Assembly (NCBI RefSeq): GCF_030643825.1
Contig: NZ_CP101717.1
Span: 558,001-622,000 of the forward strand
Direction: 5' to 3'
Length of the DNA: 64,000 nt
Source: Salinispirillum sp. LH 10-3-1
GTDB lineage: Bacteria; Pseudomonadota; Gammaproteobacteria; Pseudomonadales; Natronospirillaceae
Position 1 is the first letter of the stretch. Each line of letters begins with the position of its first letter. Made by a program: the position numbers and the translations under genes. Shown here piece by piece: positions 1-64,000 of this stretch. Below the pieces are notes generated by a model. That model worked only from the letters and a program-made list of their open reading frames with translations. It was not told where the DNA came from and did not search any database.

Positions 1-2
1 CA

Positions 3-689
3 GACGACAACTTCGCCACCATCGAAGGGGCCGTCGAAGAAGGGCGTAATGTGTTCGACAATCTGGTCAAGTTCATCACCTGGATTCTGCCAACCAATCT
101 GGGCCAGGGCTTGGTCATCATGGTGGCCATTTTACTGGGCGCGACACTGCCCGTGTTGCCCGTGCAGGCCTTATGGCTGAACATGACCACGGCGGTTTTT
201 CTCGGCCTGATGCTGGCGTTTGAGCCAAAAGAACAGGGCTTGATGGCGCGTGCCCCGCGCGACCCCGACACCCCGATTCTGACCCGTGAAATGCTCGGCC
301 GTATTCTGTCGGTCAGTACACTGCTCCTTGTAGGCGCGTTCAGTTTGTTTCAATGGGCCCTAGCACAAGGCGAGTCTGAACCCGTGGCGCGGACTCTGGC
401 GGTCACCTTGTTCGTCGTGGTGCAAAGTGTCTTCTTGCTGAACTGCCGCTCTTTGCGCAGCAGCCTGTTTCACATGCCCATGTTCTCAAATCGTTGGATT
501 TGGGTCGGTATGGCGGCCATGCTGTTGGCCCAACTGGCGTATATTTATACGCCAACCATGAACCTGCTGTTTCAAAGCGCGCCGTTGGCGCTCGCACATT
601 GGGGTGTTATGTTGGCGTATGGCCTCGTTGTGCTGTTGCTGGTGGAAGGAGAAAAGTGGCTCTGGCGGCGTTTTGCGCAGGCTGCCTAG
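3..689 (+). CDS. P-type cation-transporting ATPase, C-terminal part (partial at window start)
   Basis: Only the last 228 residues or so are visible; the frame is open to the window edge at codon position 3. The first residues (DDNFATIEGAVEEGRNVFDN) match the conserved end of the catalytic domain of P2-type ATPases, where the protein re-enters the membrane. They are followed by the family-typical ILPTNLGQG segment and about five hydrophobic helices of the C-terminal cation ATPase domain. Such enzymes couple ATP hydrolysis, through a phospho-aspartate, to transport of Ca2+, Mg2+ or Na+/K+ across the inner membrane. The phosphorylation site lies outside the window, so the ion cannot be named. 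Confidence 0.85.
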   Translation, partial: DDNFATIEGAVEEGRNVFDNLVKFITWILPTNLGQGLVIMVAILLGATLPVLPVQALWLNMTTAVFLGLMLAFEPKEQGLMARAPRDPDTPILTREMLGRILSVSTLLLVGAFSLFQWALAQGESEPVARTLAVTLFVVVQSVFLLNCRSLRSSLFHMPMFSNRWIWVGMAAMLLAQLAYIYTPTMNLLFQSAPLALAHWGVMLAYGLVVLLLVEGEKWLWRRFAQAA

Positions 690-699
690 CCTGCGCTGG

Positions 700-1494
700 C
701 TAGCGCTGGGCGCGTATGCTGCTCGCCCCTGAGATGTTCTGTTGAACACGGGGGTTGCCTGCGTACTCCACTTGCGACGCCGCACTGGCAGTGACGTTCA
801 ATTGGTCTTGTACCCGCACGTAGGCGCGTGAAGCTGCGCTGACATCGACGTTAGCTTCGCCCGTAGTCACCGCCATGGTATCGATATGGCTGGCACCGCT
901 GGCGCGGGCTATCAATACCGCCATGGGCTCACCACTGCTCACTTCCAGTCGTGACGCGCCTGATACGTCGGCATCGAGCGTCCGACTGTCCAGCCGATCA
1001 ATCGCCACCCGACTGGTGCCTGACAATTCGATTCGGGTTGCTTCAGCGCTTAAGAAATCGATAGTCACCTTGCTGGCCCCGCTGACCTCTAAGTGAAATG
1101 AAGCGGCATCGAGTTCACTGATCGTGGCTTCAACCGCACCAGACACCACCAGTCGTTCCAAATCGCGTACTTCCAGAATGAAGTGTATCGGGTCGCGCTC
1201 ACGACCTCGGTCAAGCCAGAATAGAAATCTGGGCGTACCCAAGTCAGCACCCAGTTCAAGGTGATGGCCTCGTTGGCGCACTTGAACGCGGTTCATGTCG
1301 GTTTGAGCGGCCTCAATGAACAGGCTTTCCGTCGCACCTTGGCGCACTGTCAGATGCACCGCACTGCTGACCGATACTTTGCGCACATCCGCTATGGGGT
1401 GTTCCTGCCGCAACAGCTCTGCCGCTACCGTCGTGTGAGTTACGGCTAACAGAAAGATCGCAAGGGTGAGCGGCGCGCGCCAGAGGTTAAACAT
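700..1494 (-). CDS. Secreted GIN-domain (DUF2807) protein
   Basis: 264 residues with a clear Sec signal peptide (about residues 1-25, ending THTTVAA). The mature part is rich in short repeats of the type VSGASxxxID / LSGTSRVAID / VSAASRAYV. These are typical of the DUF2807 'putative auto-transporter adhesin head GIN' domain, predicted to form a right-handed beta-helix. It is likely exported to the periplasm or cell surface; the biochemical role of the family is not established. It stands alone and is convergent with the ATPase gene, 10 bp away. Confidence 0.75.
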   Translation of the reverse strand: MFNLWRAPLTLAIFLLAVTHTTVAAELLRQEHPIADVRKVSVSSAVHLTVRQGATESLFIEAAQTDMNRVQVRQRGHHLELGADLGTPRFLFWLDRGRERDPIHFILEVRDLERLVVSGAVEATISELDAASFHLEVSGASKVTIDFLSAEATRIELSGTSRVAIDRLDSRTLDADVSGASRLEVSSGEPMAVLIARASGASHIDTMAVTTGEANVDVSAASRAYVRVQDQLNVTASAASQVEYAGNPRVQQNISGASSIRAQR

Positions 1495-1659
1495 GGAGGT
1501 TTCCTGCTGCTAAAGAGCTGTCCACATTACGATGCACCGGGTAGATTAGTCCAGATGCTGCGCCCAGAATCCTTAGAAATTGTTGTAAAACATTCGTTCG
1601 CTTTTAAGTGCCTGTAGCGAACGGTATGCTGCGGCATGAAAAGAGCTTAGGGTTGTGTC
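1495..1659. other. Divergent intergenic region
   Basis: This 165-bp gap separates the start of the DUF2807 gene from the start of yaiI and must hold the promoters for both directions. I see no strong sigma-70 pair or palindrome that I would defend. Confidence 0.4.
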
Positions 1660-2115
1660 ATGAAAATCTGGGTAGACGCCGATGCGTGTCCAATAGTGAT
1701 TAAAGAGATACTATTCCGTGCCGCCGAACGCGTGGGTGTACCCATGACCTTGGTGGCGAATCAAGCGATGAAGACGCCGCCATCACGCTGGATCGACAGT
1801 ATTCAAGTTGGGCAGGGTTTCGACGTGGCGGACAATGAGATCGTGCGGCGATTGAATCCCGGCGACCTGGTTGTTACCGCCGACATACCGTTGGCGGCCG
1901 AGGTGATTGAGAAGGGCGGTCATGCCTTGAATCCGCGTGGTGAGTTGTACACCACGCAGAACATCAAGGCGCGTCTTACCATGCGCGATTTCATGGAAAA
2001 CCTACGTTCGAGCGGCGTGCAAACCGGTGGCCCGGCGGCCTTAAACCATAACGATCGCAAAGCGTTCGCAGACAGTTTAGACCGCTTTTTGGCGAAGCAC
2101 GCTTCAACAAAATAG
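1660..2115 (+). CDS. yaiI: YaiI/YqxD family protein (DUF188, UPF0178)
   Basis: 151 residues, the usual length of the family. The N-terminus [11 protein letters not shown] and the internal [11 protein letters not shown] and LNPRGELYT segments are family hallmarks; the Asp-rich pattern suggests a PIN-like nuclease fold. The molecular function has not been established. ATG is the natural start because the first codons already encode the conserved motif. It is monocistronic and convergent with the ABC transporter gene downstream. Confidence 0.88.
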
Positions 2116-2140
2116 AGCAGTCGTTACAGGCAGCGAGCAG

Positions 2141-3970
2141 CTATGCCTCGCCCAGAAAACCGCCAGTCTGATGCGCCCACAATTGCGCGTAGATACCACC
2201 CTGTGCCACCAGCTCAGCGTGCGTGCCTTGCTCCACAATTTTGCCTTTGTCCATCACCAGCAGTCGATCCATGGCCATGATGGTGGACAGCCGGTGCGCA
2301 ATGGCAATCACTGTTTTACCTTCCATCAGCTTGTACAGGCTCTTTTGAATGGCGGCTTCGACTTCTGAGTCCAGTGCCGACGTGGCCTCATCCAATACCA
2401 AGATCGGTGCGTCTTTGAGCAGTACGCGAGATATGGCGATCCGTTGGCGCTGTCCGCCAGACAGCTTCACGCCGCGCTCGCCTACTTGGGCGTCATAGCC
2501 GGTACGGCCCTGTGGGTCGCTGAGCCCTAGAATGAACTCATGTGCTTCCGCCTGCTGCGTTGCGGCGAGTAAATCAGCCTCGGTGGCATCGGGGCGGCCA
2601 TAAAGAATGTTCTCGCGCACGGAACGGTGCAGCAACGACGTGTCCTGCGTCACCATGCCAATGCGTGCGCGTAGGCTTTCTTGTTGCACTTGACGGATGT
2701 CCTGACCGTCGATCAGGATGCGCCCGCCTTCCAAATCGTGAAAACGCAGAAGCAGGTTGACCAAGGTCGACTTGCCCGCCCCGGAGCGCCCAACCAAGCC
2801 CACTTTTTCGCCGGGTTTGATGTCGATGGACAGGTTATCGATCACACCGCTGTCTTTGCCGTAGTGAAAGGTAATGTTGTCGAATTGCACACGCCCGGCA
2901 GGCACCTGCAATACTTTGGCGTCGGGTTCATCCATCACCTCACGCGGACGTGACAAGGTGGTGATGCCGTCGGCCACGGCCCCGATGTTTTCAAATAACC
3001 CACTGATTTCCCACATGATCCACTGCGCCATGCCGTTCAAGCGCAGCGCTAGACTGATGGCGATAGCAATGGCACCGATGCTGATGGCACTGAGCGACCA
3101 TAGCCACAACGACAACGCGGAAATCACAAACGCCAGTGTGTAGTTGATGGTTTGCACCGTCACATTCAATTGTGTGACCAAGCGCATCTGCCGATACACG
3201 GTATCGAGAAAGCCATCCATGCTCTGCTGTGCGTAGTCGGCTTCACTCTGCGTGTGCGCGAACAGTTTGACCGTTTGAATGTTGGTGTAGCTGTCGACAA
3301 TGCGGCCGGTCATCATAGAACGTGCGTCGGCCTGCTCGGTGGAAATACGCTTTAAGCGCGGCACAAAGTACAGCTGCGCGGCGACGTAGGCCGCCAGCCA
3401 ACCGAGCATCGGCAGCGTTAAACGCCAGTCTGCTTGGCCGACCAGAATGATCATGGTGGCGAAATAAATAACCACATACACCATGACATCAAGCAGCTTC
3501 ATAACCGTTTCGCGCACTGACAGTGCCGTTTGCATGACCTTGGTGGCAATACGCCCGGCAAAGTCATTCTGGTAAAACGAGACGCTTTGTTTTAGCAAAT
3601 AGCGGTGCGCCAACCAACGGATCACCATGGGGTAGTTACCCAGCAGGGTTTGATGTACCACTGCGGCGTGCAAAAAAATGACGGTAGGTAAAACAATCAA
3701 TACCGTCAGGCCCATCCAGAACAGCCGTGCGCCTTCTTCCTGAAAGAAAGTATCGGGATTCTTGTCCACGAGCCAATCAACCAGCTGCCCTAAAAAGCCA
3801 AATAACGATACCTCGATGACGGCCACCGTGGCGGTCAGCAGGGACATCAGTATCAACGGAATGCCCATGCCCTTGGTGTAGTGCCGACAAAAGGCGACCA
3901 GATTCGTTGGCGGTTGCTTGGGTTCTTCGGCCGGAAAGGGATCAATAATACGCTCGAAGGCTTTCAGCAT
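2141..3970 (-). CDS. ABC transporter with fused membrane and ATPase domains (MsbA/MdlB type)
   Basis: 609 residues. Residues of about 35-340 hold six hydrophobic helices of a type-1 exporter membrane domain. The C-terminal ATPase has Walker A GRSGAGKST, signature LSGGQRQRIA, Walker B ILVLDEATSALDS and the H-loop AIAHRLST. As a half-transporter it should work as a homodimer in the inner membrane, probably exporting a lipid, drug or peptide. The substrate cannot be read from sequence. No partner half-transporter or outer-membrane component lies next to it. Confidence 0.88.
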   Translation of the reverse strand: MLKAFERIIDPFPAEEPKQPPTNLVAFCRHYTKGMGIPLILMSLLTATVAVIEVSLFGFLGQLVDWLVDKNPDTFFQEEGARLFWMGLTVLIVLPTVIFLHAAVVHQTLLGNYPMVIRWLAHRYLLKQSVSFYQNDFAGRIATKVMQTALSVRETVMKLLDVMVYVVIYFATMIILVGQADWRLTLPMLGWLAAYVAAQLYFVPRLKRISTEQADARSMMTGRIVDSYTNIQTVKLFAHTQSEADYAQQSMDGFLDTVYRQMRLVTQLNVTVQTINYTLAFVISALSLWLWSLSAISIGAIAIAISLALRLNGMAQWIMWEISGLFENIGAVADGITTLSRPREVMDEPDAKVLQVPAGRVQFDNITFHYGKDSGVIDNLSIDIKPGEKVGLVGRSGAGKSTLVNLLLRFHDLEGGRILIDGQDIRQVQQESLRARIGMVTQDTSLLHRSVRENILYGRPDATEADLLAATQQAEAHEFILGLSDPQGRTGYDAQVGERGVKLSGGQRQRIAISRVLLKDAPILVLDEATSALDSEVEAAIQKSLYKLMEGKTVIAIAHRLSTIMAMDRLLVMDKGKIVEQGTHAELVAQGGIYAQLWAHQTGGFLGEA

Positions 3971-4105
3971 GGGTCAAATCCTGGGCAAAGTCGGGGGCGG
4001 AGTATAACGGATTTTTGCTATATCTCATTAGGTTGGACTATTCTATTACTGGCAAGCACTCGTTACGGCAGTGCAAGACCGGTGCAATATGGAGCGCATA
4101 CCTTT

Positions 4106-4864
4106 ATGCACAGCCTAAGGCTTTGCCTAGCCCTTTGGGGACTCTTTCTGGTAACCGGACTGTCCGCTGAACACGTTGTTTTTGTGGTGCCGGAATCTGC
4201 GGATGCCATGCCCATGGCACGCATTGGAAACAGTGAAATTAAAGCAGGTATTCATCTTGATCTTGCGCGGGCTATCAGTGCCGAACTGGAGAAGAATTAC
4301 GATATCGTGGTGACCGCACGCGCGCGAATCGACCTGCACTTTGAGAAACGCTTGGCCGACGTCTGGTGTTATGCGCGACCGGAATGGACGACGCTTGAGT
4401 TACACTTCTCGCAGCCAATTTTGCGCAACAGTGAAGCCGTTGTGTGGCACCGGGATGCCAAGCCTCTGTGGTCATTAACGGACTTGGCCGGTGAGCCAAT
4501 AGGTACCATCAATGGCTTTTTTTACCCGGTTTTGAACCAATTGGGTGAAGATCTGGTGCGCGATGATTCACCGGGCTTTGAAGCGAACCTTCAGAAGCTG
4601 GCTAACCAGCGCGTACAGTATTTGTACGCCGACGAGCTCTTGTTCAATTACTTTCAGCGGTTCTATCCAACGTTTCTACCGGTCAGCGAGCAGCGATTGC
4701 GCGTCAATGAATTTGACGTGCACTGCGCTTTGCATCCTGAGGGCCGCGTGTCTCTTGCTGACTTTAATCGAGCCTTGAACAACCTATGGCGAAGCGGCAA
4801 ATGGCGGGCCATATTAGATAACTATGGGGTAGCAGAGCACTTGCCGCCTTTCTACACCGACTGA
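4106..4864 (+). CDS. Periplasmic solute-binding protein family 3-like protein
   Basis: The reading frame is open from 3881, but the ATG at 4106 gives a proper signal peptide (MHSLRLCLALWGLFLVTGLSA), so I place the start there (252 residues). The mature part has the shape of an SBP_bac_3-type amino-acid-binding or sensor protein: AGIHLDLARAISAEL near the N-terminus and a C-terminal LNNLWRSGKWRAILDNYG helix. No transporter genes are adjacent, so it may be an orphan sensor or binding protein rather than part of a transporter. The stop overlaps the convergent nnrD gene by 13 bp. Confidence 0.65.
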   Translation: MHSLRLCLALWGLFLVTGLSAEHVVFVVPESADAMPMARIGNSEIKAGIHLDLARAISAELEKNYDIVVTARARIDLHFEKRLADVWCYARPEWTTLELHFSQPILRNSEAVVWHRDAKPLWSLTDLAGEPIGTINGFFYPVLNQLGEDLVRDDSPGFEANLQKLANQRVQYLYADELLFNYFQRFYPTFLPVSEQRLRVNEFDVHCALHPEGRVSLADFNRALNNLWRSGKWRAILDNYGVAEHLPPFYTD

Positions 4865-5733
4865 TTCACCCAGCGTTGAAGCCAAGGCAACAAGTCCGTT
4901 GCTAAGATGCCACGTTCCCCAGCGTTGACGGCTGTTTGGTCTCCCGCCCAGCCATGGCCGTACACCCCACAACGAGCTGCATCTAAGGGGGCTAAACCCT
5001 GTGCCCATAGCCCAATAACGACCCCCGCTAATACATCACCCATGCCCGCACTAGCCATGCCGGGGTTGCCTGAATCATTGAGGTAAGCGTGCTCACCGTC
5101 ACCGATCAGCGAGCCCGCGCCTTTCAATACCCAAATCCCACCGTAGCGTTGGTGCAATGCCAGTAACGCAGCAAGGCGGTCTGCCTCAATGTCGCGCACG
5201 CTGCAATCCAACAGCCGTGCCGCTTCGCCGGGGTGTGGAGTACCAATGAATGCGGTAGGCAAACGTTGTTTTGTATGCCGAGCCAGCCAGTTCAGACCGT
5301 CAGCGTCTAACAAGAGCGGCTTGTCAGTGCTTAGCGCTTCGTGCCACATGTACTCAGACCAGTCATCCTGCCCCAGTCCCGGACCGACCAGTAAATGGCT
5401 CATGCTGTCAAGTGCAGAACCCAACACTTCAGGGTGCGCAATGCCATGCACCATGAGTTCGGGGCGCCCGGCGCCGGCCAATAAACGTGAGTCTGGATGC
5501 ACCGCTACCGTGACCCGCCCGGCACCTACTCTTAGGCAGGCTTCACCAGCCATGCGCGCCGCGCCGGCCATACCCGAATGCCCGCCCACCACCATAATGT
5601 GCCCAAAGTTACCCTTGTGAGCCGCGCGCGGGCGCGGAGATGAAAAGGGTATAGGCTGTCCATTGGGCTCTGTTGTGGGGCCTTGGTGAATGTCGCGCTG
5701 CGGGTCTTGGTTAAGAGGCATCGTTGGCTTCAA
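4852..5733 (-). CDS. nnrD: ADP-dependent (S)-NAD(P)H-hydrate dehydratase
   Basis: 293 residues. Repairs damaged NAD(P)H hydrates in the cytoplasm. Diagnostic motifs are GNFGHIMVVGGHSGMAGAA, the LVGPGLGQ segment, TPHPGEAARLL and SGNPGMASAGMGDVLAG; the last carries the catalytic Asp and glycine-rich loop of the ribokinase-like YjeF C-terminal domain. The N-terminal epimerase half (NnrE) is absent, so this is the stand-alone form. A second ATG at 5721 is also possible. It sits between two unrelated solute-binding-protein genes. Confidence 0.9.
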   Translation of the reverse strand: MKPTMPLNQDPQRDIHQGPTTEPNGQPIPFSSPRPRAAHKGNFGHIMVVGGHSGMAGAARMAGEACLRVGAGRVTVAVHPDSRLLAGAGRPELMVHGIAHPEVLGSALDSMSHLLVGPGLGQDDWSEYMWHEALSTDKPLLLDADGLNWLARHTKQRLPTAFIGTPHPGEAARLLDCSVRDIEADRLAALLALHQRYGGIWVLKGAGSLIGDGEHAYLNDSGNPGMASAGMGDVLAGVVIGLWAQGLAPLDAARCGVYGHGWAGDQTAVNAGERGILATDLLPWLQRWVNQSV

Positions 5734-5803
5734 TTGGCTATGGTTTCATTGGTGAGTATAGCATTTGACGACCTCTGCTATACTGGTCTTAACCCCCTGA
5801 GAA

Positions 5804-6592
5804 ATGAGCAAAAACGGTATGGCGGTGCAGAAGCTGTTTGGTGGTCTATTGTTAGCGTTAACGGTGTTGTGTTCTTCGGCGCATAGCCGCGAACTGACCA
5901 TTTCAACCGGTGGCTGGCCGCCGTTTTTGACCGAAGATCAGCGCCACCAGGGCTTTATTGCGCACCTGATTACCGATGTGTTCGCTGACGTTGGCGTCAC
6001 AGTGCAATTCGAATTCACCCCTTGGACGCGCGCTTACCAAGAGACGTCCCTTGGCCGCTATGACGCAACCGCGGTATGGATGGATGCGCCAGACCGCCAC
6101 GCCGACTTTATCTACAGCGAACCAGTGCTGAACGAAACCTTTGTGTTTTTTCATCTGAAAGACAAACCCTTTGATTGGGCGAGTTTTGGTGATCTGCGGG
6201 GGATGTTGATTGGTGGTGTGCTGGGCTATAGTTATGGCGCGGGTTTTGACGCCGCACTGGAAGCCGAGGTGTTCCGTATGGAGCGGGTGCGCAATGACGA
6301 ATTAAATTTTCTTAAGTTGCTGTCTGAGCGCATTGATGTGTATCCCCAAGAAGTCAATGTGGGCTATTACGCGTTGCGTCGTGACCTACCGCCGGAAGAC
6401 GCCGAGCGCGTTACCCATCACCCGACACCACTGTTGGTGAATCAAAGTTTTCTGCTTTTGCCGCGCAGTGTGCCAGACAGTGCCGAACTCGTGACGCTCT
6501 TTAATGCGAGCTTGCAACGCTTTCGCGACGACGGACGGTATCAAACATACTTCGATGCCTTTGATCGCGGCGAGTATGAGCTGTCAAACTAG
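5804..6592 (+). CDS. Periplasmic amino-acid-binding-like protein (SBP family 3)
   Basis: 262 residues. A signal peptide (about 1-29, ending SSAHS) is followed by a typical start of the fold, LTISTGGWPPFLTED, and by FTPWTRAYQETSLGRYDATAVWM, which is common in orphan gammaproteobacterial TransABC-like periplasmic proteins. There is no permease or ATPase gene nearby. It resembles the 4106 gene in fold class, but they are not obviously close paralogues. It could bind amino acids or act in signalling. Confidence 0.7.
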   Translation: MSKNGMAVQKLFGGLLLALTVLCSSAHSRELTISTGGWPPFLTEDQRHQGFIAHLITDVFADVGVTVQFEFTPWTRAYQETSLGRYDATAVWMDAPDRHADFIYSEPVLNETFVFFHLKDKPFDWASFGDLRGMLIGGVLGYSYGAGFDAALEAEVFRMERVRNDELNFLKLLSERIDVYPQEVNVGYYALRRDLPPEDAERVTHHPTPLLVNQSFLLLPRSVPDSAELVTLFNASLQRFRDDGRYQTYFDAFDRGEYELSN

Positions 6593-6702
6593 CCCGTTGC
6601 CAGCTGTTCGTCTGCTATTAATACACCTATGATGTCCTAATTCTTTGGATGGGCCTTGCCTGTTTTACGGGCCCAGCACCAGCCGACTAATTGAGGTTTT
6701 GC

Positions 6703-8625
6703 ATGAACCCACTGCGTTTGCTTGACCGCATGAAGTATTTACTGGAACGCCAGCTCATCAAGGGTGTGGGCTTCCAGTTGTTGGTGGTCATGTTCATCAT
6801 TTCTTTGGTGTCGTTGTTGGGTGGTCTATTGGTGCTGGCTGATCAGGAATTTGCCAATGCTGGTGAGTCGGTATGGTGGGCTTTTTTGCGCTTAACCGAT
6901 CCCGGTTACTTGGGCGACGACGAAGGGACTTGGAAGCGCGTGATATCGACACTGCTGACGGTGGCCGGTTACGTGCTCTTTATGGGCACCTTGGTGGCGA
7001 TCATGACGCAGTGGTTGATTGCCCGCTGGCGTGATTTAGAACGCGGCCTAACGCCCGTTTCAATGAAGCATCACATAGTGGTGTTGGGCTGGAGCAACCG
7101 CACGGTGCCCTTGGTGCGAGAGCTGGTCAGTACCCGAGGCCGGATGCGGCGTTTTTTGCAACTGCACGGTGCGCGTCGCATGCGCCTGGTGATCATGGAC
7201 GATGATATCACCGTCGAACAGCATCATACGCTGCGCCGTGACGATGTGATTGGCAGCCGCGTCAGCGACATCGTCTTGCGGTCTGGCTCGCCAATGAACA
7301 TCGAGCATTTGGTTCGTGCCTCCTGTAACACAGCGGCGGCCATTATTTTGCCCAGCGCCTTTCAGGGGCCACAAGCGCTGGTGAATGCTGATGTAGAAAC
7401 CATCAAGTCGCTGCTGTCTATTCGCAGCCAAACGCATGGCGGCCAAATGCCCTATGTCGTCGCGGAACTGCAAGATGTGCGGCACACCGGTGTGGCTCGG
7501 CGCGCCTACCCTGGCGAGTTGGAGATCATCACCGGTGATGCTTACGTCAGTCGCTTGCTGGCTCAAACCATCAGACGACCGGGTTTGTCATTGGTGTATC
7601 GCGAACTCATGACGCAGTCACCGGGGCAGAAACTCTATGTGCGACACCTGCCCGCGTTGGAGGGTAAGGCGCCCTCCGAACTACGACGCTCATTTAGGCA
7701 AGCGGTGTTCTGCGGCATCTTGCGCGTGAACGATGACCACAGCAGCGCGGTGCTGACCATCGATGAGCGGGAGGTGCTGGGCGAGCACGACCATGTGGTG
7801 TTGCTGAGTGGTGACTATAGGGAAACGGAACCACAAAAGCCGGTGGGGCCGCCGATACCGTTGGGCAAACACGAATGGGTTGAAAAACGCCCCTTCCAAC
7901 ATCGCATTTTGATTCTAGGCTGGAACCGTAAAATCCCAATGTTTTTGCGTGAGCTGACCACCTACGCCAACGAGCGGTTTGTTGTAGACGTACTCTCAAC
8001 CATGAGCCCAGGTGGGCGTGAAGAACTGACGCGTGCGGCGCTAGACGGTCAGACACAGGTTACCTGTGCGCATGTACAAGCTGACTATACGTTGGAAGCG
8101 GAGTTGGCCGCACAGCATCCGGAATCCTACGACCGTATTGTCCTGCTTGGCAGTGATCGCGTGCAGTCCGGCGCTGAAGCCGATGCCAGAACCATGGTGG
8201 GGTATCTGTGTTTAGAAAATGTGTTGGCACAGCACCACAAGCGACCGCCGATCATTCTTGAATTAAATGATGCGTATAACGAAGCTCTGATGATTCACAA
8301 CGACAGCGAAGTGATTCTGAGCCCTATCTTGGTCAGCCACTTGCTTGCGCAGGTTGCTCTGCGGCGCGAACTGAAACTGGTGTACGACGAATTGTTTACC
8401 GCCGGTGGGCCGGAGATTGTGTTCCGGCACGTCCCGGAAGCCCTGTTAAACACTGACGTGACGCAGCAAGCGTTGGCTGACCAACTTTGGCAGCGCGGTG
8501 ATACCTTGCTGGGCATTTATCGTGATGCGCAAGGCGAGAAGCCCGCCAGCCTTGAGCTGAAACAGGGGGCGGAGCAGCGTGTTCGACTGGAAGCGGATAT
8601 GCGGTTGGTTGTCATCACGTATTAG
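6703..8625 (+). CDS. CASTOR/POLLUX-like ion channel with tandem RCK/TrkA-N domains
   Basis: 640 residues from the ATG at 6703, which has a GAGG ribosome site just upstream; a TTG at 6691 is in frame but weaker. Residues of about 20-110 contain two hydrophobic helices around a pore-like segment (WWAFLRLTDPGYLGDD) instead of a canonical TVGYG filter. Two Rossmann-like RCK repeats follow, each opening with a similar motif (HHIVVLGWSNRTVPLVREL and HRILILGWNRKIPMFLREL). This is the layout of DMI1/CASTOR-type channels of plants and their bacterial relatives. It probably conducts K+ or Ca2+ under control of a cytosolic ligand. Confidence 0.8.
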   Translation: MNPLRLLDRMKYLLERQLIKGVGFQLLVVMFIISLVSLLGGLLVLADQEFANAGESVWWAFLRLTDPGYLGDDEGTWKRVISTLLTVAGYVLFMGTLVAIMTQWLIARWRDLERGLTPVSMKHHIVVLGWSNRTVPLVRELVSTRGRMRRFLQLHGARRMRLVIMDDDITVEQHHTLRRDDVIGSRVSDIVLRSGSPMNIEHLVRASCNTAAAIILPSAFQGPQALVNADVETIKSLLSIRSQTHGGQMPYVVAELQDVRHTGVARRAYPGELEIITGDAYVSRLLAQTIRRPGLSLVYRELMTQSPGQKLYVRHLPALEGKAPSELRRSFRQAVFCGILRVNDDHSSAVLTIDEREVLGEHDHVVLLSGDYRETEPQKPVGPPIPLGKHEWVEKRPFQHRILILGWNRKIPMFLRELTTYANERFVVDVLSTMSPGGREELTRAALDGQTQVTCAHVQADYTLEAELAAQHPESYDRIVLLGSDRVQSGAEADARTMVGYLCLENVLAQHHKRPPIILELNDAYNEALMIHNDSEVILSPILVSHLLAQVALRRELKLVYDELFTAGGPEIVFRHVPEALLNTDVTQQALADQLWQRGDTLLGIYRDAQGEKPASLELKQGAEQRVRLEADMRLVVITY

Positions 8626-8647
8626 GCCAAAATGATGGCCTGTTTTT
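8624..8647 (+). terminator. Rho-independent terminator after the channel gene
   Basis: AGGCCA-aaatga-TGGCCT forms a 6-bp stem starting on the stop codon and is followed by GTTTTTA. Confidence 0.6.
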
Positions 8648-8680
8648 AGATTAATGACTGAAGAAAAGAAGGGTTAACGA

Positions 8681-9034
8681 ATGATCATCGAACGTCATGA
8701 AACCAGTGCGCGCATGAGCCGCATTGTGGTGCACAACAATACGGTTTATTTGTGTGGCCAGGTTGCGGAAGACCGCCAAGCCGACATCACCGGACAAACT
8801 GAAACCATGCTGGCCAAAGTAGATGCCTTATTGGCGTCTGTCGGGAGCGATCGCCAACACATCTTGTCCGCTACGCTGTATTTGAAAGATATGGCGTTGT
8901 TTAAAGACATGAACGCGGTGTGGGACAACTGGGTGCCTGAAGGTTATGCGCCGGCGCGGGCGTGCGTCCAAGCCAGCATGGCCAGCCCTGAATTGCTGGT
9001 TGAGATTTCAGTGATTGCTGCTATTCCTTCGTAA
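8681..9034 (+). CDS. RidA family protein
   Basis: 117 residues, a trimeric RidA/YjgF/UK114-like fold. The C-terminal [22 protein letters not shown] holds the conserved Arg that in true RidA binds the carboxylate of imine/enamine intermediates. [14 protein letters not shown] and [13 protein letters not shown] are family motifs. It may deaminate reactive 2-aminoacrylate-type intermediates, but this branch is not the canonical RidA and the substrate is uncertain. Confidence 0.85.
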
Positions 9035-9047
9035 AATCTTTACTTGA

Positions 9048-9071
9048 GACTGAAAAAACTAGGTTTCAGTC
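9048..9071 (+). terminator. Hairpin after the RidA-family gene, possible terminator
   Basis: GACTGAAA and TTTCAGTC form a perfect 8-bp stem with an 8-nt loop. The following bases are C/T rich with a T-run about 12 nt later, so termination is plausible but not textbook. Confidence 0.4.
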
Positions 9072-9225
9072 CTCTCTATGATTTTTACTTATTGCTCTGT
9101 GTGTAGGCTTTGTCGTGCGGTTTTGATCGGGGTCTGGTGTCGCAACGTTGCTCATCGTTAGGCTCCCTCGAACCGCATTCCTGATGCCATCTAAAGTTGC
9201 GAGCTTCTTCAGGAGTCCCTGTTGC

Positions 9226-9963
9226 ATGAACACCACCATAGATATCTTATTGGCTCACCGTTCCATTCGTAAGTTTACCCAGCAATCTGTTGACCAGTCC
9301 GTCGTTGAAACGCTCGTGCAGGCTGGGCAGGCGGCGGCTACGTCCAGCTTTATTCAAGCCTGTACAGTCATTCAAATCAGTCAGGGTGCGGCGCGTGACC
9401 GGCTCGCTGAGCTGTCGGGGAATCAAGGGTATGTGGCGACGGCTCCTGTGTTCCTGGTGTTTTGTGCTGATATGCACCGGCATCATCTAGCCTGCGATAT
9501 GCACGGAGCACCCATGCAAGCAGGCTATACCGAGCAGTTTCTGACCGCCTCGGTCGATTGCGCGTTGTTTGCCCAAAATGTCACCGTGGCGGCGGAGTCG
9601 TTGGGCTTGGGTATTTGCTACATTGGCGGGCTGCGCAATCAGATTGCGGACGTTGGTGACCTGTTGGAACTGCCCGAGTTGGTGTATCCGGTGTTCGGTT
9701 TGTGCATCGGCTATCCTGACCAAAACCCTGAAGTAAAACCCCGCTTGCCGTTGCCCGTGGTGTTGAAACACGAACGTTACGACGACAGTGCTGATCGCGC
9801 GCATTTAGCCGAGTACGATGCCCATGTGCAGGCGTACTATGAGTCGCGGACCGGCAACAACAAATCCATGACGTGGACCGAGCAAATCTCCGGTATGCTG
9901 CAGAAAGAAGCTCGTCCGCACATGCTGCCGTATCTGCAGGAGCAAGGTTTTCTTTTAAAATAG
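9226..9963 (+). CDS. nfsA: Oxygen-insensitive NAD(P)H nitroreductase, NfsA type
   Basis: 245 residues from the ATG at 9226, which has AGGAG 11 nt upstream; the longer frame from 9148 adds an unlikely leader. FMN enzyme family: HRSIRKFTQQSV at the N-terminus, SVDCALFAQNVTVAAESLGLGICYIGGLRN in the middle, and the NfsA-like tail with PHMLPYLQEQGF. It catalyses two-electron reduction of nitroaromatics or quinones in the cytoplasm. It lies 24 bp upstream of the flavin-dependent hydroxyacid dehydrogenase gene, probably co-transcribed. Confidence 0.88.
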   Translation: MNTTIDILLAHRSIRKFTQQSVDQSVVETLVQAGQAAATSSFIQACTVIQISQGAARDRLAELSGNQGYVATAPVFLVFCADMHRHHLACDMHGAPMQAGYTEQFLTASVDCALFAQNVTVAAESLGLGICYIGGLRNQIADVGDLLELPELVYPVFGLCIGYPDQNPEVKPRLPLPVVLKHERYDDSADRAHLAEYDAHVQAYYESRTGNNKSMTWTEQISGMLQKEARPHMLPYLQEQGFLLK

Positions 9964-9987
9964 TCTACCCATTTTGGAGTCCGTAAT

Positions 9988-11139
9988 ATGGCAAAACCTT
10001 GTGACGTTGCCGATTACAAAGAGCTGGCGAAGCGCCGCGTGCCGCGGATGTTTTATGACTATGTCGATTCGGGGTCGTGGACGGAGTCGACCTATCGTCG
10101 TAATGAGAGTGATTTTGAACGCATTCTGCTGCGCCAGCGCGTAGCGGTCGACATGACCAATCGTTCCACCGCCAGCACGTTGGTGGGTCAGCCGGTCACC
10201 ATGCCAGTGGCTTTGGCACCGACCGGCCTCACCGGCATGCAGTACGCGGATGGGGAGATTCTCGCCGCACAAGCCGCCGAAGCTTTCGGTGTGCCGTTCA
10301 CCTTGTCGACCATGAGCATTTGTTCCATCGAAGACGTCGCAGCACACACCACCAAGCCTTTCTGGTTTCAGCTCTACGTGATGAAAGACAAAGAGTTTGC
10401 TGGGCGTTTGATTGATCGTGCAAAAGCCGCTGGGTGCAGCGCGCTAGTGCTGACGCTTGATCTACAGATTCTCGGGCAGCGGCATAAAGATCTACGCAAC
10501 GGACTCAGTGCGCCACCGAAGTTTAATCTCCACAGTGCATGGCAAGTAGCTACACGCCCGCGTTGGGCTCTGAAGATGCTGACCACGAAACGACATTCGT
10601 TCGGCAATATCGTTGGTCACGCCACCGGAGTGACCGATCTGTCGTCGTTAGGTGCATGGACGGCTGAGCAATTTGATCCCAAGCTGTCATGGAGTGATAT
10701 CGAGTGGATCAAACATCGCTGGGGCGGCAAACTCATCATCAAGGGTATTCTCGATCCGGAAGACGCCAAACTGGCGGTTCAAGCGGGTGCGGATGCCATC
10801 ATCGTGTCAAATCACGGTGGGCGTCAGCTTGACGGCGCATCGTCGAGTATCGCCATGTTGTCCAGTATTGTGGCGGCAGTCGGGGATCAGATCGAGGTGC
10901 ACATGGACGGCGGGGTTCGTTCCGGCCAAGATGTATTGAAAGCCGTGTGCCTCGGCGCCAAAGGCGTCTACATTGGCCGCGCTTTCTTGTACGGTTTAGG
11001 TGCTAATGGGCGTGAAGGCGTTGCGGATGTACTTAACATCAACCACAGGGAACTCGACGTCACCATGGCACTGTGCGGTGAACGCTTGCTCGGCAACCTA
11101 GGCCTGCATAACCTGCAACAGCCGACGCTGTTTGGCTGA
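9988..11139 (+). CDS. lldD: FMN-dependent alpha-hydroxyacid dehydrogenase (L-lactate dehydrogenase type)
   Basis: 383 residues. Oxidises L-lactate or a related 2-hydroxyacid, passing electrons through FMN to the quinone pool or oxygen. Family motifs: RVPRMFYDYVDSGSWTE at the start, PVALAPTGLTGMQYADGE, LTLDLQILGQRHKDLRNG, the active-site IVSNHGGRQLDG and the FMN-phosphate loop DGGVRSGQDVLKA. There is no lactate permease or lldR next to it, so the exact substrate is inferred only from family. Confidence 0.85.
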   Translation: MAKPCDVADYKELAKRRVPRMFYDYVDSGSWTESTYRRNESDFERILLRQRVAVDMTNRSTASTLVGQPVTMPVALAPTGLTGMQYADGEILAAQAAEAFGVPFTLSTMSICSIEDVAAHTTKPFWFQLYVMKDKEFAGRLIDRAKAAGCSALVLTLDLQILGQRHKDLRNGLSAPPKFNLHSAWQVATRPRWALKMLTTKRHSFGNIVGHATGVTDLSSLGAWTAEQFDPKLSWSDIEWIKHRWGGKLIIKGILDPEDAKLAVQAGADAIIVSNHGGRQLDGASSSIAMLSSIVAAVGDQIEVHMDGGVRSGQDVLKAVCLGAKGVYIGRAFLYGLGANGREGVADVLNINHRELDVTMALCGERLLGNLGLHNLQQPTLFG

Positions 11140-11163
11140 ACCCAAGTAAAAGAGGATTGATGA

Positions 11164-11334
11164 GTGCGTATTGTCGAACTGGCGAAATTAACCGGCGCAT
11201 CGCTGAAAGCCATTCGGCTGTATGAAGCCAAGGGATTGTTGCCGCTGGTGGCGCGCGATGGCAGCTATCGGCGCTATGAGCACCGTCATTTGGAGCAAGC
11301 GTGTTGCGCAGCGGCAGGACAGAGCGCAGAATAG
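11164..11334 (+). pseudogene. MerR-family regulator, truncated to the DNA-binding head
   Basis: A GTG at 11164 begins a 56-codon frame reading RIVELAKLTGASLKAIRLYE then GSYRRYEHRHLEQ. This is the MerR winged-helix start with the typical 'IRYYE' position as IRLYE. True MerR proteins run to 110-150 residues; this one ends in a short nonsense tail and a TAG exactly where a REP palindrome begins. The dimerisation helix and effector domain are missing. It is most likely a gene remnant; expression as a small DNA-binding peptide is conceivable. Confidence 0.65.
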
Positions 11335-11344
11335 CGCTCCTACC
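11322..11344 (-). repeat. REP-type palindrome, GTAGGAGCGC family (copy 1)
   Basis: On the minus strand this reads GTAGGAGCGC followed by a short loop and GCGCTC; stem GAGCGC/GCGCTC. The same opening GTAGGAGCGC and hairpin occur at 51706. It lies on the junction of the broken MerR gene and the LysE gene. Confidence 0.6.
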
Positions 11345-11352
11345 TTAACCCA

Positions 11353-11988
11353 TTGGACAGCATTGTGGTCAATTTGGCGTTGCTGTCGGTCTTTGTGCCG
11401 ACGTTTTTCTTCGTGTCTATCACCCCTGGCATGTGCATGACCTTGGCCATGACGTTGGGCATCACCATTGGCGTCAAACGGACGCTGTGGATGATGTGGG
11501 GCGAAATGCTGGGCGTTGCCTTGGTTGCTTTGTTGGCCGTGCTAGGGGTGGCCGCGGTGCTGCTCACTTACCCACAGTTGTTCGTGGCTTTTAAGTGGGG
11601 CGGCGGGGCGTATCTGCTCTTCATCGGTATTCAAATGTGGCGCTCACGCGGCAGTATGGCCATCCCTGAAACCTCGGCCGACGTGCGCGTTACATCGCGC
11701 GGTCAGTTGTTTGTACAGGGTTTTGTGACGGCGGTAGCCAACCCCAAGGGTTGGGCTTTTCACATTGCGCTGCTGCCACCCTTCATTGATCAGTCGTTAC
11801 CCTTGTTTCCGCAGTTGGCGTTTTTGCTCGCCATTATCGTGCTGCTGGAACTGGTGTGCATGCTGGCCTATGCCAGCGGTGGTAAGGCTATGCGGTATTT
11901 TTTGGCGCAGGCAGCCAATGTACGGGTACTGAACCGAATCGCCGGGAGCCTGATGATCGGTGTGGGCATTTGGCTCGCGGTCCTTTAG
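11353..11988 (+). CDS. LysE/RhtB family amino-acid exporter
   Basis: 211 residues. Six hydrophobic segments and the family pattern SITPGMCMTLAMTLG near the N-terminus and VTAVANPKGWAFHIALLPPF in the middle. It should export amino acids or derivatives across the inner membrane. The start is a TTG at 11353 with no convincing ribosome site, directly after the REP palindrome, so its original upstream region may have been replaced. A GTG at 11365 is an alternative. Confidence 0.82.
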   Translation: MDSIVVNLALLSVFVPTFFFVSITPGMCMTLAMTLGITIGVKRTLWMMWGEMLGVALVALLAVLGVAAVLLTYPQLFVAFKWGGGAYLLFIGIQMWRSRGSMAIPETSADVRVTSRGQLFVQGFVTAVANPKGWAFHIALLPPFIDQSLPLFPQLAFLLAIIVLLELVCMLAYASGGKAMRYFLAQAANVRVLNRIAGSLMIGVGIWLAVL

Positions 11989-12095
11989 TGAGGCTGCAGT
12001 TATTAGTAAGGCAAGTGTTATCACTGTTTACATCCAAACCAATGGGCGTATCGTACAGTCTTACGTTCTACATCAATTAACAAGGAGATACCTCG

Positions 12096-12590
12096 ATGGC
12101 AACCGTAACTTTGCGTGGCGCACCCTTTGAAACCATTGGCGACTTGCCGCCCGTGGGCACCCAAGCTCCCAACTTCCAGCTCACCGCAAGCGACCTCAGT
12201 GAAATGAAACTGAGCGACTTCGATGGCAAGCGCGTCGTACTGAATATCTTCCCCAGTGTGGACACCCCCACCTGTGCAACGTCGGTACGGAAATTCAACG
12301 AAGCCTTGAGTGGCTTGGACAACACCGTTGTGTTGTGTGTGTCGGCCGACTTGCCGTTTGCGCAGGCGCGCTTCTGCGGCGCTGAAGGTCTGGACAAGGT
12401 GAAGAACGCCTCAACGTTCCGCAGCTCGTTTGGTGACGACTACGGCGTAGCTTTTCGCAATGGTCCGTTGGCTGGCTTGCTGTCTCGTGCTGTCGTGGTA
12501 TTGGATGAACACGGTCGCGTGCTGTACACCGAGCAAGTAGCAGAAACAGGTTCTGAGCCAAATTACGAAGCAGCCATTGCTGCTCTGTAA
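12096..12590 (+). CDS. tpx: Thiol peroxidase (atypical 2-Cys peroxiredoxin)
   Basis: 164 residues, close to the usual 167. Reduces lipid and other hydroperoxides with thioredoxin. The peroxidatic Cys is residue 60 ([15 protein letters not shown]) and the resolving Cys is residue 94 (FAQARFCG); a further Cys is at 81. A strong AAGGAGAT ribosome site precedes the ATG. Single gene, convergent with the beta-barrel cluster. Confidence 0.93.
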
Positions 12591-12598
12591 CCCGTAGC

Positions 12599-13105
12599 TC
12601 AGAAGAGTGCCCAGCCCAGCGCGATATCAAACGCTGGGTTGAGGCGCGGATTCAAATCATCACGATCATCGAACTCCCACAGCAACTCTGCGCCATAGCC
12701 AATATCCAGACGAAAATCGCCCATTACCTTGACCCAAGTCCAGCGACTGTAAGTGCGCAGCGAGCTTCGCTGGCTTGCGCAACTGAACAGCAGGCAATCG
12801 TCATTGGTTTCAGGCCGGAAGTCTTGCAGTGCGGTCACGCCCGTTGCCAGATACCATTGTGGGTACTGTTCACTGAGCTGCTTTTGCCATTGTAAGTTCA
12901 CCCCCAAGCTTTCTAATTCATAACCAGCCAATATGCGGAACTGCAAGGCTCCAACTTGGCCATCGGTCATGGTTGAAAGGCCGAGCGCCTGCGTGCTGGC
13001 GCTGGTGGTTGGCGCATAATGCCAATACCAATTGCGCTCCGCAAAGGCAGAGCTGCTGGTCAGCACGTACAACAACAGCCCTAGAATACCGAGTTTCAGT
13101 TTCAT
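12599..13105 (-). CDS. Secreted outer-membrane-type protein, tandem family member 3
   Basis: 168 residues from the ATG at 13105, which overlaps the previous stop as ATGA; a GTG at 13114 is also in frame. Signal peptide about 1-20. The mature part alternates polar and hydrophobic residues, and the chain ends with Phe (DIALGWALF), the usual end of outer-membrane beta-barrels. It shares the aromatic W-containing strand and the GW-x-F/L ending with the next two genes. Two Cys (CLLFSC) sit close together. Function unknown. Confidence 0.6.
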   Translation of the reverse strand: MKLKLGILGLLLYVLTSSSAFAERNWYWHYAPTTSASTQALGLSTMTDGQVGALQFRILAGYELESLGVNLQWQKQLSEQYPQWYLATGVTALQDFRPETNDDCLLFSCASQRSSLRTYSRWTWVKVMGDFRLDIGYGAELLWEFDDRDDLNPRLNPAFDIALGWALF

Positions 13106-13596
13106 AGCTGCCACCCTAGGCTGAACTCATAAGTCGGACAGATCACACAGGTGATCTCACGGTAAAATTCACCTACGCCGGTCTGCGCGCCGAGGCCAAC
13201 GGACAGCGATACAGGGTCCCAGACCCATTGATACGACTGCCGCGCTTTGATGCGACCCGATACCGTGAGCTCACCGGTATCGCGAGTGACTATGTCGGCC
13301 TGTACCATAACATTGGGGTGCCAGCCGTTGGTCAGTGGCCCATCGCGATAAAAGTCGACACGCAAGGCAGGCGAAAATACCCGCACTGAGTCATTGAAGA
13401 AGGGCCAGCCGTCCGAGTAGTACAAGCCGAGCGACCAGGTGCGCTGCTCTTGCCAGGCAAAATCCAACTCAGCATTAACGCTGCTGACGAGGGCGGCAAA
13501 TACCGGATCACTGCGTACCCGCAGCAATTCCGCCTGCACGTGGGTGCTGGCTACGAAGAGAAAGAACAAGCAGAAACGAATGCCATGACGCATCAA
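13102..13596 (-). CDS. Secreted outer-membrane-type protein, tandem family member 2
   Basis: 164 residues with a signal peptide (about 1-22, ending THVQA). Shares with its neighbour at 13605 the pattern FYRDGPLTNGWHPNVMVQA (there IYRQRRDENGWHAGLHAQT), YQWVWDPVSLSVGLG (there YQWNWDEFNLTLSLG) and the ending LGWQL. A beta-barrel or beta-sandwich at the outer membrane is likely. A CVIC motif occurs near the C-terminus. No family name recognised. Confidence 0.6.
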   Translation of the reverse strand: MMRHGIRFCLFFLFVASTHVQAELLRVRSDPVFAALVSSVNAELDFAWQEQRTWSLGLYYSDGWPFFNDSVRVFSPALRVDFYRDGPLTNGWHPNVMVQADIVTRDTGELTVSGRIKARQSYQWVWDPVSLSVGLGAQTGVGEFYREITCVICPTYEFSLGWQL

Positions 13597-13604
13597 ATAA
13601 ATCC

Positions 13605-14075
13605 TCAGAATTGCCAGCCCAAACTCAGCCGTGCGTTAGGCCATAGGGTCCAGTTGTCCAATGTGTCGTCCGGCTGGGTTGACGCTTCCCGTTCGTACTT
13701 GAGCTGTGGCCCCAAACTGAGTGTGAGATTGAACTCGTCCCAGTTCCATTGGTAGTTGCTGAGCATGGCAACGCTGTATGAGGATTCCACAGAGGACGAA
13801 TTCAGCGCGCCGGTCTGGGCATGCAAACCGGCATGCCAGCCGTTTTCGTCTCGGCGTTGCCGATAAATATTAACCTGTAACCCCCATTGCACCTCGCTGA
13901 GATCAGCCTGGGCGCGTACATTGGGCATGAGGGTTATGCGTTGGGTAACGGGTACTTCAAGGGCTAAATCAGCGATGCCGACGAAGATATAAAGAGGCTG
14001 GGTGCGCACATTCACTGCAGCGGCTGGTACGGCCAGGCAGGTCGACAGGCATAGCACAAGAAAGATGGGGCGCAT
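13605..14075 (-). CDS. Secreted outer-membrane-type protein, tandem family member 1
   Basis: 156 residues, first gene of the three-gene set. Signal peptide about 1-20 (AVPAAA). The chain ends ARLSLGWQF, with the C-terminal aromatic expected of proteins inserted by the BAM machinery. It is 8 bp from the next gene and clearly in one operon with it. Homology to the two downstream products is visible by eye but weak, suggesting an old tandem duplication. Function unknown. Confidence 0.6.
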   Translation of the reverse strand: MRPIFLVLCLSTCLAVPAAAVNVRTQPLYIFVGIADLALEVPVTQRITLMPNVRAQADLSEVQWGLQVNIYRQRRDENGWHAGLHAQTGALNSSSVESSYSVAMLSNYQWNWDEFNLTLSLGPQLKYEREASTQPDDTLDNWTLWPNARLSLGWQF

Positions 14076-14257
14076 GAAGAAGGTTCCTTGGCGGGATGTG
14101 TCGTTCAGATGACGTGAAACATGCGTGGCCTGTCAGGGCATCGTAAGCGACGCAGTTGTGTGCTCAATACGCGCTATAATAGCCAAAATGCTGCAATGCT
14201 GTATACAGGCGAAACATGACCGACGCTGATTGGCAGTCCCTCTAGTAGATCAAAAAA

Positions 14258-15298
14258 ATGATGAAGGTAACAATGAAGATAACGTGGTGTTTAAGTATGG
14301 CGGTGGTCGGTCTATTGGTCGGTTGCAGCTCCAACAATGAGCCGGCAGCCAGTGCAGAAGGTGCTAGCAATGCGGTGAGCGCCATTCAGACGGTGCAGGG
14401 CGAAGCCCATTTTCTCGAACGCATTGGTATGCCACCCGACACCTATTTGGTGGTGCAACTTATCGACCTAGGGCTGTCTGATCCCGGACGTGCCCTGATC
14501 GCAGAACACCGGTTAACCGATGTTGGTAATCCGCCCTATGCGTTTGCCTTGGACTACCAAGCAGAGCGCCTGCAAGATGAGCGTGAATACGGCCTGCAAT
14601 TGTCTTTGTTTGGGCCGGATGACCGCCTGCAGTTCCGTACCCCGGCCGCTATCCCACTCGGGGCAGAACAGAACGTACTGAACGACATTCGCTTGGTACG
14701 TGCAGTGGACGCGCAGCCGCGCGATGACGTAGCCACCACACGCCGCCAGCAAGCTTATCAGTGTGGTGATTTGCGCATTGAGGTTGACCACGCCGGTGCG
14801 GATCGCTTGCTACTGACTTTGCCCGATCGTGATCTCGTATTACGCCCAGCCATCTCGGCCAGTGGCGCGCGCTTTGCTGCGGACGATCATGTGTTTTGGA
14901 GTAGAGGTGAAAGTGCAGCTCAAATCACCATTGACGGTGTAGTAATGTCGTGTGACGTGACAGAGGGGCGTTCGCCTTGGGCTGAAGCGCGGGAGCGCGG
15001 TGTACACTTTCGTGCCGTGGGCAATGAGCCGGGCTGGTTGATCGAACACCTCGCGGGTGAGCGTGCCCAACTGCGCCTGTTGCTTGATTATGGCGTACGC
15101 GAATTGATTGATAGCGATACGCAAGTGGATGCTGATCAGGCGGGCTATCGTGCAACGTTTGACGGCAAAACCGCGGTCATTACACTGACCAAGAAGACCT
15201 GCACCGATACCATGAGCGGGCAGGATTTTCCGATGCAGGCCGTGTTAGCCTTCGACGGTCAAACATTGACCGCTTGCGGTCGCTTTCTACACGAGTAA
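14258..15298 (+). CDS. Three-domain lipoprotein: YbaY-like, MliC-like and COG3650-like
   Basis: 346 residues. A lipobox (GLLVGC) puts the lipidated Cys at residue 23. About residues 47-150 resemble YbaY (GEAHFLERIGMPPDTYLVVQL). About 165-235 resemble MliC, a lysozyme inhibitor (YQCGDLRIEV ... SASGARFAADDHVFWSRGESA ... CDV). The rest matches the COG3650 type (FRAVGNEPGWLIEH ... CTDTMSGQDFPMQAVLAFDG ... ACGRF). It probably sits in the outer membrane facing the periplasm and protects against host or competitor lysozyme. The fusion is read from motifs only. Confidence 0.7.
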   Translation: MMKVTMKITWCLSMAVVGLLVGCSSNNEPAASAEGASNAVSAIQTVQGEAHFLERIGMPPDTYLVVQLIDLGLSDPGRALIAEHRLTDVGNPPYAFALDYQAERLQDEREYGLQLSLFGPDDRLQFRTPAAIPLGAEQNVLNDIRLVRAVDAQPRDDVATTRRQQAYQCGDLRIEVDHAGADRLLLTLPDRDLVLRPAISASGARFAADDHVFWSRGESAAQITIDGVVMSCDVTEGRSPWAEARERGVHFRAVGNEPGWLIEHLAGERAQLRLLLDYGVRELIDSDTQVDADQAGYRATFDGKTAVITLTKKTCTDTMSGQDFPMQAVLAFDGQTLTACGRFLHE

Positions 15299-15314
15299 CA
15301 CAAGGACTTTGCCG

Positions 15315-15890
15315 ATGGCGGATGCTCTGACGCGCTGTGGCTGGGCGCAAAACAGCCCGAATGAAACACACTACCATGATACCGAGTGGGGTGTGCCACA
15401 GTATGACGATAGGGTGTTGTTTGAGTTCTTGCTCTTGGAGGGTGCACAAGCGGGACTGAGCTGGTCGACCATCTTGAACAAACGCGAACACTACCGGCTG
15501 GTGTTTGATCAGTTTGATGCCACGCGCATCGCCGAGTTTGACGCGGCCAAGGTGGCTGAGCTATTGGCCGATGCTGGCATCGTGCGCAATCGTTTGAAGG
15601 TGCAAGCCGCGATCACCAATGCGCGGTGCTTTCTTGCGGTACAGCAGGAGTTTGGTTCCTTCTCGGCGTACATCTGGTCTTTTGTCGGAGGGCAACCCAT
15701 TGTGAATCAATGGAAGGCCATGTCAGAGGTGCCGGTTACCACGCCGGAATCCGACGCCATGAGCAAAGATCTGAAGAAACGTGGGTTCAAGTTCGTCGGC
15801 AGCACCATCTGCTACGCCTATATGCAGGCCACCGGGATGGTCAATGACCATCTGGTGAGCTGCTTTCGTTACCCAGAGGTGGCGGGCTGA
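15315..15890 (+). CDS. tag: DNA-3-methyladenine glycosylase I
   Basis: 191 residues from the ATG at 15315; an in-frame TTG at 15309 is less likely. Removes 3-methyladenine from alkylated DNA. Family motifs: RCGWAQNSPNETHYHDTEWGVP at the start, LEGAQAGLSWSTILNKRE, and the C-terminal MVNDHLVSCF, whose His and Cys complete the zinc site with the N-terminal Cys and His. The last 22 bp overlap the convergent EAL gene. Confidence 0.93.
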   Translation: MADALTRCGWAQNSPNETHYHDTEWGVPQYDDRVLFEFLLLEGAQAGLSWSTILNKREHYRLVFDQFDATRIAEFDAAKVAELLADAGIVRNRLKVQAAITNARCFLAVQQEFGSFSAYIWSFVGGQPIVNQWKAMSEVPVTTPESDAMSKDLKKRGFKFVGSTICYAYMQATGMVNDHLVSCFRYPEVAG

Positions 15891-18367
15891 GTGGACGCCT
15901 GTGCGCGCAATAGGTCGAGGTAGTCTTCTGGGGGTTGTGGTCTGAACAGGTAATAGCCCTGTCCAGATTGGCAGCCCCACGCTTCTAACATCGCTAGTTG
16001 CTCGGCTGTTTCAATGCCCTCGGCGGTAGCGCAGGTCTGTAAGTCCAAGCTCAGTCTGATCAGTGACCGGCACAGCGTACTGTGAGTCACATTGGTGGCT
16101 AGGTCACTGACAAAAAGCCGGTCGATCTTGATCTCGTTCGGTGACAGGCGATTGATGTTTTGCATTGAGCTGTAGCCAGCACCAAAGTCATCAATTGAAA
16201 TACCAAAGCCCGCGGCCCTCAATTGGTCGGCGTTTTCGACGGCAATGGCCTTGTCGCCAATGGCGGTTGTTTCGGTGATCTCTAATACGAAACGGCTGGG
16301 TGCTACACCTTCAGTCGTGCACAAGGCAATGGCCTCGGTGGCAAAGTTAGCCTGTAGCAGGTCACGAGCGGAGATGTTCAAGGCTAAGGTTGTATCGCCG
16401 AGATCGGCTTCGTGCGCTTTTACCCAGCGAAAGGCTAATTGCATGACAACGCTGGTGAGTTTGAATATTAGCCCGACTTGCTCAGCCAACGTAATGAACA
16501 CGTCCGGTGGTACTTGCCCTAGTTCCGGGTGATGCCAGCGCAGCAATAGTTCGCCACTAGTAATGCGTCGGGTCGCTAATTCCACCTTGGGCTGAATCAA
16601 GAATTGAAAGTTTGCTGCGTGAATGGTCGCACTCAAGGCTGCCACCAGTTGCAGCTGTTGACGCTGGTGCTGCATCAAGCCGGCTTGGTATTCGCTCCAC
16701 AGAGCACTAGAGCGCCAGTTTTCATCGGCTGCCATCTGTGCCTTTTGATACAGGGTTATTAGATCCAGCTCCGCCTCAACGGTGTGCGCAACGCCGATGG
16801 AAAAAAGCTGCTTAAACTCTAACTCGTCGAGACGAATCGTTTTGTTTAGCGCGGGTTCTATGGTCCGTATAACGCTTGAAACCTTGCTGATATTGCGACA
16901 CAGAAACAGCAAATGGTCTTGGCCCATATCAATGATACTAGCTTTTGTTCCGTTCGGCAGACGGTGTTCCTGAATACCGGGAATTGCCAGTAATGTTTGG
17001 TTCAAACGCTGCGCCAGCAGTCCGGTCGCTTGCTGGGTTTTGCCGGGGCCTACGGCTTTGCTGAGGTCATGCAGGCCGGCTAGGTGAATTAGGATCAGGG
17101 TGACTTTATCGCTTTTGCTGCGGCTATTGCCTTGCGGTACCAGTTCATTGAGAAAATACGTACGATTCGGTAAGCCCGATACCGGGCTGGTCATCATCTG
17201 CAAGTTCTTTTCTTGCTCCAGGTGGCGCGCCCGGAATGCCAAACTCAGGGTAAACCCGAGCAGCTGGATGACGGTACTGACCACTAAGGTGTACTCAGTC
17301 ACTGTATTGAACGGTAGGCTGCCGTGGAAAATAAGGGAGCCGACCATGGCGCCAATAATAAACAGAGACCAGGACGCTAAATACAAGGCGGCTGGGGCAA
17401 AGCCTTGTTTTATGGCTTTGATCGCCCAAACAATGCAGAGCACCGATAACGTGCCCTGGATCACCACGAAAGGCGTCGCATACAGATACTCGGGCAGCAG
17501 AAGGCTGGCTGCCAGGGCGAGCGCAAAAAACACATGCGCCGGTCGATGGTAATGGCGCCATTGAGGCACCCGTTCATAGAGTTGCAGAAAGAGGTAAGTA
17601 AAGCTGTAGATGCTCCATGCGGAGAGGGTATATAGAGTCAGGATATTGGCCGCTAACCATTGATTGAACGCCATCGGCCAAAACCAAGGACCGAAGCCTT
17701 GGGTGACGCCGATGCTGAGAAAAACCGAGACATGGAAAATCGTGTAAAGCCCATACGCGGGATAGCGTGCGAGCAGAAATACCACGATGTTGTGCAGCAG
17801 CAGTATTACCAGCGCCCCGGCGGCGGCGCCCCACAAGCGAAAGCGTCTCTCGGTAACGGCACGGTATTCACCGGGTTCTAGCAGTCGAAAAGGAAACAGC
17901 AAGGGTCCGTCACTGCGCTTGCGCACTAACAGTTCGGTAGGCTGTCCAGCGGCTCGTTCAATTTCAAACCAGATGCCAGAGTAGCGCACTTCTGGATCCC
18001 AATCTTGAGTGTCGCCGCGTTGCCAGTGCTTGGTTAACCGGCCGTCTTGTATCAGATAAAAATCCAGCTCATCGATCATATAATTGCTGAGTGACAGCAC
18101 CAAAGACTCATCTTTTTCTGTCGCTGGAAAAGAGAATCGATGCCAGTACGTCTCACGGGAAATCTGGTTGGATTCAGCGAAGGTTTCGGGGGAAAAATTC
18201 AGTTCATGCAACGCTGTCAGTGGGTCAAGGCGTCCGCCGGGTTCTGCGGCTGTTGGGACCGGCACCTTGACGTATTCTGCACCAGCCGACCATTGCTGGG
18301 CGTGACTGCTCCCGGCAGTCATCAGCCAAAACAAAATCAGCAGTCCTGTGCAGTAGACTGTCCGCAT
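15869..18367 (-). CDS. Membrane c-di-GMP phosphodiesterase: 7TMR-DISM, degenerate GGDEF, EAL
   Basis: 832 residues. Signal peptide (1-23), a 7TMR-DISM extracellular domain (about 30-165, with the YWHRFSF start), seven membrane helices (about 175-380), a GGDEF-type domain (about 395-560) and an EAL domain (about 575-820). The cyclase motif is lost: the expected GGDEF reads GQDHL. The EAL side keeps the catalytic set (SGELLLRWHHPELG, LALNISARDL, LEITETTAI, IDDFGAGYSS, EIKIDRLF). It should therefore degrade c-di-GMP in response to a periplasmic ligand. Confidence 0.85.
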   Translation of the reverse strand: MRTVYCTGLLILFWLMTAGSSHAQQWSAGAEYVKVPVPTAAEPGGRLDPLTALHELNFSPETFAESNQISRETYWHRFSFPATEKDESLVLSLSNYMIDELDFYLIQDGRLTKHWQRGDTQDWDPEVRYSGIWFEIERAAGQPTELLVRKRSDGPLLFPFRLLEPGEYRAVTERRFRLWGAAAGALVILLLHNIVVFLLARYPAYGLYTIFHVSVFLSIGVTQGFGPWFWPMAFNQWLAANILTLYTLSAWSIYSFTYLFLQLYERVPQWRHYHRPAHVFFALALAASLLLPEYLYATPFVVIQGTLSVLCIVWAIKAIKQGFAPAALYLASWSLFIIGAMVGSLIFHGSLPFNTVTEYTLVVSTVIQLLGFTLSLAFRARHLEQEKNLQMMTSPVSGLPNRTYFLNELVPQGNSRSKSDKVTLILIHLAGLHDLSKAVGPGKTQQATGLLAQRLNQTLLAIPGIQEHRLPNGTKASIIDMGQDHLLFLCRNISKVSSVIRTIEPALNKTIRLDELEFKQLFSIGVAHTVEAELDLITLYQKAQMAADENWRSSALWSEYQAGLMQHQRQQLQLVAALSATIHAANFQFLIQPKVELATRRITSGELLLRWHHPELGQVPPDVFITLAEQVGLIFKLTSVVMQLAFRWVKAHEADLGDTTLALNISARDLLQANFATEAIALCTTEGVAPSRFVLEITETTAIGDKAIAVENADQLRAAGFGISIDDFGAGYSSMQNINRLSPNEIKIDRLFVSDLATNVTHSTLCRSLIRLSLDLQTCATAEGIETAEQLAMLEAWGCQSGQGYYLFRPQPPEDYLDLLRAQASTQPATSG

Positions 18368-18451
18368 GCGTGAATCCTTGGGTAAGTCGTCTGTAAAGTT
18401 AGATGATGGAAGTATAGTCCAGGGACCAATTAAATACAGTGGCGGCCAGGT

Positions 18452-19819
18452 TTAGCGCGACATTAGGGGCACGCCACCAATTTGTTTGGCCAGATAGTTG
18501 GCGTACTGATCGGTTTGCTGGGTCACGTAATCCAGAATCCGTAGATAAATTTGGTACAGAGACCACTGAGCGTCCGGGGCATCGTCACGCATCAAATCCA
18601 ACACGCGTTGGGTGCGGTAGCTTAGCTGATCACCCTGGCGATCATGCAACTCATGTCCGGCGCTGAGAAAGGCGTGCAGCAGGGTGCTGAGCGTGGTGTA
18701 GGCCCCGATTTCCACTTCGGTTTTGTGGGTGTCTTTAAACACCTTCTGCTTGGCCAGATTTTTAGCCGCCGAGATACCCTCTTGAATGTGCGCCGGGCAG
18801 TAGGCCAGTAGATCGCCCGCCAGTTCGCCGCGCATAATCACATCTAACTGAGCCATAAACGCATCGGCGACGGCGTCTATCACCGCTTGCATGGCTTTGC
18901 CGCGCAAGGCTGCCAGTTGACGCAGCGGAGCAACCTGAACGTCGCTCTGTGCACTGCTGATATCGAGTTCGGCCTGTGGGTTCAAACGCAGCATGATGGC
19001 TTGGACTTCGGCGAAATTCAGAATGCGTAGATCAACCGCGTCTTCTAGGTCAATAATGGCGTAGCAGATGTCGTCGGCCGCTTCCATCAGATAGGACAAC
19101 GGGTGGCGACACCAGGCGTGCTCGCCGCGCGGCAATAAGCCCAAGCGACTTGCGACGTGGTTTAGGGTGCTTGCTTCGTGTTGGAAGCAGGCGAATTTAC
19201 CTTTGGCGTTTTTGTGGGCCACTGTCCATGGGTACTTCAGCATGGTGGCCAAGGTTGGATAGGTCAGGCGTAAGCCACCGCGAAACAGGTGGTATTCCAC
19301 TTGGGTAACAATGCGAAAGCCTTGCGCATTGCCTTCCCAGCTGCGCAAATCGTCGCGCTCGCGTTCGTTCAAGGGCGCCAGCAAGTCGGCGTTCTGCGGC
19401 TGCTTAAACCAGTCTTGAATGGCGAACTCACCGGCGTGCCCAAAGGGTGGGTTACCGATGTCGTGCGCAAGGCAGGCCGACTGCACAATGACACCGAGGT
19501 CGTCCGGCTGAATCCAGTCAGGCAGTTCATCCTGAATGCGTTCGCCGACTTTCAGGCCCAGCGAGCGACCCACACTGCCGACTTCGACACTGTGAATCAA
19601 GCGGGTGTGTACATGGTCGTTCAGTGACAGCGGATGTACTTGTGTTTTACCACTGAGGCGGCGAAAGGCGTTGGAGAAGACAATGCGGTCGTAGTCTTTA
19701 TGGAAATGACTGCGCCCCAGTTCATGCGGCTCTAGGGCCGAATGCCCATGCCGTTCGCTGCTGAGCAATTGATGCCACTGCATGCGTTGCGCCTGATTCT
19801 GGTTGTCATTGTCTGGCAT
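18452..19819 (-). CDS. dgt: Deoxyguanosinetriphosphate triphosphohydrolase-like protein
   Basis: 455 residues. HD-domain hydrolase acting on dNTPs. Motifs in order: VFSNAFRRLSGKTQV, HTRLIHSVEVGSVGRSLG, the HD pair in CLAHDIGNPPFGHAGE, and LMEAADDICYAIIDLEDAVD. It lies 21 bp downstream of the acylase gene on the same strand and is likely co-transcribed. Confidence 0.9.
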   Translation of the reverse strand: MPDNDNQNQAQRMQWHQLLSSERHGHSALEPHELGRSHFHKDYDRIVFSNAFRRLSGKTQVHPLSLNDHVHTRLIHSVEVGSVGRSLGLKVGERIQDELPDWIQPDDLGVIVQSACLAHDIGNPPFGHAGEFAIQDWFKQPQNADLLAPLNERERDDLRSWEGNAQGFRIVTQVEYHLFRGGLRLTYPTLATMLKYPWTVAHKNAKGKFACFQHEASTLNHVASRLGLLPRGEHAWCRHPLSYLMEAADDICYAIIDLEDAVDLRILNFAEVQAIMLRLNPQAELDISSAQSDVQVAPLRQLAALRGKAMQAVIDAVADAFMAQLDVIMRGELAGDLLAYCPAHIQEGISAAKNLAKQKVFKDTHKTEVEIGAYTTLSTLLHAFLSAGHELHDRQGDQLSYRTQRVLDLMRDDAPDAQWSLYQIYLRILDYVTQQTDQYANYLAKQIGGVPLMSR

Positions 19820-19840
19820 CGTGCGTCTCCAAAGGGTTGA

Positions 19841-22159
19841 TCAGCGCTGAGGAATCAGCGTTAACTGATATTCCGTAATGCCCGGCAAGAACGGTGATGG
19901 CTCTCCGGTAAGCCAGTCGTCGTGCCCTTTGCGGTAGTATGGGCTGAGCAAGTGTCCTGTTTGGCTGGTCGCCATATGAAAGATGCCTTGCGCTTCCTGT
20001 CCCGGAGCCACCACCATGCGCAAGGCCGCGCCATAGTTTCCACCCTGAACCAGAGGTGTAAAGGTATCGCCGCCGACGGCTGCGCCGGGTAAGTTGACGA
20101 TCCACCGTAGTATAGGATATTGCGCACTTAACGGGTGCTGAAAGCTGAGCCTGTTCAGACTGCCCCAAGAGGCATTTTCAAGCAGCACGGTTTCCGGCTC
20201 TAAACTGCTCAAAGCCTGCTCGGCTGCACTGATGAACAAGTCTTGCCATGTATCGTGTGCGGGGTTTAGAAGGTGTTCGGGTTCCGCCGTCACCATCGCC
20301 CACAAGGGGTACTCAATCGCTTGCGTAACGCGCTCGGTCACAAAGAAGTGGGCGTTGCCTTCTACATAGTAAAACGCAGGTCCCAGGGCGCGCTCCAGTA
20401 CGGCGGCTCGATACGCCCGCACCAAGCGATAAGACACGCTCTCGGCTTCCGCTCGGCCGGTCCAATCCGACAGCGCCTGAAGCAGGGGATCAGCGGCGGG
20501 CGATGCAGGGGCTGTCTGGCTTAAATGGTCATGCCAGCGCTGCAAAAAAGCTGCGTTGTCATCGCGTAGCAGCCCCAGCATATCGAGTTCAGACGGGCGG
20601 TCGGTATTGTTTAATGAATCGGCAATGAGGTGTGCCCGCACCCCTAGCGCATAGCCACCGTTGCCCAATTGGCTGAGGTCTGCCAGGGGTTGATTGTTGG
20701 CGCTCCACAGACGGTCACGATTGGTAAATTGCGGATTATTGGCGAGATAAGCCGTCCACCCGGCGTTGTCAGACCAGTCTTGGGGCAGGTGGGAATTGGG
20801 AAGCGTGCGGTTTGGCAGTGGGCCCGTGGTGGTCCACGCAAGCTGGCCTTGGCGGTCGGCCAGCAATAGGTTCTGGCTGGGTATGCCCATGCCGCGCCAG
20901 CGCAACGCGTCGGTCACTGTGGTGGCTGTTTCAAGCTCTAAAAGATCAAAGTTGGCCCCCGCGCTGTCGTGCGCTACCCAGCGCAGCGCCAACCAGTTGC
21001 CGTCGAGATCCTGCCCAATAACCGGGCCCCAGCGGGTCAGGCGTACACGCAAGGTCTGGTTGGTTGTGCCTCGAATACGGATCACTTCGTCTTGGTAAGT
21101 AAACGCCTCCCAGCCATCCGGGGTAAGGTAGCGCTCACCTTCGCTGGTTAGGCGAATCACATCGCTGACGTCCGCCATGCTGTTGCTGAACGTCCAGGCT
21201 ATCTGCTCGTTGCTGCCTAGTATCATGGCGGGTGTGCCGGGCAAGGTAGCGCCGCGCACCACGCTGTCATTGAGTGGCAGTATCCAGTTGGCGCGATACC
21301 ATAGATTGGGTACGCGCAGCGCCACATGGCTGTCGCCAGCGATCATGGCATGGCCGTGCAGCGTCAGGTTGCCGGAGACACCCGCGGCATTGCTGCCCGT
21401 TTGGGTGTGTTCGGGCACTGGGTGACGGTCTACTGGAACGGCAAAGGCGTCTTGCCACGATGTACTGGGCAGTGGGGGCGGAGTATTGGGGATGGGGGTT
21501 AAGCCTGCTTCCCAATCACCCGTTTGCCAGGTTAAGAACTCGAACCAGTCGGCGGGTAGCAGGTGCTGCATGGCATCTAGGCTGCGCTCGCGCTCGCCTT
21601 GACCATCTTGCAACTCCAAATACATGGCATAGATAACCAATGCCGAATCGGCCGGTGTCCAGGGTTCTGGTGCTTGGCGCAGCACCAGGTATTCCAAGGG
21701 GGGCTGATTGAGCTCAGATAAGCCTTGATTGGCGCCATCGGTGTAAGCGTCTACGATGTTGCGCTGCCGCTGCGGCAGTTCTTGAATGACTCGTTCGGCG
21801 CGGCTTCTGAACTGGTGTGGGCGACTCAAGCGATCTTGCGGCAGGGCAATAGAACCCAGCAGTTCCGACAGTTCGCCGGCCGCTTGGCGGCGTTGCATGT
21901 CCATTTGGAAGTAGCGTTCTTGGGCGTGCAAATAGCCGAGCGCGTAGGCGATATCTTCGCGTGTACTGCCCCGAATGGTTGGAATGCCTTGGGCGTCGCG
22001 CGCGATCTCCACGCGAGCCTGCAGCCCCGGCACTATGTTGTTGCCGTCCAGTCGTGGCAAACTGCCATGCAGGTACAGGAAAATCGTCATGGCGATTGTC
22101 GAGACCAACACCAACAGGGCCAGTAATAAGTTTTGCAGAATGCGGCGAGCCAGGGGCAT
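19841..22159 (-). CDS. Penicillin acylase-family Ntn-hydrolase
   Basis: 772 residues. An N-terminal hydrophobic segment (about 10-30) exports or anchors the protein in the periplasm. The precursor should self-cleave before Ser256 (HTQTG|SNAAG), which becomes the N-terminal nucleophile of the beta chain. The following GHAMIAGDSHVALRVPNLWY and LPGTPAMILGSNEQIAWTFSNS are standard in this family, which includes penicillin, cephalosporin and acyl-homoserine-lactone acylases. Quorum quenching or amide scavenging are possible roles; the substrate cannot be chosen from sequence. Confidence 0.85.
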   Translation of the reverse strand: MPLARRILQNLLLALLVLVSTIAMTIFLYLHGSLPRLDGNNIVPGLQARVEIARDAQGIPTIRGSTREDIAYALGYLHAQERYFQMDMQRRQAAGELSELLGSIALPQDRLSRPHQFRSRAERVIQELPQRQRNIVDAYTDGANQGLSELNQPPLEYLVLRQAPEPWTPADSALVIYAMYLELQDGQGERERSLDAMQHLLPADWFEFLTWQTGDWEAGLTPIPNTPPPLPSTSWQDAFAVPVDRHPVPEHTQTGSNAAGVSGNLTLHGHAMIAGDSHVALRVPNLWYRANWILPLNDSVVRGATLPGTPAMILGSNEQIAWTFSNSMADVSDVIRLTSEGERYLTPDGWEAFTYQDEVIRIRGTTNQTLRVRLTRWGPVIGQDLDGNWLALRWVAHDSAGANFDLLELETATTVTDALRWRGMGIPSQNLLLADRQGQLAWTTTGPLPNRTLPNSHLPQDWSDNAGWTAYLANNPQFTNRDRLWSANNQPLADLSQLGNGGYALGVRAHLIADSLNNTDRPSELDMLGLLRDDNAAFLQRWHDHLSQTAPASPAADPLLQALSDWTGRAEAESVSYRLVRAYRAAVLERALGPAFYYVEGNAHFFVTERVTQAIEYPLWAMVTAEPEHLLNPAHDTWQDLFISAAEQALSSLEPETVLLENASWGSLNRLSFQHPLSAQYPILRWIVNLPGAAVGGDTFTPLVQGGNYGAALRMVVAPGQEAQGIFHMATSQTGHLLSPYYRKGHDDWLTGEPSPFLPGITEYQLTLIPQR

Positions 22160-22351
22160 GTGGCGGTCTTGGGTCTTTGGATAATAAGATGGGCGCAGTG
22201 TAACACGTGCTGAGAAGGCTCTGAACCTTTGTACAGCGCTTGTTTACCCAACGCGTGCGCCCAGCAAGCGTGCAATGGCCGCTGGGTTTTTTTAGCGCGC
22301 CCAAGTACACTGTGCCGCAATAGTAATACCCGGAAGTGGATCGCGTAACTT

Positions 22352-24598
22352 ATGACAGACATCATCATCGACCAGGACGGCGTTGAACGCATTTCGCTGG
22401 CTCAGTTCACTGAGAAAGCGTACCTCGACTATTCCATGTACGTCATCCTGGACCGTGCCTTGCCGCACATCGGCGACGGCTTAAAGCCCGTTCAGCGCCG
22501 TATTATCTACGCCATGAGCGAACTGGGTTTAAAGAATACCTCGAAGTACAAGAAGTCAGCCCGTACCGTGGGTGATGTGTTGGGTAAGTTTCACCCACAC
22601 GGTGACAGCGCCTGCTACGAAGCCATGGTGTTGATGGCCCAGCCATTTTCATACCGCTATCCGTTAGTAGACGGGCAGGGCAACTGGGGTTCGCCGGATG
22701 ATCCTAAGTCGTTCGCCGCCATGCGTTACACCGAATCCCGGTTAGCGGCCTTTTCTGATACGCTGTTGAGCGAACTGGGTCAGGGCACCGTAGACTGGGT
22801 GCCGAACTTTGACGGCACCATGGATGAACCCGAGATCTTGCCGTCGCGCTTGCCCCACGTCTTGTTGAACGGCACCACCGGTATCGCGGTGGGTATGGCG
22901 ACCGATGTGCCGCCGCACAATTTGCGCGAAATCGTTTCCGCCTGTGTGCACCTGTTGGATGCGCCTGAGGCCACCACGCAAGATTTGATGTTGCATGTTA
23001 AAGGGCCGGATTACCCGACTCGCGCGGAAATCATTACACCGCGTGAAGATTTGGAGAAAATGTACGAGACCGGGCGTGGCAGCATTCGTGCTCGCGCCAT
23101 CTACGAGGTGGATGACGGCGATATCATCATCACTGAGCTGCCGTTTCAGTCGTCACCGAGTAAGGTGTTGACACAGATTGCGGCGCAAATGCAGGCCAAG
23201 AAGCTGCCAATGGTGACTGACTTGCGTGACGAGTCGGACCATGAAAACCCGACGCGCTTGGTGATTACGCCACGCTCCAACCGCATCGACGTCGATGGCC
23301 TGATGAACCACCTGTACGCGACCACGGACTTGGAAAAGAGCTACCGCGTAAACCTTAACCTGATTGGTTTGGACGGTCGCCCCGCGGTGCGCGATCTGCG
23401 CGGCATCCTCAGTGAATGGCTGACCTTTCGCCAAACCACGGTGCGCCGCCGCTTACAGCATCGCCTGGATAAGGTGAACGACCGCCTGCATATCCTCGAC
23501 GGTTTGCTTGTGGCTTATCTGAACATCGACGAAGTCATCGCCATCATTCGTCATGAAGACGAGCCGAAAGAAGAATTGATGCGCCGCTTTGGGCTGAGCC
23601 CGATTCAGGCCGATGCCATTCTGGATTTGAAGTTACGTCATTTGGCGCGCCTGGAAGAAATGAAGATCCGTGGCGAGCAGGACGAATTGCAAGCCGAACG
23701 TGAGCGTCTGGAAAAGATTTTGAAGTCCGATGCGCGTCTGCGTCAGTTGATCAAAAAAGAATTGTTGGCCGATGCCGAAGCCTTTGGCGATGAGCGTCGC
23801 AGTCCCTTGGTGGTGCGCCGTGAAGCGTCTGCATTCAGCGAAATGGACCTGATGCCGAACGAGCCGGTGACCGTGGTGTTGTCCGACAAAGGTTGGATAC
23901 GGTCTGGCAAAGGTCACGAGCTGGATGCCGAGGGTCTGAGCTACAAGTCAGGTGATAAATTCCTTCTGGCGGCGGCGGGCCGCTCGAACCAGTCGACGGT
24001 CCTGATTGACCACACCGGCCGGGCTTATTCGTTACCGACTCATACGCTGCCCAGTGCGCGTGGTCAGGGCGAGCCGGTATCGGGACGCCTGACACTGCCA
24101 CCCAGTTGCCAGTTCAAAGGGTTGCTATTGGATGACCCTGAAACCCTGTACCTCATTGGCAGCACCGCCGGATATGGCTTTGTAACCAGCTATGAGCAGA
24201 TGCTGGGTAAGAACAAGAACGGTAAGGCGTTGCTGACATTGCCCGCTGGCGCACAGGTACTGCAACCGCGTCGGATACAGGATTTGAACCACAGTTTAGT
24301 GGCAACCGTTACCAACGAAGGTCGCCTCCTGCTGTTCCCTGTGCGTGATTTGCCGCAGCTGGGTAAGGGCAAAGGCAATAAGATGATCAACGTACCGGCT
24401 TCGCGGGTGGTGAGTGGTGAAGAATTTGTGATCGATATGGCGATCCTGGCACCCGATCAAGCCTTGGTATTGCAGTCTGGTAAGCGCTCACTGACGTTGA
24501 AAGGTGCCGACTTGGCACACTACATCGCTGAGCGTGGTCGGCGTGGGAACAAACTGCCGCGTGGATTCCAACGCGTGGATGGCATGAGTCTGGGCTAG
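22352..24598 (+). CDS. parC: DNA topoisomerase IV subunit A
   Basis: 748 residues, normal ParC length. With ParE (not in the window) it decatenates daughter chromosomes. The catalytic Tyr lies in [10 protein letters not shown]. The quinolone-determining region reads [17 protein letters not shown], with Ser and Glu at the classical positions, so no known resistance change is visible. The C-terminal beta-pinwheel is present. The start is ATG after a 192-bp leader. Confidence 0.95.
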
Positions 24599-24619
24599 TG
24601 TCTACACTAGACTGAGGAT

Positions 24620-24641
24620 GAGCCCTTAAGTATGAGGGCTC
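24620..24641 (+). terminator. Hairpin between parC and the ComFB-like gene
   Basis: GAGCCCT and AGGGCTC pair across an 8-nt loop, 21 bp after the parC stop. Only a short T-rich stretch follows, so it may be a weak terminator or a processing stem. Confidence 0.45.
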
Positions 24642-24669
24642 TAACGTTTCCATTCATCGAGGTGGTGTA

Positions 24670-24951
24670 ATGACGATAAAAGCTGAGATCAGCAACTTCT
24701 ACGAAGACTTGGTGGTGGACTTCCTGATCAACGAATACTCGGATCAGGGCTTTAGCAAGGACGAGTTCAATGACATCGCCTGCCTGGCTTTGAATCATTT
24801 GCCTGCACGTTATTATCGGCATTCGGTGGACATGGCATTTTTCCTGACCACGCCAGACCGTGTCGAAATGCGTGAGCGTGTGCAAAAAGCCGTGGATGAA
24901 GCCGTACTGCAAGTGCTTGCTTATCGTGACGAGTCTGACGACATCACCTGA
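24670..24951 (+). CDS. ComFB-like small protein
   Basis: 93 residues resembling the late-competence ComFB domain: NFYEDLVVDFLINEY and DIACLALNHLPARYYRHSVD. The domain is found alone or fused to signalling modules, and some cyanobacterial members bind c-di-GMP. The gene is convergent with, and overlaps by 31 bp, a large EAL protein gene, so a link to second-messenger signalling is suggestive only. Confidence 0.7.
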   Translation: MTIKAEISNFYEDLVVDFLINEYSDQGFSKDEFNDIACLALNHLPARYYRHSVDMAFFLTTPDRVEMRERVQKAVDEAVLQVLAYRDESDDIT

Positions 24952-27842
24952 ACATAGGCTTCCTGTCGAGGCAATACCTCGGGTTTGCTGATGCCATAAC
25001 CTTGGCCGAAATGCACCCCGAGGCCCTTCAAGGCAAACTCCAACTCTTCGTTTTCAACAAACTCAGCGATGGTTTGTAAGTTCATGCTCTGCGCCACTTC
25101 ATTGATCGACTTCACCATGGCGTAGTCTGAAGCCGTGGTTAACATGTTACGCACAAAGCTGCCGTCAATCTTCAGATACCGTACCGGCATGTGTTTCAGA
25201 TAGCTGTACGAAGAATAACCAGTGCCAAAATCGTCCAGTGAGAACGAGCAGCCAATGGCACTCAGCTCTGAAATAAACTGCTGGGTAATATCGATGCGTG
25301 TCACTGCCATGCTCTCGGTGATTTCAAAACAGATCTTCTCGAATGGAATGCCGTATTCCGCGAACTGGGTGCGAATAAAGGGCACAATTTCCGGCGAGCT
25401 GAGCGACTGACCACTGAGATTTACGCTGGCGCGATGCAGGCTTGCTAATTCAAGTGGGTTGTCGCTGAGCCAGCGGAAGAAGTGAGTGATCACCCAGCGA
25501 TCAATCGCCTCCATCAATCCGTAGCGCTCGGCGGAGGGCAGGAACTCACCCGGTGCTGCAATGCGGCCATCGGGCAGTTGCAGGCGCAGCAATACTTCAT
25601 AGTGCTTTCCGGGTTCCTTCAGCGACAGCGGTTTGATGGTCTGCCGGGTCAGCAGAAAACGGCTTTCCGATAAGGCGCTGTAGATCTCAGTCACCCATGC
25701 CGACATGGTTTGGCGGCGCTGCAAATCAGCATTGGTTTCGGTGTAAAAACTCACTTGATTACCACCTTGTTCCTTCGATGCCTGGCAGGCTGTATCCGCG
25801 CGCGCCAAAATGTCATCCGGGCTTTGTTTGCCAGCGGTAAAGGTTGTCACGCCGATGCTGGCTACTAACTGGTAGGTTTGGCTTTGATGCAAGAAGGGTG
25901 TTGTCAAAGCGTGCCGACGCAAGCGTTCCGCCACCGCCATGGTGGCAGTCTGGTCTGACTCAGGGAGCAATATCGAAAACTCATCTGGCCCGGTACGCGC
26001 TGCCGACGCCCGCGCTGGCAGCACAGATACAATGCCATTGGCGGCCTGCATTAAGGCCTTGTCACCTTGTTCATGGCCGCACTGGGTATTGATCAGACGA
26101 AAGTTATCCATGTTCAGGCAGATCAAGCCCCATGATGCCTGCGCAGCGACTGACTGATCGGTGGCTTGTTGAATGGCGCTCAACAAACTGCGCCGATTGA
26201 GCAGCCCCGTCATGGCATCGTGCGTGGCTAAGTACGACAAGCGCTGCTCGAAGGCTTTGCGCCCGGTGATGTCGATGAAACTGCATTTGATGACCGTTTC
26301 GCGTTGATCGCCTTCCAGCCAGGCCAGTACCAGTACCCAGAGCTCCCTGTTCTCCGGGGTCAGCATGCGGATTTCGCGCCCCGGCATCTTGCCGTGTTTA
26401 AAGACCTCGTTGTGGAGGTCGGTGAAGTCCTGCGGGTCATCCAGCATTTGCGTTAAATCGGTATTGCCTGAGGTCTGCAGTTCGTTGAAATCAGTGCAAT
26501 CGAAAAAGCGACAAAACGCCGGGTTGGCGTCCTGAATAAGACCCGTTTCAGTGACGGTCGCAAAACCTTCTTCAGCGTTCATATACAAGCGCTGGAAGCG
26601 CAGCAAGGTATCAATGGAGGACTGTTGGGCTTTAATGCGCTTGTCGCGCTCTCGGCGCATTTGGTTATTGAGCGACAAGTACAATAATGAAAAAGTGGTA
26701 ATGGCACCGATGTGGATGCCGAAATCGGTCCATGCATTGCGCGGTAGCCACTCAAGGCGATTACCCAGCACCAAGACGATACCGACCGAGTAGGTCGCCC
26801 AAGCGTAGGTGACGGTGCGAAAGGTGTCCTTATGCAGGACTAGCCAGAGATAAGCGTTGTGAGCCATCACCACGATTGTGACCGCCAATGCGACGATCAG
26901 GGTGGGCAGTGTCAGCGCTACATACCACGGGCTGAGTGCTGCCAGCAAGGTGAGGGCAGCCAGAGCTGCGCCCGTCAGCAACAGGCGCTCACTGGGTAAC
27001 AGCGGCGAGCGCTGTTTTAATTGCCGCAAATAGACCGGTGTAGCGGCCACCAATGTAATGTGGAGGCAGATGCAGATCTGCATTACCCGATGCGCAAAAC
27101 CCCCGCTGGGTACCCAGGAGAACATATTGCCAAGGCCGCCCACGAACAGAAAGTAGAGGTTCATGACCAGGCCAAGCATGGTGTAGAACAGGTAGATGCG
27201 TTGACGCGTAACGGTGAACAGAAGCAGGCTGTAGAGCGAGACTATGAGCAAGACACCATGGAATAACCCCAGCAAGGTCAATCGCCAAAACCGAGTCTGC
27301 TCGTAGTGCTCACTGTGGGAGAGCAGCAGTGGGATTTGATTGTGTCCGACGTGATGCGCCGAGGTGTAAAGATAGCCAGTGGTGTGTGGGGACAAGGTAA
27401 TAGGAACAGCCCAGCGTACATCCGCCAACAGGCCTTGTTCGGCGGTCCGCCAAGTGCCAGCCGAGACTTGCAGTGGCGCGGCATCGTGACCATCGACCCA
27501 TACCAAATCGAATTCGCCGATCAACGGCTCCATGGCGTCGACAACTAAGGTGAGTGGCTTGTCGGTGGTATTGCTCAGCTCAACGCGATACCACAGACGC
27601 TGTTCACCTGTTGCCCGAAAGCCTCTGGGTGGGGCACCGGCTTGCCACGGGACGCCCGGGTCGGCGATGTTCTCTGGGTGCCATTGGGCCTGGTCGACCA
27701 GCAACCATTGTGCCTGTTGATTCAGCCGCTTTTCCACGAAATGCGTGTCGAGCTCTACCGGCGACACGCCGTGGGCGATGATAGACAGCGGTGTTGCCAG
27801 CAAAAAAAACAGCAGGCACTTATAGAGTGTCCGGTTCAACAT
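24921..27842 (-). CDS. Membrane signalling protein: 7TMR-DISM, PAS, GGDEF, EAL
   Basis: 973 residues. Signal peptide (about 1-24), 7TMR-DISM sensor (about 35-170), seven helices (about 180-390), PAS (about 410-520), GGDEF (about 540-695) and EAL (about 710-960). The cyclase site reads RTGPDEFSIL, a one-residue change from GGDEF that often reduces activity. The EAL site looks complete (YEVLLRLQLP, VNLSGQSLS, FEITESMAV, LDDFGTGYSSYSYL, YLKIDGSFV). It is probably a bifunctional or phosphodiesterase enzyme regulated by periplasmic and PAS inputs. Confidence 0.87.
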   Translation of the reverse strand: MLNRTLYKCLLFFLLATPLSIIAHGVSPVELDTHFVEKRLNQQAQWLLVDQAQWHPENIADPGVPWQAGAPPRGFRATGEQRLWYRVELSNTTDKPLTLVVDAMEPLIGEFDLVWVDGHDAAPLQVSAGTWRTAEQGLLADVRWAVPITLSPHTTGYLYTSAHHVGHNQIPLLLSHSEHYEQTRFWRLTLLGLFHGVLLIVSLYSLLLFTVTRQRIYLFYTMLGLVMNLYFLFVGGLGNMFSWVPSGGFAHRVMQICICLHITLVAATPVYLRQLKQRSPLLPSERLLLTGAALAALTLLAALSPWYVALTLPTLIVALAVTIVVMAHNAYLWLVLHKDTFRTVTYAWATYSVGIVLVLGNRLEWLPRNAWTDFGIHIGAITTFSLLYLSLNNQMRRERDKRIKAQQSSIDTLLRFQRLYMNAEEGFATVTETGLIQDANPAFCRFFDCTDFNELQTSGNTDLTQMLDDPQDFTDLHNEVFKHGKMPGREIRMLTPENRELWVLVLAWLEGDQRETVIKCSFIDITGRKAFEQRLSYLATHDAMTGLLNRRSLLSAIQQATDQSVAAQASWGLICLNMDNFRLINTQCGHEQGDKALMQAANGIVSVLPARASAARTGPDEFSILLPESDQTATMAVAERLRRHALTTPFLHQSQTYQLVASIGVTTFTAGKQSPDDILARADTACQASKEQGGNQVSFYTETNADLQRRQTMSAWVTEIYSALSESRFLLTRQTIKPLSLKEPGKHYEVLLRLQLPDGRIAAPGEFLPSAERYGLMEAIDRWVITHFFRWLSDNPLELASLHRASVNLSGQSLSSPEIVPFIRTQFAEYGIPFEKICFEITESMAVTRIDITQQFISELSAIGCSFSLDDFGTGYSSYSYLKHMPVRYLKIDGSFVRNMLTTASDYAMVKSINEVAQSMNLQTIAEFVENEELEFALKGLGVHFGQGYGISKPEVLPRQEAYVQVMSSDSSR

Positions 27843-27906
27843 GAATTTGCGTCCCAGCCTGTTCTCGACTCAGTGATCAAAGCAGTCTAGCACAAGACTT
27901 AATTGA

Positions 27907-30021
27907 TCACTGATCGAGAGCACCTGGCTGGCTAAGCAATACCACCGACTGCGGCGCGGCTTCATAGTGATCAAAAGTACTGGGCGCTCCTACCGGAGGC
28001 GGTACAGCATGGCGGGTGTCGAGTAGCACCGTCCATTCCAGTGCCGCATCGCCCGGGAAGTTAAAGCGCACGGGCTGTGTCGAGCTGTTGATCAGCCAGA
28101 TAAAACGTTCAGCGCAGCTGTCCAAACCGACGGTAATATCCGTCAGCGCGGACGACAGAACCAGCCCGATACTGCGCCCATGGTCATTGTGCCAGTCCTG
28201 AATCGACATGGCTTCGCCTTGGGTGTTAAACCAGTGTACAGCGTCACTGTGGGCCGGTTCTTCGAGAATTTGTTCGGGACTGAATACCAAGTCATGGAAC
28301 AGGCTTGAGCTTTGCCGAATCCTGATCAGGTGCTGCATAAAGGCCAGATGCTCAGGCGCAGGGTTCGACCAGTCATACCAACTGATGCTGTTGTCTTGGC
28401 AGTAAGCGTTGTTATTACCGCGCTGCGTGCGCCCTAGCTCGTCGCCGCCCAACAAATGCACGACGCCTTGCGACAGCAACAAGGTGGTCATCAAATTGCG
28501 TTTCTGGCGTTGCCGCAGTTCATTGATCGTCGGGTCGTCAGTGGGGCCTTCTACGCCGTAGTTTGCGCTCAGGTTATGACCGTGACCGTCCCGATTATCT
28601 TCTAAGTTGGCTTGGTTGTGGCGCTGTTCATACGACACCAAATCGTGCAGCGTATAGCCGTCGTGGTAGGTGATGTAATTGATGCTGGTTGAAAGAGCGC
28701 GAATGCCTTTTTGCAAGCGATCGCGCGAGCCCATCAAGCGTGTACAAAAGTCGGGCAGCAAGCCGCCATCACCACGCCAGAATGCCCGCACGGTATCGCG
28801 GAACAAATCATTGCACTCGTACCAGTGATCGGGGAATTGGCCCAGCTGATAACCCTGTGGACCTATGTCCCACGGTTCGGCAATCAACTTGGCACGGCTG
28901 AGCAGTGGGTCTTGCGCCACGGCTTTGAAGAACGCCGCGTGCGGCGAAAAGTTGCGCTCCTCGCGGCCCAAGGTCGCCGCCAAATCGAAGCGGAAGCCAT
29001 CAATATGGTAGTGCTCAATCCACAGGCGCAGACTGTCCATCACCATCTTCAACGTCGAGGTCTGGTGCACATTCACCGTGTTGCCGCAGCCAGTGTCGTT
29101 GATGAAGTGCGTGCCGTCTTCGGTAAACCGATAAAAACGCGCCGCCGCCAGTCCCTTCTGACTCAGTGTGGTGCCCTCTAAACCCGCCTCGGCGGTATGG
29201 TTATACACAACGTCCAGAATGACTTCGATCCCGGCTTGGTGAAGCGTGCGCACCAAGGTCTTCATTTCGGTCACCGCATCAGACACCGCGTAGCGTGGGT
29301 CGGGTGCAAACCAGTTTACCGGGTTGTAGCCCCAATAGTTGCTCAACCCCAAGGCTTGCAAACGTGGCTCAGACATAAAGGCGTGGATTGGCATGATCTG
29401 TACTGCCGTAATGCCCAAATTTTGCAGGTGCGAAATCACAGCCGGATGCGCCATGCCGAGGTAGGTGCCGCGCAGTTCTGGCGGTACCTCAGGATGGGTT
29501 TGGCTGATGCCACGAATATGGGTTTCGTACAAAATAGTGTGTGTCCACGGCGTATACAGCGGCCGGTCACCTTGCCAGTCGAACGTATGATCCACCACCA
29601 AAGACTTCGCCATGTGCGGGCCACTGTCGAGCGTGCTGCGTTGTAAGTCATCTCCGGGGGCCAAGGTGTCAAAGCTAGGATGGTATTCCAACACACGGCT
29701 CAGGGCCTGCGCATAAGGGTCCAGCAGCAACTTCTTACGCGAGAAAAAGCGTTGTTGTTGTGGCTTAAAAGCCCCGCGTGCGCGATAGCCGTAGGCTTGG
29801 CCTGGCCGAATGCCCGACAGATAAATATGCCACACATTACCCGTACGCGTCGTCAGCGGAATCTGCGCGGTTTCATTTTCCTGCTCGTCGAACAAACACA
29901 GCGTAATGCCTGTAGCATGTGCACTGTATACCGCGAAGTTGCAACCGTCCGCATCGGGCGCAGCGCCAAGCGGGAAGGGCAGGCCGGGACGGCTGGCGGG
30001 CGAGGTGTCTTGGGGTGTCAT
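27907..30021 (-). CDS. glgX: Glycogen debranching enzyme
   Basis: 704 residues, GH13 isoamylase-type. An N-terminal CBM48-like domain (GCNFAVYSAHATGITLCLFD) precedes the TIM barrel with VILDVVYNHTAE, GFRFDLAATLGRE (nucleophile Asp), KLIAEPWDIG (acid/base Glu) and INYITYHDGYTLHDLVSY. It trims limit-dextrin side chains during glycogen breakdown in the cytoplasm. It is downstream of glgB on the same strand, separated by a 206-bp gap with palindromes. Confidence 0.93.
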   Translation of the reverse strand: MTPQDTSPASRPGLPFPLGAAPDADGCNFAVYSAHATGITLCLFDEQENETAQIPLTTRTGNVWHIYLSGIRPGQAYGYRARGAFKPQQQRFFSRKKLLLDPYAQALSRVLEYHPSFDTLAPGDDLQRSTLDSGPHMAKSLVVDHTFDWQGDRPLYTPWTHTILYETHIRGISQTHPEVPPELRGTYLGMAHPAVISHLQNLGITAVQIMPIHAFMSEPRLQALGLSNYWGYNPVNWFAPDPRYAVSDAVTEMKTLVRTLHQAGIEVILDVVYNHTAEAGLEGTTLSQKGLAAARFYRFTEDGTHFINDTGCGNTVNVHQTSTLKMVMDSLRLWIEHYHIDGFRFDLAATLGREERNFSPHAAFFKAVAQDPLLSRAKLIAEPWDIGPQGYQLGQFPDHWYECNDLFRDTVRAFWRGDGGLLPDFCTRLMGSRDRLQKGIRALSTSINYITYHDGYTLHDLVSYEQRHNQANLEDNRDGHGHNLSANYGVEGPTDDPTINELRQRQKRNLMTTLLLSQGVVHLLGGDELGRTQRGNNNAYCQDNSISWYDWSNPAPEHLAFMQHLIRIRQSSSLFHDLVFSPEQILEEPAHSDAVHWFNTQGEAMSIQDWHNDHGRSIGLVLSSALTDITVGLDSCAERFIWLINSSTQPVRFNFPGDAALEWTVLLDTRHAVPPPVGAPSTFDHYEAAPQSVVLLSQPGALDQ

Positions 30022-30141
30022 AATGCGCTGTGATCCGTTACCTGAAAAGATGAAGCAGAGAGGCGCATCATAGCACAGTGTTTTATGAACTCATGCCATT
30101 CGCCAAGGGTGAGCGGGTGTTTCCCTGTGGGCCGAATGATG

Positions 30142-30158
30142 GCGGGTATAAATACCGC
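30142..30158. repeat. Palindromic repeat, GCGGGTAT-type family (copy 1)
   Basis: GCGGGTATAAATACCGC is a palindrome with a 1-bp bulge. Read on the minus strand it is preceded by ATGTAGGGCG, the same context as the copy at 36371. Both copies also lie near a GGCCGAAT word, so the repeat unit is longer than the stem. Confidence 0.55.
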
Positions 30159-30189
30159 GCCCTACATCCAGGGTTTACGCCGTCGCGGT

Positions 30190-30215
30190 GGTGGCGGGTG
30201 TTCACACCTGCCACC
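30190..30215 (-). repeat. Strong hairpin in the glgB-glgX gap
   Basis: A 12-bp stem with one mismatch and a 2-nt TC loop (arms GGTGGCGGGTGT and ACACCTGCCACC), starting 12 bp beyond the glgB stop. It may stabilise the glgB mRNA 3' end or reduce read-through into glgX. No U-run follows on the minus strand. Confidence 0.5.
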
Positions 30216-30227
30216 AAACCCCAAAAC

Positions 30228-32402
30228 CTACTTCTGCAACTTGAGAACAAGCGTCGCCAACGGCGGTATTCTCACCTGCACGCTATGGCTGAGCCCATCA
30301 CAGCTTTCGGGCTGGCTGTCAAAACCCTCGCCCACCGCAAAGTTGCCGCCGCCGTAGTACTCAGAGTCGGTATTCAGCAACACCTTGTAGTGTCCTGCCT
30401 CTGGCACGCCTAAACGGTAGTGCTCGTGCGGCATGGGGGTGAAGTTGCTGACCACGACGATCAGGTCTGCGGGGTCATGACTGAAACGACAGAAGCTCAG
30501 CACGCTGGAGGCCGCATCGTTGTGGTTGATCCAGCGGAAACCTTGCGGTTCATTATCCAGCACATGCATGGCCGGTTCGTCGCGGTACAGGCGATTCAGG
30601 TCTTTAACCAGTTGCTGGCAACCACGATGGCGGTCATGGTCGAGTAGCCACCAATCCAGTTGGGTGCTGTGGTTCCACTCGAAAGGCGAGCCGAGCTCGT
30701 TGCCCATAAAGTTGAGCTTTTTGCCGGGGTGAGCGTACATGTAGGCGTAGTAGTTGCGCAAGTTGGCCATTTGCTGCCATTCATCACCGGGCATACGGGT
30801 CAGTATGGTGCCCTTGCCGTGTACCACCTCGTCGTGTGACAGCGGTAGGACGAAGTTTTCATCAAAGGCGTAGATCATGCTGAACGTCAGGTCGCCATGG
30901 TGGTACTGGCGGTGAATGGGGTCCTTCTTCATGTACTCTAGCGAGTCGTGCATCCAGCCCATGTTCCATTTGAAGCCGAAGCCGAGGCCGCCCGCGTAGG
31001 TCGGTTTGGACACCCCGGCAAAGGAGGTAGACTCTTCGGCAATGGTAAAACGATCCGGGAACTGCCCATACACACTTTCATTGAAACGCTTCACAAAGGC
31101 GATGGCTTCGTAGTTGTGGTTGCCACCATCGACATTGGGCACCCATTCGCCGTCTTCGCGTGAATAGTCGAGGTACAGCATGGAGGCCACAGCGTCGACG
31201 CGAATGCCATCAATGTGGAAATATTCCAGCCAGATCATGGCGCTGGAAATCAGAAAATCACAAACGGTATGGCGGCCATAGTCGTAGATGAAGGAATTCC
31301 AGTCCGGGTGCCAGCCACGACGCGGGTCTTCGTATTCATAGAGCGCCGTGCCGTCAAAGCGGGCTAAGCCATGCGGGTCGGCCGGGAAGTGCGCCGGTAC
31401 CCAATCGACGATCACGCCGATACCGGCCTGATGGCATTGGTCGACGAAGTATTTAAAATCGTCCGGTGAGCCGAAACGACTGGTCGGTGCGAACAGCCCC
31501 ACAGGCTGGTAACCCCAAGAGCCGTCAAACGGGTATTCGCTCACCGGTAACAGTTCAATGTGGGTGTATTGCATGTCTTGGATGTAGGGAATGAGCTGAT
31601 CGGCCAGTTCGCGGTAATTCAGCGGTGTGCCGTCGGCATGACGCCGCCAGGAGCCGACCTGGATCTCGTAAATGGACATCGGCTGCTGGCGTAGGTCTTT
31701 AATTGGGCGCTGCTGCCAGCTCTGGTCTTGCCATTGGTATTGGCTGTGGTCCCACACCACGGAATGAAAGCTCGGATGCTGGGCGTGCTGAAAGCCATAG
31801 GGGTCGGCTTTGTGCGGCAAGATGTCGCCCTGCTGCGACTTAATCTCGAACTTGTATTCGGTGCCAGCGGTTAAGCCAGGCACGAACAGGCGCCAATATC
31901 CGTCGTGGTGACTCATCATGGGGTGACGACGGCCGTCCCAATGGTTGAAGTTGCCAATCACACTGACGCTGCGCGCGTTGGGTGCGTAAACCACAAAACG
32001 CACGCCCGCAATATCTGCGCCATCATCGATGCTGGCGTGACAAAGCTGTGCGCCAAGATTTTTATAGAGTGTTTCCGGTGTGCAGAACAGGTCTTCCATG
32101 GTGCGGTTACCGAACTGGTAGGGATCGGTTACCGTCACTTCCTCCGTGCCGTAGCTCACTTTTAAATCGTACGTGAAGGGCTTTTTGCGGCGCGGCAGGG
32201 GCAGTTCAAACAAACCTCGATCGTCTTTGCGCTGCATGTTGCCTAAGGCTTTGCCAGACTTTCGCTCAACGACTATGATGGCGGTCGCATCAGGGTACCA
32301 AGCTCGCACCAACGTTCCTTTTCCATCAATAACCTGCATTAAGCCGAGATGGTCAAATGGTCGGGCTTCCAGTACGCTGGCAAGGGCGTGGGCAAGTTCC
32401 AT
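30228..32402 (-). CDS. glgB: 1,4-alpha-glucan branching enzyme
   Basis: 724 residues, close to the 728 of E. coli. Creates alpha-1,6 branches in glycogen. The N-terminal CBM48 part (RFVVYAPNARSVSVIGNFNHWDG) and GH13 barrel are complete: VIVDWVPAHFPADPHGLARF, GIRVDAVASMLYLDYSR (nucleophile Asp), FTIAEESTSF (acid/base Glu) and LPLSHDEVVHGKGT. The synthase and pyrophosphorylase genes are not in the window. Confidence 0.95.
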   Translation of the reverse strand: MELAHALASVLEARPFDHLGLMQVIDGKGTLVRAWYPDATAIIVVERKSGKALGNMQRKDDRGLFELPLPRRKKPFTYDLKVSYGTEEVTVTDPYQFGNRTMEDLFCTPETLYKNLGAQLCHASIDDGADIAGVRFVVYAPNARSVSVIGNFNHWDGRRHPMMSHHDGYWRLFVPGLTAGTEYKFEIKSQQGDILPHKADPYGFQHAQHPSFHSVVWDHSQYQWQDQSWQQRPIKDLRQQPMSIYEIQVGSWRRHADGTPLNYRELADQLIPYIQDMQYTHIELLPVSEYPFDGSWGYQPVGLFAPTSRFGSPDDFKYFVDQCHQAGIGVIVDWVPAHFPADPHGLARFDGTALYEYEDPRRGWHPDWNSFIYDYGRHTVCDFLISSAMIWLEYFHIDGIRVDAVASMLYLDYSREDGEWVPNVDGGNHNYEAIAFVKRFNESVYGQFPDRFTIAEESTSFAGVSKPTYAGGLGFGFKWNMGWMHDSLEYMKKDPIHRQYHHGDLTFSMIYAFDENFVLPLSHDEVVHGKGTILTRMPGDEWQQMANLRNYYAYMYAHPGKKLNFMGNELGSPFEWNHSTQLDWWLLDHDRHRGCQQLVKDLNRLYRDEPAMHVLDNEPQGFRWINHNDAASSVLSFCRFSHDPADLIVVVSNFTPMPHEHYRLGVPEAGHYKVLLNTDSEYYGGGNFAVGEGFDSQPESCDGLSHSVQVRIPPLATLVLKLQK

Positions 32403-32536
32403 AGGTGCGATCCTGTCTCTGTCGTTATTATTGATTCATCTGAAGGGGCTGATGAACGATACCGTCGGTTGTTGAAAACGGCGTGTGTTACCCGTTCATA
32501 CCATTCCTCTCTACAGACTATAAGGCCTGAAACACA

Positions 32537-34219
32537 ATGTGGCGACGTTTGTTGTGGTTAGCGTGCTTCTTGTTAGTACTGTTTAGCATTTTATTGTGGC
32601 GTGCGACCAGTCCGACTTGGGTGGAATTAGGCCAAATCAGAACGAATTGGCCCCTCTCTGAACGCTGGTTGATCGATGGTTATGACATCAATTGGGATGT
32701 CGAAGAGCGTCGTTGGCGTGTCGTGTATGGCGCCACCGTGATTTGGGAAACGGCTTCGAATAAGCCATGGTTGGGCGCAGCCCTGCAAGCGGCCCCCGTA
32801 ACTTTAAGGAATGCCGAGCAGGGGTTAACCGGGCGGCAGTTACAGGTGTGTGCCCGCCAGGAGTGGGATGAGCTGCAGCAAGTGGGTAATCGAGTCGAGG
32901 CGCTCGGCACACTGTATTGCGGTGATCAGAGTTTTCCCATCCAGTTCACCATCTCAGTCGATGAACAACGCCGCTTAGTATTGAATTGGGAAACCTCTGA
33001 ACAGGTTGCATTGACCTATCTCGAATCGCCCATGGGTGCAGGGGAGCAAGTATTCGGCTTCGGTATACAATCCATAACGCCCTCATTGGTAGGGCGGCGG
33101 GTGCTGGGGCGCGATCAATTGTTCGCCCCAATAGACTCAGAAATGCCAGTATCGGCGGGCAGTGATCGCCCGTTCTCGGTGTATTCCAGCCATAATCGTG
33201 GCTGGCTGATTGGCGGCACGGGCACGCGCTTGTTGGACTTAACGCGACCGCAACGGTGGCGGTTAGAGAACTGGTCGGCGCAGGGTGAGGTGGCTTTAGC
33301 TGCCGCGCGCTCGCCAGCATTCTTGCTGCCGCGATTGTTTCCAGAGCAAGAGCCCCAAGAGTACCCCGACTGGTTTGGGCGTAACCCACTGTTACCTCTG
33401 GGCGGTGAAGTGGCCGCCGATTTTTGGGAGCCGCTGGCTCGCCATGGCGCACCGCTGAGCCTTGTGGTGGCAGACCCGGCAGCATTGGTCGACGAGGTGG
33501 GTGTGCCCGAGGTAGTCGGTGCCTTGGTGGATTTGCCGCCTGCCTTAGATACCCTTGCTGGTTGGCGAGAATATGGCTTAGGAAGCATGGTGTCGGCACT
33601 GCTGTCGAGTGGGTTGGCGGGTGATCCGATGTCCTACACAATCGTCGGCGGGTCAATTGAAGATCGTGGGCGCTGGCGCACCGAGCCGCGCACCCAAGAA
33701 CTGTATCTGCGCTGGTTAGAATTAAACACCTTTACACCCGTACTCAGTTTTCACGACACCTTACTTGCCAGCGAGCACTACCATCTATGGGACGAAGACG
33801 AGAGCGGCCATATACACGCGGCACGCTTGGCTACCATTCACGAGGCACTGTGGCCTTATCGGCGTCGTCTAATGGCCGCCGTCGTGGACCAGAATATGCC
33901 GATGGTCCGACCCATGTGGCTTGAGTTCCCCGATGATCCGGAAACATGGCAGCTGCCACCAAACCAATACATGCTCGGGCCCCATTTGCTGGTGGCGCCG
34001 ATCTTGCAATCGGCCACCTTAGAGCGCCGAGTGTATTTGCCGGAAGGCGAGTGGACACATCTGTGGAGTGGTCGGGAATGGTTCAGTCTGGGCCAGTGGA
34101 TTGACGTGGTGGCACCCATGGGTGAGCCTGCGGTCTTTGTGCACGACAACTTTCCGGGGCGTGCAGCTTTACTTAACCGGGCGCATGAGCTGGGTGTGAG
34201 CCATTTGATGTCATACTGA
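32537..34219 (+). CDS. Membrane-anchored GH31-like protein lacking the catalytic segment
   Basis: 560 residues, shorter than most GH31 glycosidases (650 or more). The N-terminal hydrophobic segment (about 4-22) looks like an uncleaved anchor. GH31-type pieces are visible: GEQVFGFGIQS, the late-barrel stretch SALLSSGLAGDPMSYTIVGGSIEDRG, LYLRWLELNTFTPVLSFHD, RRRLMAAVVDQNMPMVRPMWLEFPDD and LLVAPIL / YLPEGEWTHLWSG. Between the N-terminal domain and SALLSSGLAG I find no nucleophile motif of the W-x-D-M-N-E type and no acid/base Asp. It is probably a non-catalytic sugar-binding relative, possibly linked to the glycogen genes beside it. Confidence 0.65.
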   Translation: MWRRLLWLACFLLVLFSILLWRATSPTWVELGQIRTNWPLSERWLIDGYDINWDVEERRWRVVYGATVIWETASNKPWLGAALQAAPVTLRNAEQGLTGRQLQVCARQEWDELQQVGNRVEALGTLYCGDQSFPIQFTISVDEQRRLVLNWETSEQVALTYLESPMGAGEQVFGFGIQSITPSLVGRRVLGRDQLFAPIDSEMPVSAGSDRPFSVYSSHNRGWLIGGTGTRLLDLTRPQRWRLENWSAQGEVALAAARSPAFLLPRLFPEQEPQEYPDWFGRNPLLPLGGEVAADFWEPLARHGAPLSLVVADPAALVDEVGVPEVVGALVDLPPALDTLAGWREYGLGSMVSALLSSGLAGDPMSYTIVGGSIEDRGRWRTEPRTQELYLRWLELNTFTPVLSFHDTLLASEHYHLWDEDESGHIHAARLATIHEALWPYRRRLMAAVVDQNMPMVRPMWLEFPDDPETWQLPPNQYMLGPHLLVAPILQSATLERRVYLPEGEWTHLWSGREWFSLGQWIDVVAPMGEPAVFVHDNFPGRAALLNRAHELGVSHLMSY

Positions 34220-34287
34220 ACCGGTAGGCGACGGACAGCGGCGACAAAAATTCATGTGAAGCACAATAAATTAATCAGTGGCTTCCT

Positions 34288-34315
34288 TTGAGTGGCGCGG
34301 GATTAACGTTATACT
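34288..34315 (+). promoter_or_regulatory. Promoter of the cytochrome c gene
   Basis: TTGAGT, 16 bp, TATACT, ending 42 bp upstream of the ATG; a good sigma-70 match. Confidence 0.5.
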
Positions 34316-34357
34316 GCCCGCCATAGAATTTTAAGACTAATAAAAGGTAACCCTACG

Positions 34358-34777
34358 ATGAAGCGTATATTGATTGCATTAGCGACATTGGGCTTGGCCA
34401 CCGCAGTATTGGCAGCCACCGAAGCACACACCAATGCATTGATTGACCGTATTAAGCCCAGCGGTAACGTCTGTGTTGCCGGCGAAGCCTGTGACACCGC
34501 GCAGGTTGTAGCCACCTCATCAGGTGCGGGCGCAGCGCGCGACGGCGCGACGGTTTATCAGCAAGCCTGCTTGGCTTGCCACATGACGGGCGCTGCCGGT
34601 GCTCCGATTATGGGTGATGCGGCTGCATGGTCTGCTCGAATTGAGAAAGGCATGGAAACCTTGATCGCTAACTCCATCAGCGGTATCGGTGCAATGCCTG
34701 CGAAAGGTGGTTGTGCGAACTGCAGCGATGACGAAATTGCTGCAGCGACAGAATACTTGGTAAACAACAGCCGTTAA
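34358..34777 (+). CDS. Cytochrome c5-type protein
   Basis: 139 residues with a signal peptide (1-19, ending AVLA). One haem site, CLACH, is followed by a downstream Met ligand candidate in GIGAMPAKGGCANCSDDE; the extra CANC pair is typical of cytochrome c5. It is a periplasmic electron carrier for terminal oxidases or nitrate respiration. It has its own promoter and terminator, so it is a single-gene unit. Confidence 0.9.
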   Translation: MKRILIALATLGLATAVLAATEAHTNALIDRIKPSGNVCVAGEACDTAQVVATSSGAGAARDGATVYQQACLACHMTGAAGAPIMGDAAAWSARIEKGMETLIANSISGIGAMPAKGGCANCSDDEIAAATEYLVNNSR

Positions 34778-34791
34778 TGACAGGCTGGTAG

Positions 34792-34817
34792 AAAAAAGGG
34801 CCTCGTGCCCTTTTTTT
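34792..34817 (+). terminator. Rho-independent terminator after cytochrome c5
   Basis: AAAAAAGGGC, loop CTCGT, then GCCC and a run of seven T. Textbook structure. Confidence 0.9.
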
Positions 34818-34854
34818 ATGTGCAGGATGTACAGACCGTTTAAGAGGCAGCGCC

Positions 34855-36318
34855 ATGAAATACCGTGACCTTCGAGAGTTTATCGCTGGGCTGGAAGCGC
34901 AGGGTGAGGTGAAGCGTATCACCCAGTCCGTGAGCCCCAAGTTACAGATGACGGAAATCAGCGACCGCGTTCTGCGCGCCGGTGGTCCAGCGCTGTTGTT
35001 TGAAAATCCAACGGGCTTTGACATGCCTGTGTTGACCAACCTGTTTGGTACACCAGAACGTGTGGCCGCTGGCATGGGTGCCAGCAGTGTCAGTGCGCTG
35101 CGTGAAATCGGTGAACTACTTGCCTATTTGAAAGAGCCTGATCCACCGAAAGGCATCAAGGATGCGTGGGAAAAGCTGCCCATTTTCCGTCAGGTCATGA
35201 ACATGGCACCCAAGAAAGTGTCGCGCCCGGCTTGCCAGACGCATGTGTTGATCGGTGATGACGTCGACCTGAGCAAATTACCGGTGCAGACCTGTTGGCC
35301 CGGTGATGCTGGGCCCTTAATCACTTGGCCGTTGGTAATTACGCGTGGCCCTGATAAGCCGCGCCAGAATTTAGGTATTTACCGCCAGCAAGTCATAGGG
35401 CGTAATCGTGTCATCATGCGTTGGTTGTCGCATCGCGGTGGTGCCTTGGATTTACGGGACTGGCAGAAGAAGTTTCCGGGTGAACCCTTCCCGGTGGCCG
35501 TTGCCCTGGGCGCTGATCCGGCGACTATTTTGGGCGCGGTGACGCCTGTGCCCGATAGCTTGTCGGAGTACGCCTTCGCCGGGTTGCTGCGCGGACACCG
35601 CACGGAACTGGCGAAAGCCACGCTGCATGACCTCGACGTACCCGCCAGCGCGGAAATCGTACTGGAAGGCTATATCTACCCTGATGATATGGCCGACGAA
35701 GGCCCCTTTGGTGACCACACCGGTTACTACAACGAAGTTGACCGCTTCCCGGTATTCACCGTCGAGCGCATGACATACCGCGACCAGCCGATTTACCACA
35801 GTACCTACACTGGCCGCCCACCTGATGAACCGGCCATTCTGGGCTTGGCGCTGAACGAAGTGTTCGTGCCTATTTTGCGCAAGCAGTTCCCGGAAATCAC
35901 CGACTTCTACCTGCCTCCTGAAGGCTGCTCTTATCGCATGGCGGTGGTGACCATGAAGAAACAATATCCCGGTCATGCCAAGCGTGTGATGATGGGGGTC
36001 TGGTCGTTCTTGCGGCAATTTATGTACACCAAATTTGTCATCGTTACCGACGACGATGTGAATGCACGCGACTGGAAAGACGTGATCTGGGCGATCACTA
36101 CGCGCATGGACCCGGCGCGTGATACCGTGATGGTCGAGAATACGCCGATCGATTACCTCGACTTCGCTTCGCCAGTGTCTGGCTTGGGCAGCAAGATGGG
36201 CTTGGATGCTACACATAAATGGCCCGGCGAAACATCGCGCGAGTGGGGGCGGCCGATTTTGATGGATCAACAGGTGAAGGATGAGGTGGATCTTATTTGG
36301 CCAGAGTTAGATCTGTAA
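34855..36318 (+). CDS. ubiD: 4-hydroxy-3-polyprenylbenzoate decarboxylase
   Basis: 487 residues. Decarboxylates the ubiquinone precursor using prenylated FMN supplied by UbiX (not seen here). [19 protein letters not shown] at the start, [20 protein letters not shown], the [14 protein letters not shown] stretch with the catalytic acidic cluster, and the [17 protein letters not shown] tail are all diagnostic. It is followed by the fre-like gene, as in E. coli. Confidence 0.95.
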
Positions 36319-36370
36319 GGCGCATTTCGGCGACGAGTGTAAACACACCGCCCTATGGTTGATCGCGGAT

Positions 36371-36393
36371 GTAGGGCGGGTATTTATACCCGC
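36371..36393. repeat. Palindromic repeat, GCGGGTAT-type family (copy 2)
   Basis: GCGGGTAT, loop TT, ATACCCGC: a perfect 8-bp stem preceded by GTAGG. Same core and context as the 30142 copy in inverse orientation; GGCCGAAT follows about 50 bp later. It lies between ubiD and the fre-like gene. Confidence 0.65.
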
Positions 36394-36500
36394 GTACGTG
36401 GGTGACCGGCAACGAAGGGCACTGTGCTCTTCCGCCCTCTGGCCGAATCACAGTGTTCGGTTTATAATACCTGACTAATTTACTCAGATTTGGAGTCATT

Positions 36501-37229
36501 GTGGCAGAGCCCCAGCACAGCGTGGATACCAGCGTTACGGTTAATCTGGCCTTGAAGTTGCGTCGCCCCTTAGGCGGCTTGGTTGAACAGTTGTTGTTTG
36601 CCCCGGAACATCCTGTTAGCTATCAGGCTGGGCAATATCTGGAGCTACTGCTGCCCGACCATAATGGGCTTTATTTCACCATTGCTAATGCGCCCGGTAC
36701 AGACATCGAACTGCATGTAGAAGCGGGGCCAGAGAACGCCGGAGCGCGCGCCTTGCTGGCGCGCATCGACGGTGAAACCAGCATTCCGGCGCGCATCGGT
36801 GAAGGCGACTGTCATGTGGGTCGTCTGCCGGCGGATGATACCCCCGTCTTGTTGTTGGCTTCCGGTACCGGTTTCAGTCAGATCAAAGCCGTGACCGAGG
36901 CTCTGCTGGTCAACAGTACTCGCCCTATTCATATTTATTGGGCAGCACGCACTGCTGCGGCGCTCTATATGGCTGATCTGGCGCAAAGCTGGGCCGATAC
37001 TCACGAGCAGGTACACTTTACCGCAGTGATCTCCGAGCGGCAGACGTGGAACAGTGGAAAGCACCACTTACACGCCTGTATTCGAGAAGACCTGGGAGAT
37101 CTGGGTACGTATTCGGTGATCTGCTGCGGCTCACCCGACATGGTGTATGCCTCATTGGACTACCTTGAAGCCTGCGGCCTGCACAAAGACCGCTTTTTCA
37201 GCGATATGTTGGCATTCGCTCCACGATGA
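36501..37229 (+). CDS. fre: NAD(P)H-flavin reductase-like protein
   Basis: 242 residues from a GTG with GGAG upstream; a TATAAT at 36463 could drive it independently of ubiD. FNR-type fold: a beta-barrel flavin domain (about 10-105) and a nucleotide domain (about 110-240, with LLASGTGFSQIKAV and CCGSPDMVYA). In E. coli Fre the flavin site has R-P-F-S; here the same position reads LYFTIANAP, so the conserved Arg is replaced. It may prefer another flavin or act as an electron-transfer partner. Position after ubiD supports the name. Confidence 0.75.
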   Translation: MAEPQHSVDTSVTVNLALKLRRPLGGLVEQLLFAPEHPVSYQAGQYLELLLPDHNGLYFTIANAPGTDIELHVEAGPENAGARALLARIDGETSIPARIGEGDCHVGRLPADDTPVLLLASGTGFSQIKAVTEALLVNSTRPIHIYWAARTAAALYMADLAQSWADTHEQVHFTAVISERQTWNSGKHHLHACIREDLGDLGTYSVICCGSPDMVYASLDYLEACGLHKDRFFSDMLAFAPR

Positions 37230-37966
37230 ACCGCGTCGAAGTGCTGCAACAACTGGGGTTAGAGCCGCGTGAAACGCAGATTTACACCAGTCTGCTGAAG
37301 CTCGGTCCGGCCTCGATCCGTGACATCGCGCAAGCCGCCAACCTCAATCGGGGCACCACTTACGAACTGCTGAAAGTGATGCAAGAGAAGGGCGTCGTGA
37401 CGCTCTTTCCGAAAGGGCGGCGCCGGTTCTTTGCGGCCGAATCGCCACAACGTCTGATGGCCTTGGCCGAAGAACGCCAAGAGAGACTCAGTGAAGCGGT
37501 GGGTCTACTGGGTCGAGAAATCATTCCTGAGCTTACGCAGTTGCGCCCGGAATTGGGTGCCGCCGATGTGCGGTATTACGATGGCTACGATGGTATAGAG
37601 CGGGTGCTGAAAGACATTTTGGCCACGGTTGGCGCCACCAAAGACAAATCCTACTCGGTCATTTCTTCGAAGGCGGTGCGTAAGTATCTGTATCAGCCGT
37701 TCCCTTCCTACACGACACAACGCATCAAAGCGGGCATTCAGGTACGGGTTATTGCCGTAGGGGCCGGGGGCGAACCAGCGGAATTGTCCGAGCGCAAATG
37801 GCTGAAAACCGACAAGGCTTCTACCGCCTATGTTGCCATCTATCCGCCCAAAGTCGCCATGATTGCGCTCAAGCAGGGCGATCTGCCCAGTGCCGTGGTG
37901 ATTGAGTCACCCGCGGTTGCGGAGACTCAGCAATTGGTATTCGACGCCCTCTGGCAACTGCTGTAA
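37226..37966 (+). CDS. TrmB-family transcriptional regulator
   Basis: 246 residues. The N-terminal winged helix (about 1-70: LGLEPRETQIYTSLLKLGPASIRDIAQAANLNRGTTYELLKVM) is typical of TrmB-like regulators. The C-terminal part (about 105-240) is the effector-type domain with YDGYDGIERVLKDIL. The start ATG overlaps the stop of the reductase gene as ATGA, so the two are translationally coupled. The ligand is unknown. Confidence 0.8.
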   Translation: MNRVEVLQQLGLEPRETQIYTSLLKLGPASIRDIAQAANLNRGTTYELLKVMQEKGVVTLFPKGRRRFFAAESPQRLMALAEERQERLSEAVGLLGREIIPELTQLRPELGAADVRYYDGYDGIERVLKDILATVGATKDKSYSVISSKAVRKYLYQPFPSYTTQRIKAGIQVRVIAVGAGGEPAELSERKWLKTDKASTAYVAIYPPKVAMIALKQGDLPSAVVIESPAVAETQQLVFDALWQLL

Positions 37967-37978
37967 GCGTTCGCTGGG

Positions 37979-38467
37979 TTACAGCGGCAAGCAGGGTGCC
38001 AAATAGGTAGCTACGATCTCTTCCAGAAAGCGCTGATCCACCTCATCAAAGGTTCCGAGCTCGGCGCTGTCGATGTCCAGCACTGCAATCACTTCCTGGC
38101 CGCGAAAGACCGGCAAGACGATTTCCGAACGGCTCGCACTGCTGCAGGCAATATGACCGGGAAAGGCATCTACGTCGGGCACTACCAATGTACGGGCTTC
38201 GTGCCATGCCGTACCGCACACCCCACGCCCACGGGCAATGGTGACGCAAGCAATCGGCCCTTGAAAGGGGCCCAGCACCAATTGGTCGCCGTGTACCTGA
38301 TAGATGCCCGTCCACAGGAAACCAAAACCGTGTTGTAAGGCGGCGAGCAACTGGCTGACTTGAGTCAGCGGGTTGGGCGTGTCGGCAAGCAGGTAGGTCA
38401 ACTGCTGCGTGAAACTCTCATACTGTTCCGCTTTGCTGGCACCACTGATGACTAAGTCTTCACTCAT
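37979..38467 (-). CDS. msrC: Free methionine-(R)-sulfoxide reductase
   Basis: 162 residues, single GAF domain. Reduces free Met-R-sulfoxide. The three Cys of the family are visible in PIACVTIARGRGVCGTAW and GHIACSSASRSEIVLP; the last is the catalytic one. The start overlaps the hemY stop by 8 bp, making it the last gene of the hemC operon. Confidence 0.9.
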   Translation of the reverse strand: MSEDLVISGASKAEQYESFTQQLTYLLADTPNPLTQVSQLLAALQHGFGFLWTGIYQVHGDQLVLGPFQGPIACVTIARGRGVCGTAWHEARTLVVPDVDAFPGHIACSSASRSEIVLPVFRGQEVIAVLDIDSAELGTFDEVDQRFLEEIVATYLAPCLPL

Positions 38468-39662
38468 GCGTCTGTGCTTCCGGTGTTGCTGCGGGTAAGG
38501 GTAAGGCCGGACATTTTAGCATCTGCTCAGCCAAAGCGGTCAGGCGCTCATGGCTGCTGTCACGCTCTCCCAGAGCCTCTTCTAAACGCGCCAGCTCCCA
38601 ATAGAGCTCTGGCAGGGGGTTCTGTGCTAAGCCGTCTTTGAAATAATCGCGGGCCTTGCCCCACAAAGACTCCTGCAAACACAGGCGGCCTAAGGCCAGA
38701 TAAAAGTGCGCGTCCGGCGTGTGTTGCGTGCGCCAGCGCTCGGCTTGCTGTAAGCGTTCACGCGCGGTGGTGTTGAGGCCACTGTACAGTACCACTAAGC
38801 GGGTATCCCACTCTTGTCCGATGGCACTTTCCAGAGCCTTCTTTGCTACCAAAGGAGTCTCCAGGACCACCAACGCCTTGAGATATTGGTATCTCAGGTC
38901 CGACGAGGCCTGTTGCTGTTGGCTCAGCGACTTCCACCATTTTTGCAGACGAGCGCCTGCATTGGCGGGACGAGTGGCAACCAGCCCATTGATCATGTCG
39001 GTTTGCCAAGGCTCGACCGACTTGCGGCCAACGCGAATCAGCTTAGGTTGCAGCTCTAACAAGGCATCCCAGTCTTTCAGTCGCACGTGTACATCGCGCA
39101 GCAAGCGCAACACAAAGGGGTTGTCCGGATGCTTCTGGGTCAGGCGCTTGCAGTGCGCCAGCGCCAACTCAAATTGCTTCGACTCATAGGCCGACAACGC
39201 CAATAACAGACCCGAGGCCAGCTCGACCTGAGGGTTTTCTTCGGTGGCCTTGTCGAGCCAGGTCGCCACATTGGCGTAGTCTTTTTCGGCTTGGGCGATA
39301 CGGGCCAGCAGCAACTGGTTAACCCATGGCAGAGGGCTGTAGCGTTCACCCTTGGCGAGCAGGCGCTTAGCGCGTGGCAGCTTAAGTTCGAGGAACGCCA
39401 AGATGCCATTTTCCAAAGACTTCACACCCTGATGCCGCCGATTCGGCCGCAACTTACCCAACAACACCAGCATTCGCCGTATCAGCAGCCAAGCCAACAC
39501 CAGCGTGATCAGTGCTGCAAGACCAATCCACAGCGACATTTCCAGTGCATGGTCGCCCCACGCAATCAACACATAGCCTGAGTCCTGGCGCGCCATATAC
39601 CCCACGGCCCCGCCAAGCACCAGAATCAGCAGAATGAGTAACGCCCGACGCAGCAACTTCAT
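38460..39662 (-). CDS. hemY: HemY, haem-operon TPR membrane protein
   Basis: 400 residues, as in E. coli (398). Two N-terminal membrane helices (about 5-70) enclose a short periplasmic loop; the rest is a helical tetratricopeptide-like domain (about 90-390). Its role is not fully understood and it is not the protoporphyrinogen oxidase HemY of Bacillus. ATG overlaps the hemX stop by 4 bp. Confidence 0.9.
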   Translation of the reverse strand: MKLLRRALLILLILVLGGAVGYMARQDSGYVLIAWGDHALEMSLWIGLAALITLVLAWLLIRRMLVLLGKLRPNRRHQGVKSLENGILAFLELKLPRAKRLLAKGERYSPLPWVNQLLLARIAQAEKDYANVATWLDKATEENPQVELASGLLLALSAYESKQFELALAHCKRLTQKHPDNPFVLRLLRDVHVRLKDWDALLELQPKLIRVGRKSVEPWQTDMINGLVATRPANAGARLQKWWKSLSQQQQASSDLRYQYLKALVVLETPLVAKKALESAIGQEWDTRLVVLYSGLNTTARERLQQAERWRTQHTPDAHFYLALGRLCLQESLWGKARDYFKDGLAQNPLPELYWELARLEEALGERDSSHERLTALAEQMLKCPALPLPAATPEAQTHE

Positions 39663-40819
39663 TCGTCGTCTCCTGCGTTGGCGTCGTCACCCGTGCGATT
39701 GGCGATGGCGCGCAGCACCGCTAGCGCACGATCTATCTCAGGCACCACCACATCGATGTTGATGGCGCGCAATTGATCGAGTTGAGTTTGTACGGCGGCC
39801 AAATTAGGTACTTGCGCACCAGTATCACTCAGCCATTCTTGCGCCTGTTCCAGGCTGCTTTCATACAGCAGTTGGTTGCGCTGTAAGGCCGCCACTTGCG
39901 CTTGCTGCAGCAGTAAGCGGAATTGTGCCCGCATTTGGTTGAATTCATCCGGAGTCAGGCGCGCTTGCGCTAAGTCGCCACGGTAGCGCACTGTTACCAG
40001 GCTGCGCAGCTCGTGGCCCATGCGTTCGTACCATGGTCGTTCCGCGTCTGTATTGGCATCGTCCGGGCTCGGCGCTGCTGCGTCCGTGTTCGGACTACGG
40101 CTGGATTCTGGCCACCATTGCCATTGACGCGCCCCTTGTTCTAACGCGCGTAATTCGAAATAGATGCCGTCGATGTCGGGCATGGGGGCATTGCGCAGCG
40201 CCTGAAGGTCTTGCGCCAGTGCTTCGCGGGCGGGCAGATAAGCAATTTCGTTGATTTCTGCCAGCATGCGGTCGGCCTGCTGCAACAGCGAAGAGGCTTG
40301 CGCGAGGTCACCCGTCAGCTGGCTCAGGTGCCGGGCGGTTCGCAACAGATACTCGATTTCCAAGCGCTGTACATCACTTTCTTGCAAGCCGCTGTCGGCA
40401 TTTACTTGCTGGGCGAGGGCAACCAGGTTGCGTTGCGTATCCTCCAGATTACCCTGTACGCCCTGTTGGCGTTGGTCCACTTGCGCCAACGCTTGCTCAA
40501 GAGACTGCAGTTGCGAGGCCTGCTGGGCCAGTTGGTTTTGTAAGTCGTTCAACGATTGCTGGCGTGCCTGATTGATGTCCTGCCAATGTGTCCACTGCTG
40601 CCAGCCAAACCAACCGCCGACACCGGCTGCGCCCAGTACCAGCAAGACCACAAACAAGGCGACCCAACGGCCTATACCACCCTGCTTGGCGTGTGCCCGC
40701 GCTTTAGGCTTGCTGCTGGCCGACGGCTTGGCAGTCTGATCTGCTTTGGCTGTCGGCTTTGCGGTGCCTTTAGGGTCCGTCGTTGGTTTTTCTTCTGGGG
40801 TCGGCTGGTCGGCACTCAC
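39659..40819 (-). CDS. hemX: HemX, uroporphyrinogen-III C-methyltransferase-like membrane protein
   Basis: 386 residues from the GTG at 40819. That start overlaps the hemD stop as GTGA, and the following SADQPTPEEKPTTD matches the usual low-complexity head. The frame extends further upstream inside hemD but with atypical composition. There is a cytoplasmic Lys/Ala/Pro-rich tail, one membrane helix (about 60-82), then a long coiled-coil (about 90-165) and helical periplasmic domain. Despite the name no methyltransferase motif is present. Confidence 0.9.
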   Translation of the reverse strand: MSADQPTPEEKPTTDPKGTAKPTAKADQTAKPSASSKPKARAHAKQGGIGRWVALFVVLLVLGAAGVGGWFGWQQWTHWQDINQARQQSLNDLQNQLAQQASQLQSLEQALAQVDQRQQGVQGNLEDTQRNLVALAQQVNADSGLQESDVQRLEIEYLLRTARHLSQLTGDLAQASSLLQQADRMLAEINEIAYLPAREALAQDLQALRNAPMPDIDGIYFELRALEQGARQWQWWPESSRSPNTDAAAPSPDDANTDAERPWYERMGHELRSLVTVRYRGDLAQARLTPDEFNQMRAQFRLLLQQAQVAALQRNQLLYESSLEQAQEWLSDTGAQVPNLAAVQTQLDQLRAINIDVVVPEIDRALAVLRAIANRTGDDANAGDDE

Positions 40820-41565
40820 GATGTCGGTTCCTGTAGTGAATTCAAGGCGTCCAGAGCAGCTTCTAAGCTGGCTCCCTGTGCGTTCACGATGTGCTGCCAG
40901 CCGTGTTCGCGGGCAGCGCTGTCGAGGCGCGGGCTGCTGATCAGCAGGGGCGTTGTCTGTTTTGTAACCATGGACGCTTGAGAAGTCAAACAATCCAAGG
41001 CGGCCAAAGAAGATATCTGCACAATCGCATTCGGTTGTGTCAGGCGTTGCTGCGTTTCAGGGCCCAGTTCTATGCCTGTGCGCCGATACACTTCCAAGCG
41101 GGTCACCCGTGCCCCGCGTGCTTCCAAAGCCGGTTGGGTCACCTCGCGGCCACCTTCTCCTGCGACGATCAGCCAGCGTTGGTCCTGTACGTCTTGGGTT
41201 TCGGGCAGGGCGAGTACATCTTCCGCTCGGTTACCCAGCTGTGGGTAGTGAACGGCCGATCCCAGTAATGGCAGCAACACCTGTGCGGTCCCGGAACCGT
41301 TGCACAACCAACGAATACCGATGGGTGGCTGAGGCCAGTACGCATCCAGCCGATCCAATACAATGTCTGCTGCCGCTGGGCTGACCACCACAACGCCGTG
41401 AAACTGGTCAAAGTCTAACCAAACTGACCGTTGTGCTGCTGTTTCCGGTAGCGGCTCAATATGGATCAGTGGTATCGACTCTACCACATAACCTTGGTCT
41501 TTTAAGGCCTCGATCCAGCGCGCTTGCTGGGCGCTTGGCTTGGTCAGGATGACGGTGCGCTTCAT
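40816..41565 (-). CDS. hemD: Uroporphyrinogen-III synthase
   Basis: 249 residues. Closes and isomerises hydroxymethylbilane to uroporphyrinogen III. The sequence is divergent, as usual for HemD, but ILTKPSAQQARWIEALKDQG at the start, VVVVSPAAADIVLDRL and VYRRTGIEL are recognisable. Its place between hemC (7 bp away) and hemX makes the call firm. Confidence 0.92.
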   Translation of the reverse strand: MKRTVILTKPSAQQARWIEALKDQGYVVESIPLIHIEPLPETAAQRSVWLDFDQFHGVVVVSPAAADIVLDRLDAYWPQPPIGIRWLCNGSGTAQVLLPLLGSAVHYPQLGNRAEDVLALPETQDVQDQRWLIVAGEGGREVTQPALEARGARVTRLEVYRRTGIELGPETQQRLTQPNAIVQISSLAALDCLTSQASMVTKQTTPLLISSPRLDSAAREHGWQHIVNAQGASLEAALDALNSLQEPTS

Positions 41566-41572
41566 GATGGCG

Positions 41573-42517
41573 TTAGAGTAGGTCTAAACTGCGCAAAATA
41601 GCATCCGCCCCTTGCGCCAACATGGCATCAGCCACCTCAATGCCCAGAGCTTCGGCAGTGGCTTGGTCGTTGAGGTCTTTTAGCTGGGCATCGGCCGACA
41701 CCTTGATCAAACCCGTGCCGTCAGGGAAACCAATGCGGCCTTCCAGTCTCAAGTCATTGCCATCCAACCACGTGTAACCTGCGATAGGCACTTGGCAGCC
41801 ACCATTCAGTCGGCGGTTCATGGCGCGCTCGGCCCACAGCCGTGCGTGCGTGTGCGGGTGGTTCAAGCAATCCAGTAAGGCCAGCGTGTCAGTATCGCCA
41901 GCGCGGCACTCAATGCCTACAGCGCCCTGGCCACAGGCCGGGAGGGATAGATCGAAGTCGATGTTGTGGCGAATGCGGCTATGCAGGTCGAGGCGTTGCA
42001 AACCGGCCGACGCCAGAATGATGGCGTCGTATTGGCCGGCGTCGAGCTTGCTCAAGCGGGTCCCCACGTTGCCGCGTAAAAATTCAATTTTTAAATCCGG
42101 ACGCCAGGCCAGCAGTTGTGCTTGGCGGCGCAAGCTGGACGTACCCACTACAGAGCCTTTTTCAAGGTCTTCCAAACGCTCGTATTGATTGGACACAAAG
42201 GCATCGGCCGGGTCACCCCGTTCGCAAATGATCGGCAGTACAAACTGTGGATCGAGCTCCATGGGTACATCTTTCATGGAATGCACCGCGATATCGGCTT
42301 CACCGTCGATCAAGGCTTGTTCCAGCTCTTTCACAAACAGACCCTTGCCGCCCACCTTAGACAACGCAACGTCCAGAATCTTGTCGCCCTTGGTTACCAT
42401 CTTGACCCATTCAATCTGCACGTCAGGATGGTGCTGTTGCAGCGCGTCGGTCACGTACTGTGCTTGCCATAGGGCTAGGGGGCTGGTGCGGGTGGCAATT
42501 CGGAGCAGGCTTTTCAT
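41573..42517 (-). CDS. hemC: Porphobilinogen deaminase (hydroxymethylbilane synthase)
   Basis: 314 residues. Condenses four porphobilinogens. [15 protein letters not shown] at the start, [34 protein letters not shown] and the cofactor loop [12 protein letters not shown], where Cys241 carries the dipyrromethane. First gene of the minus-strand hemCDXY-msrC operon. Confidence 0.95.
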
Positions 42518-42664
42518 AACACCTTGATCTGGAAAATAAATGAGGCCGCTAGTGTAGCATTCGCTCGGCAGGGCACCAACATAGGGTGGGCAAAGTAGTT
42601 TTTAGATGCTCCCCTTGGGTGGTCTGCTATGATGCTCAACATCGTTCATAAAGGGTCTGAAATC

Positions 42665-43405
42665 GTGTTGATTGAAGCCAAACGTATCAGTTTAGAAAAG
42701 CAGGGCAAGAAGATACTTGACCACATTTCGCTCGCCATTGGCCCGCAACAAATCGTTACTGTGGTGGGGCCGAATGGCGCGGGCAAGTCGTCTCTGTTAA
42801 AGGTGCTATTGGGGCTCGACGAACCCACCACCGGTGAGGTCATTCGCCGTCCGGGTCTGACCATTGGCTACATGCCACAAAAGTTGCCGCTGAATCAGTT
42901 GTTGCCGATCAGCGTTGGGCGTTTTATGACGCTGCAGGTCAAGGCACCCAAAATTGAAGTGGAAAAAGCGTTGGATAAAACCGGCGTGGCGCATTTGCAC
43001 AAGCGTAATATCACAGCTTTGTCGGGTGGTGAATTACAGCGCGTGCTGCTTTCGCGTGCAATCCTGCAGCGCCCGCAACTGTTGGTGTTGGACGAGCCAG
43101 TACAGGGCGTGGACTTTATGGGCGAGGCGGCGCTGTACCGGCTCATCCATTCGTTAAAAGAGGACTTGGCGTGTAGCGTCTTGATGGTGTCGCACGACCT
43201 GCACGTGGTCATGGCGGCTACCGATCAGGTGATTTGTTTGAACCATCACGTGTGTTGCCAAGGTACCCCAGAGACCATCGAAAACCACCCTGAATTTGTG
43301 GAGATTTTTGGTCGACGTGATGCCGCCACCTTGGGTGTTTATCACCACCATCACACGCATTCGCATGACCTCAGCGAGCAAGGAGGTCCGGTAATCAATG
43401 ACTGA
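42665..43405 (+). CDS. znuC: Zinc ABC transporter ATP-binding protein
   Basis: 246 residues from GTG at 42665, where AAAGGG lies 9 nt upstream and the protein starts LIEAKRISLEKQ. An ATG at 42629 would add 12 residues and cannot be excluded. Walker A GPNGAGKSS, signature LSGGELQRVLLSRA, Walker B LLVLDEPVQGVD. The His-rich tail (YHHHHTHSHD) is typical of ZnuC. It overlaps znuB by 8 bp. Neither znuA nor zur is in the window. Confidence 0.92.
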   Translation: MLIEAKRISLEKQGKKILDHISLAIGPQQIVTVVGPNGAGKSSLLKVLLGLDEPTTGEVIRRPGLTIGYMPQKLPLNQLLPISVGRFMTLQVKAPKIEVEKALDKTGVAHLHKRNITALSGGELQRVLLSRAILQRPQLLVLDEPVQGVDFMGEAALYRLIHSLKEDLACSVLMVSHDLHVVMAATDQVICLNHHVCCQGTPETIENHPEFVEIFGRRDAATLGVYHHHHTHSHDLSEQGGPVIND

Positions 43406-44192
43406 ACTCTGGTTGTTCCCTTTGGTGGCCGGTTGTGGGCTCATGCTGCTGGCCGGGCCTTTCGGCAGTTTGTTGGTGTGGCAGCGTATGGCCTTTTTTG
43501 GCGACGCCTTGGCGCATGCTTCGTTACTGGGCGTGGGGATTGGGCTGTTTTGGCAATGGACACCGGCAGCCGGAGCGCTGTTGGGTACGCTGGCCTTTGC
43601 GCTGATTTTGTGGCGTGCCGAGCGTATTACGGTGTTGGCGTCGGATACTTGGTTAGGGGTGTTGTCACACGGCAGTCTCGCGCTTGGCCTGCTGGTGGTC
43701 TACGGTTTGGTGCCGAACAGCGCCAACGTGAATGGGTTGTTGATTGGCGACTTGCTCAGCGTGGGCATAAATGACTTGCTGTTGTTGGCTGTGTTGCTGG
43801 TGGTGGGCTGGGGTTGGCTGTTTTGGCGCTGGCGCAGTTTGATGTTGTTTATCTTGTCGCCCGAACTGGCGCAGGCCGAGGGCATCAATGTCAGCGCCTT
43901 GCGCGGGCAGTTTATGGTGCTGCTGGCGGCCATTGTCGCGCTCGCCATGCAATGGGTCGGCGTACTGCTGATCTCGGCGCTGTTGTTGATTCCTGCGGCG
44001 GCGGCACGGCCGTTGAGCCGCGAGCCCGAGCACATGGCCTTGTTGGCCACTCTGATTGGTGTGTTGTCGGTCTGTGCGGGTATTGCTTCAAGCTGGTATT
44101 GGGACTGGCCGACCGGTCCGGCCATCGTGGTTATGGCGTTGGCAGGCTTTGTGGTGCTGTGGAGTGGTTCTACATTATCTAACAAAAGATAA
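43398..44192 (+). CDS. znuB: Zinc ABC transporter permease
   Basis: 264 residues, about eight hydrophobic helices. PLVAGCGLMLLAGPFGSLLVW and AFFGDALAHASLLGVGIG are standard at the start of the ABC-3 (zinc/manganese) permease family, and MQWVGVLLISALLLIPAAAA is the conserved late segment. It forms the inner-membrane channel with ZnuC. Confidence 0.93.
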   Translation: MTELWLFPLVAGCGLMLLAGPFGSLLVWQRMAFFGDALAHASLLGVGIGLFWQWTPAAGALLGTLAFALILWRAERITVLASDTWLGVLSHGSLALGLLVVYGLVPNSANVNGLLIGDLLSVGINDLLLLAVLLVVGWGWLFWRWRSLMLFILSPELAQAEGINVSALRGQFMVLLAAIVALAMQWVGVLLISALLLIPAAAARPLSREPEHMALLATLIGVLSVCAGIASSWYWDWPTGPAIVVMALAGFVVLWSGSTLSNKR

Positions 44193-44217
44193 GATAAAAG
44201 CCTTGCGGCGGACTAGC

Positions 44218-44405
44218 GTAGCGATGTTACAGGGTTGCTTCTAACGGGGCGTTTGCAGCAAGGATGCTGCAAATGAGCCCCCATGGACAAATTCGTCAGG
44301 AACGAATTTGCATGACCAACGGGAGCCCGAAGGGTCAGACGCAGGGATGCGTCTGATAATCGGTTCACGGCGTCCCCGGAAGAAGCAACCCTGTAACATT
44401 GCTAC
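44218..44405. repeat. Modular multi-hairpin inverted-repeat element (copy A)
   Basis: Between the convergent znuB and htpX genes. Outer 25-bp arms (44218-44242 and 44381-44405) pair with one mismatch. Inside are three near-perfect hairpins: 44252-44273 (9 bp, loop AGGA), 44288-44310 (9 bp, loop CAGGA) and 44336-44355 (8 bp, loop GGGA). Conserved boxes: GGGGCG (44246), two GAGCCC words (44275, 44323) and GTTCACGGCGTCCCC (44363-44377). The last box is shared perfectly, in opposite orientation, with the element at 48586. No protein is encoded. Confidence 0.8.
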
Positions 44406-44434
44406 CGAAAGAACCGTGTACCCTCGAAGAACCA

Positions 44435-45274
44435 TTACATATTACGCAGTGCGGCGATCCGCGCATCCAACGACGGGTGCGTAGCAAACATATCAGACGC
44501 CTTACCCTTGATGCCGAATGCTGTCAGCTGGCCTTCCAACTGCGAATCCGCGCCGCCTTTCAGGCGTTGCAGCGCCGCAATCATCTTCTGTGGACCTACC
44601 AGGCGCGCCGCGCCAGCATCCGCACCGAACTCACGACGACGCGAGAACCAGTTCACCACCACACTCGCCAAGATGCCGAACACCACCTGCAAAGCCATTA
44701 CCGTCATGAAATATGCGATGCCGCCTTGCTGGCCACCACGATTGATCACATTAGCAATAATGCGTGCAAAGTAGATCACAAAGGTGTTCATCACGCCTTG
44801 GATCAGCGTCAAGGTCACCATATCGCCATTGGCAATGTGACTAACCTCGTGCGCCAATACCGCTTCTTGCTCGTCACGTGTCATGCCGCGTAGCAGGCCC
44901 ACACTCACGGCGACCAAGGCACTGTTGCGATTGGCACCCGTGGCGAACGCGTTCACTTCCTGTCCGCCGTAGATGGCGACGTCCGGCATGCCAATACCCG
45001 CTTGCTTAGCCAAGCGTGCCACGGTGTTGACCAGCCAACGCTCTTCTTCATTGCGCGGCTGCTTAATCACTTGCGCGCCGGTCGACTTAATCGCGATGAA
45101 TTTAGACATCCACAGCGAAATGAATGACCCGCCCATACCGAAGAACAGAGCCATCACCAACAGGGCACCTTGCCCTTCAAGTTGAATGCCCAGCATCGGC
45201 AATACTATGGTCGTGAACACCCCGAAGGTAATCAGGATGGCAAAGTTGGTTAGCAGAAACAGCATAATACGCAT
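44435..45274 (-). CDS. htpX: Membrane protease HtpX
   Basis: 279 residues. A zinc metalloprotease of the inner membrane that takes part in quality control of membrane proteins. Two N-terminal helices (about 1-55), the zinc site HEVSH in [14 protein letters not shown], two more helices, and the third-ligand region [14 protein letters not shown]. Length and motif spacing are normal. Confidence 0.95.
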
Positions 45275-45342
45275 AACGAAACCCTCAGACTGAAATCGAA
45301 ACTGTGATCATGGATAGGAAATAAGGTCAGACGCGCTGGAAA

Positions 45343-46257
45343 TCAAGCGCTTTGCAACATTTCTACAATCATGCCTTCGCGCAGTGCTCGGCCAGAAATG
45401 GTCATGTGTTCGACGTTCAGATAAGCAAACACCTCACTCATGATGGCGTAGCCGCCGGGGAAGACATGGGTGCGCCGCACATTCAAATTCAGCACCTGAC
45501 TGAGCTGGTCGATGTTCTGCACTTGCCACAGAAGCGGCGATACGCGCTCTAAGCCGGATCGTGTGATGTCGCCGTTGGAGAGATGCAGTGAGCGCATCAC
45601 CCAGCTCAGGCTTTTGGCGGTACCGGAAGAACCGACCGCGACGAGGTCGCTGGACGGGACTTGTTCAGCCGGAATGGCCTTGGTTAGCAAGCGCCGTACG
45701 TGTTCGCGTGCTTTGTTAAGGTGTGCTTGGGTAATGCGATTGGCTTGAAAGTAGGCCGCCGAAAGAGACGCACTACCCACATCAAGGCTGACGGCTAGCT
45801 CGGTGGTGCCGCCATGGCCAATGATGATTTCCGTACTGCCACCGCCAATGTCGACGACCAAGCGATTGGATTGCGGTAGACCCCAGGTTGCGCCCAAATA
45901 AATCAGTCGCGCTTCTTCCTCACCCGTAACAATCTCGATGGGAAGCCCCAAAGCCTGTTCAGCGTCTTTAATAAAGTCGGCGTTCTGGCGCAGGGTACGA
46001 AAGGCACTGGTGCCCACCACGCGCACTTTCTGCACACTGTGTTGGGCTAAGCGCTGGCGGATGTCGTTTAGGCAGCGTAGCGCCCGACGGCGAGCCTCCG
46101 GACGTAACTGGTGATGTTCGGGGTTTATGCCGCTGGCCAAACGCACAATTTCTCGGTAACCATCGACGGTAACTAGGTTACTGTCGTGGCGACGCATGAT
46201 CACGAGGTGGAAGGAATTGGCTCCCAGATCAATGGCCGCATATAACTCGTCTGACAT
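45343..46257 (-). CDS. Exopolyphosphatase/guanosine pentaphosphate phosphatase (Ppx/GppA)
   Basis: 304 residues, the short form covering only the two actin-like ATPase subdomains; E. coli Ppx has about 200 more C-terminal residues. AAIDLGANSFHLVI, GTSAFRTLRQN, VTGEEEARLIYLG and VVDIGGGSTEIIIG give the phosphate-binding loops and the catalytic Glu. It hydrolyses polyphosphate or pppGpp; which one cannot be decided here. Confidence 0.88.
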   Translation of the reverse strand: MSDELYAAIDLGANSFHLVIMRRHDSNLVTVDGYREIVRLASGINPEHHQLRPEARRRALRCLNDIRQRLAQHSVQKVRVVGTSAFRTLRQNADFIKDAEQALGLPIEIVTGEEEARLIYLGATWGLPQSNRLVVDIGGGSTEIIIGHGGTTELAVSLDVGSASLSAAYFQANRITQAHLNKAREHVRRLLTKAIPAEQVPSSDLVAVGSSGTAKSLSWVMRSLHLSNGDITRSGLERVSPLLWQVQNIDQLSQVLNLNVRRTHVFPGGYAIMSEVFAYLNVEHMTISGRALREGMIVEMLQSA

Positions 46258-46752
46258 AGCGAGATATCAAAAAATACTTGAGGACAAAATATAACAGTTC
46301 GAGCGGGAAATAAAGCAGGCTGTTATGTGTGTTGGGCTGGAGCGAAGTAGAGCAGAGGCCAGTAGCGATGAAAAAACGAGCGGTTAAAAACCCGACCATC
46401 CATGGTCTGGCGCGATCTATCCGATAGAGGGGTCCGTAACTCAACTTGTCCTTGCCAATCCGTAGGCGATGGTCCTAGCTCTCCATGCGTCGAGTTGCGA
46501 ACACTTTACGCACTATATCTGTGCTGAGTGATGGCGAAATACCGACACTGCTTGTAAGACATATCCTACAAGGCAGTGAAAGTGTGACCCCGTTCTCGAA
46601 GTGGTTGTCGGTTGGGAACCTTTAAAAACCCAAGAGGCGAAAAGCTGGCTAGGCAAAAATGTCCGAGAACGCGCAGTTTACCGTGTGTAAATGAGCATTT
46701 TGAGGACATTTTTAACAACGCCAGCTTGAGAAAAAAGGTTTTTGGTGGCTTC
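46258..46752. other. 495-bp non-coding gap between ppx and ettA
   Basis: The gap lies upstream of ppx/gppA and downstream of ettA. A 71-codon minus-strand frame crosses its first part but has no protein-like features. Small dyads occur at 46394-46407 (GACCATCCATGGTC) and 46551-46572 (CTTGTA/TACAAG). The last 110 bp hold the nested palindrome listed separately. The composition looks like stacked intergenic repeats rather than a gene. Confidence 0.5.
46643..46726. repeat. 84-bp nested palindromic element
   Basis: Outer arms AGCTGGC (46643-46649) and GCCAGCT (46720-46726) and inner arms AAAAATGTCC (46655-46664) and GGACATTTTT (46704-46713) are perfectly complementary and nested, so single strands would fold into a long interrupted stem with a 39-nt apical loop. 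It is 27 bp beyond the ettA stop and could serve as that gene's terminator. The overall look is of a dispersed intergenic repeat. Confidence 0.6.
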
Positions 46753-48408
46753 CTATTGCAGACGCTTATACTTGATCCGCTTCGGCCCATGATCCCCGGT
46801 ACGCTTGCGATAATCCGCCTCGTACTCAGTGAAGTTACCATCAAAGAAGGTCACTGCACTGTCGCCCTCGTACGCCAGAATGTGCGTCGCTACACGGTCA
46901 AGGAACCACCGGTCGTGCGAGATCACAATGGCGTTGCCAGGGAAGGCTAACAGCGCTTCTTCCAATGCGCGCAGCGTTTCAACGTCCAAGTCGTTGGTCG
47001 GTTCGTCAAGCAACAGCACATTGCCGCCGCTCTTTAACAGCTTGGCAAGGAACAAGCGGTTGCGCTCACCGCCCGACAAATCCTTCACGCGCTTCTGCTG
47101 GTCGCCGCCCTTAAAGTTAAAGCGGCCCAAATAGGCGCGTGACGGAATTTCGTAGGTGCCTACCTGAATGATGTCCAGTCCGTCAGAAATTTCTTCCCAC
47201 ACCGACTTGCTGTCGTCCAACTCACGCATCTGCCCGACATGCGCGATCTGCACGGTTTCGCCAATACGAATAGAACCGCTGTCTGGCTGCTCTTGTCCGG
47301 TAATCATCTTGAACAGTGTCGACTTACCCGCACCGTTACCACCGATCACCCCAACAATGCTGCCGGGCGGCACCACAAAGTTCATGTCATCAACCAACAG
47401 CTTTTCGCCGTAGGCTTTCGATACGTTATTGACCTCAATCACCACATCACCCAAACGCGGGCCAGGTGGGATGTAGATTTCGTTGGTTTCGTTGCGCTTT
47501 TGGAATTCACGCGAGCTCAACTCATCAAACTGCTTCAAGCGCGCCTTCGACTTGGCTTGGCGACCCTTGGCGTTCTGGCGTACCCACTCCAACTCGGACT
47601 TAACGGCTTTATCGTGTGAAGCCTGCTGCTTCGACTCTTGCTGCAAACGGGCTTCTTTCTGTTCCAGCCACGAGGAATAGTTGCCTTCCCATGGAATGCC
47701 ATGCCCACGGTCAAGTTCCAGAATCCAACCGGCCACGTTGTCTAGGAAGTAGCGGTCGTGCGTGATGGCGACCACGGTGCCTTTGTATTCGTGCAGGAAG
47801 CGCTCTAACCAAGCCACACTTTCGGCGTCCAAGTGGTTGGTTGGCTCATCGAGCAACAGCATGTCGGGGTTCGACATCAACAAGCGGCACAATGCTACGC
47901 GGCGACGCTCACCACCCGACAGGTGTTCTACGTTGGCGTCCCAAGGCGGTAAGCGCAGCGCATCGGCGGCGACTTCCAGCTTGCGGTCCAAATCATGCGC
48001 ATCCGACGTAGCCAGAATCGCTTCCAAGCGGTTTTGCTCCGCCGCCAAGGCGTCGAAATCAGCATCAGGCTCAGCGTACGCAAGGTACACCGCATCCAGC
48101 TTGGTTTGTGCTTCTTTGATGTCGTTCAGTGCTTCTTCGACGATCTCGCGCACGTTTTTGGTCGGGTCGAGTTCGGGTTCCTGCGGCAGGTAACCGATGT
48201 TCAAGCCCGGTTGTGGCCGCGCCTCGCCGATGAAGTCTTGGTCAACACCGGCCATAATACGCAGCAGCGTCGACTTACCCGAGCCGTTGAGACCCAAAAC
48301 GCCGATCTTCGCGCCAGGGAAGAAGCTGAGGGAAATGTCTTTCAGAATTTCTTTCTTCGGTGGGACAACCTTGCCCAACCGGTTCATGGTGAATACGTAC
48401 TGTGCCAT
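46753..48408 (-). CDS. ettA: Energy-dependent translational throttle protein EttA
   Basis: 551 residues (E. coli 555). ABC-F protein that binds the ribosomal E site and gates the first peptide bond according to ATP/ADP. Two ATPase domains with Walker A GLNGSGKSTLL and GGNGAGKSTLF and signatures HLSGGERRRVALC and DLSGGERNRLFLA. The inter-domain linker and the EttA-type head (YVFTMNRLGKVVPPKKEILKD) are present. No membrane segment. Confidence 0.95.
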   Translation of the reverse strand: MAQYVFTMNRLGKVVPPKKEILKDISLSFFPGAKIGVLGLNGSGKSTLLRIMAGVDQDFIGEARPQPGLNIGYLPQEPELDPTKNVREIVEEALNDIKEAQTKLDAVYLAYAEPDADFDALAAEQNRLEAILATSDAHDLDRKLEVAADALRLPPWDANVEHLSGGERRRVALCRLLMSNPDMLLLDEPTNHLDAESVAWLERFLHEYKGTVVAITHDRYFLDNVAGWILELDRGHGIPWEGNYSSWLEQKEARLQQESKQQASHDKAVKSELEWVRQNAKGRQAKSKARLKQFDELSSREFQKRNETNEIYIPPGPRLGDVVIEVNNVSKAYGEKLLVDDMNFVVPPGSIVGVIGGNGAGKSTLFKMITGQEQPDSGSIRIGETVQIAHVGQMRELDDSKSVWEEISDGLDIIQVGTYEIPSRAYLGRFNFKGGDQQKRVKDLSGGERNRLFLAKLLKSGGNVLLLDEPTNDLDVETLRALEEALLAFPGNAIVISHDRWFLDRVATHILAYEGDSAVTFFDGNFTEYEADYRKRTGDHGPKRIKYKRLQ

Positions 48409-48738
48409 CGGAATGCCTTTCGAGTGCTAAAAATCAGATGGGCGCCATTATAGAGTATTGGGGTGCAAATCATAGGTGGGGCGCGAAGTGTCTCCCTCAA
48501 CAAAAAAACTTGGACAACCGCCAAATAATACTCAGGTGACAGCAGTACGCGTAGCCGCTTAAATGCTCCACAGAATAAATGCCGACCTGAGCTGCTAGGA
48601 ACTGATTAGCTTTAGCGGGGACGCCGTGAACACGTGCCTGTGGGCTCGGATGCGACCGTCCAGGTCGCATACGCCCCTTTAAAGCTAATCAGTTCCTAGC
48701 AGTTCAGGCCTGAAGACATACTACACAGGAGATAATCA
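48409..48738. other. Divergent ettA-glyA intergenic region
   Basis: 330 bp. The glyA-proximal part carries repeat element copy B (48586-48708). The ettA-proximal 175 bp show no hairpin or strong promoter that I can defend. No glycine or purine riboswitch fold is recognisable before glyA. Confidence 0.5.
48586..48708. repeat. Modular multi-hairpin inverted-repeat element (copy B)
   Basis: 29-bp arms (48586-48614 and 48680-48708) pair with one mismatch; the inner 23 bp are perfect. Inside are the box GGGGACGCCGTGAAC (48617-48631), identical to copy A in inverse orientation, GGGCTC (48642-48647), a perfect 8-bp hairpin ATGCGACC/GGTCGCAT with loop GTCCA (48650-48670), and CGCCCC (48672-48677). 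The outer arms are unrelated in sequence to those of copy A. It ends 30 bp before the glyA start. Confidence 0.8.
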
Positions 48739-50001
48739 ATGTTTACTAAAGATATGAACATCGCCGATTACGATGCCGACTTGTGGGCCGCTATTGAAGG
48801 CGAAACCCAACGGCAGGAAGAGCACATCGAATTGATTGCCTCCGAAAATTACACCAGCCCCCGCGTCATGCAGGCTCAGGGCTCACAGCTCACCAACAAA
48901 TACGCCGAAGGCTACCCCGGTAAGCGCTACTATGGCGGCTGCGAACACGTAGACGTGGTAGAAGAACTGGCCATCGAACGCGCTAAAAAACTGTTCGGCG
49001 CAGCCTTCGCTAACGTACAGCCGCATTCCGGCTCACAAGCCAACGCCGCCGTATTCATGGCACTGTGTAAGCCTGGCGACACCGTATTGGGCATGAGCTT
49101 GGCACACGGCGGCCACTTAACACACGGTGCAGCGGTATCGTTCTCTGGTCGTATTTATAATGCCGTTCAGTATGGCTTGAACGCCGAGACGGGCGAGATC
49201 GACTACGACGAAGTTGAGCGCCTGGCGCTGGAACACAAACCACGCATGATCATCGCCGGTTTCTCCGCGTATTCACGCATTGTTGATTGGGCGCGTTTCC
49301 GTGAAATTGCCGACAAAGTCGAGGCTTACTTGTTTGTCGATATGGCGCACATCGCTGGCCTGGTGGCTGCAGGCGTTTACCCAAGCCCCATGCCGTTCGC
49401 TGACGTTGTTACCACCACCACGCACAAAACGTTGGGTGGCCCACGTGGCGGCCTGATTTTGGCGCACGACAACGAAGACCTGAACAAAAAGCTGAACTTC
49501 GCCGTATTCCCTGAAAGCCAGGGCGGCCCGTTGATGCACGTCATCGCTGGTAAAGCCGTGTGCTTCAAAGAAGCCATGGAAGACAGCTTCAAAACCTATC
49601 AGCAGCAAGTGGTTGCCAACGCGCGCGCCATGGCCGATGAGTTCCAGAAGCGTGGCATCAACATCGTCTCTGGCGGCACCGACGACCACCTGTTCTTGGT
49701 CGATTTGATCGGCAAAGAATACACCGGTAAAGACGCCGACGCCGCATTGGGCGAAGCCAACATCACCGTGAACAAGAACGCCGTACCGAACGACCCACGT
49801 TCACCGTTCGTCACCTCTGGTTTGCGTATCGGCACGCCGTCCATCACCCGCCGTGGTTTTGGTGAAGCGGAAAGCCGTCAGTTGACCGGCTGGATCTGCG
49901 ACATTTTAGACGGCTTGGAGAAAGGCGACGCCACCGCAGCCATTGCTGATGTAAAAGGCAAAGTCCTGAAAATCTGCGCGGATTTCCCGGTCTATCGGTA
50001 A
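48739..50001 (+). CDS. glyA: Serine hydroxymethyltransferase
   Basis: 420 residues, normal length. PLP enzyme interconverting serine and glycine with tetrahydrofolate. [18 protein letters not shown] near the start, the PLP-lysine motif [16 protein letters not shown], and [12 protein letters not shown] at the C-terminus. AGGAG precedes the ATG. Serine dehydratase follows on the same strand, so serine turnover genes are adjacent. Confidence 0.96.
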
Positions 50002-50014
50002 ATACCTCTGAGTC

Positions 50015-50045
50015 CTACATGCCGTTCTCTAGGAACGGTATGTAG
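50015..50045 (+). terminator. Long hairpin after glyA
   Basis: CTACATGCCGTTC, loop TCTAG, GAACGGTATGTAG: 13 bp with one G/T wobble. It is followed by GGTTT rather than a long T-run. The ending TATGTAGGG also recalls the GCGGGTAT repeat family, so it may be part repeat, part terminator. Confidence 0.5.
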
Positions 50046-50139
50046 GGTTTACACCCCGCCCAACTTCTTCTCTCTCTGATATTTGCTCCAATTCTCGCCA
50101 GCCACCATTCTACTAACAATCAATCTTTGGAACGTCGAT

Positions 50140-51537
50140 ATGGAACCCTATTCAGTTCAATCGCTGTTTAAAGTTGGCTTGGGCCCGAGCAGCTCACACA
50201 CCCTTGGGCCAATGCGCGCGGCGGAGCGCTTTCAAGCCGACCTGGTTAAGGACAAACTGCGTGAGCAAGTCGTTCGAGTGCGCGTCACGCTCTATGGGAG
50301 CTTGGCACTGACTGGCAAAGGCCACCACACCGACCGCGCCATCGTTATGGGGTTGTGTGGCTTAGATGCCGCCACGGTTGACCCCGATACCGCACGCGAT
50401 GCTTGGGACTTCGTGCGCCGCACCGGCAACTTACCGCTGCCCGGTGGCCTAGCCATACGCTTTTCGCCGTCCTACGATATTGAATTCCAAGGCGATACCT
50501 TTTTACCCGCGCACCCCAACGCCATGCGCTTTGCAGTGTACGACGTAAAAGGCCAAGAGCTGGTGGCCGAAACCTGGTTCTCGGTCGGTGGCGGTGCCAT
50601 CGCCCAGACCACCAAACTCGCCGACCCCGAACAAGACATGTTGGCCGACTTTCCAGATCATCGAACCACTCCTTATAGCAACGCCGCAGAACTGCTGGAG
50701 CAGTGCGGAAGTACCGGTAAATCCATTGCGGAAGCCGTGTTAGACAATGAAGTCGCCATGGGCTTCTCGCGTGACTCCGTGCTGACGTGGGCCAATACCA
50801 TCGCTGCCACCATGCGCGACTGCTGCCAACGTGGGCTTGAAGCACCGGAAGGCATGTTAGAAGGCGGCTTGGGCGTACGCCGCCGTGCTCCCCACCTGTG
50901 GGCGCAATGCCACGACACCGCCATGGACGACCCCTTGGCCGCCATGGACTGGCTGACCGTCTACGCCTTAGCAGTTAACGAAGAAAACGCCGCCGGGCAC
51001 CGCGTAGTAACCGCGCCCACCAACGGCGCAGCGGGTGTGATTCCGTCCGTTATGATGTATTGGCAAAACCAAATGAAGGTAGAGATTAAAGGCGACTTAA
51101 GCGCCACCGAAGTGTTCTTGCTCACCGCCTCAGCCGTTGGCTGGTTGTACAAACGTAATGCGTCTATTTCTGCTGCAGAAGTCGGGTGCCAAGGCGAAAT
51201 CGGTGTCGCCAGTTCTATGGCCGCCGCAGGCCTGTGTGCCGTATTGGGTGGCACGCCGGGGCAAATAGAACACGCCGCAGAGATCGCCATGGAACACCAC
51301 TTAGGCTTAACCTGCGACCCTGTCGGCGGACTGGTACAAATACCCTGCATAGAGCGCAACGCCGTAGGCGCAGTGAAAGCAGTACAGGCCGCACGGCTCG
51401 CCTTACGCAGCCCAGAAACACACCGCGTCAGCTTGGATGAAGTAATGCAAACCATGGCGCAGACCGGCGCAGACATGAGCCAGCACTATAAAGAAACCGC
51501 GATGGCGGGGTTGGCCGTAAACGTGGTGGTGTGCTGA
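50140..51537 (+). CDS. L-serine ammonia-lyase (serine dehydratase, iron-sulfur type)
   Basis: 465 residues from the ATG at 50140, where the protein begins [20 protein letters not shown]; the frame open from 50083 adds an unlikely leader. Converts serine to pyruvate and ammonia with a 4Fe-4S cluster. [45 protein letters not shown] and [18 protein letters not shown] carry the cluster Cys. It belongs to the single-chain SdaA/SdaB type. Confidence 0.93.
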
Positions 51538-51598
51538 CACCACCAACAAAAAACATTGCATCCCCCAGCAACTTCTACTACAAATAACACAACAACCC

Positions 51599-51619
51599 GC
51601 GCGGCATTCAACGCCGCGC
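51599..51619. repeat. GC-rich hairpin after the serine dehydratase gene
   Basis: GCGCGGC, loop ATTCAAC, GCCGCGC. A perfect 7-bp stem in the gap between the serine dehydratase gene and the integrase gene. Confidence 0.5.
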
Positions 51620-51705
51620 AGCGCGAATGTGCCACGTATACGGACGGGCGGTAGCCAATAATTCAGCGTTAGTGTTTTCTAATGATCAGCCCCGTATCGT
51701 ATACC

Positions 51706-51730
51706 GTAGGAGCGCAGCCCTCTGCGCGAA
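51706..51730 (+). repeat. REP-type palindrome, GTAGGAGCGC family (copy 2)
   Basis: GTAGGAGCGCAGCCCTCTGC followed by GCGAA; hairpin GCGCAG-ccct-CTGCGC. Shares the GTAGGAGCGC head with the copy at 11322 and resembles the REP sequences of pseudomonads. It sits just outside the integrase end of the integron. Confidence 0.65.
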
Positions 51731-51761
51731 CAATCTAACGGCCTTTACACTTCGAAAATCA

Positions 51762-52727
51762 TTAACTGGCAATAGCATCTAAAGGACTTGTTAGCCCCGC
51801 AAAATGCTGACCCAGCACATGAGTATAAATCTGCGTTGTTGAAACGTCTGTATGACCGAGTAGCTCTTGTACAGTTCTAATGTCCCTACCATTTCTTAGA
51901 AGCTCTGTGGCGAAACTGTGACGAAACGTATGGCATGAGATCCGTTTGTTAGATAGCTTTGCAGCCGAGACAGCTTTTTTCAGCGCCTTTCTGGGTACTG
52001 AATCATGCAAATGGTGGCGACACAGCATTCCGGTGATTGGGTGCTTACAAATATTGCTAGACGGGAACAAAAACATCCAAGCAGGTTGCCGATAGGCAGA
52101 AGGATACTTCTTTGCCAGCACATCAGGGATAGAAGGGCCAACACCCTTTGTATTGTCTAACTCTTGCAAGGCCAGTGCATCAGCAATTGCGCCTTTGGTG
52201 CTTTCATGGAGAGCAGGGCTAAAAACCGTAACTCTGTCCTTTGCTCCCTTGCCATCTCGTACAGTTATTGAGCCGCCCGTAAAATCGATGTCTTTTACCC
52301 GCAATCGAAGACACTCAGTAATACGTAGCCCGGAGCCGTAAAGAAGCGAGAAAATCAGTTTATCTCTACCCGTCATTTCCTTGAGGATGCTAGCAACCTC
52401 AGGTGCCATAAGCACTTCAGGCAATCGCTGTGGCTTGGAAGCATACTTAAATTCCAAGTCTCCTAATGGCTGCTTAAGGAACTGGTTATACAGATAGGCT
52501 AATGCGTTCAGAGCTATGCGTTGAGTGTTAACAGCTACGTTCCGTTCGGATGCGAGGTACTCGAGAAACTGAACGACTTCTGTGGCTCCCATTTCACCGG
52601 GATGCCGACACTTGTTGTAGCGGATGAAGTTACGTATCCAGTAGATGTAGGTTTTCTCAGTTCGCATACTCATCCCGCGAACACGAATAGAGGTACGGAC
52701 TTCATTGAGGAATGGGCTACTCGCCAT
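51762..52727 (-). CDS. intI: Integron integrase (tyrosine recombinase)
   Basis: 321 residues. Catalyses cassette excision and insertion between attI and attC sites. The catalytic set is complete: Arg135 (GSGLRITECLRLR), His266 and Arg269 (CHTFRHSFATELL), His292 (LLGHTDVSTTQIY) and Tyr301. The insertion typical of integron integrases and absent from XerC/D is present before box 2 (about 205-245: KKYPSAYRQPAWMFLFPS ... KHPITGMLCRHHLHDSVPRK). AAGGAG precedes the ATG. It is transcribed away from the cassettes, the usual layout. Confidence 0.95.
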   Translation of the reverse strand: MASSPFLNEVRTSIRVRGMSMRTEKTYIYWIRNFIRYNKCRHPGEMGATEVVQFLEYLASERNVAVNTQRIALNALAYLYNQFLKQPLGDLEFKYASKPQRLPEVLMAPEVASILKEMTGRDKLIFSLLYGSGLRITECLRLRVKDIDFTGGSITVRDGKGAKDRVTVFSPALHESTKGAIADALALQELDNTKGVGPSIPDVLAKKYPSAYRQPAWMFLFPSSNICKHPITGMLCRHHLHDSVPRKALKKAVSAAKLSNKRISCHTFRHSFATELLRNGRDIRTVQELLGHTDVSTTQIYTHVLGQHFAGLTSPLDAIAS

Positions 52728-52746
52728 GAGGTAAAACTCCTTTTTA

Positions 52747-52762
52747 CTGTATGGATAAACAG
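52747..52762 (-). promoter_or_regulatory. LexA box over the integrase promoter
   Basis: CTGTATGGATAAACAG is a perfect CTGT-N8-ACAG SOS box. It overlaps the integrase -10 hexamer and ends 20 bp from the start codon, so LexA would repress the integrase until DNA damage, as known for other integrons. Confidence 0.85.
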
Positions 52763-52788
52763 TATAATCAGGTTTTCTTCCGGTGCAA
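52761..52788 (-). promoter_or_regulatory. intI: Integrase promoter
   Basis: On the minus strand TTGCAC (52788-52783), 16 bp, TATACT (52766-52761). Good spacing and position for the integrase gene. Confidence 0.65.
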
Positions 52789-52811
52789 TGCGTGTTTTTC
52801 TGGAGCCTATT

Positions 52812-52839
52812 TTGAAGGAAAGTGAATTTTCCTTAATAA
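52812..52839 (+). promoter_or_regulatory. Possible cassette promoter
   Basis: TTGAAG, 16 bp, TAATAA, reading towards the cassettes about 70 bp before the first cassette. The hexamers are moderate, so this is a candidate for the integron's common promoter only. Confidence 0.35.
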
Positions 52840-52915
52840 AATCAGATGGTTGCACGCATTTTCTGTGAATGGCTTCTCTGGAAAAACGCGCATGCGCACT
52901 AATAAACTGTTAACT
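52840..52915 (+). other. attI region with crossover point
   Basis: The recombination triplet is placed at GTTAACT (52909-52915). The six bases after its G, plus G, are the reverse complement of AGTTAAC at the R'' box of the first cassette's attC, which fixes the junction between 52909 and 52910. Integrase-binding repeats inside attI cannot be identified by eye. Confidence 0.7.
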
Positions 52916-52925
52916 GTCTCTATCT

Positions 52926-53678
52926 ATGAAAGTTGTAACCTGGAACTGTAATGGAGCACTTAGACGAAAGCTTGCAGAAGCAGATAGCTTGCGAGCTGAT
53001 GTCTTGGTGGTTCAGGAGTGTGAAGACCCTGCGTTATCGACCCCCGCATATAGAGAGTGGGCTGGTTCTTACCTGTGGGTGGGCGAGTCAAAAAATCGTG
53101 GCATCGGCATTTTTCCACGAAACGGTCATCGAGTTGAAAAGTTAGATTGGAGTGGCAGCTTTTCCGTCCCTGGGCTGTTCAGCAAAAGTGAAACGCTGAA
53201 TTGGAGCACGGAAGATCTCAGGCTTTTTCTCCCTTTCACTATCAACAGAGATTTCACTGTGCTGGCCGTCTGGACGAAGGGCCGCAATGAAGAAGCATTT
53301 GGCTACATGGGGCAATTCTGGAAGTACCTTCAGATTCACCGTGATGATCTTAGCGGGCCAAAGACAGTCATTCTCGGCGATTTTAATAGCAATGTGCGCT
53401 GGGATAAGCCGGATCGCTGGTGGAATCACTCAGACGTAGTTGCTGAGCTCGGAGATATGGGTTTCAAGAGCCAGTATCATCGAGTCTTCGAGGAAGAGCA
53501 GGGTAGTGAAAGCAATCCAACATTTTTCTTGCAGCGGAACCGCGAGAAGGCTTATCACATTGATTATGTTTTTACCTCGTCAGACTTTGCCGAAGAATGT
53601 AATTTGCAGGTTGGTCAGCACGACGAGTGGATTTCAATAAGTGACCACGTGCCGTTGACGTTGAGCATCAACAGTTAA
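52926..53678 (+). CDS. Endonuclease/exonuclease/phosphatase family protein (cassette 1)
   Basis: 250 residues. EEP-fold metal-dependent phosphoesterase. The catalytic motifs appear in order: [42 protein letters not shown] and [10 protein letters not shown]. No signal peptide or extra domain is visible, so it should act in the cytoplasm on nucleic acid or a phosphoester. Start ATG lies 16 bp inside the cassette; the stop lies inside the attC R'' box, as is common in cassettes. Confidence 0.85.
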
Positions 53679-53750
53679 CAATCGGCTGCACAGCGACCGA
53701 TTTTCCGCCGCTTCGCGGCTCCAAACCGGCGCGTGAGCCGGGCGTTAGGC
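53673..53750 (+). other. attC site of cassette 1
   Basis: R'' AGTTAAC (53673-53679), R' GTTAGGC (53744-53750). Between them an imperfect self-complementary stretch with CGGCT/AGCCG arms and a CCGC-CTTCG-CGG stem. Confidence 0.8.
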
Positions 53751-53756
53751 ATCTCA

Positions 53757-54089
53757 ATGAACTTAGATGAGTTAGTAAACTCCGTGCCTGAAACTGATCT
53801 TAGAGAAAATCTCTCTCGCTGGGTCGAAGAGTGGAAGCAAGATGATAAAGATATTGAGAAACTCGCATATCTAATTGGCAAATGGCATGGAAATGTTTGG
53901 TTTCAAGATGCGGATGCTTCAAACAAGTTCCACTCTGAATTTCAAAGTTTCAAAAGTGTCGCAATAGATAATATTGGGGGCTTAACATTAAACGAACGGC
54001 TGTATTGGTTTGGGCTTTTTGATGTATGGAACAGTGGCAATGAAACTACACGTAATCGCTTGCGTAGCAAACTCCATGCAAATGCCTAA
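53757..54089 (+). CDS. Hypothetical cassette protein (cassette 2)
   Basis: 110 residues from the ATG at 53757, the first ATG in the cassette; the frame open from 53733 would start inside the previous attC. Soluble, acidic, with aromatic clusters (WHGNVWF, ERLYWFGLFDVW). No membrane segment or known motif. Function unknown. Confidence 0.75.
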   Translation: MNLDELVNSVPETDLRENLSRWVEEWKQDDKDIEKLAYLIGKWHGNVWFQDADASNKFHSEFQSFKSVAIDNIGGLTLNERLYWFGLFDVWNSGNETTRNRLRSKLHANA

Positions 54090-54167
54090 CAAGGCGCTAT
54101 TGTCGCCGCATGCGCGGCTAGGACGGCTTACGCTGCGCTCCAGCCGCCCCAAAGCTTTGCGTTAGCG
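54084..54167 (+). other. attC site of cassette 2
   Basis: R'' GCCTAAC (54084-54090), exact reverse complement of GTTAGGC at the start of this cassette; R' GTTAGCG (54161-54167). The centre contains ACGCTGCGCTCC, a common attC core. Confidence 0.88.
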
Positions 54168-54186
54168 CACCATAGAGGCGAGTTTC

Positions 54187-54834
54187 GTGGAAGAATTTCT
54201 GTCACAAAATGCGAGCGCGATTTTCGGCCTAGCAGGTGCTTTCCTTGGCGGTCTGCTGTCTTTTATAGCTTCGTGGATGATAAAGAATAGAGAGTATTCA
54301 CTGCGCATATGGCAAATGCTGCTAGACCGCCGGATAAAAGCGCATGAGAACCTGATTAGTCTCGCTATGGAAATGCGGGTGATGGTCAGCCTAGGTAGAG
54401 AAGAAAACGGAGAAGTTGTACGCGCACCACAAGTACTGATTTCACGTGAAGAATTTGAAGCATGGTTTACTCGCTTTTCGCAATTGACTCAAGAGGGAAG
54501 CACTTGGCTTACGACAGAGGCAAAACGAGAGGTCAATTTTGTTCAGGATTACTTGGTAACCCTCCATACCAACTTAGCCAGTGTCCCGAGTGAAAGGTTT
54601 TTGCCAATTGGAAAAGTCATTAGACAAGATTTTATAGAGCTATCCTCTGCACTTGAGAAAACCGCTTATGACTACTTTGAAAATCAGATAAGAAAAAGAA
54701 AGCTGTCGAGATTGGGCGATTGGCACAAATATCCGAGAGAACACACTGAGTCGCGGCTGGCTCATACAGATTTGTTATCCAATTGGGATTCGGTGCAAGA
54801 GGCCGCAAGCGGTGATGGATCGGAACAGCGCTAA
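54187..54834 (+). CDS. Membrane-anchored hypothetical protein (cassette 3)
   Basis: 215 residues starting with GTG. One hydrophobic helix (about 9-32, IFGLAGAFLGGLLSFIASWM) followed by a positively charged stop (KNREYSLR) and a helical cytoplasmic domain of about 180 residues. The cassette is otherwise full. No recognised family. The topology is that of a small inner-membrane-tethered protein. Confidence 0.7.
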   Translation: MEEFLSQNASAIFGLAGAFLGGLLSFIASWMIKNREYSLRIWQMLLDRRIKAHENLISLAMEMRVMVSLGREENGEVVRAPQVLISREEFEAWFTRFSQLTQEGSTWLTTEAKREVNFVQDYLVTLHTNLASVPSERFLPIGKVIRQDFIELSSALEKTAYDYFENQIRKRKLSRLGDWHKYPREHTESRLAHTDLLSNWDSVQEAASGDGSEQR

Positions 54835-54900
54835 CAAGTGGGTGAAGCTGACCGGTACTACGCTGCGCTCCGTCACGGCAGCTTACCCAGGGCGTTAGTT
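54829..54900 (+). other. attC site of cassette 3
   Basis: R'' CGCTAAC (54829-54835), exact reverse complement of the GTTAGCG that opens this cassette; R' GTTAGTT (54894-54900). GTGGGTGAAGCTG pairs with CAGCTTACCCA inside. Confidence 0.88.
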
Positions 54901-54925
54901 GCCCAATATTCCAACAGAGAGATAT

Positions 54926-55504
54926 ATGGATAAAGTGATCGAATTACTGTCAACAAGCCAAACGCTTCAATGGCTAATGGTTGGTCTAATTGTATTGATA
55001 TTAGCCATGCTTTTGACTTTTTTTGTTCAATACAACATCGATAGGGCTAAAGGAAGGCACGCTAAGTTTTTATGGTTTGAGGTAAATGTTGTTCCAGCTC
55101 AGCCGGCACAAGAGGAACAGCCAGTAGGCCCCCCACCGAACATCAATGGCAAGAATATCAATACGGGTCAGAACTATGGAGAGATTGGTGACAAGTACAC
55201 TGGGCTAAAACAGCGTGAGGTTACACAGGGTGACGTGCAGTTCCTGAGTCGAGAGATTGAGAAATTCACCAAGCTATACGCAGACAAATTAAATCGGTCT
55301 CACATCACGTTGGGTTATCCGGGGTGCAAAGAGACAACGAATTTGGCTAACCAAATTTATCCCATACTGAAAAGTATGGGCTTCAATAAGATTGAGCTAT
55401 GTACGTTGCAAACATTTGGCGTGGTTGGAAGAAAGTTCGGCGTTTCAAACGCTCCTGACAACTCAATGATGATAGAGATATTTTCGCCAGACAACGTCGA
55501 ATAG
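54926..55504 (+). CDS. Membrane-anchored hypothetical protein (cassette 4)
   Basis: 192 residues from the ATG at 54926; the longer frame from 54899 starts at the attC edge. One membrane helix (about 18-42, LMVGLIVLILAMLLTFFVQ), a Pro/Gln/Asn-rich linker (about 60-90) and a C-terminal alpha/beta domain (about 105-190: SHITLGYPGCKETTNLANQIYPILKSMGF). Function unknown; the linker and compact end domain suggest a sensor or effector tethered to the membrane. Confidence 0.72.
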   Translation: MDKVIELLSTSQTLQWLMVGLIVLILAMLLTFFVQYNIDRAKGRHAKFLWFEVNVVPAQPAQEEQPVGPPPNINGKNINTGQNYGEIGDKYTGLKQREVTQGDVQFLSREIEKFTKLYADKLNRSHITLGYPGCKETTNLANQIYPILKSMGFNKIELCTLQTFGVVGRKFGVSNAPDNSMMIEIFSPDNVE

Positions 55505-55505
55505 C

Positions 55506-55574
55506 AACTAACCAGAAATTCCAGCGGAACAAATTTCGCTGCGCAAAATTTGTCCGCTGAATTGGACGTTATAC
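55506..55574 (+). other. attC site of cassette 4
   Basis: R'' AACTAAC (55506-55512), exact reverse complement of the GTTAGTT that opens this cassette; R' GTTATAC (55568-55574). The central stem pairs CAGCGGA-ACAAATTT with AAATTTGT-CCGCTG across CGCTGCGC. Confidence 0.88.
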
Positions 55575-55593
55575 CTCCAAGGAGTTCTGAGTA

Positions 55594-56298
55594 TTGTCGA
55601 AGAATGAAGGATTAATTGAGAGTATTGAAGGGAAAATCAAGCGAATTTATGCGCTTGAAGAATCTGTTCGTAAGTACATAAATACAACACGCTACCAAAA
55701 TGATCTGATAAAGAATTCTGATAATTGGAATCAGATCTGTAGCTCGCTTGATACTATAGGAGATACGCTATATTCGCAGCATGACTATTTGAATGCTGAA
55801 TATCCTAATAGCGACGGACTAAAGTACATATTTACTTACGGTCTGCTTCAAGCGCTCTTTATTCAGCAGGACGCAATGCGTCATTTGTCAGAGTCTTTCT
55901 ATATACAGTTTGAATTAACAGACCGTCTCAAAGAAATTCGAACTTTGCGCAACGCCTCAATTGGTCACCCAACCAAGAATAAAGTCAAAGGAACCACCTA
56001 TTACAATTACATATCAAGAATGAGTCTCTCAAAGAGCGGATTTACTTTAATGCGAAGCTTTGACCAAGGAAATGATGAGTTCATTGATGTTGAAATATAT
56101 CCAATAATCCATGATCAATTACAAGATATAGAAGCAAGCTACAAGCTATTGGCAGAGACGCTCGAGGAAGCAGACAGAATGCATAGAGAAAAATACAAAG
56201 ACAGCTTACTCTCAGATATATTCCATTCCTCAATGATATACACGTTCAGTAAAGTAGCGGAAGGTATTCATTCTCCCCATAGCATGAATCGCCACTAG
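55594..56298 (+). pseudogene. Truncated cassette 5 gene, HEPN-like candidate
   Basis: The frame starts with TTG and reads 230 native codons up to 56284; the last four residues (MNRH) and the stop come from the inserted IS-B. The native end and the attC (expected R'' GTATAAC) are missing. The chain is all-helical, with LKEIRTLRNASIGHPTK in the middle. An R-N-x-x-x-x-H pattern of this kind is found in HEPN domains, many of which are RNases in toxin or phage-defence systems. The assignment is tentative. The protein may still be made in shortened form. Confidence 0.6.
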
Positions 56299-56302
56299 CA
56301 TG

Positions 56303-56414
56303 CTAGACACTTTCCAGCCTCTCATTGTAACGCTTCTCATACTCTACCGGTGACAGCAGATCATTGGAATTGTGTCGGCGCACCGGGTTATAAAACAACT
56401 CAATGTAGTCGAAG
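56303..56414 (-). pseudogene. IS-B transposase OrfB, C-terminal piece
   Basis: Minus-strand frame DYIELFYNPVRRHNSNDLL ... ERLESV and stop. Joined to the 57676-58388 piece by removal of IS-A and one AAG copy, the frame is restored as ARVDIF-DYIELFYNP. Confidence 0.85.
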
Positions 56415-56422
56415 TGTAGTGG

Positions 56423-57645
<1,223 letters not shown>

Positions 57646-57675
57646 TTAGGTGGCCAAATTCACTATGCCACTACA

Positions 57676-58388
57676 AAGATGTCGACTCGAGCCTCTTCTC
57701 TTGTCGTATATATCCTGCGCCTGATTCGTTCCCGCTTCAGTAGCTGGAAAAAGCTTTCTGCCACCGCATTGTCATGGCAGTTCCCGCGACGACTCATGCT
57801 GCCGACTAAGTTATGTGCTGTTAAAAACTCACCCCAATCATGGCTCGTATATTGGCTTCCTTGGTCTGAATGCACGATGACCTCTCTTTTAGGCCTTCGT
57901 CGCCATACGGCCATCAGCAACGCATCAAGAGCCAGTTCTTTAGTTATCCTGGCACCCATCGACCAGCCGATGATACGGCGCGAAAACAAATCCATTACTG
58001 CACCCAAGTACAGCCAGCCTTCGTGTGTTTTGATGTATGTGATGTCCGTTACCCATGATTGGTCAGGGCCGGATGGATTAAATTGCCGATCCAGTACATT
58101 GGCCGTAACAACATGTGCCAGCCCCTTATGAGCCCTTGGTTTTCTATATCCAACTTTGGCTTCGAGTCCCGCGCCTTTCATTAGACGATGCACTCGGTTA
58201 ATACCACAAGGCTGTCCAACATCCTGCAAGTCACGATGGATCTTGCGATAGCCGTACACACCACCTGATTCCAGCCAAAATTGTTTGATTTGACCGGTCA
58301 GACGTTCATTAGCCTTTTGTCGCAAAGACTTCGGGTCCCGAAGCCATGCGTAGTACCCGCTGGGATGCACATCAAGCAACCAGCACAA
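57676..58388 (-). pseudogene. IS-B transposase OrfB, N-terminal and catalytic piece
   Basis: DDE core of an IS3-family transposase: WVTDITYIKT (D), VIVHSDQGSQYTS (D), NAVAESFFQLLKRE (E). The frame is broken after ARVDIF by IS-A. Upstream of the first Met the frame runs on (RYVFIKQHQASHPIRRL) and meets OrfA after a -1 shift at TTAAAAAAAGCC. Confidence 0.9.
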
Positions 58389-58435
58389 ACGCCTAATGGG
58401 GTGGCTGGCCTGATGTTGCTTAATAAAGACGTACC

Positions 58436-58714
58436 TTACTCGGGGTGGCTTGCGAAGTACGCCGCGGCTTTTTTTAACAAGTCGCGCTCTGAAGTAACAC
58501 GCTGGAGCTCCTTCTTCAGACGACGGATCTCAGCCGCTTCTTCTGACTCTTGTTGATGCTGCTGAGCACTCGGGCCAAAGCGTTTGATCCATGCATACAG
58601 GCTGTGCGTTGTTGTGCCCAAGCGTTGTGCGACATCAGCAACACTGTGGCCAGCAACAGTGACTTGTTTAACCGCTTCAATCTTAAATTCATCAGGGTAA
58701 CGTTTGTGACTCAT
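58436..58714 (-). CDS. IS-B transposase OrfA
   Basis: 92 residues from the ATG at 58714 (SHKRYPDEFKIEAVKQV), preceded by AGAGG. Helix-turn-helix of the IS3 OrfA type and a C-terminal coil (EEAAEIRRLKKELQRVTSERDLLKK). Intact, but its partner OrfB is interrupted. Confidence 0.88.
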   Translation of the reverse strand: MSHKRYPDEFKIEAVKQVTVAGHSVADVAQRLGTTTHSLYAWIKRFGPSAQQHQQESEEAAEIRRLKKELQRVTSERDLLKKAAAYFASHPE

Positions 58715-58779
58715 AGACACCTCTTTTTCAGTCATTTTCTCTAACTGTTAGGTGTCTAGCAAATTAGTGGCGATTCACA

Positions 58780-59157
58780 TTGATCTTTGCTTCCATTTTC
58801 AGTAGCCAGGTTTACGCTGATAGTTGTACTGCTGAAATTGAAAAAACAACGTCTGAAATGACTTTTGGCCAAATCATTGAGCTAGTTGAAAATGAAATAG
58901 AAGGCGACGACTCCTTCATCCAAGCGTTGAAGTCTTTTGGAACCATAGTCGATTTTGGGCAAGGTAGGCAGTTCTATCGCTCGAACAGCCAGTTCTACCG
59001 TGAAACGGCATACTTCAATGGTGGTGTTCTAGAGGGCGAGTATATTGGTGTAGTCTTCAGTGGCACGTTAAGCCCCAGTTCGCCTTTTGGTTTGTTTATC
59101 GGTTTCGATATCAAAAGTTGTAAGCTGAGGTCGGTCTCGTTGGACTTGCCTTTGTAA
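58780..59157 (+). pseudogene. Secreted protein gene missing its 5' end
   Basis: The frame opens directly at the IS-B edge with the hydrophobic core and cleavage site of a signal peptide (LIFASIFSSQVYADS) but no native start Met; only a TTG remains. The mature domain (about 110 residues: CTAEIEKTTSEMTFGQIIELVEN ... LFIGFDIKSCKL) has two Cys and no known motif. IS-B arrival or an associated deletion removed the start. No attC follows its stop, so it is probably not a cassette. Confidence 0.6.
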
Positions 59158-59165
59158 TGTTTTAG

Positions 59166-59318
59166 CGGGGCAAGATCACGTTTTGCACCGCAGTGTATCG
59201 TCAGCTTTTAGATAAGGAATCATTCAAGGTTCTCGATTCAGCTAATGAAGCGAGTCTAAGGCGGTCATTTCGACAAATCTCTGGTATGACATTGGGGCAA
59301 TACCGTAAAGGGTTGTGA
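59166..59318 (+). pseudogene. AraC-family regulator, C-terminal remnant
   Basis: About 50 codons after a TAG end with SLRRSFRQISGMTLGQYRKGL and TGA. This matches the last helix-turn-helix of AraC/XylS-type regulators, which end in this way. The rest of the gene is missing, so it is another fragment at the boundary of the IS region. Confidence 0.55.
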
Positions 59319-59337
59319 GGGCGTCCTTTACGCCCTC
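59317..59337 (+). terminator. Hairpin after the AraC remnant
   Basis: GAGGGCG, 7-nt loop, CGCCCTC. No T-run follows; possibly the old terminator of the lost regulator. Confidence 0.4.
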
Positions 59338-59362
59338 GCACGTTCGAACCTAAACATTGACC

Positions 59363-60073
59363 CTAAGAGGTAGCCTCTCGCCGGGCATCGTCAGCCCTGA
59401 TGGCCCGCTTCAACCCCCACCACAATAACCAGCCAATCAACAAAACCTCGCCAATAAAGGTGATGCTGGCGATGTTCAGGCCATACTGAGCAAGCAGCAC
59501 CGAGCCTAGGGTGTCGATCAGGTAGCCAAGCCCTGCGATGACAACCAGCGCGCCGAGCAGTGACGGTAGCAAGTTGGTTCGAATGATCAGGTACCCAAGA
59601 ACAATCAGGTGAAAGCCGAAAATACCCAAGCCGAAATTGAATACGGTGAAGAAGCCGTTGAACGTATGTTGGACTAGCAAGCGCCATTCCGGGCTGTTGG
59701 GTGCTGGTGCTTGAAGCAAGCTGAGTACCTCGACCAGCGACGCTGTTGCAAACAGCAAGGCGGCGGTATAAACGAGGCGGAACCACGCAGCGAGCAGCGA
59801 CAGATGTGAGTTCGCGGGCGAGAAAAAGCCGTGCAGCGCCCACGCCAAGACGATGTCCAACACGGCGACGACAAAGAAAATCAGTATGCTGATTCGAAAC
59901 ATGGCCTCGGAAGCCTGCAATAAGTTGATTTGGGCCACGGTATCTCCAGTCGCTTGGATTGGTTCCAAGACAACAAAGAAGGCAATGGGTGCCAATACAC
60001 CCATGGCCAACAAGGCGACTGCGGCGATGATGGCAGCCCGTTTTTGATCTATGGATACTTTCGAATTTAGCAT
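59363..60073 (-). CDS. DUF4386 family membrane protein
   Basis: 236 residues, six predicted membrane helices. ALLAMGVLAPIAFFVVLEP and the FGFHLIVLGYLIIRTNLLPSLLGALVVIAGLGYLIDTL stretch are typical of DUF4386 proteins. No enzyme motif and no known function. It is divergent from the AraC-type regulator gene 115 bp away, which may control it. Confidence 0.82.
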   Translation of the reverse strand: MLNSKVSIDQKRAAIIAAVALLAMGVLAPIAFFVVLEPIQATGDTVAQINLLQASEAMFRISILIFFVVAVLDIVLAWALHGFFSPANSHLSLLAAWFRLVYTAALLFATASLVEVLSLLQAPAPNSPEWRLLVQHTFNGFFTVFNFGLGIFGFHLIVLGYLIIRTNLLPSLLGALVVIAGLGYLIDTLGSVLLAQYGLNIASITFIGEVLLIGWLLWWGLKRAIRADDARREATS

Positions 60074-60188
60074 GGTTTTGATCCTGTCTGATGCGCAGTG
60101 GGGTATCTATAGCCATGCATCTTAGAGTGTTAGACCGAGCCGTTTTTGATAATTTGTGCGGTAGGGCTATTGGCGGCGGACTCCAGCA

Positions 60189-61100
60189 ATGACGGGTTAT
60201 CAGAATTACGGATTTTTGCAGGCGTTGGTGGACGACATCGAAACAAACCTTGCCGATGAGGTGAGCGTTTTAGCGCTGTCCGAGCGCAGTGGGTTGTCGC
60301 CTTGGCATTTCCAGCGGTGGTTCAAAAGTCTGATCGGTGACACCCTTGGCTCTTACATTCGGGGGCGGCGTTTGACGCGTGCCGCTCAACTGTTGCTAGA
60401 CACTGATATGGGCATCATCGATATCGCGGTCAGTGTGGGTTTCGGTTCGCACGAAGCCTTCACCCGCTCGTTCAAGGCCTATTTTTCAATGTCGCCGAAG
60501 GCTTTTCGACAGGAGCGTCCGGCTGTCCGTTTGAACAAGAAGCCCATTCTGGGCGAGCAGTTGTTGCATCACATCGCCCACCGTGTGGCACGCGAGCCCG
60601 TCATTCAGGTGCGTCCGGCTCTCAGTATTGTGGGGTTTGAAACTAAGATTCCGTCGCCCTTTGTGACCGACGAGCCCAGTTGTTTTCTGATGCAGCCCGC
60701 TTGGATGCGTTTGTTCGAGCAGGAGGAGGCTGTCTTAGGTGGTGTCCCCAAAACCTATTATGGCATAACACTGAGTGAATCAGGTCGATTCACCGAAAGC
60801 GAACTTACGCACCTAGCCGCGATTGAGACAAAAAACCCTGATAATGCACCGGAGGGGATGACCGCTCTGCAGTTGCCAGAACAGCGGGTCGCCATGTTCA
60901 ATGTCTCTGGTTTGGATGCGGAAGGCGTTAACCGCACCATCGACTTCATCTATGGCTACTGGCTGCCGAATTCCGGTTATCGCCGGGGCGAGGGCAGCGA
61001 TTATGAGTTGATGGAGCGGGTGGAGCAGTTTTCGTCTTCGACGGAGTCAAAGTATGTCATTCCATTGAGTGATGGAAAGGAGCTAGATCGCTCGATTTAG
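60189..61100 (+). CDS. AraC-family regulator with GyrI-like effector domain
   Basis: 303 residues. N-terminal double helix-turn-helix (about 8-110: LADEVSVLALSERSGLSPWHFQRWFKSLIGDTLGSYIRGRRLTRAAQLLL) and C-terminal GyrI/SOUL-like ligand-binding domain (about 140-300). This is the MarA/Rob-type arrangement with the DNA-binding part first. It may sense small hydrophobic compounds and regulate the divergent DUF4386 gene. Confidence 0.88.
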   Translation: MTGYQNYGFLQALVDDIETNLADEVSVLALSERSGLSPWHFQRWFKSLIGDTLGSYIRGRRLTRAAQLLLDTDMGIIDIAVSVGFGSHEAFTRSFKAYFSMSPKAFRQERPAVRLNKKPILGEQLLHHIAHRVAREPVIQVRPALSIVGFETKIPSPFVTDEPSCFLMQPAWMRLFEQEEAVLGGVPKTYYGITLSESGRFTESELTHLAAIETKNPDNAPEGMTALQLPEQRVAMFNVSGLDAEGVNRTIDFIYGYWLPNSGYRRGEGSDYELMERVEQFSSSTESKYVIPLSDGKELDRSI

Positions 61101-61114
61101 TGTTCTTGTTAATT

Positions 61115-61140
61115 GAGTAAAAAAGGAATAATTTATACTC
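61115..61140 (+). promoter_or_regulatory. Imperfect dyad before brnT, candidate operator
   Basis: GAGTA-AAA and TTTATACTC flank an AT-rich centre and end directly at the brnT start codon. BrnA-type antitoxins are known to autoregulate from such sites. Confidence 0.4.
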
Positions 61141-61404
61141 ATGTCTGACTTTGAGTTCGATAATGGAAAAAGCCAAGCTAATTTGGAAAAGCATGGGATC
61201 GACTTCCTAGACGCTCAGGCGCTCTGGAGTGATCCCGACCTTCTGGAAATTCGGGCCAGATCCGATGACGAGCTTCGCTTTTTGGTCGTAGGGCTTATTG
61301 GCTCAAAACATTGGTCTGCCGTCGTCACCTACCGAAATGATGTCATTCGTATCATTTCTGTGAGGCGATCACGCAAGAAAGAGGTAGAGCTTTATGAAAG
61401 CTAA
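61141..61404 (+). CDS. brnT: BrnT family toxin (ribonuclease)
   Basis: 87 residues. FEFDNGKSQANLEKHGIDFLDAQALWSDPDLLE and the C-terminal VIRIISVRRSRKKEVELYE are the BrnT signature; the family has a RelE-like fold and cuts RNA. It is the first gene of a two-gene unit and overlaps the antitoxin by 11 bp. Confidence 0.93.
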   Translation: MSDFEFDNGKSQANLEKHGIDFLDAQALWSDPDLLEIRARSDDELRFLVVGLIGSKHWSAVVTYRNDVIRIISVRRSRKKEVELYES

Positions 61405-61663
61405 AGATTTCGATAGTAAGTTTGATCAGGACCAATCAGATGTGATTGAAGATTTGGATCTGACGTCGGCGCGTCGTGTCAATCAACAACAAAAACGCAT
61501 TAATGTTGATTTTCCGTCTTGGGTGGTCGAGTCGTTAGATCGAGAAGCGGCACGTATCGGCGTGACACGGCAATCAATCATTAAGGTTTGGCTGGTTGAA
61601 CGCTTGCAAGCGGAAGCGTCCAACAAACGAACTAGTGGTGATAGCACTAACGGCGCTCATTAG
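61394..61663 (+). CDS. brnA: BrnA-type antitoxin
   Basis: 89 residues. An acidic N-terminal tail that would neutralise the toxin (about 1-30) followed by a ribbon-helix-helix fold (QQKRINVDFPSWVVESLDREAARIGVTRQSIIKVWLVERL). It is expected to bind BrnT and repress the operon. Confidence 0.88.
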   Translation: MKAKDFDSKFDQDQSDVIEDLDLTSARRVNQQQKRINVDFPSWVVESLDREAARIGVTRQSIIKVWLVERLQAEASNKRTSGDSTNGAH

Positions 61664-61706
61664 TACCGTGCAGTCCAACGCGTTGTGGGATATCAGGGGT
61701 AGATAA

Positions 61707-62120
61707 ATGGCGGTAAATTTAAGCGAAGTCGATGGCGTACCGATTAAGCCAAAGCACAAGGCGGTTTGCCATTGTGGGTCGGTGGAGATTGAGTTAGATC
61801 TGCCTAGTGGGCTGGTTGACGTTCGTCGGTGTGATTGTTCACTGTGTCGCCGCAGGGGAGCGATAGTAGCGTCAGTTCCTCTGGCTGGAATTCGAATTGT
61901 GAAAGGTGAAAGCATCTTGAAGCTCTACCAGTTCAACACAAAAACGGCAAAGCACTATTTTTGCAGTAACTGTGGGATCTACACTCATCACCAACGGAGG
62001 TCTAACCCTTCGCAGTATGGCTTCAATGTCGCTTGTTTGGAGGGAATAAATCCTTTGAAAATAGCGAATGTGCCGACCTATGACGGAGTTAATCATCCTG
62101 CTGACAGTCAAAGCACTTAG
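61707..62120 (+). CDS. GFA family (glutathione-dependent formaldehyde-activating-like) protein
   Basis: 137 residues with the Cys pattern of GFA zinc proteins: VCHCGSVEIE, CDCSLCRRRG and FCSNCGIYTHH. Most members have no proven reaction. It is followed 14 bp later by the acetyltransferase gene. Confidence 0.9.
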   Translation: MAVNLSEVDGVPIKPKHKAVCHCGSVEIELDLPSGLVDVRRCDCSLCRRRGAIVASVPLAGIRIVKGESILKLYQFNTKTAKHYFCSNCGIYTHHQRRSNPSQYGFNVACLEGINPLKIANVPTYDGVNHPADSQST

Positions 62121-62134
62121 TTGAACCATCAGAC

Positions 62135-62587
62135 ATGATTGAAATCAACATTCGACCAGCACTGCCCTCTGACTTTGTAGATATTCAATCGTGCGCACAA
62201 AGTGCTTATGCAAAGTACGTCGAACGCATGGGCAGAGAGCCTGCGCCAATGCACGCCGACTTCGCTACCCAGATTGCACATGGATGGGTGGTAGTTGCAG
62301 TCTGCGAGGCCGGATTAGCGGGCTATATCGTCTTCTATTTCAAGAACGATCACGCCCATATCGAGAATGTCGCTGTATCGCCGGAGTTCAGCGGCCACGG
62401 CATTGGAAAGCGCTTGCTTGAACATGCTGAACGCGCTGCCCAAGACGTTGGGTGTGTCGCAGTTGAGCTTTACACCAACGAGGCAATGACAGAGAACTTG
62501 GCGATGTACCCGAAGCTTGGTTACATCGAAGTGGAGCGCAGGCGTGAAGACGGCTTTAGCCGGGTATTTTTCCGCAAACAGGTGTGA
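62135..62587 (+). CDS. GNAT family N-acetyltransferase
   Basis: 150 residues. The acetyl-CoA loop is FSGHGIGKRLLEHAERAA, preceded by the beta-strand AHIENVAVSPE; the C-terminal ENLAMYPKLGYIEVERRRED is typical. Substrate unknown. Confidence 0.9.
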   Translation: MIEINIRPALPSDFVDIQSCAQSAYAKYVERMGREPAPMHADFATQIAHGWVVVAVCEAGLAGYIVFYFKNDHAHIENVAVSPEFSGHGIGKRLLEHAERAAQDVGCVAVELYTNEAMTENLAMYPKLGYIEVERRREDGFSRVFFRKQV

Positions 62588-62680
62588 GTGGCCGGAGGCT
62601 CCCAGTGCAAGGTGAAGGACTTCGAGCAATACCCCCTAGTCTTAGTCATTATTTCATTTTTATTACAGTCTAACTAAACG

Positions 62681-62686
62681 TATAAT
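62681..62686 (+). promoter_or_regulatory. -10 element before the Na/Pi transporter gene
   Basis: TATAAT 94 bp upstream of the start. The -35 region at proper distance is only AT-rich, so the promoter is a partial match. Confidence 0.35.
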
Positions 62687-62779
62687 GCCGCCGTCGTTTT
62701 CGACTGCACAAAATTTGGCCTGCTCAGTCGGTGGATGCTTGCTTCTGACCCGCTGCTCGGCACAACTAGGGCATTATGT

Positions 62780-64000
62780 ATGAGTTATTCGTTGTTTGAT
62801 TTTCTCCAGCTTATCGGTTCGTTGGGGATTTTTATTTTTGGTATGAAGATCTTTAGCGAAGGCCTGCAGAAGATCGCGGGACATCGCCTGAAGGGTATTC
62901 TGAGTGGCATGACCCGAAACCGTGCTGTCGGTGTGTTGACGGGGTTTGGCACGACGGCCATTACTCAGTCTTCGACTACCACCACCGTTATGGCGGTGAG
63001 TTTCGTGAATGCGGGGCTGCTGACGTTTATGCAGTCTACGGGCGTGATCATGGGTGCCAACATTGGTACGACGATCACTGCGTGGATGGTTTCTCTGTTC
63101 GGCTTCAAGTTCCAGATTACCCCGATTGCGGTTGCCGTTATCGGGGTATTTTTTGCCTTCTTGTTTTCCAACAACAGCCGCTTGCGGAACATCGCAGAGG
63201 CCATGGTGGGCTTTGGTATCCTGTTCATCGGCCTTGATTTCATTAAAGGCGCGGTGCCGGACATCAACAGTAACCCGGCCATGTTGGCGTTCTTAGATGG
63301 TTTCAGTGAGTACGGTTACTTTTCGCTGATGCTGTTTGTGGTGGTTGGTGCGGTACTGACCCTGTTAACCCAGTCATCGTCGGCGGCGACCACCATCACC
63401 TTGGTGATGCTGTTTGAGGGTTGGATATCCTTCCCCATTGCGGCAGCCATGATTTTGGGTGAGAACATCGGTACCACCGTCACGGCCAATATTGCGGCTC
63501 TGGTGGGTAACGTGCATGCGAAACGAGCGGCTAGGTTCCACTTTTTGTTCAACATTGTGGGTGTGATTTGGATGATGATCGTCATCTATCCAGTGTTGCA
63601 TACCATCGATTGGGTGATTCAAGCAGCAACGGGCAGTGCCGTTTCTGTTTTCGACCCCTCCGCCGGTGCGCGTGCCAATGCTACGTTGGCGGTGTCCTTG
63701 TTCCATACGACATTCAATGTGCTGAATGTGGTGCTGTTGTTTGCCTTTGTGCCCTATTTGATTCGCTTTGTGGAGTACATTCAGCCGGATCGCGGTTCGC
63801 CGGAAGACTTCCATCTGCGTTACATTGGCATGGGCATGATGACCTCGCCCGGGATCGCTATTGCGCAGGCGCAGAAAGAAATTCAACACTTTGCCGGGGT
63901 GGTGGAGAGCATGCACGGTTCGGTACATGAGCTGCTGTTTGATCCCGACGCTTCGCGTACCAAGTTAATGGAGCGCATTCAGAAGCAAGAAGAAGCCACC
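62780..64000 (+). CDS. Na+/phosphate cotransporter family protein (partial at window end)
   Basis: 407 codons are visible; the gene runs past the window. Two inverted Na_Pi_cotrans repeats are clear, each with a QSS motif and a GxNIGTT motif (TTAITQSSTTTTVMAVSF ... VIMGANIGTT and LTQSSSAATTITLVM ... MILGENIGTT). About eight membrane helices end near residue 335. The final visible part starts a helical PhoU-like domain (IGMGMMTSPGIAIAQAQKEI). It should import phosphate or export it with sodium coupling. No phoU or pst genes are in view. Confidence 0.88.
   Translation, partial: MSYSLFDFLQLIGSLGIFIFGMKIFSEGLQKIAGHRLKGILSGMTRNRAVGVLTGFGTTAITQSSTTTTVMAVSFVNAGLLTFMQSTGVIMGANIGTTITAWMVSLFGFKFQITPIAVAVIGVFFAFLFSNNSRLRNIAEAMVGFGILFIGLDFIKGAVPDINSNPAMLAFLDGFSEYGYFSLMLFVVVGAVLTLLTQSSSAATTITLVMLFEGWISFPIAAAMILGENIGTTVTANIAALVGNVHAKRAARFHFLFNIVGVIWMMIVIYPVLHTIDWVIQAATGSAVSVFDPSAGARANATLAVSLFHTTFNVLNVVLLFAFVPYLIRFVEYIQPDRGSPEDFHLRYIGMGMMTSPGIAIAQAQKEIQHFAGVVESMHGSVHELLFDPDASRTKLMERIQKQEEAT

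Follow-up and report, generated by a model that had tools for sequence, protein, structure and literature searches.

What kind of element occupies the gap between the convergent genes znuB and htpX of the marine bacterium Salinispirillum sp. LH 10-3-1, and which of its two strands carries the meaning? The element, copy A, lies in a window of 64,000 nucleotides, the whole stretch of DNA analysed, which corresponds to positions 558001-622000 of the 3.47 Mb single-contig host genome. Our preferred reading, which is probably correct, is that copy A is an enlarged member of the small non-autonomous mobile repeats of gammaproteobacteria, and that its GGA-bearing strand folds during propagation.

Anatomy of copy A

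Inspection confirmed the coordinates, the sequence, the arms, the three hairpins with their AGGA and GGGA loops and the 15-nucleotide box given in the original prediction (Table 1). The arms can be followed over 32 nucleotides with 91% complementarity (44218-44249 / 44374-44405), and their outer 25 nucleotides are perfect apart from G.T pairs. The foot tag is degenerate, with CTATC, CTACC or CTGTC at its position in other copies. Hairpin 1 has a perfect part of 9 bp (44252-44273), and the word GAGCC occurs twice, from 44275 and from about 44323. Copy A folds with -109.7 kcal/mol versus -56.2 +/- 4.5 kcal/mol for shuffled sequences (z -11.9), and the element folds very stably on either strand. 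A sigma-70 promoter pattern was absent at copy A, as was an intrinsic terminator, that is a GC-rich hairpin with a T run, in agreement with the earlier view that this is not a plain terminator.

Table 1. Features of copy A and copy B, in window coordinates
Feature	Position	Strand	Remarks
Copy A, whole element, long (multi-hairpin) form	44218-44405	+	flanked by the convergent genes znuB (+, ends 44192) and htpX (-, ends 44435)
Foot tag CTAGC	44213-44217	+	directly 5' of left arm
Left arm	44218-44242	+	copy-specific sequence
Right arm	44381-44405	+	complement of left arm
Closing helix P1, GGGG	44246-44249	+	partner 44374-44377; covaries in other copies
Hairpin 1 (P2)	44250-44275	+	CG/TG base, stem TTTGCAGCA/TGCTGCAAA, loop AGGA 44261-44264
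AGCC box	44276-44279	+	in short form GCC pairs with GGC 44369-44371 (helix P3)
Extra long-form hairpin	44289-44309	+	8 bp perfect, loop CAGGA
Second AGCC module of long form, GAGCCCGAAGGGT	44323-44335	+	
Long-form hairpin TCAGACGCA-GGGA-TGCGTCTGA	44335-44356	+	9 bp perfect
Conserved 15-nt box GTTCACGGCGTCCCC	44363-44377	+	TTYAC bulge, GGC of P3, GU, CCCC of P1
Copy B, short form	48586-48708	-	core 48617-48677

Copies in the host genome and beyond

The box has exactly one further exact copy in the window (48617-48631, minus strand), where chance predicts 0.21 matches even with two mismatches allowed. This second box is part of copy B, which occupies the gap from which ettA (-) and glyA (+) diverge and has arms of 35 nucleotides with 91% complementarity. 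The search for further copies, proposed together with the original prediction, was successful in the host genome and in relatives. BLAST with copy A as query gave 25 matches in the host genome and box searches added more, while a covariance model (R1), built from 19 short-form cores that were all host-genome copies, found 41 copies there at E<=0.01. Eight copies, copy A among them, have the long form with additional hairpins and a second AGCC module, which covary.

With R1, copies were also found in 25 of 58 genomes of relatives, the host genome counted, and in 37 of 232 gammaproteobacterial genomes. The distribution among relatives is patchy, and some genomes carry near-identical sets of copies. 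A pattern scan of named genomes returned, among the matches listed, almost exclusively Gammaproteobacteria, including Xanthomonas, Stenotrophomonas, Shewanella, Marinobacter, Rheinheimera, Microbulbifer, Yersinia, Methylococcaceae and others.

Core structure and covariation

The stems do covary, which bears out the modular design suggested earlier, with stems that vary and loops and boxes that stay the same. In the pairs of the R1 core, 91.7% of cells are paired and 49 cells show double changes against 14.5 expected, a value reached in 0 of 500 shuffles. Over 179 parsed cores, hairpin 2 occurs with 17 stem combinations, 523 of 528 cells being Watson-Crick; its loop is NGGA in 177 cores, and hairpin 1 contains GGA in 172. 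The GCC/GGC pairing of P3 is exchanged for GCU/AGC three times and for GGC/GCC once. Covariation extends to the extra hairpin of the long form at 44289-44309 (AAATTCGT..ACGAATTT versus AAAAACGC..GCGTTTTT). On the basis of these sequence patterns, we read the core fold as a three-way junction. A pairing of C5G6 with the CG of the box looks inferior to a pairing with the CG before AGCC, where CG/CG, TG/CA and CA/TG co-vary; the latter helix rests on inspection, as the automatic parse misplaced it in many copies.

In Stenotrophomonas L424, L437 and L435 and in L261 (G251, around position 463), other palindromes of about 30-90 bp are located in the hairpin-1 loop, which may be an insertion hot spot. 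In G251 (L257-L276), the core is part of a larger conserved repeat that starts at about TTACTGTGAAAG, ends at about GAACGTTA and is sometimes present in tandem.

Relation to YPAL/RU-2 and Ysr224

The original prediction did not recognise that the element belongs with a repeat already described in Yersinia. The RU-2 sequence as printed has the same core as the host-genome element (PMC2759123), and RU-2 is another name for YPAL, a MITE-like Yersinia repeat for which target duplications of 3-26 bp and filled and empty sites have been reported (PMC2229807). Both share two NGGA hairpins, GAGCC, TTTACGGCGTC and the closing helix, and both are present in many intergenic copies near gene 3' ends. The arms, however, are similar among the Yersinia-type copies seen but copy-specific in the host genome, and copy A has two additional hairpins. 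R1 scored the Yersinia-type copies with 48-61 bits. Thus, the element is a YPAL-type small mobile repeat, and copy A is an enlarged multi-hairpin variant of it. The Yersinia form is already known, and what appears to be new is the wide reach of the element and the evidence for the folding of a single strand. Box strings were also searched in the openly licensed literature, where RU-2 was found and the other matches were mostly unrelated or primers.

The Rfam family Ysr224 (RF02770), of which Y. ruckeri is reported to have several copies (PMC12112432), matches a Yersinia-type locus on the opposite strand with 133.9 bits. The best host-genome copy tested reached 39.0 bits (E 1.3e-5), likewise on the opposite strand and below the gathering cut-off of 70. 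Ysr224 is the opposite strand of the Yersinia YPAL/RU-2. Annotations of Ysr224-type sRNAs would describe a mobile repeat, possibly on the wrong strand. A single superfamily with a defined fold would unite Yersinia YPAL, the orphan sRNA Ysr224 and repeats without annotation from marine, soil-dwelling and plant-associated bacteria.

Plasmids from wastewater, mostly conjugative and belonging to Escherichia, Klebsiella and Citrobacter, carry an unannotated YPAL-like copy with 75% identity, for instance at NZ_CP067312.1:71598-71763.

Arms that differ between copies yet pair within each

Host-genome arms are unrelated between copies, with a mean ungapped identity of 0.32 over 25 nucleotides, and pair over a median of 28 nucleotides. 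In Saccharospirillum and Stenotrophomonas, identical or near-identical cores carry different, matched arms, although the first of these samples was picked for equal core scores and the identity of its cores is partly selected. At one orthologous Stenotrophomonas site at least three arm versions exist, each paired almost perfectly. Such matched versions may result from compensatory selection, palindrome correction or replacement. The unrelated arms of the host genome had suggested inverted target duplications or an element landing in a pre-existing hairpin. Both ideas were rejected; in Saccharospirillum and Stenotrophomonas the arms belong to the element, since the variable segment is flanked on its outer side by conserved tags and outer arm parts.

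Three outward-facing pairs of the host genome (691644/691947, 807416/807634 and 2112383/2112572) have distinctive hairpin sequences common to both members and unrelated arms, and look as if a neighbour had been copied with new arms. In Stenotrophomonas L421, L426, L428 and L432, some alleles resemble fusions of two pair members with mismatched arms, which suggests deletion between palindromes. Apparent empty alleles were observed in Stenotrophomonas and could be deletions, and for the host genome no clean empty site bearing a target duplication was established. An apparent inversion of the element between two species turned out to be an artefact of locus orientation.

Wobble bias points to folding of the GGA strand

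Mispairs within the arms, read on the GGA strand, were G.T in 236 and A.C in 35 cases over three sets (39:8, 50:2 and 147:25). Strand-neutral mutation is expected to give about 1:1, and randomly dealt arms, which represent composition alone, gave 1.14:1. The ratio recurred in separate groups (59:8 and 88:17), and among the controls random hairpins gave 14:12 and GTAG REPs 9:9. A broad, more loosely parsed Stenotrophomonas set is an exception and showed no bias (16:15). The nominal p value of 4e-38 overstates the case, since related copies are not independent. With respect to the nearest gene, the excess was present in sense (45:5) as well as in antisense copies (41:9) and is thus a property of the element. 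This preference for G.T over A.C argues for selection on the GGA strand to fold in single-stranded form, and the proposal that the plus strand of copy A is the meaningful one has held up. The wobble bias provides a testable sign of the strand that folds.

Gene context and possible functions

The GGA loops could mean that GGA-strand transcripts bind CsrA/RsmA, with two to four NGGA loops per RNA engaging a CsrA dimer, and that the copies serve as dispersed decoys or cis-regulatory leaders. We regard this as unlikely. Several observations fit: NGGA is present in nearly all hairpin-2 loops and GGA in most hairpins 1, the GGA strand is the strand selected to fold, and csrA is present in the host and in all six genomes checked. 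In addition, copies close to gene 5' ends in the host genome are mostly sense (9:1), and the TwoAYGGAY family with similar loops is predicted to bind CsrA (PMC4333381). Judged from the sequence, binding of CsrA by the loops is possible. About half of the copies (36 of 71), however, are antisense to the nearest gene, promoters are not enriched on either side of the copies, and CsrA would need neither AGCC nor TTYACGGC. The only RNA reported, Ysr224, is modelled on the opposite strand. In the Rfam scan of the window no family reached threshold, those of the CsrA clan included, and TwoAYGGAY (RF01731, clan CL00106; cut-off 43) had no match in the window or in the tested host-genome loci. The latter RNA likewise has two adjacent hairpins with AYGGAY-type loops enclosed by an outer stem, but differs in its boxes and its junction. 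In an uncultured Shewanella (L178:5643-5780, minus strand), a TwoAYGGAY match of 42.7 bits, just below the cut-off, lies about 350 bp from a YPAL-type core and may represent a sister family.

The copies are intergenic, often as outward-facing pairs within one gap, and many lie 35-70 bp behind genes (core to stop codon). The original prediction of a GGA-bearing 3' UTR, made for znuCB, is unsupported as a general role, since 3'-proximal copies are mostly antisense to the gene next to them, no promoter was found and the invariant AGCC and TTYACGGC boxes come in addition. The ratio of antisense to sense among these copies is 16:5 in the host genome and 20:13, not significant, in other gammaproteobacteria. 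In the host genome, the box end points toward the nearest gene end in 25 of 31 copies within 100 bp, a figure partly inflated because pairs are counted twice, and the trend is weaker and not significant elsewhere. Genes were called simply as longest ORFs.

The location behind genes and the very stable folding of both strands would also suit a role already proposed for YPAL, in which a common hairpin block in the 3' UTR shields upstream transcripts or takes part in their processing; work on YPAL cited in PMC2229807 suggests effects on upstream transcript stability. For this purpose any stable hairpin on either strand would serve, yet selection has settled on one strand, often the non-transcribed one, and the conservation of loops and boxes would be unneeded. 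We consider such a stabilising role very unlikely.

In the mobile-repeat reading, which we prefer, the unit is a long hairpin formed by the arms, with a short tag on its 5' side, which closes on a three-way junction of hairpin 1 and a GCC/GGC helix, the latter with a TTYAC bulge and bearing hairpin 2, both loops being NGGA. A mobilising machinery acting in trans would read this fold, as RNA or as single-stranded DNA, during propagation. The target of selection would be the element rather than the adjacent gene, since the wobble excess is also found in antisense copies, and effects on nearby mRNAs would be secondary. Mobility alone leaves the conservation of the NGGA loops unexplained.

REP/BIME repeats with GTAG or CGTC tags are likewise tagged, intergenic hairpins with many copies and pairs in opposite orientation. 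Our element is far larger and branched, with the tags CTATC, CTGTC or CTAGC, and the REPs tested, in contrast, lacked the wobble asymmetry. None of the Y1/RAYT transposase loci in 16 genomes had an element within about 1.5 kb, and mobilisation by RAYT was rejected for this lack of association. A SINE-like retrotransposition is weakened by the absence of RVT_1 reverse transcriptase matches in the host genome and several element-rich genomes. More speculative, and in our judgement improbable, is a gammaproteobacteria-wide mobile element, one strand of which passes through a stage of folded RNA, or an RNA-guided one, as the element spreads, and whose copy-specific arms are re-matched during copying or maintenance; if true, this would be a bacterial mobile repeat based on structured RNA.

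The window also contains a 33-nucleotide inverted repeat (82%; 56285-56317 / 58745-58777), the two halves of which are 2.4 kb apart and are possibly the ends of another mobile element.
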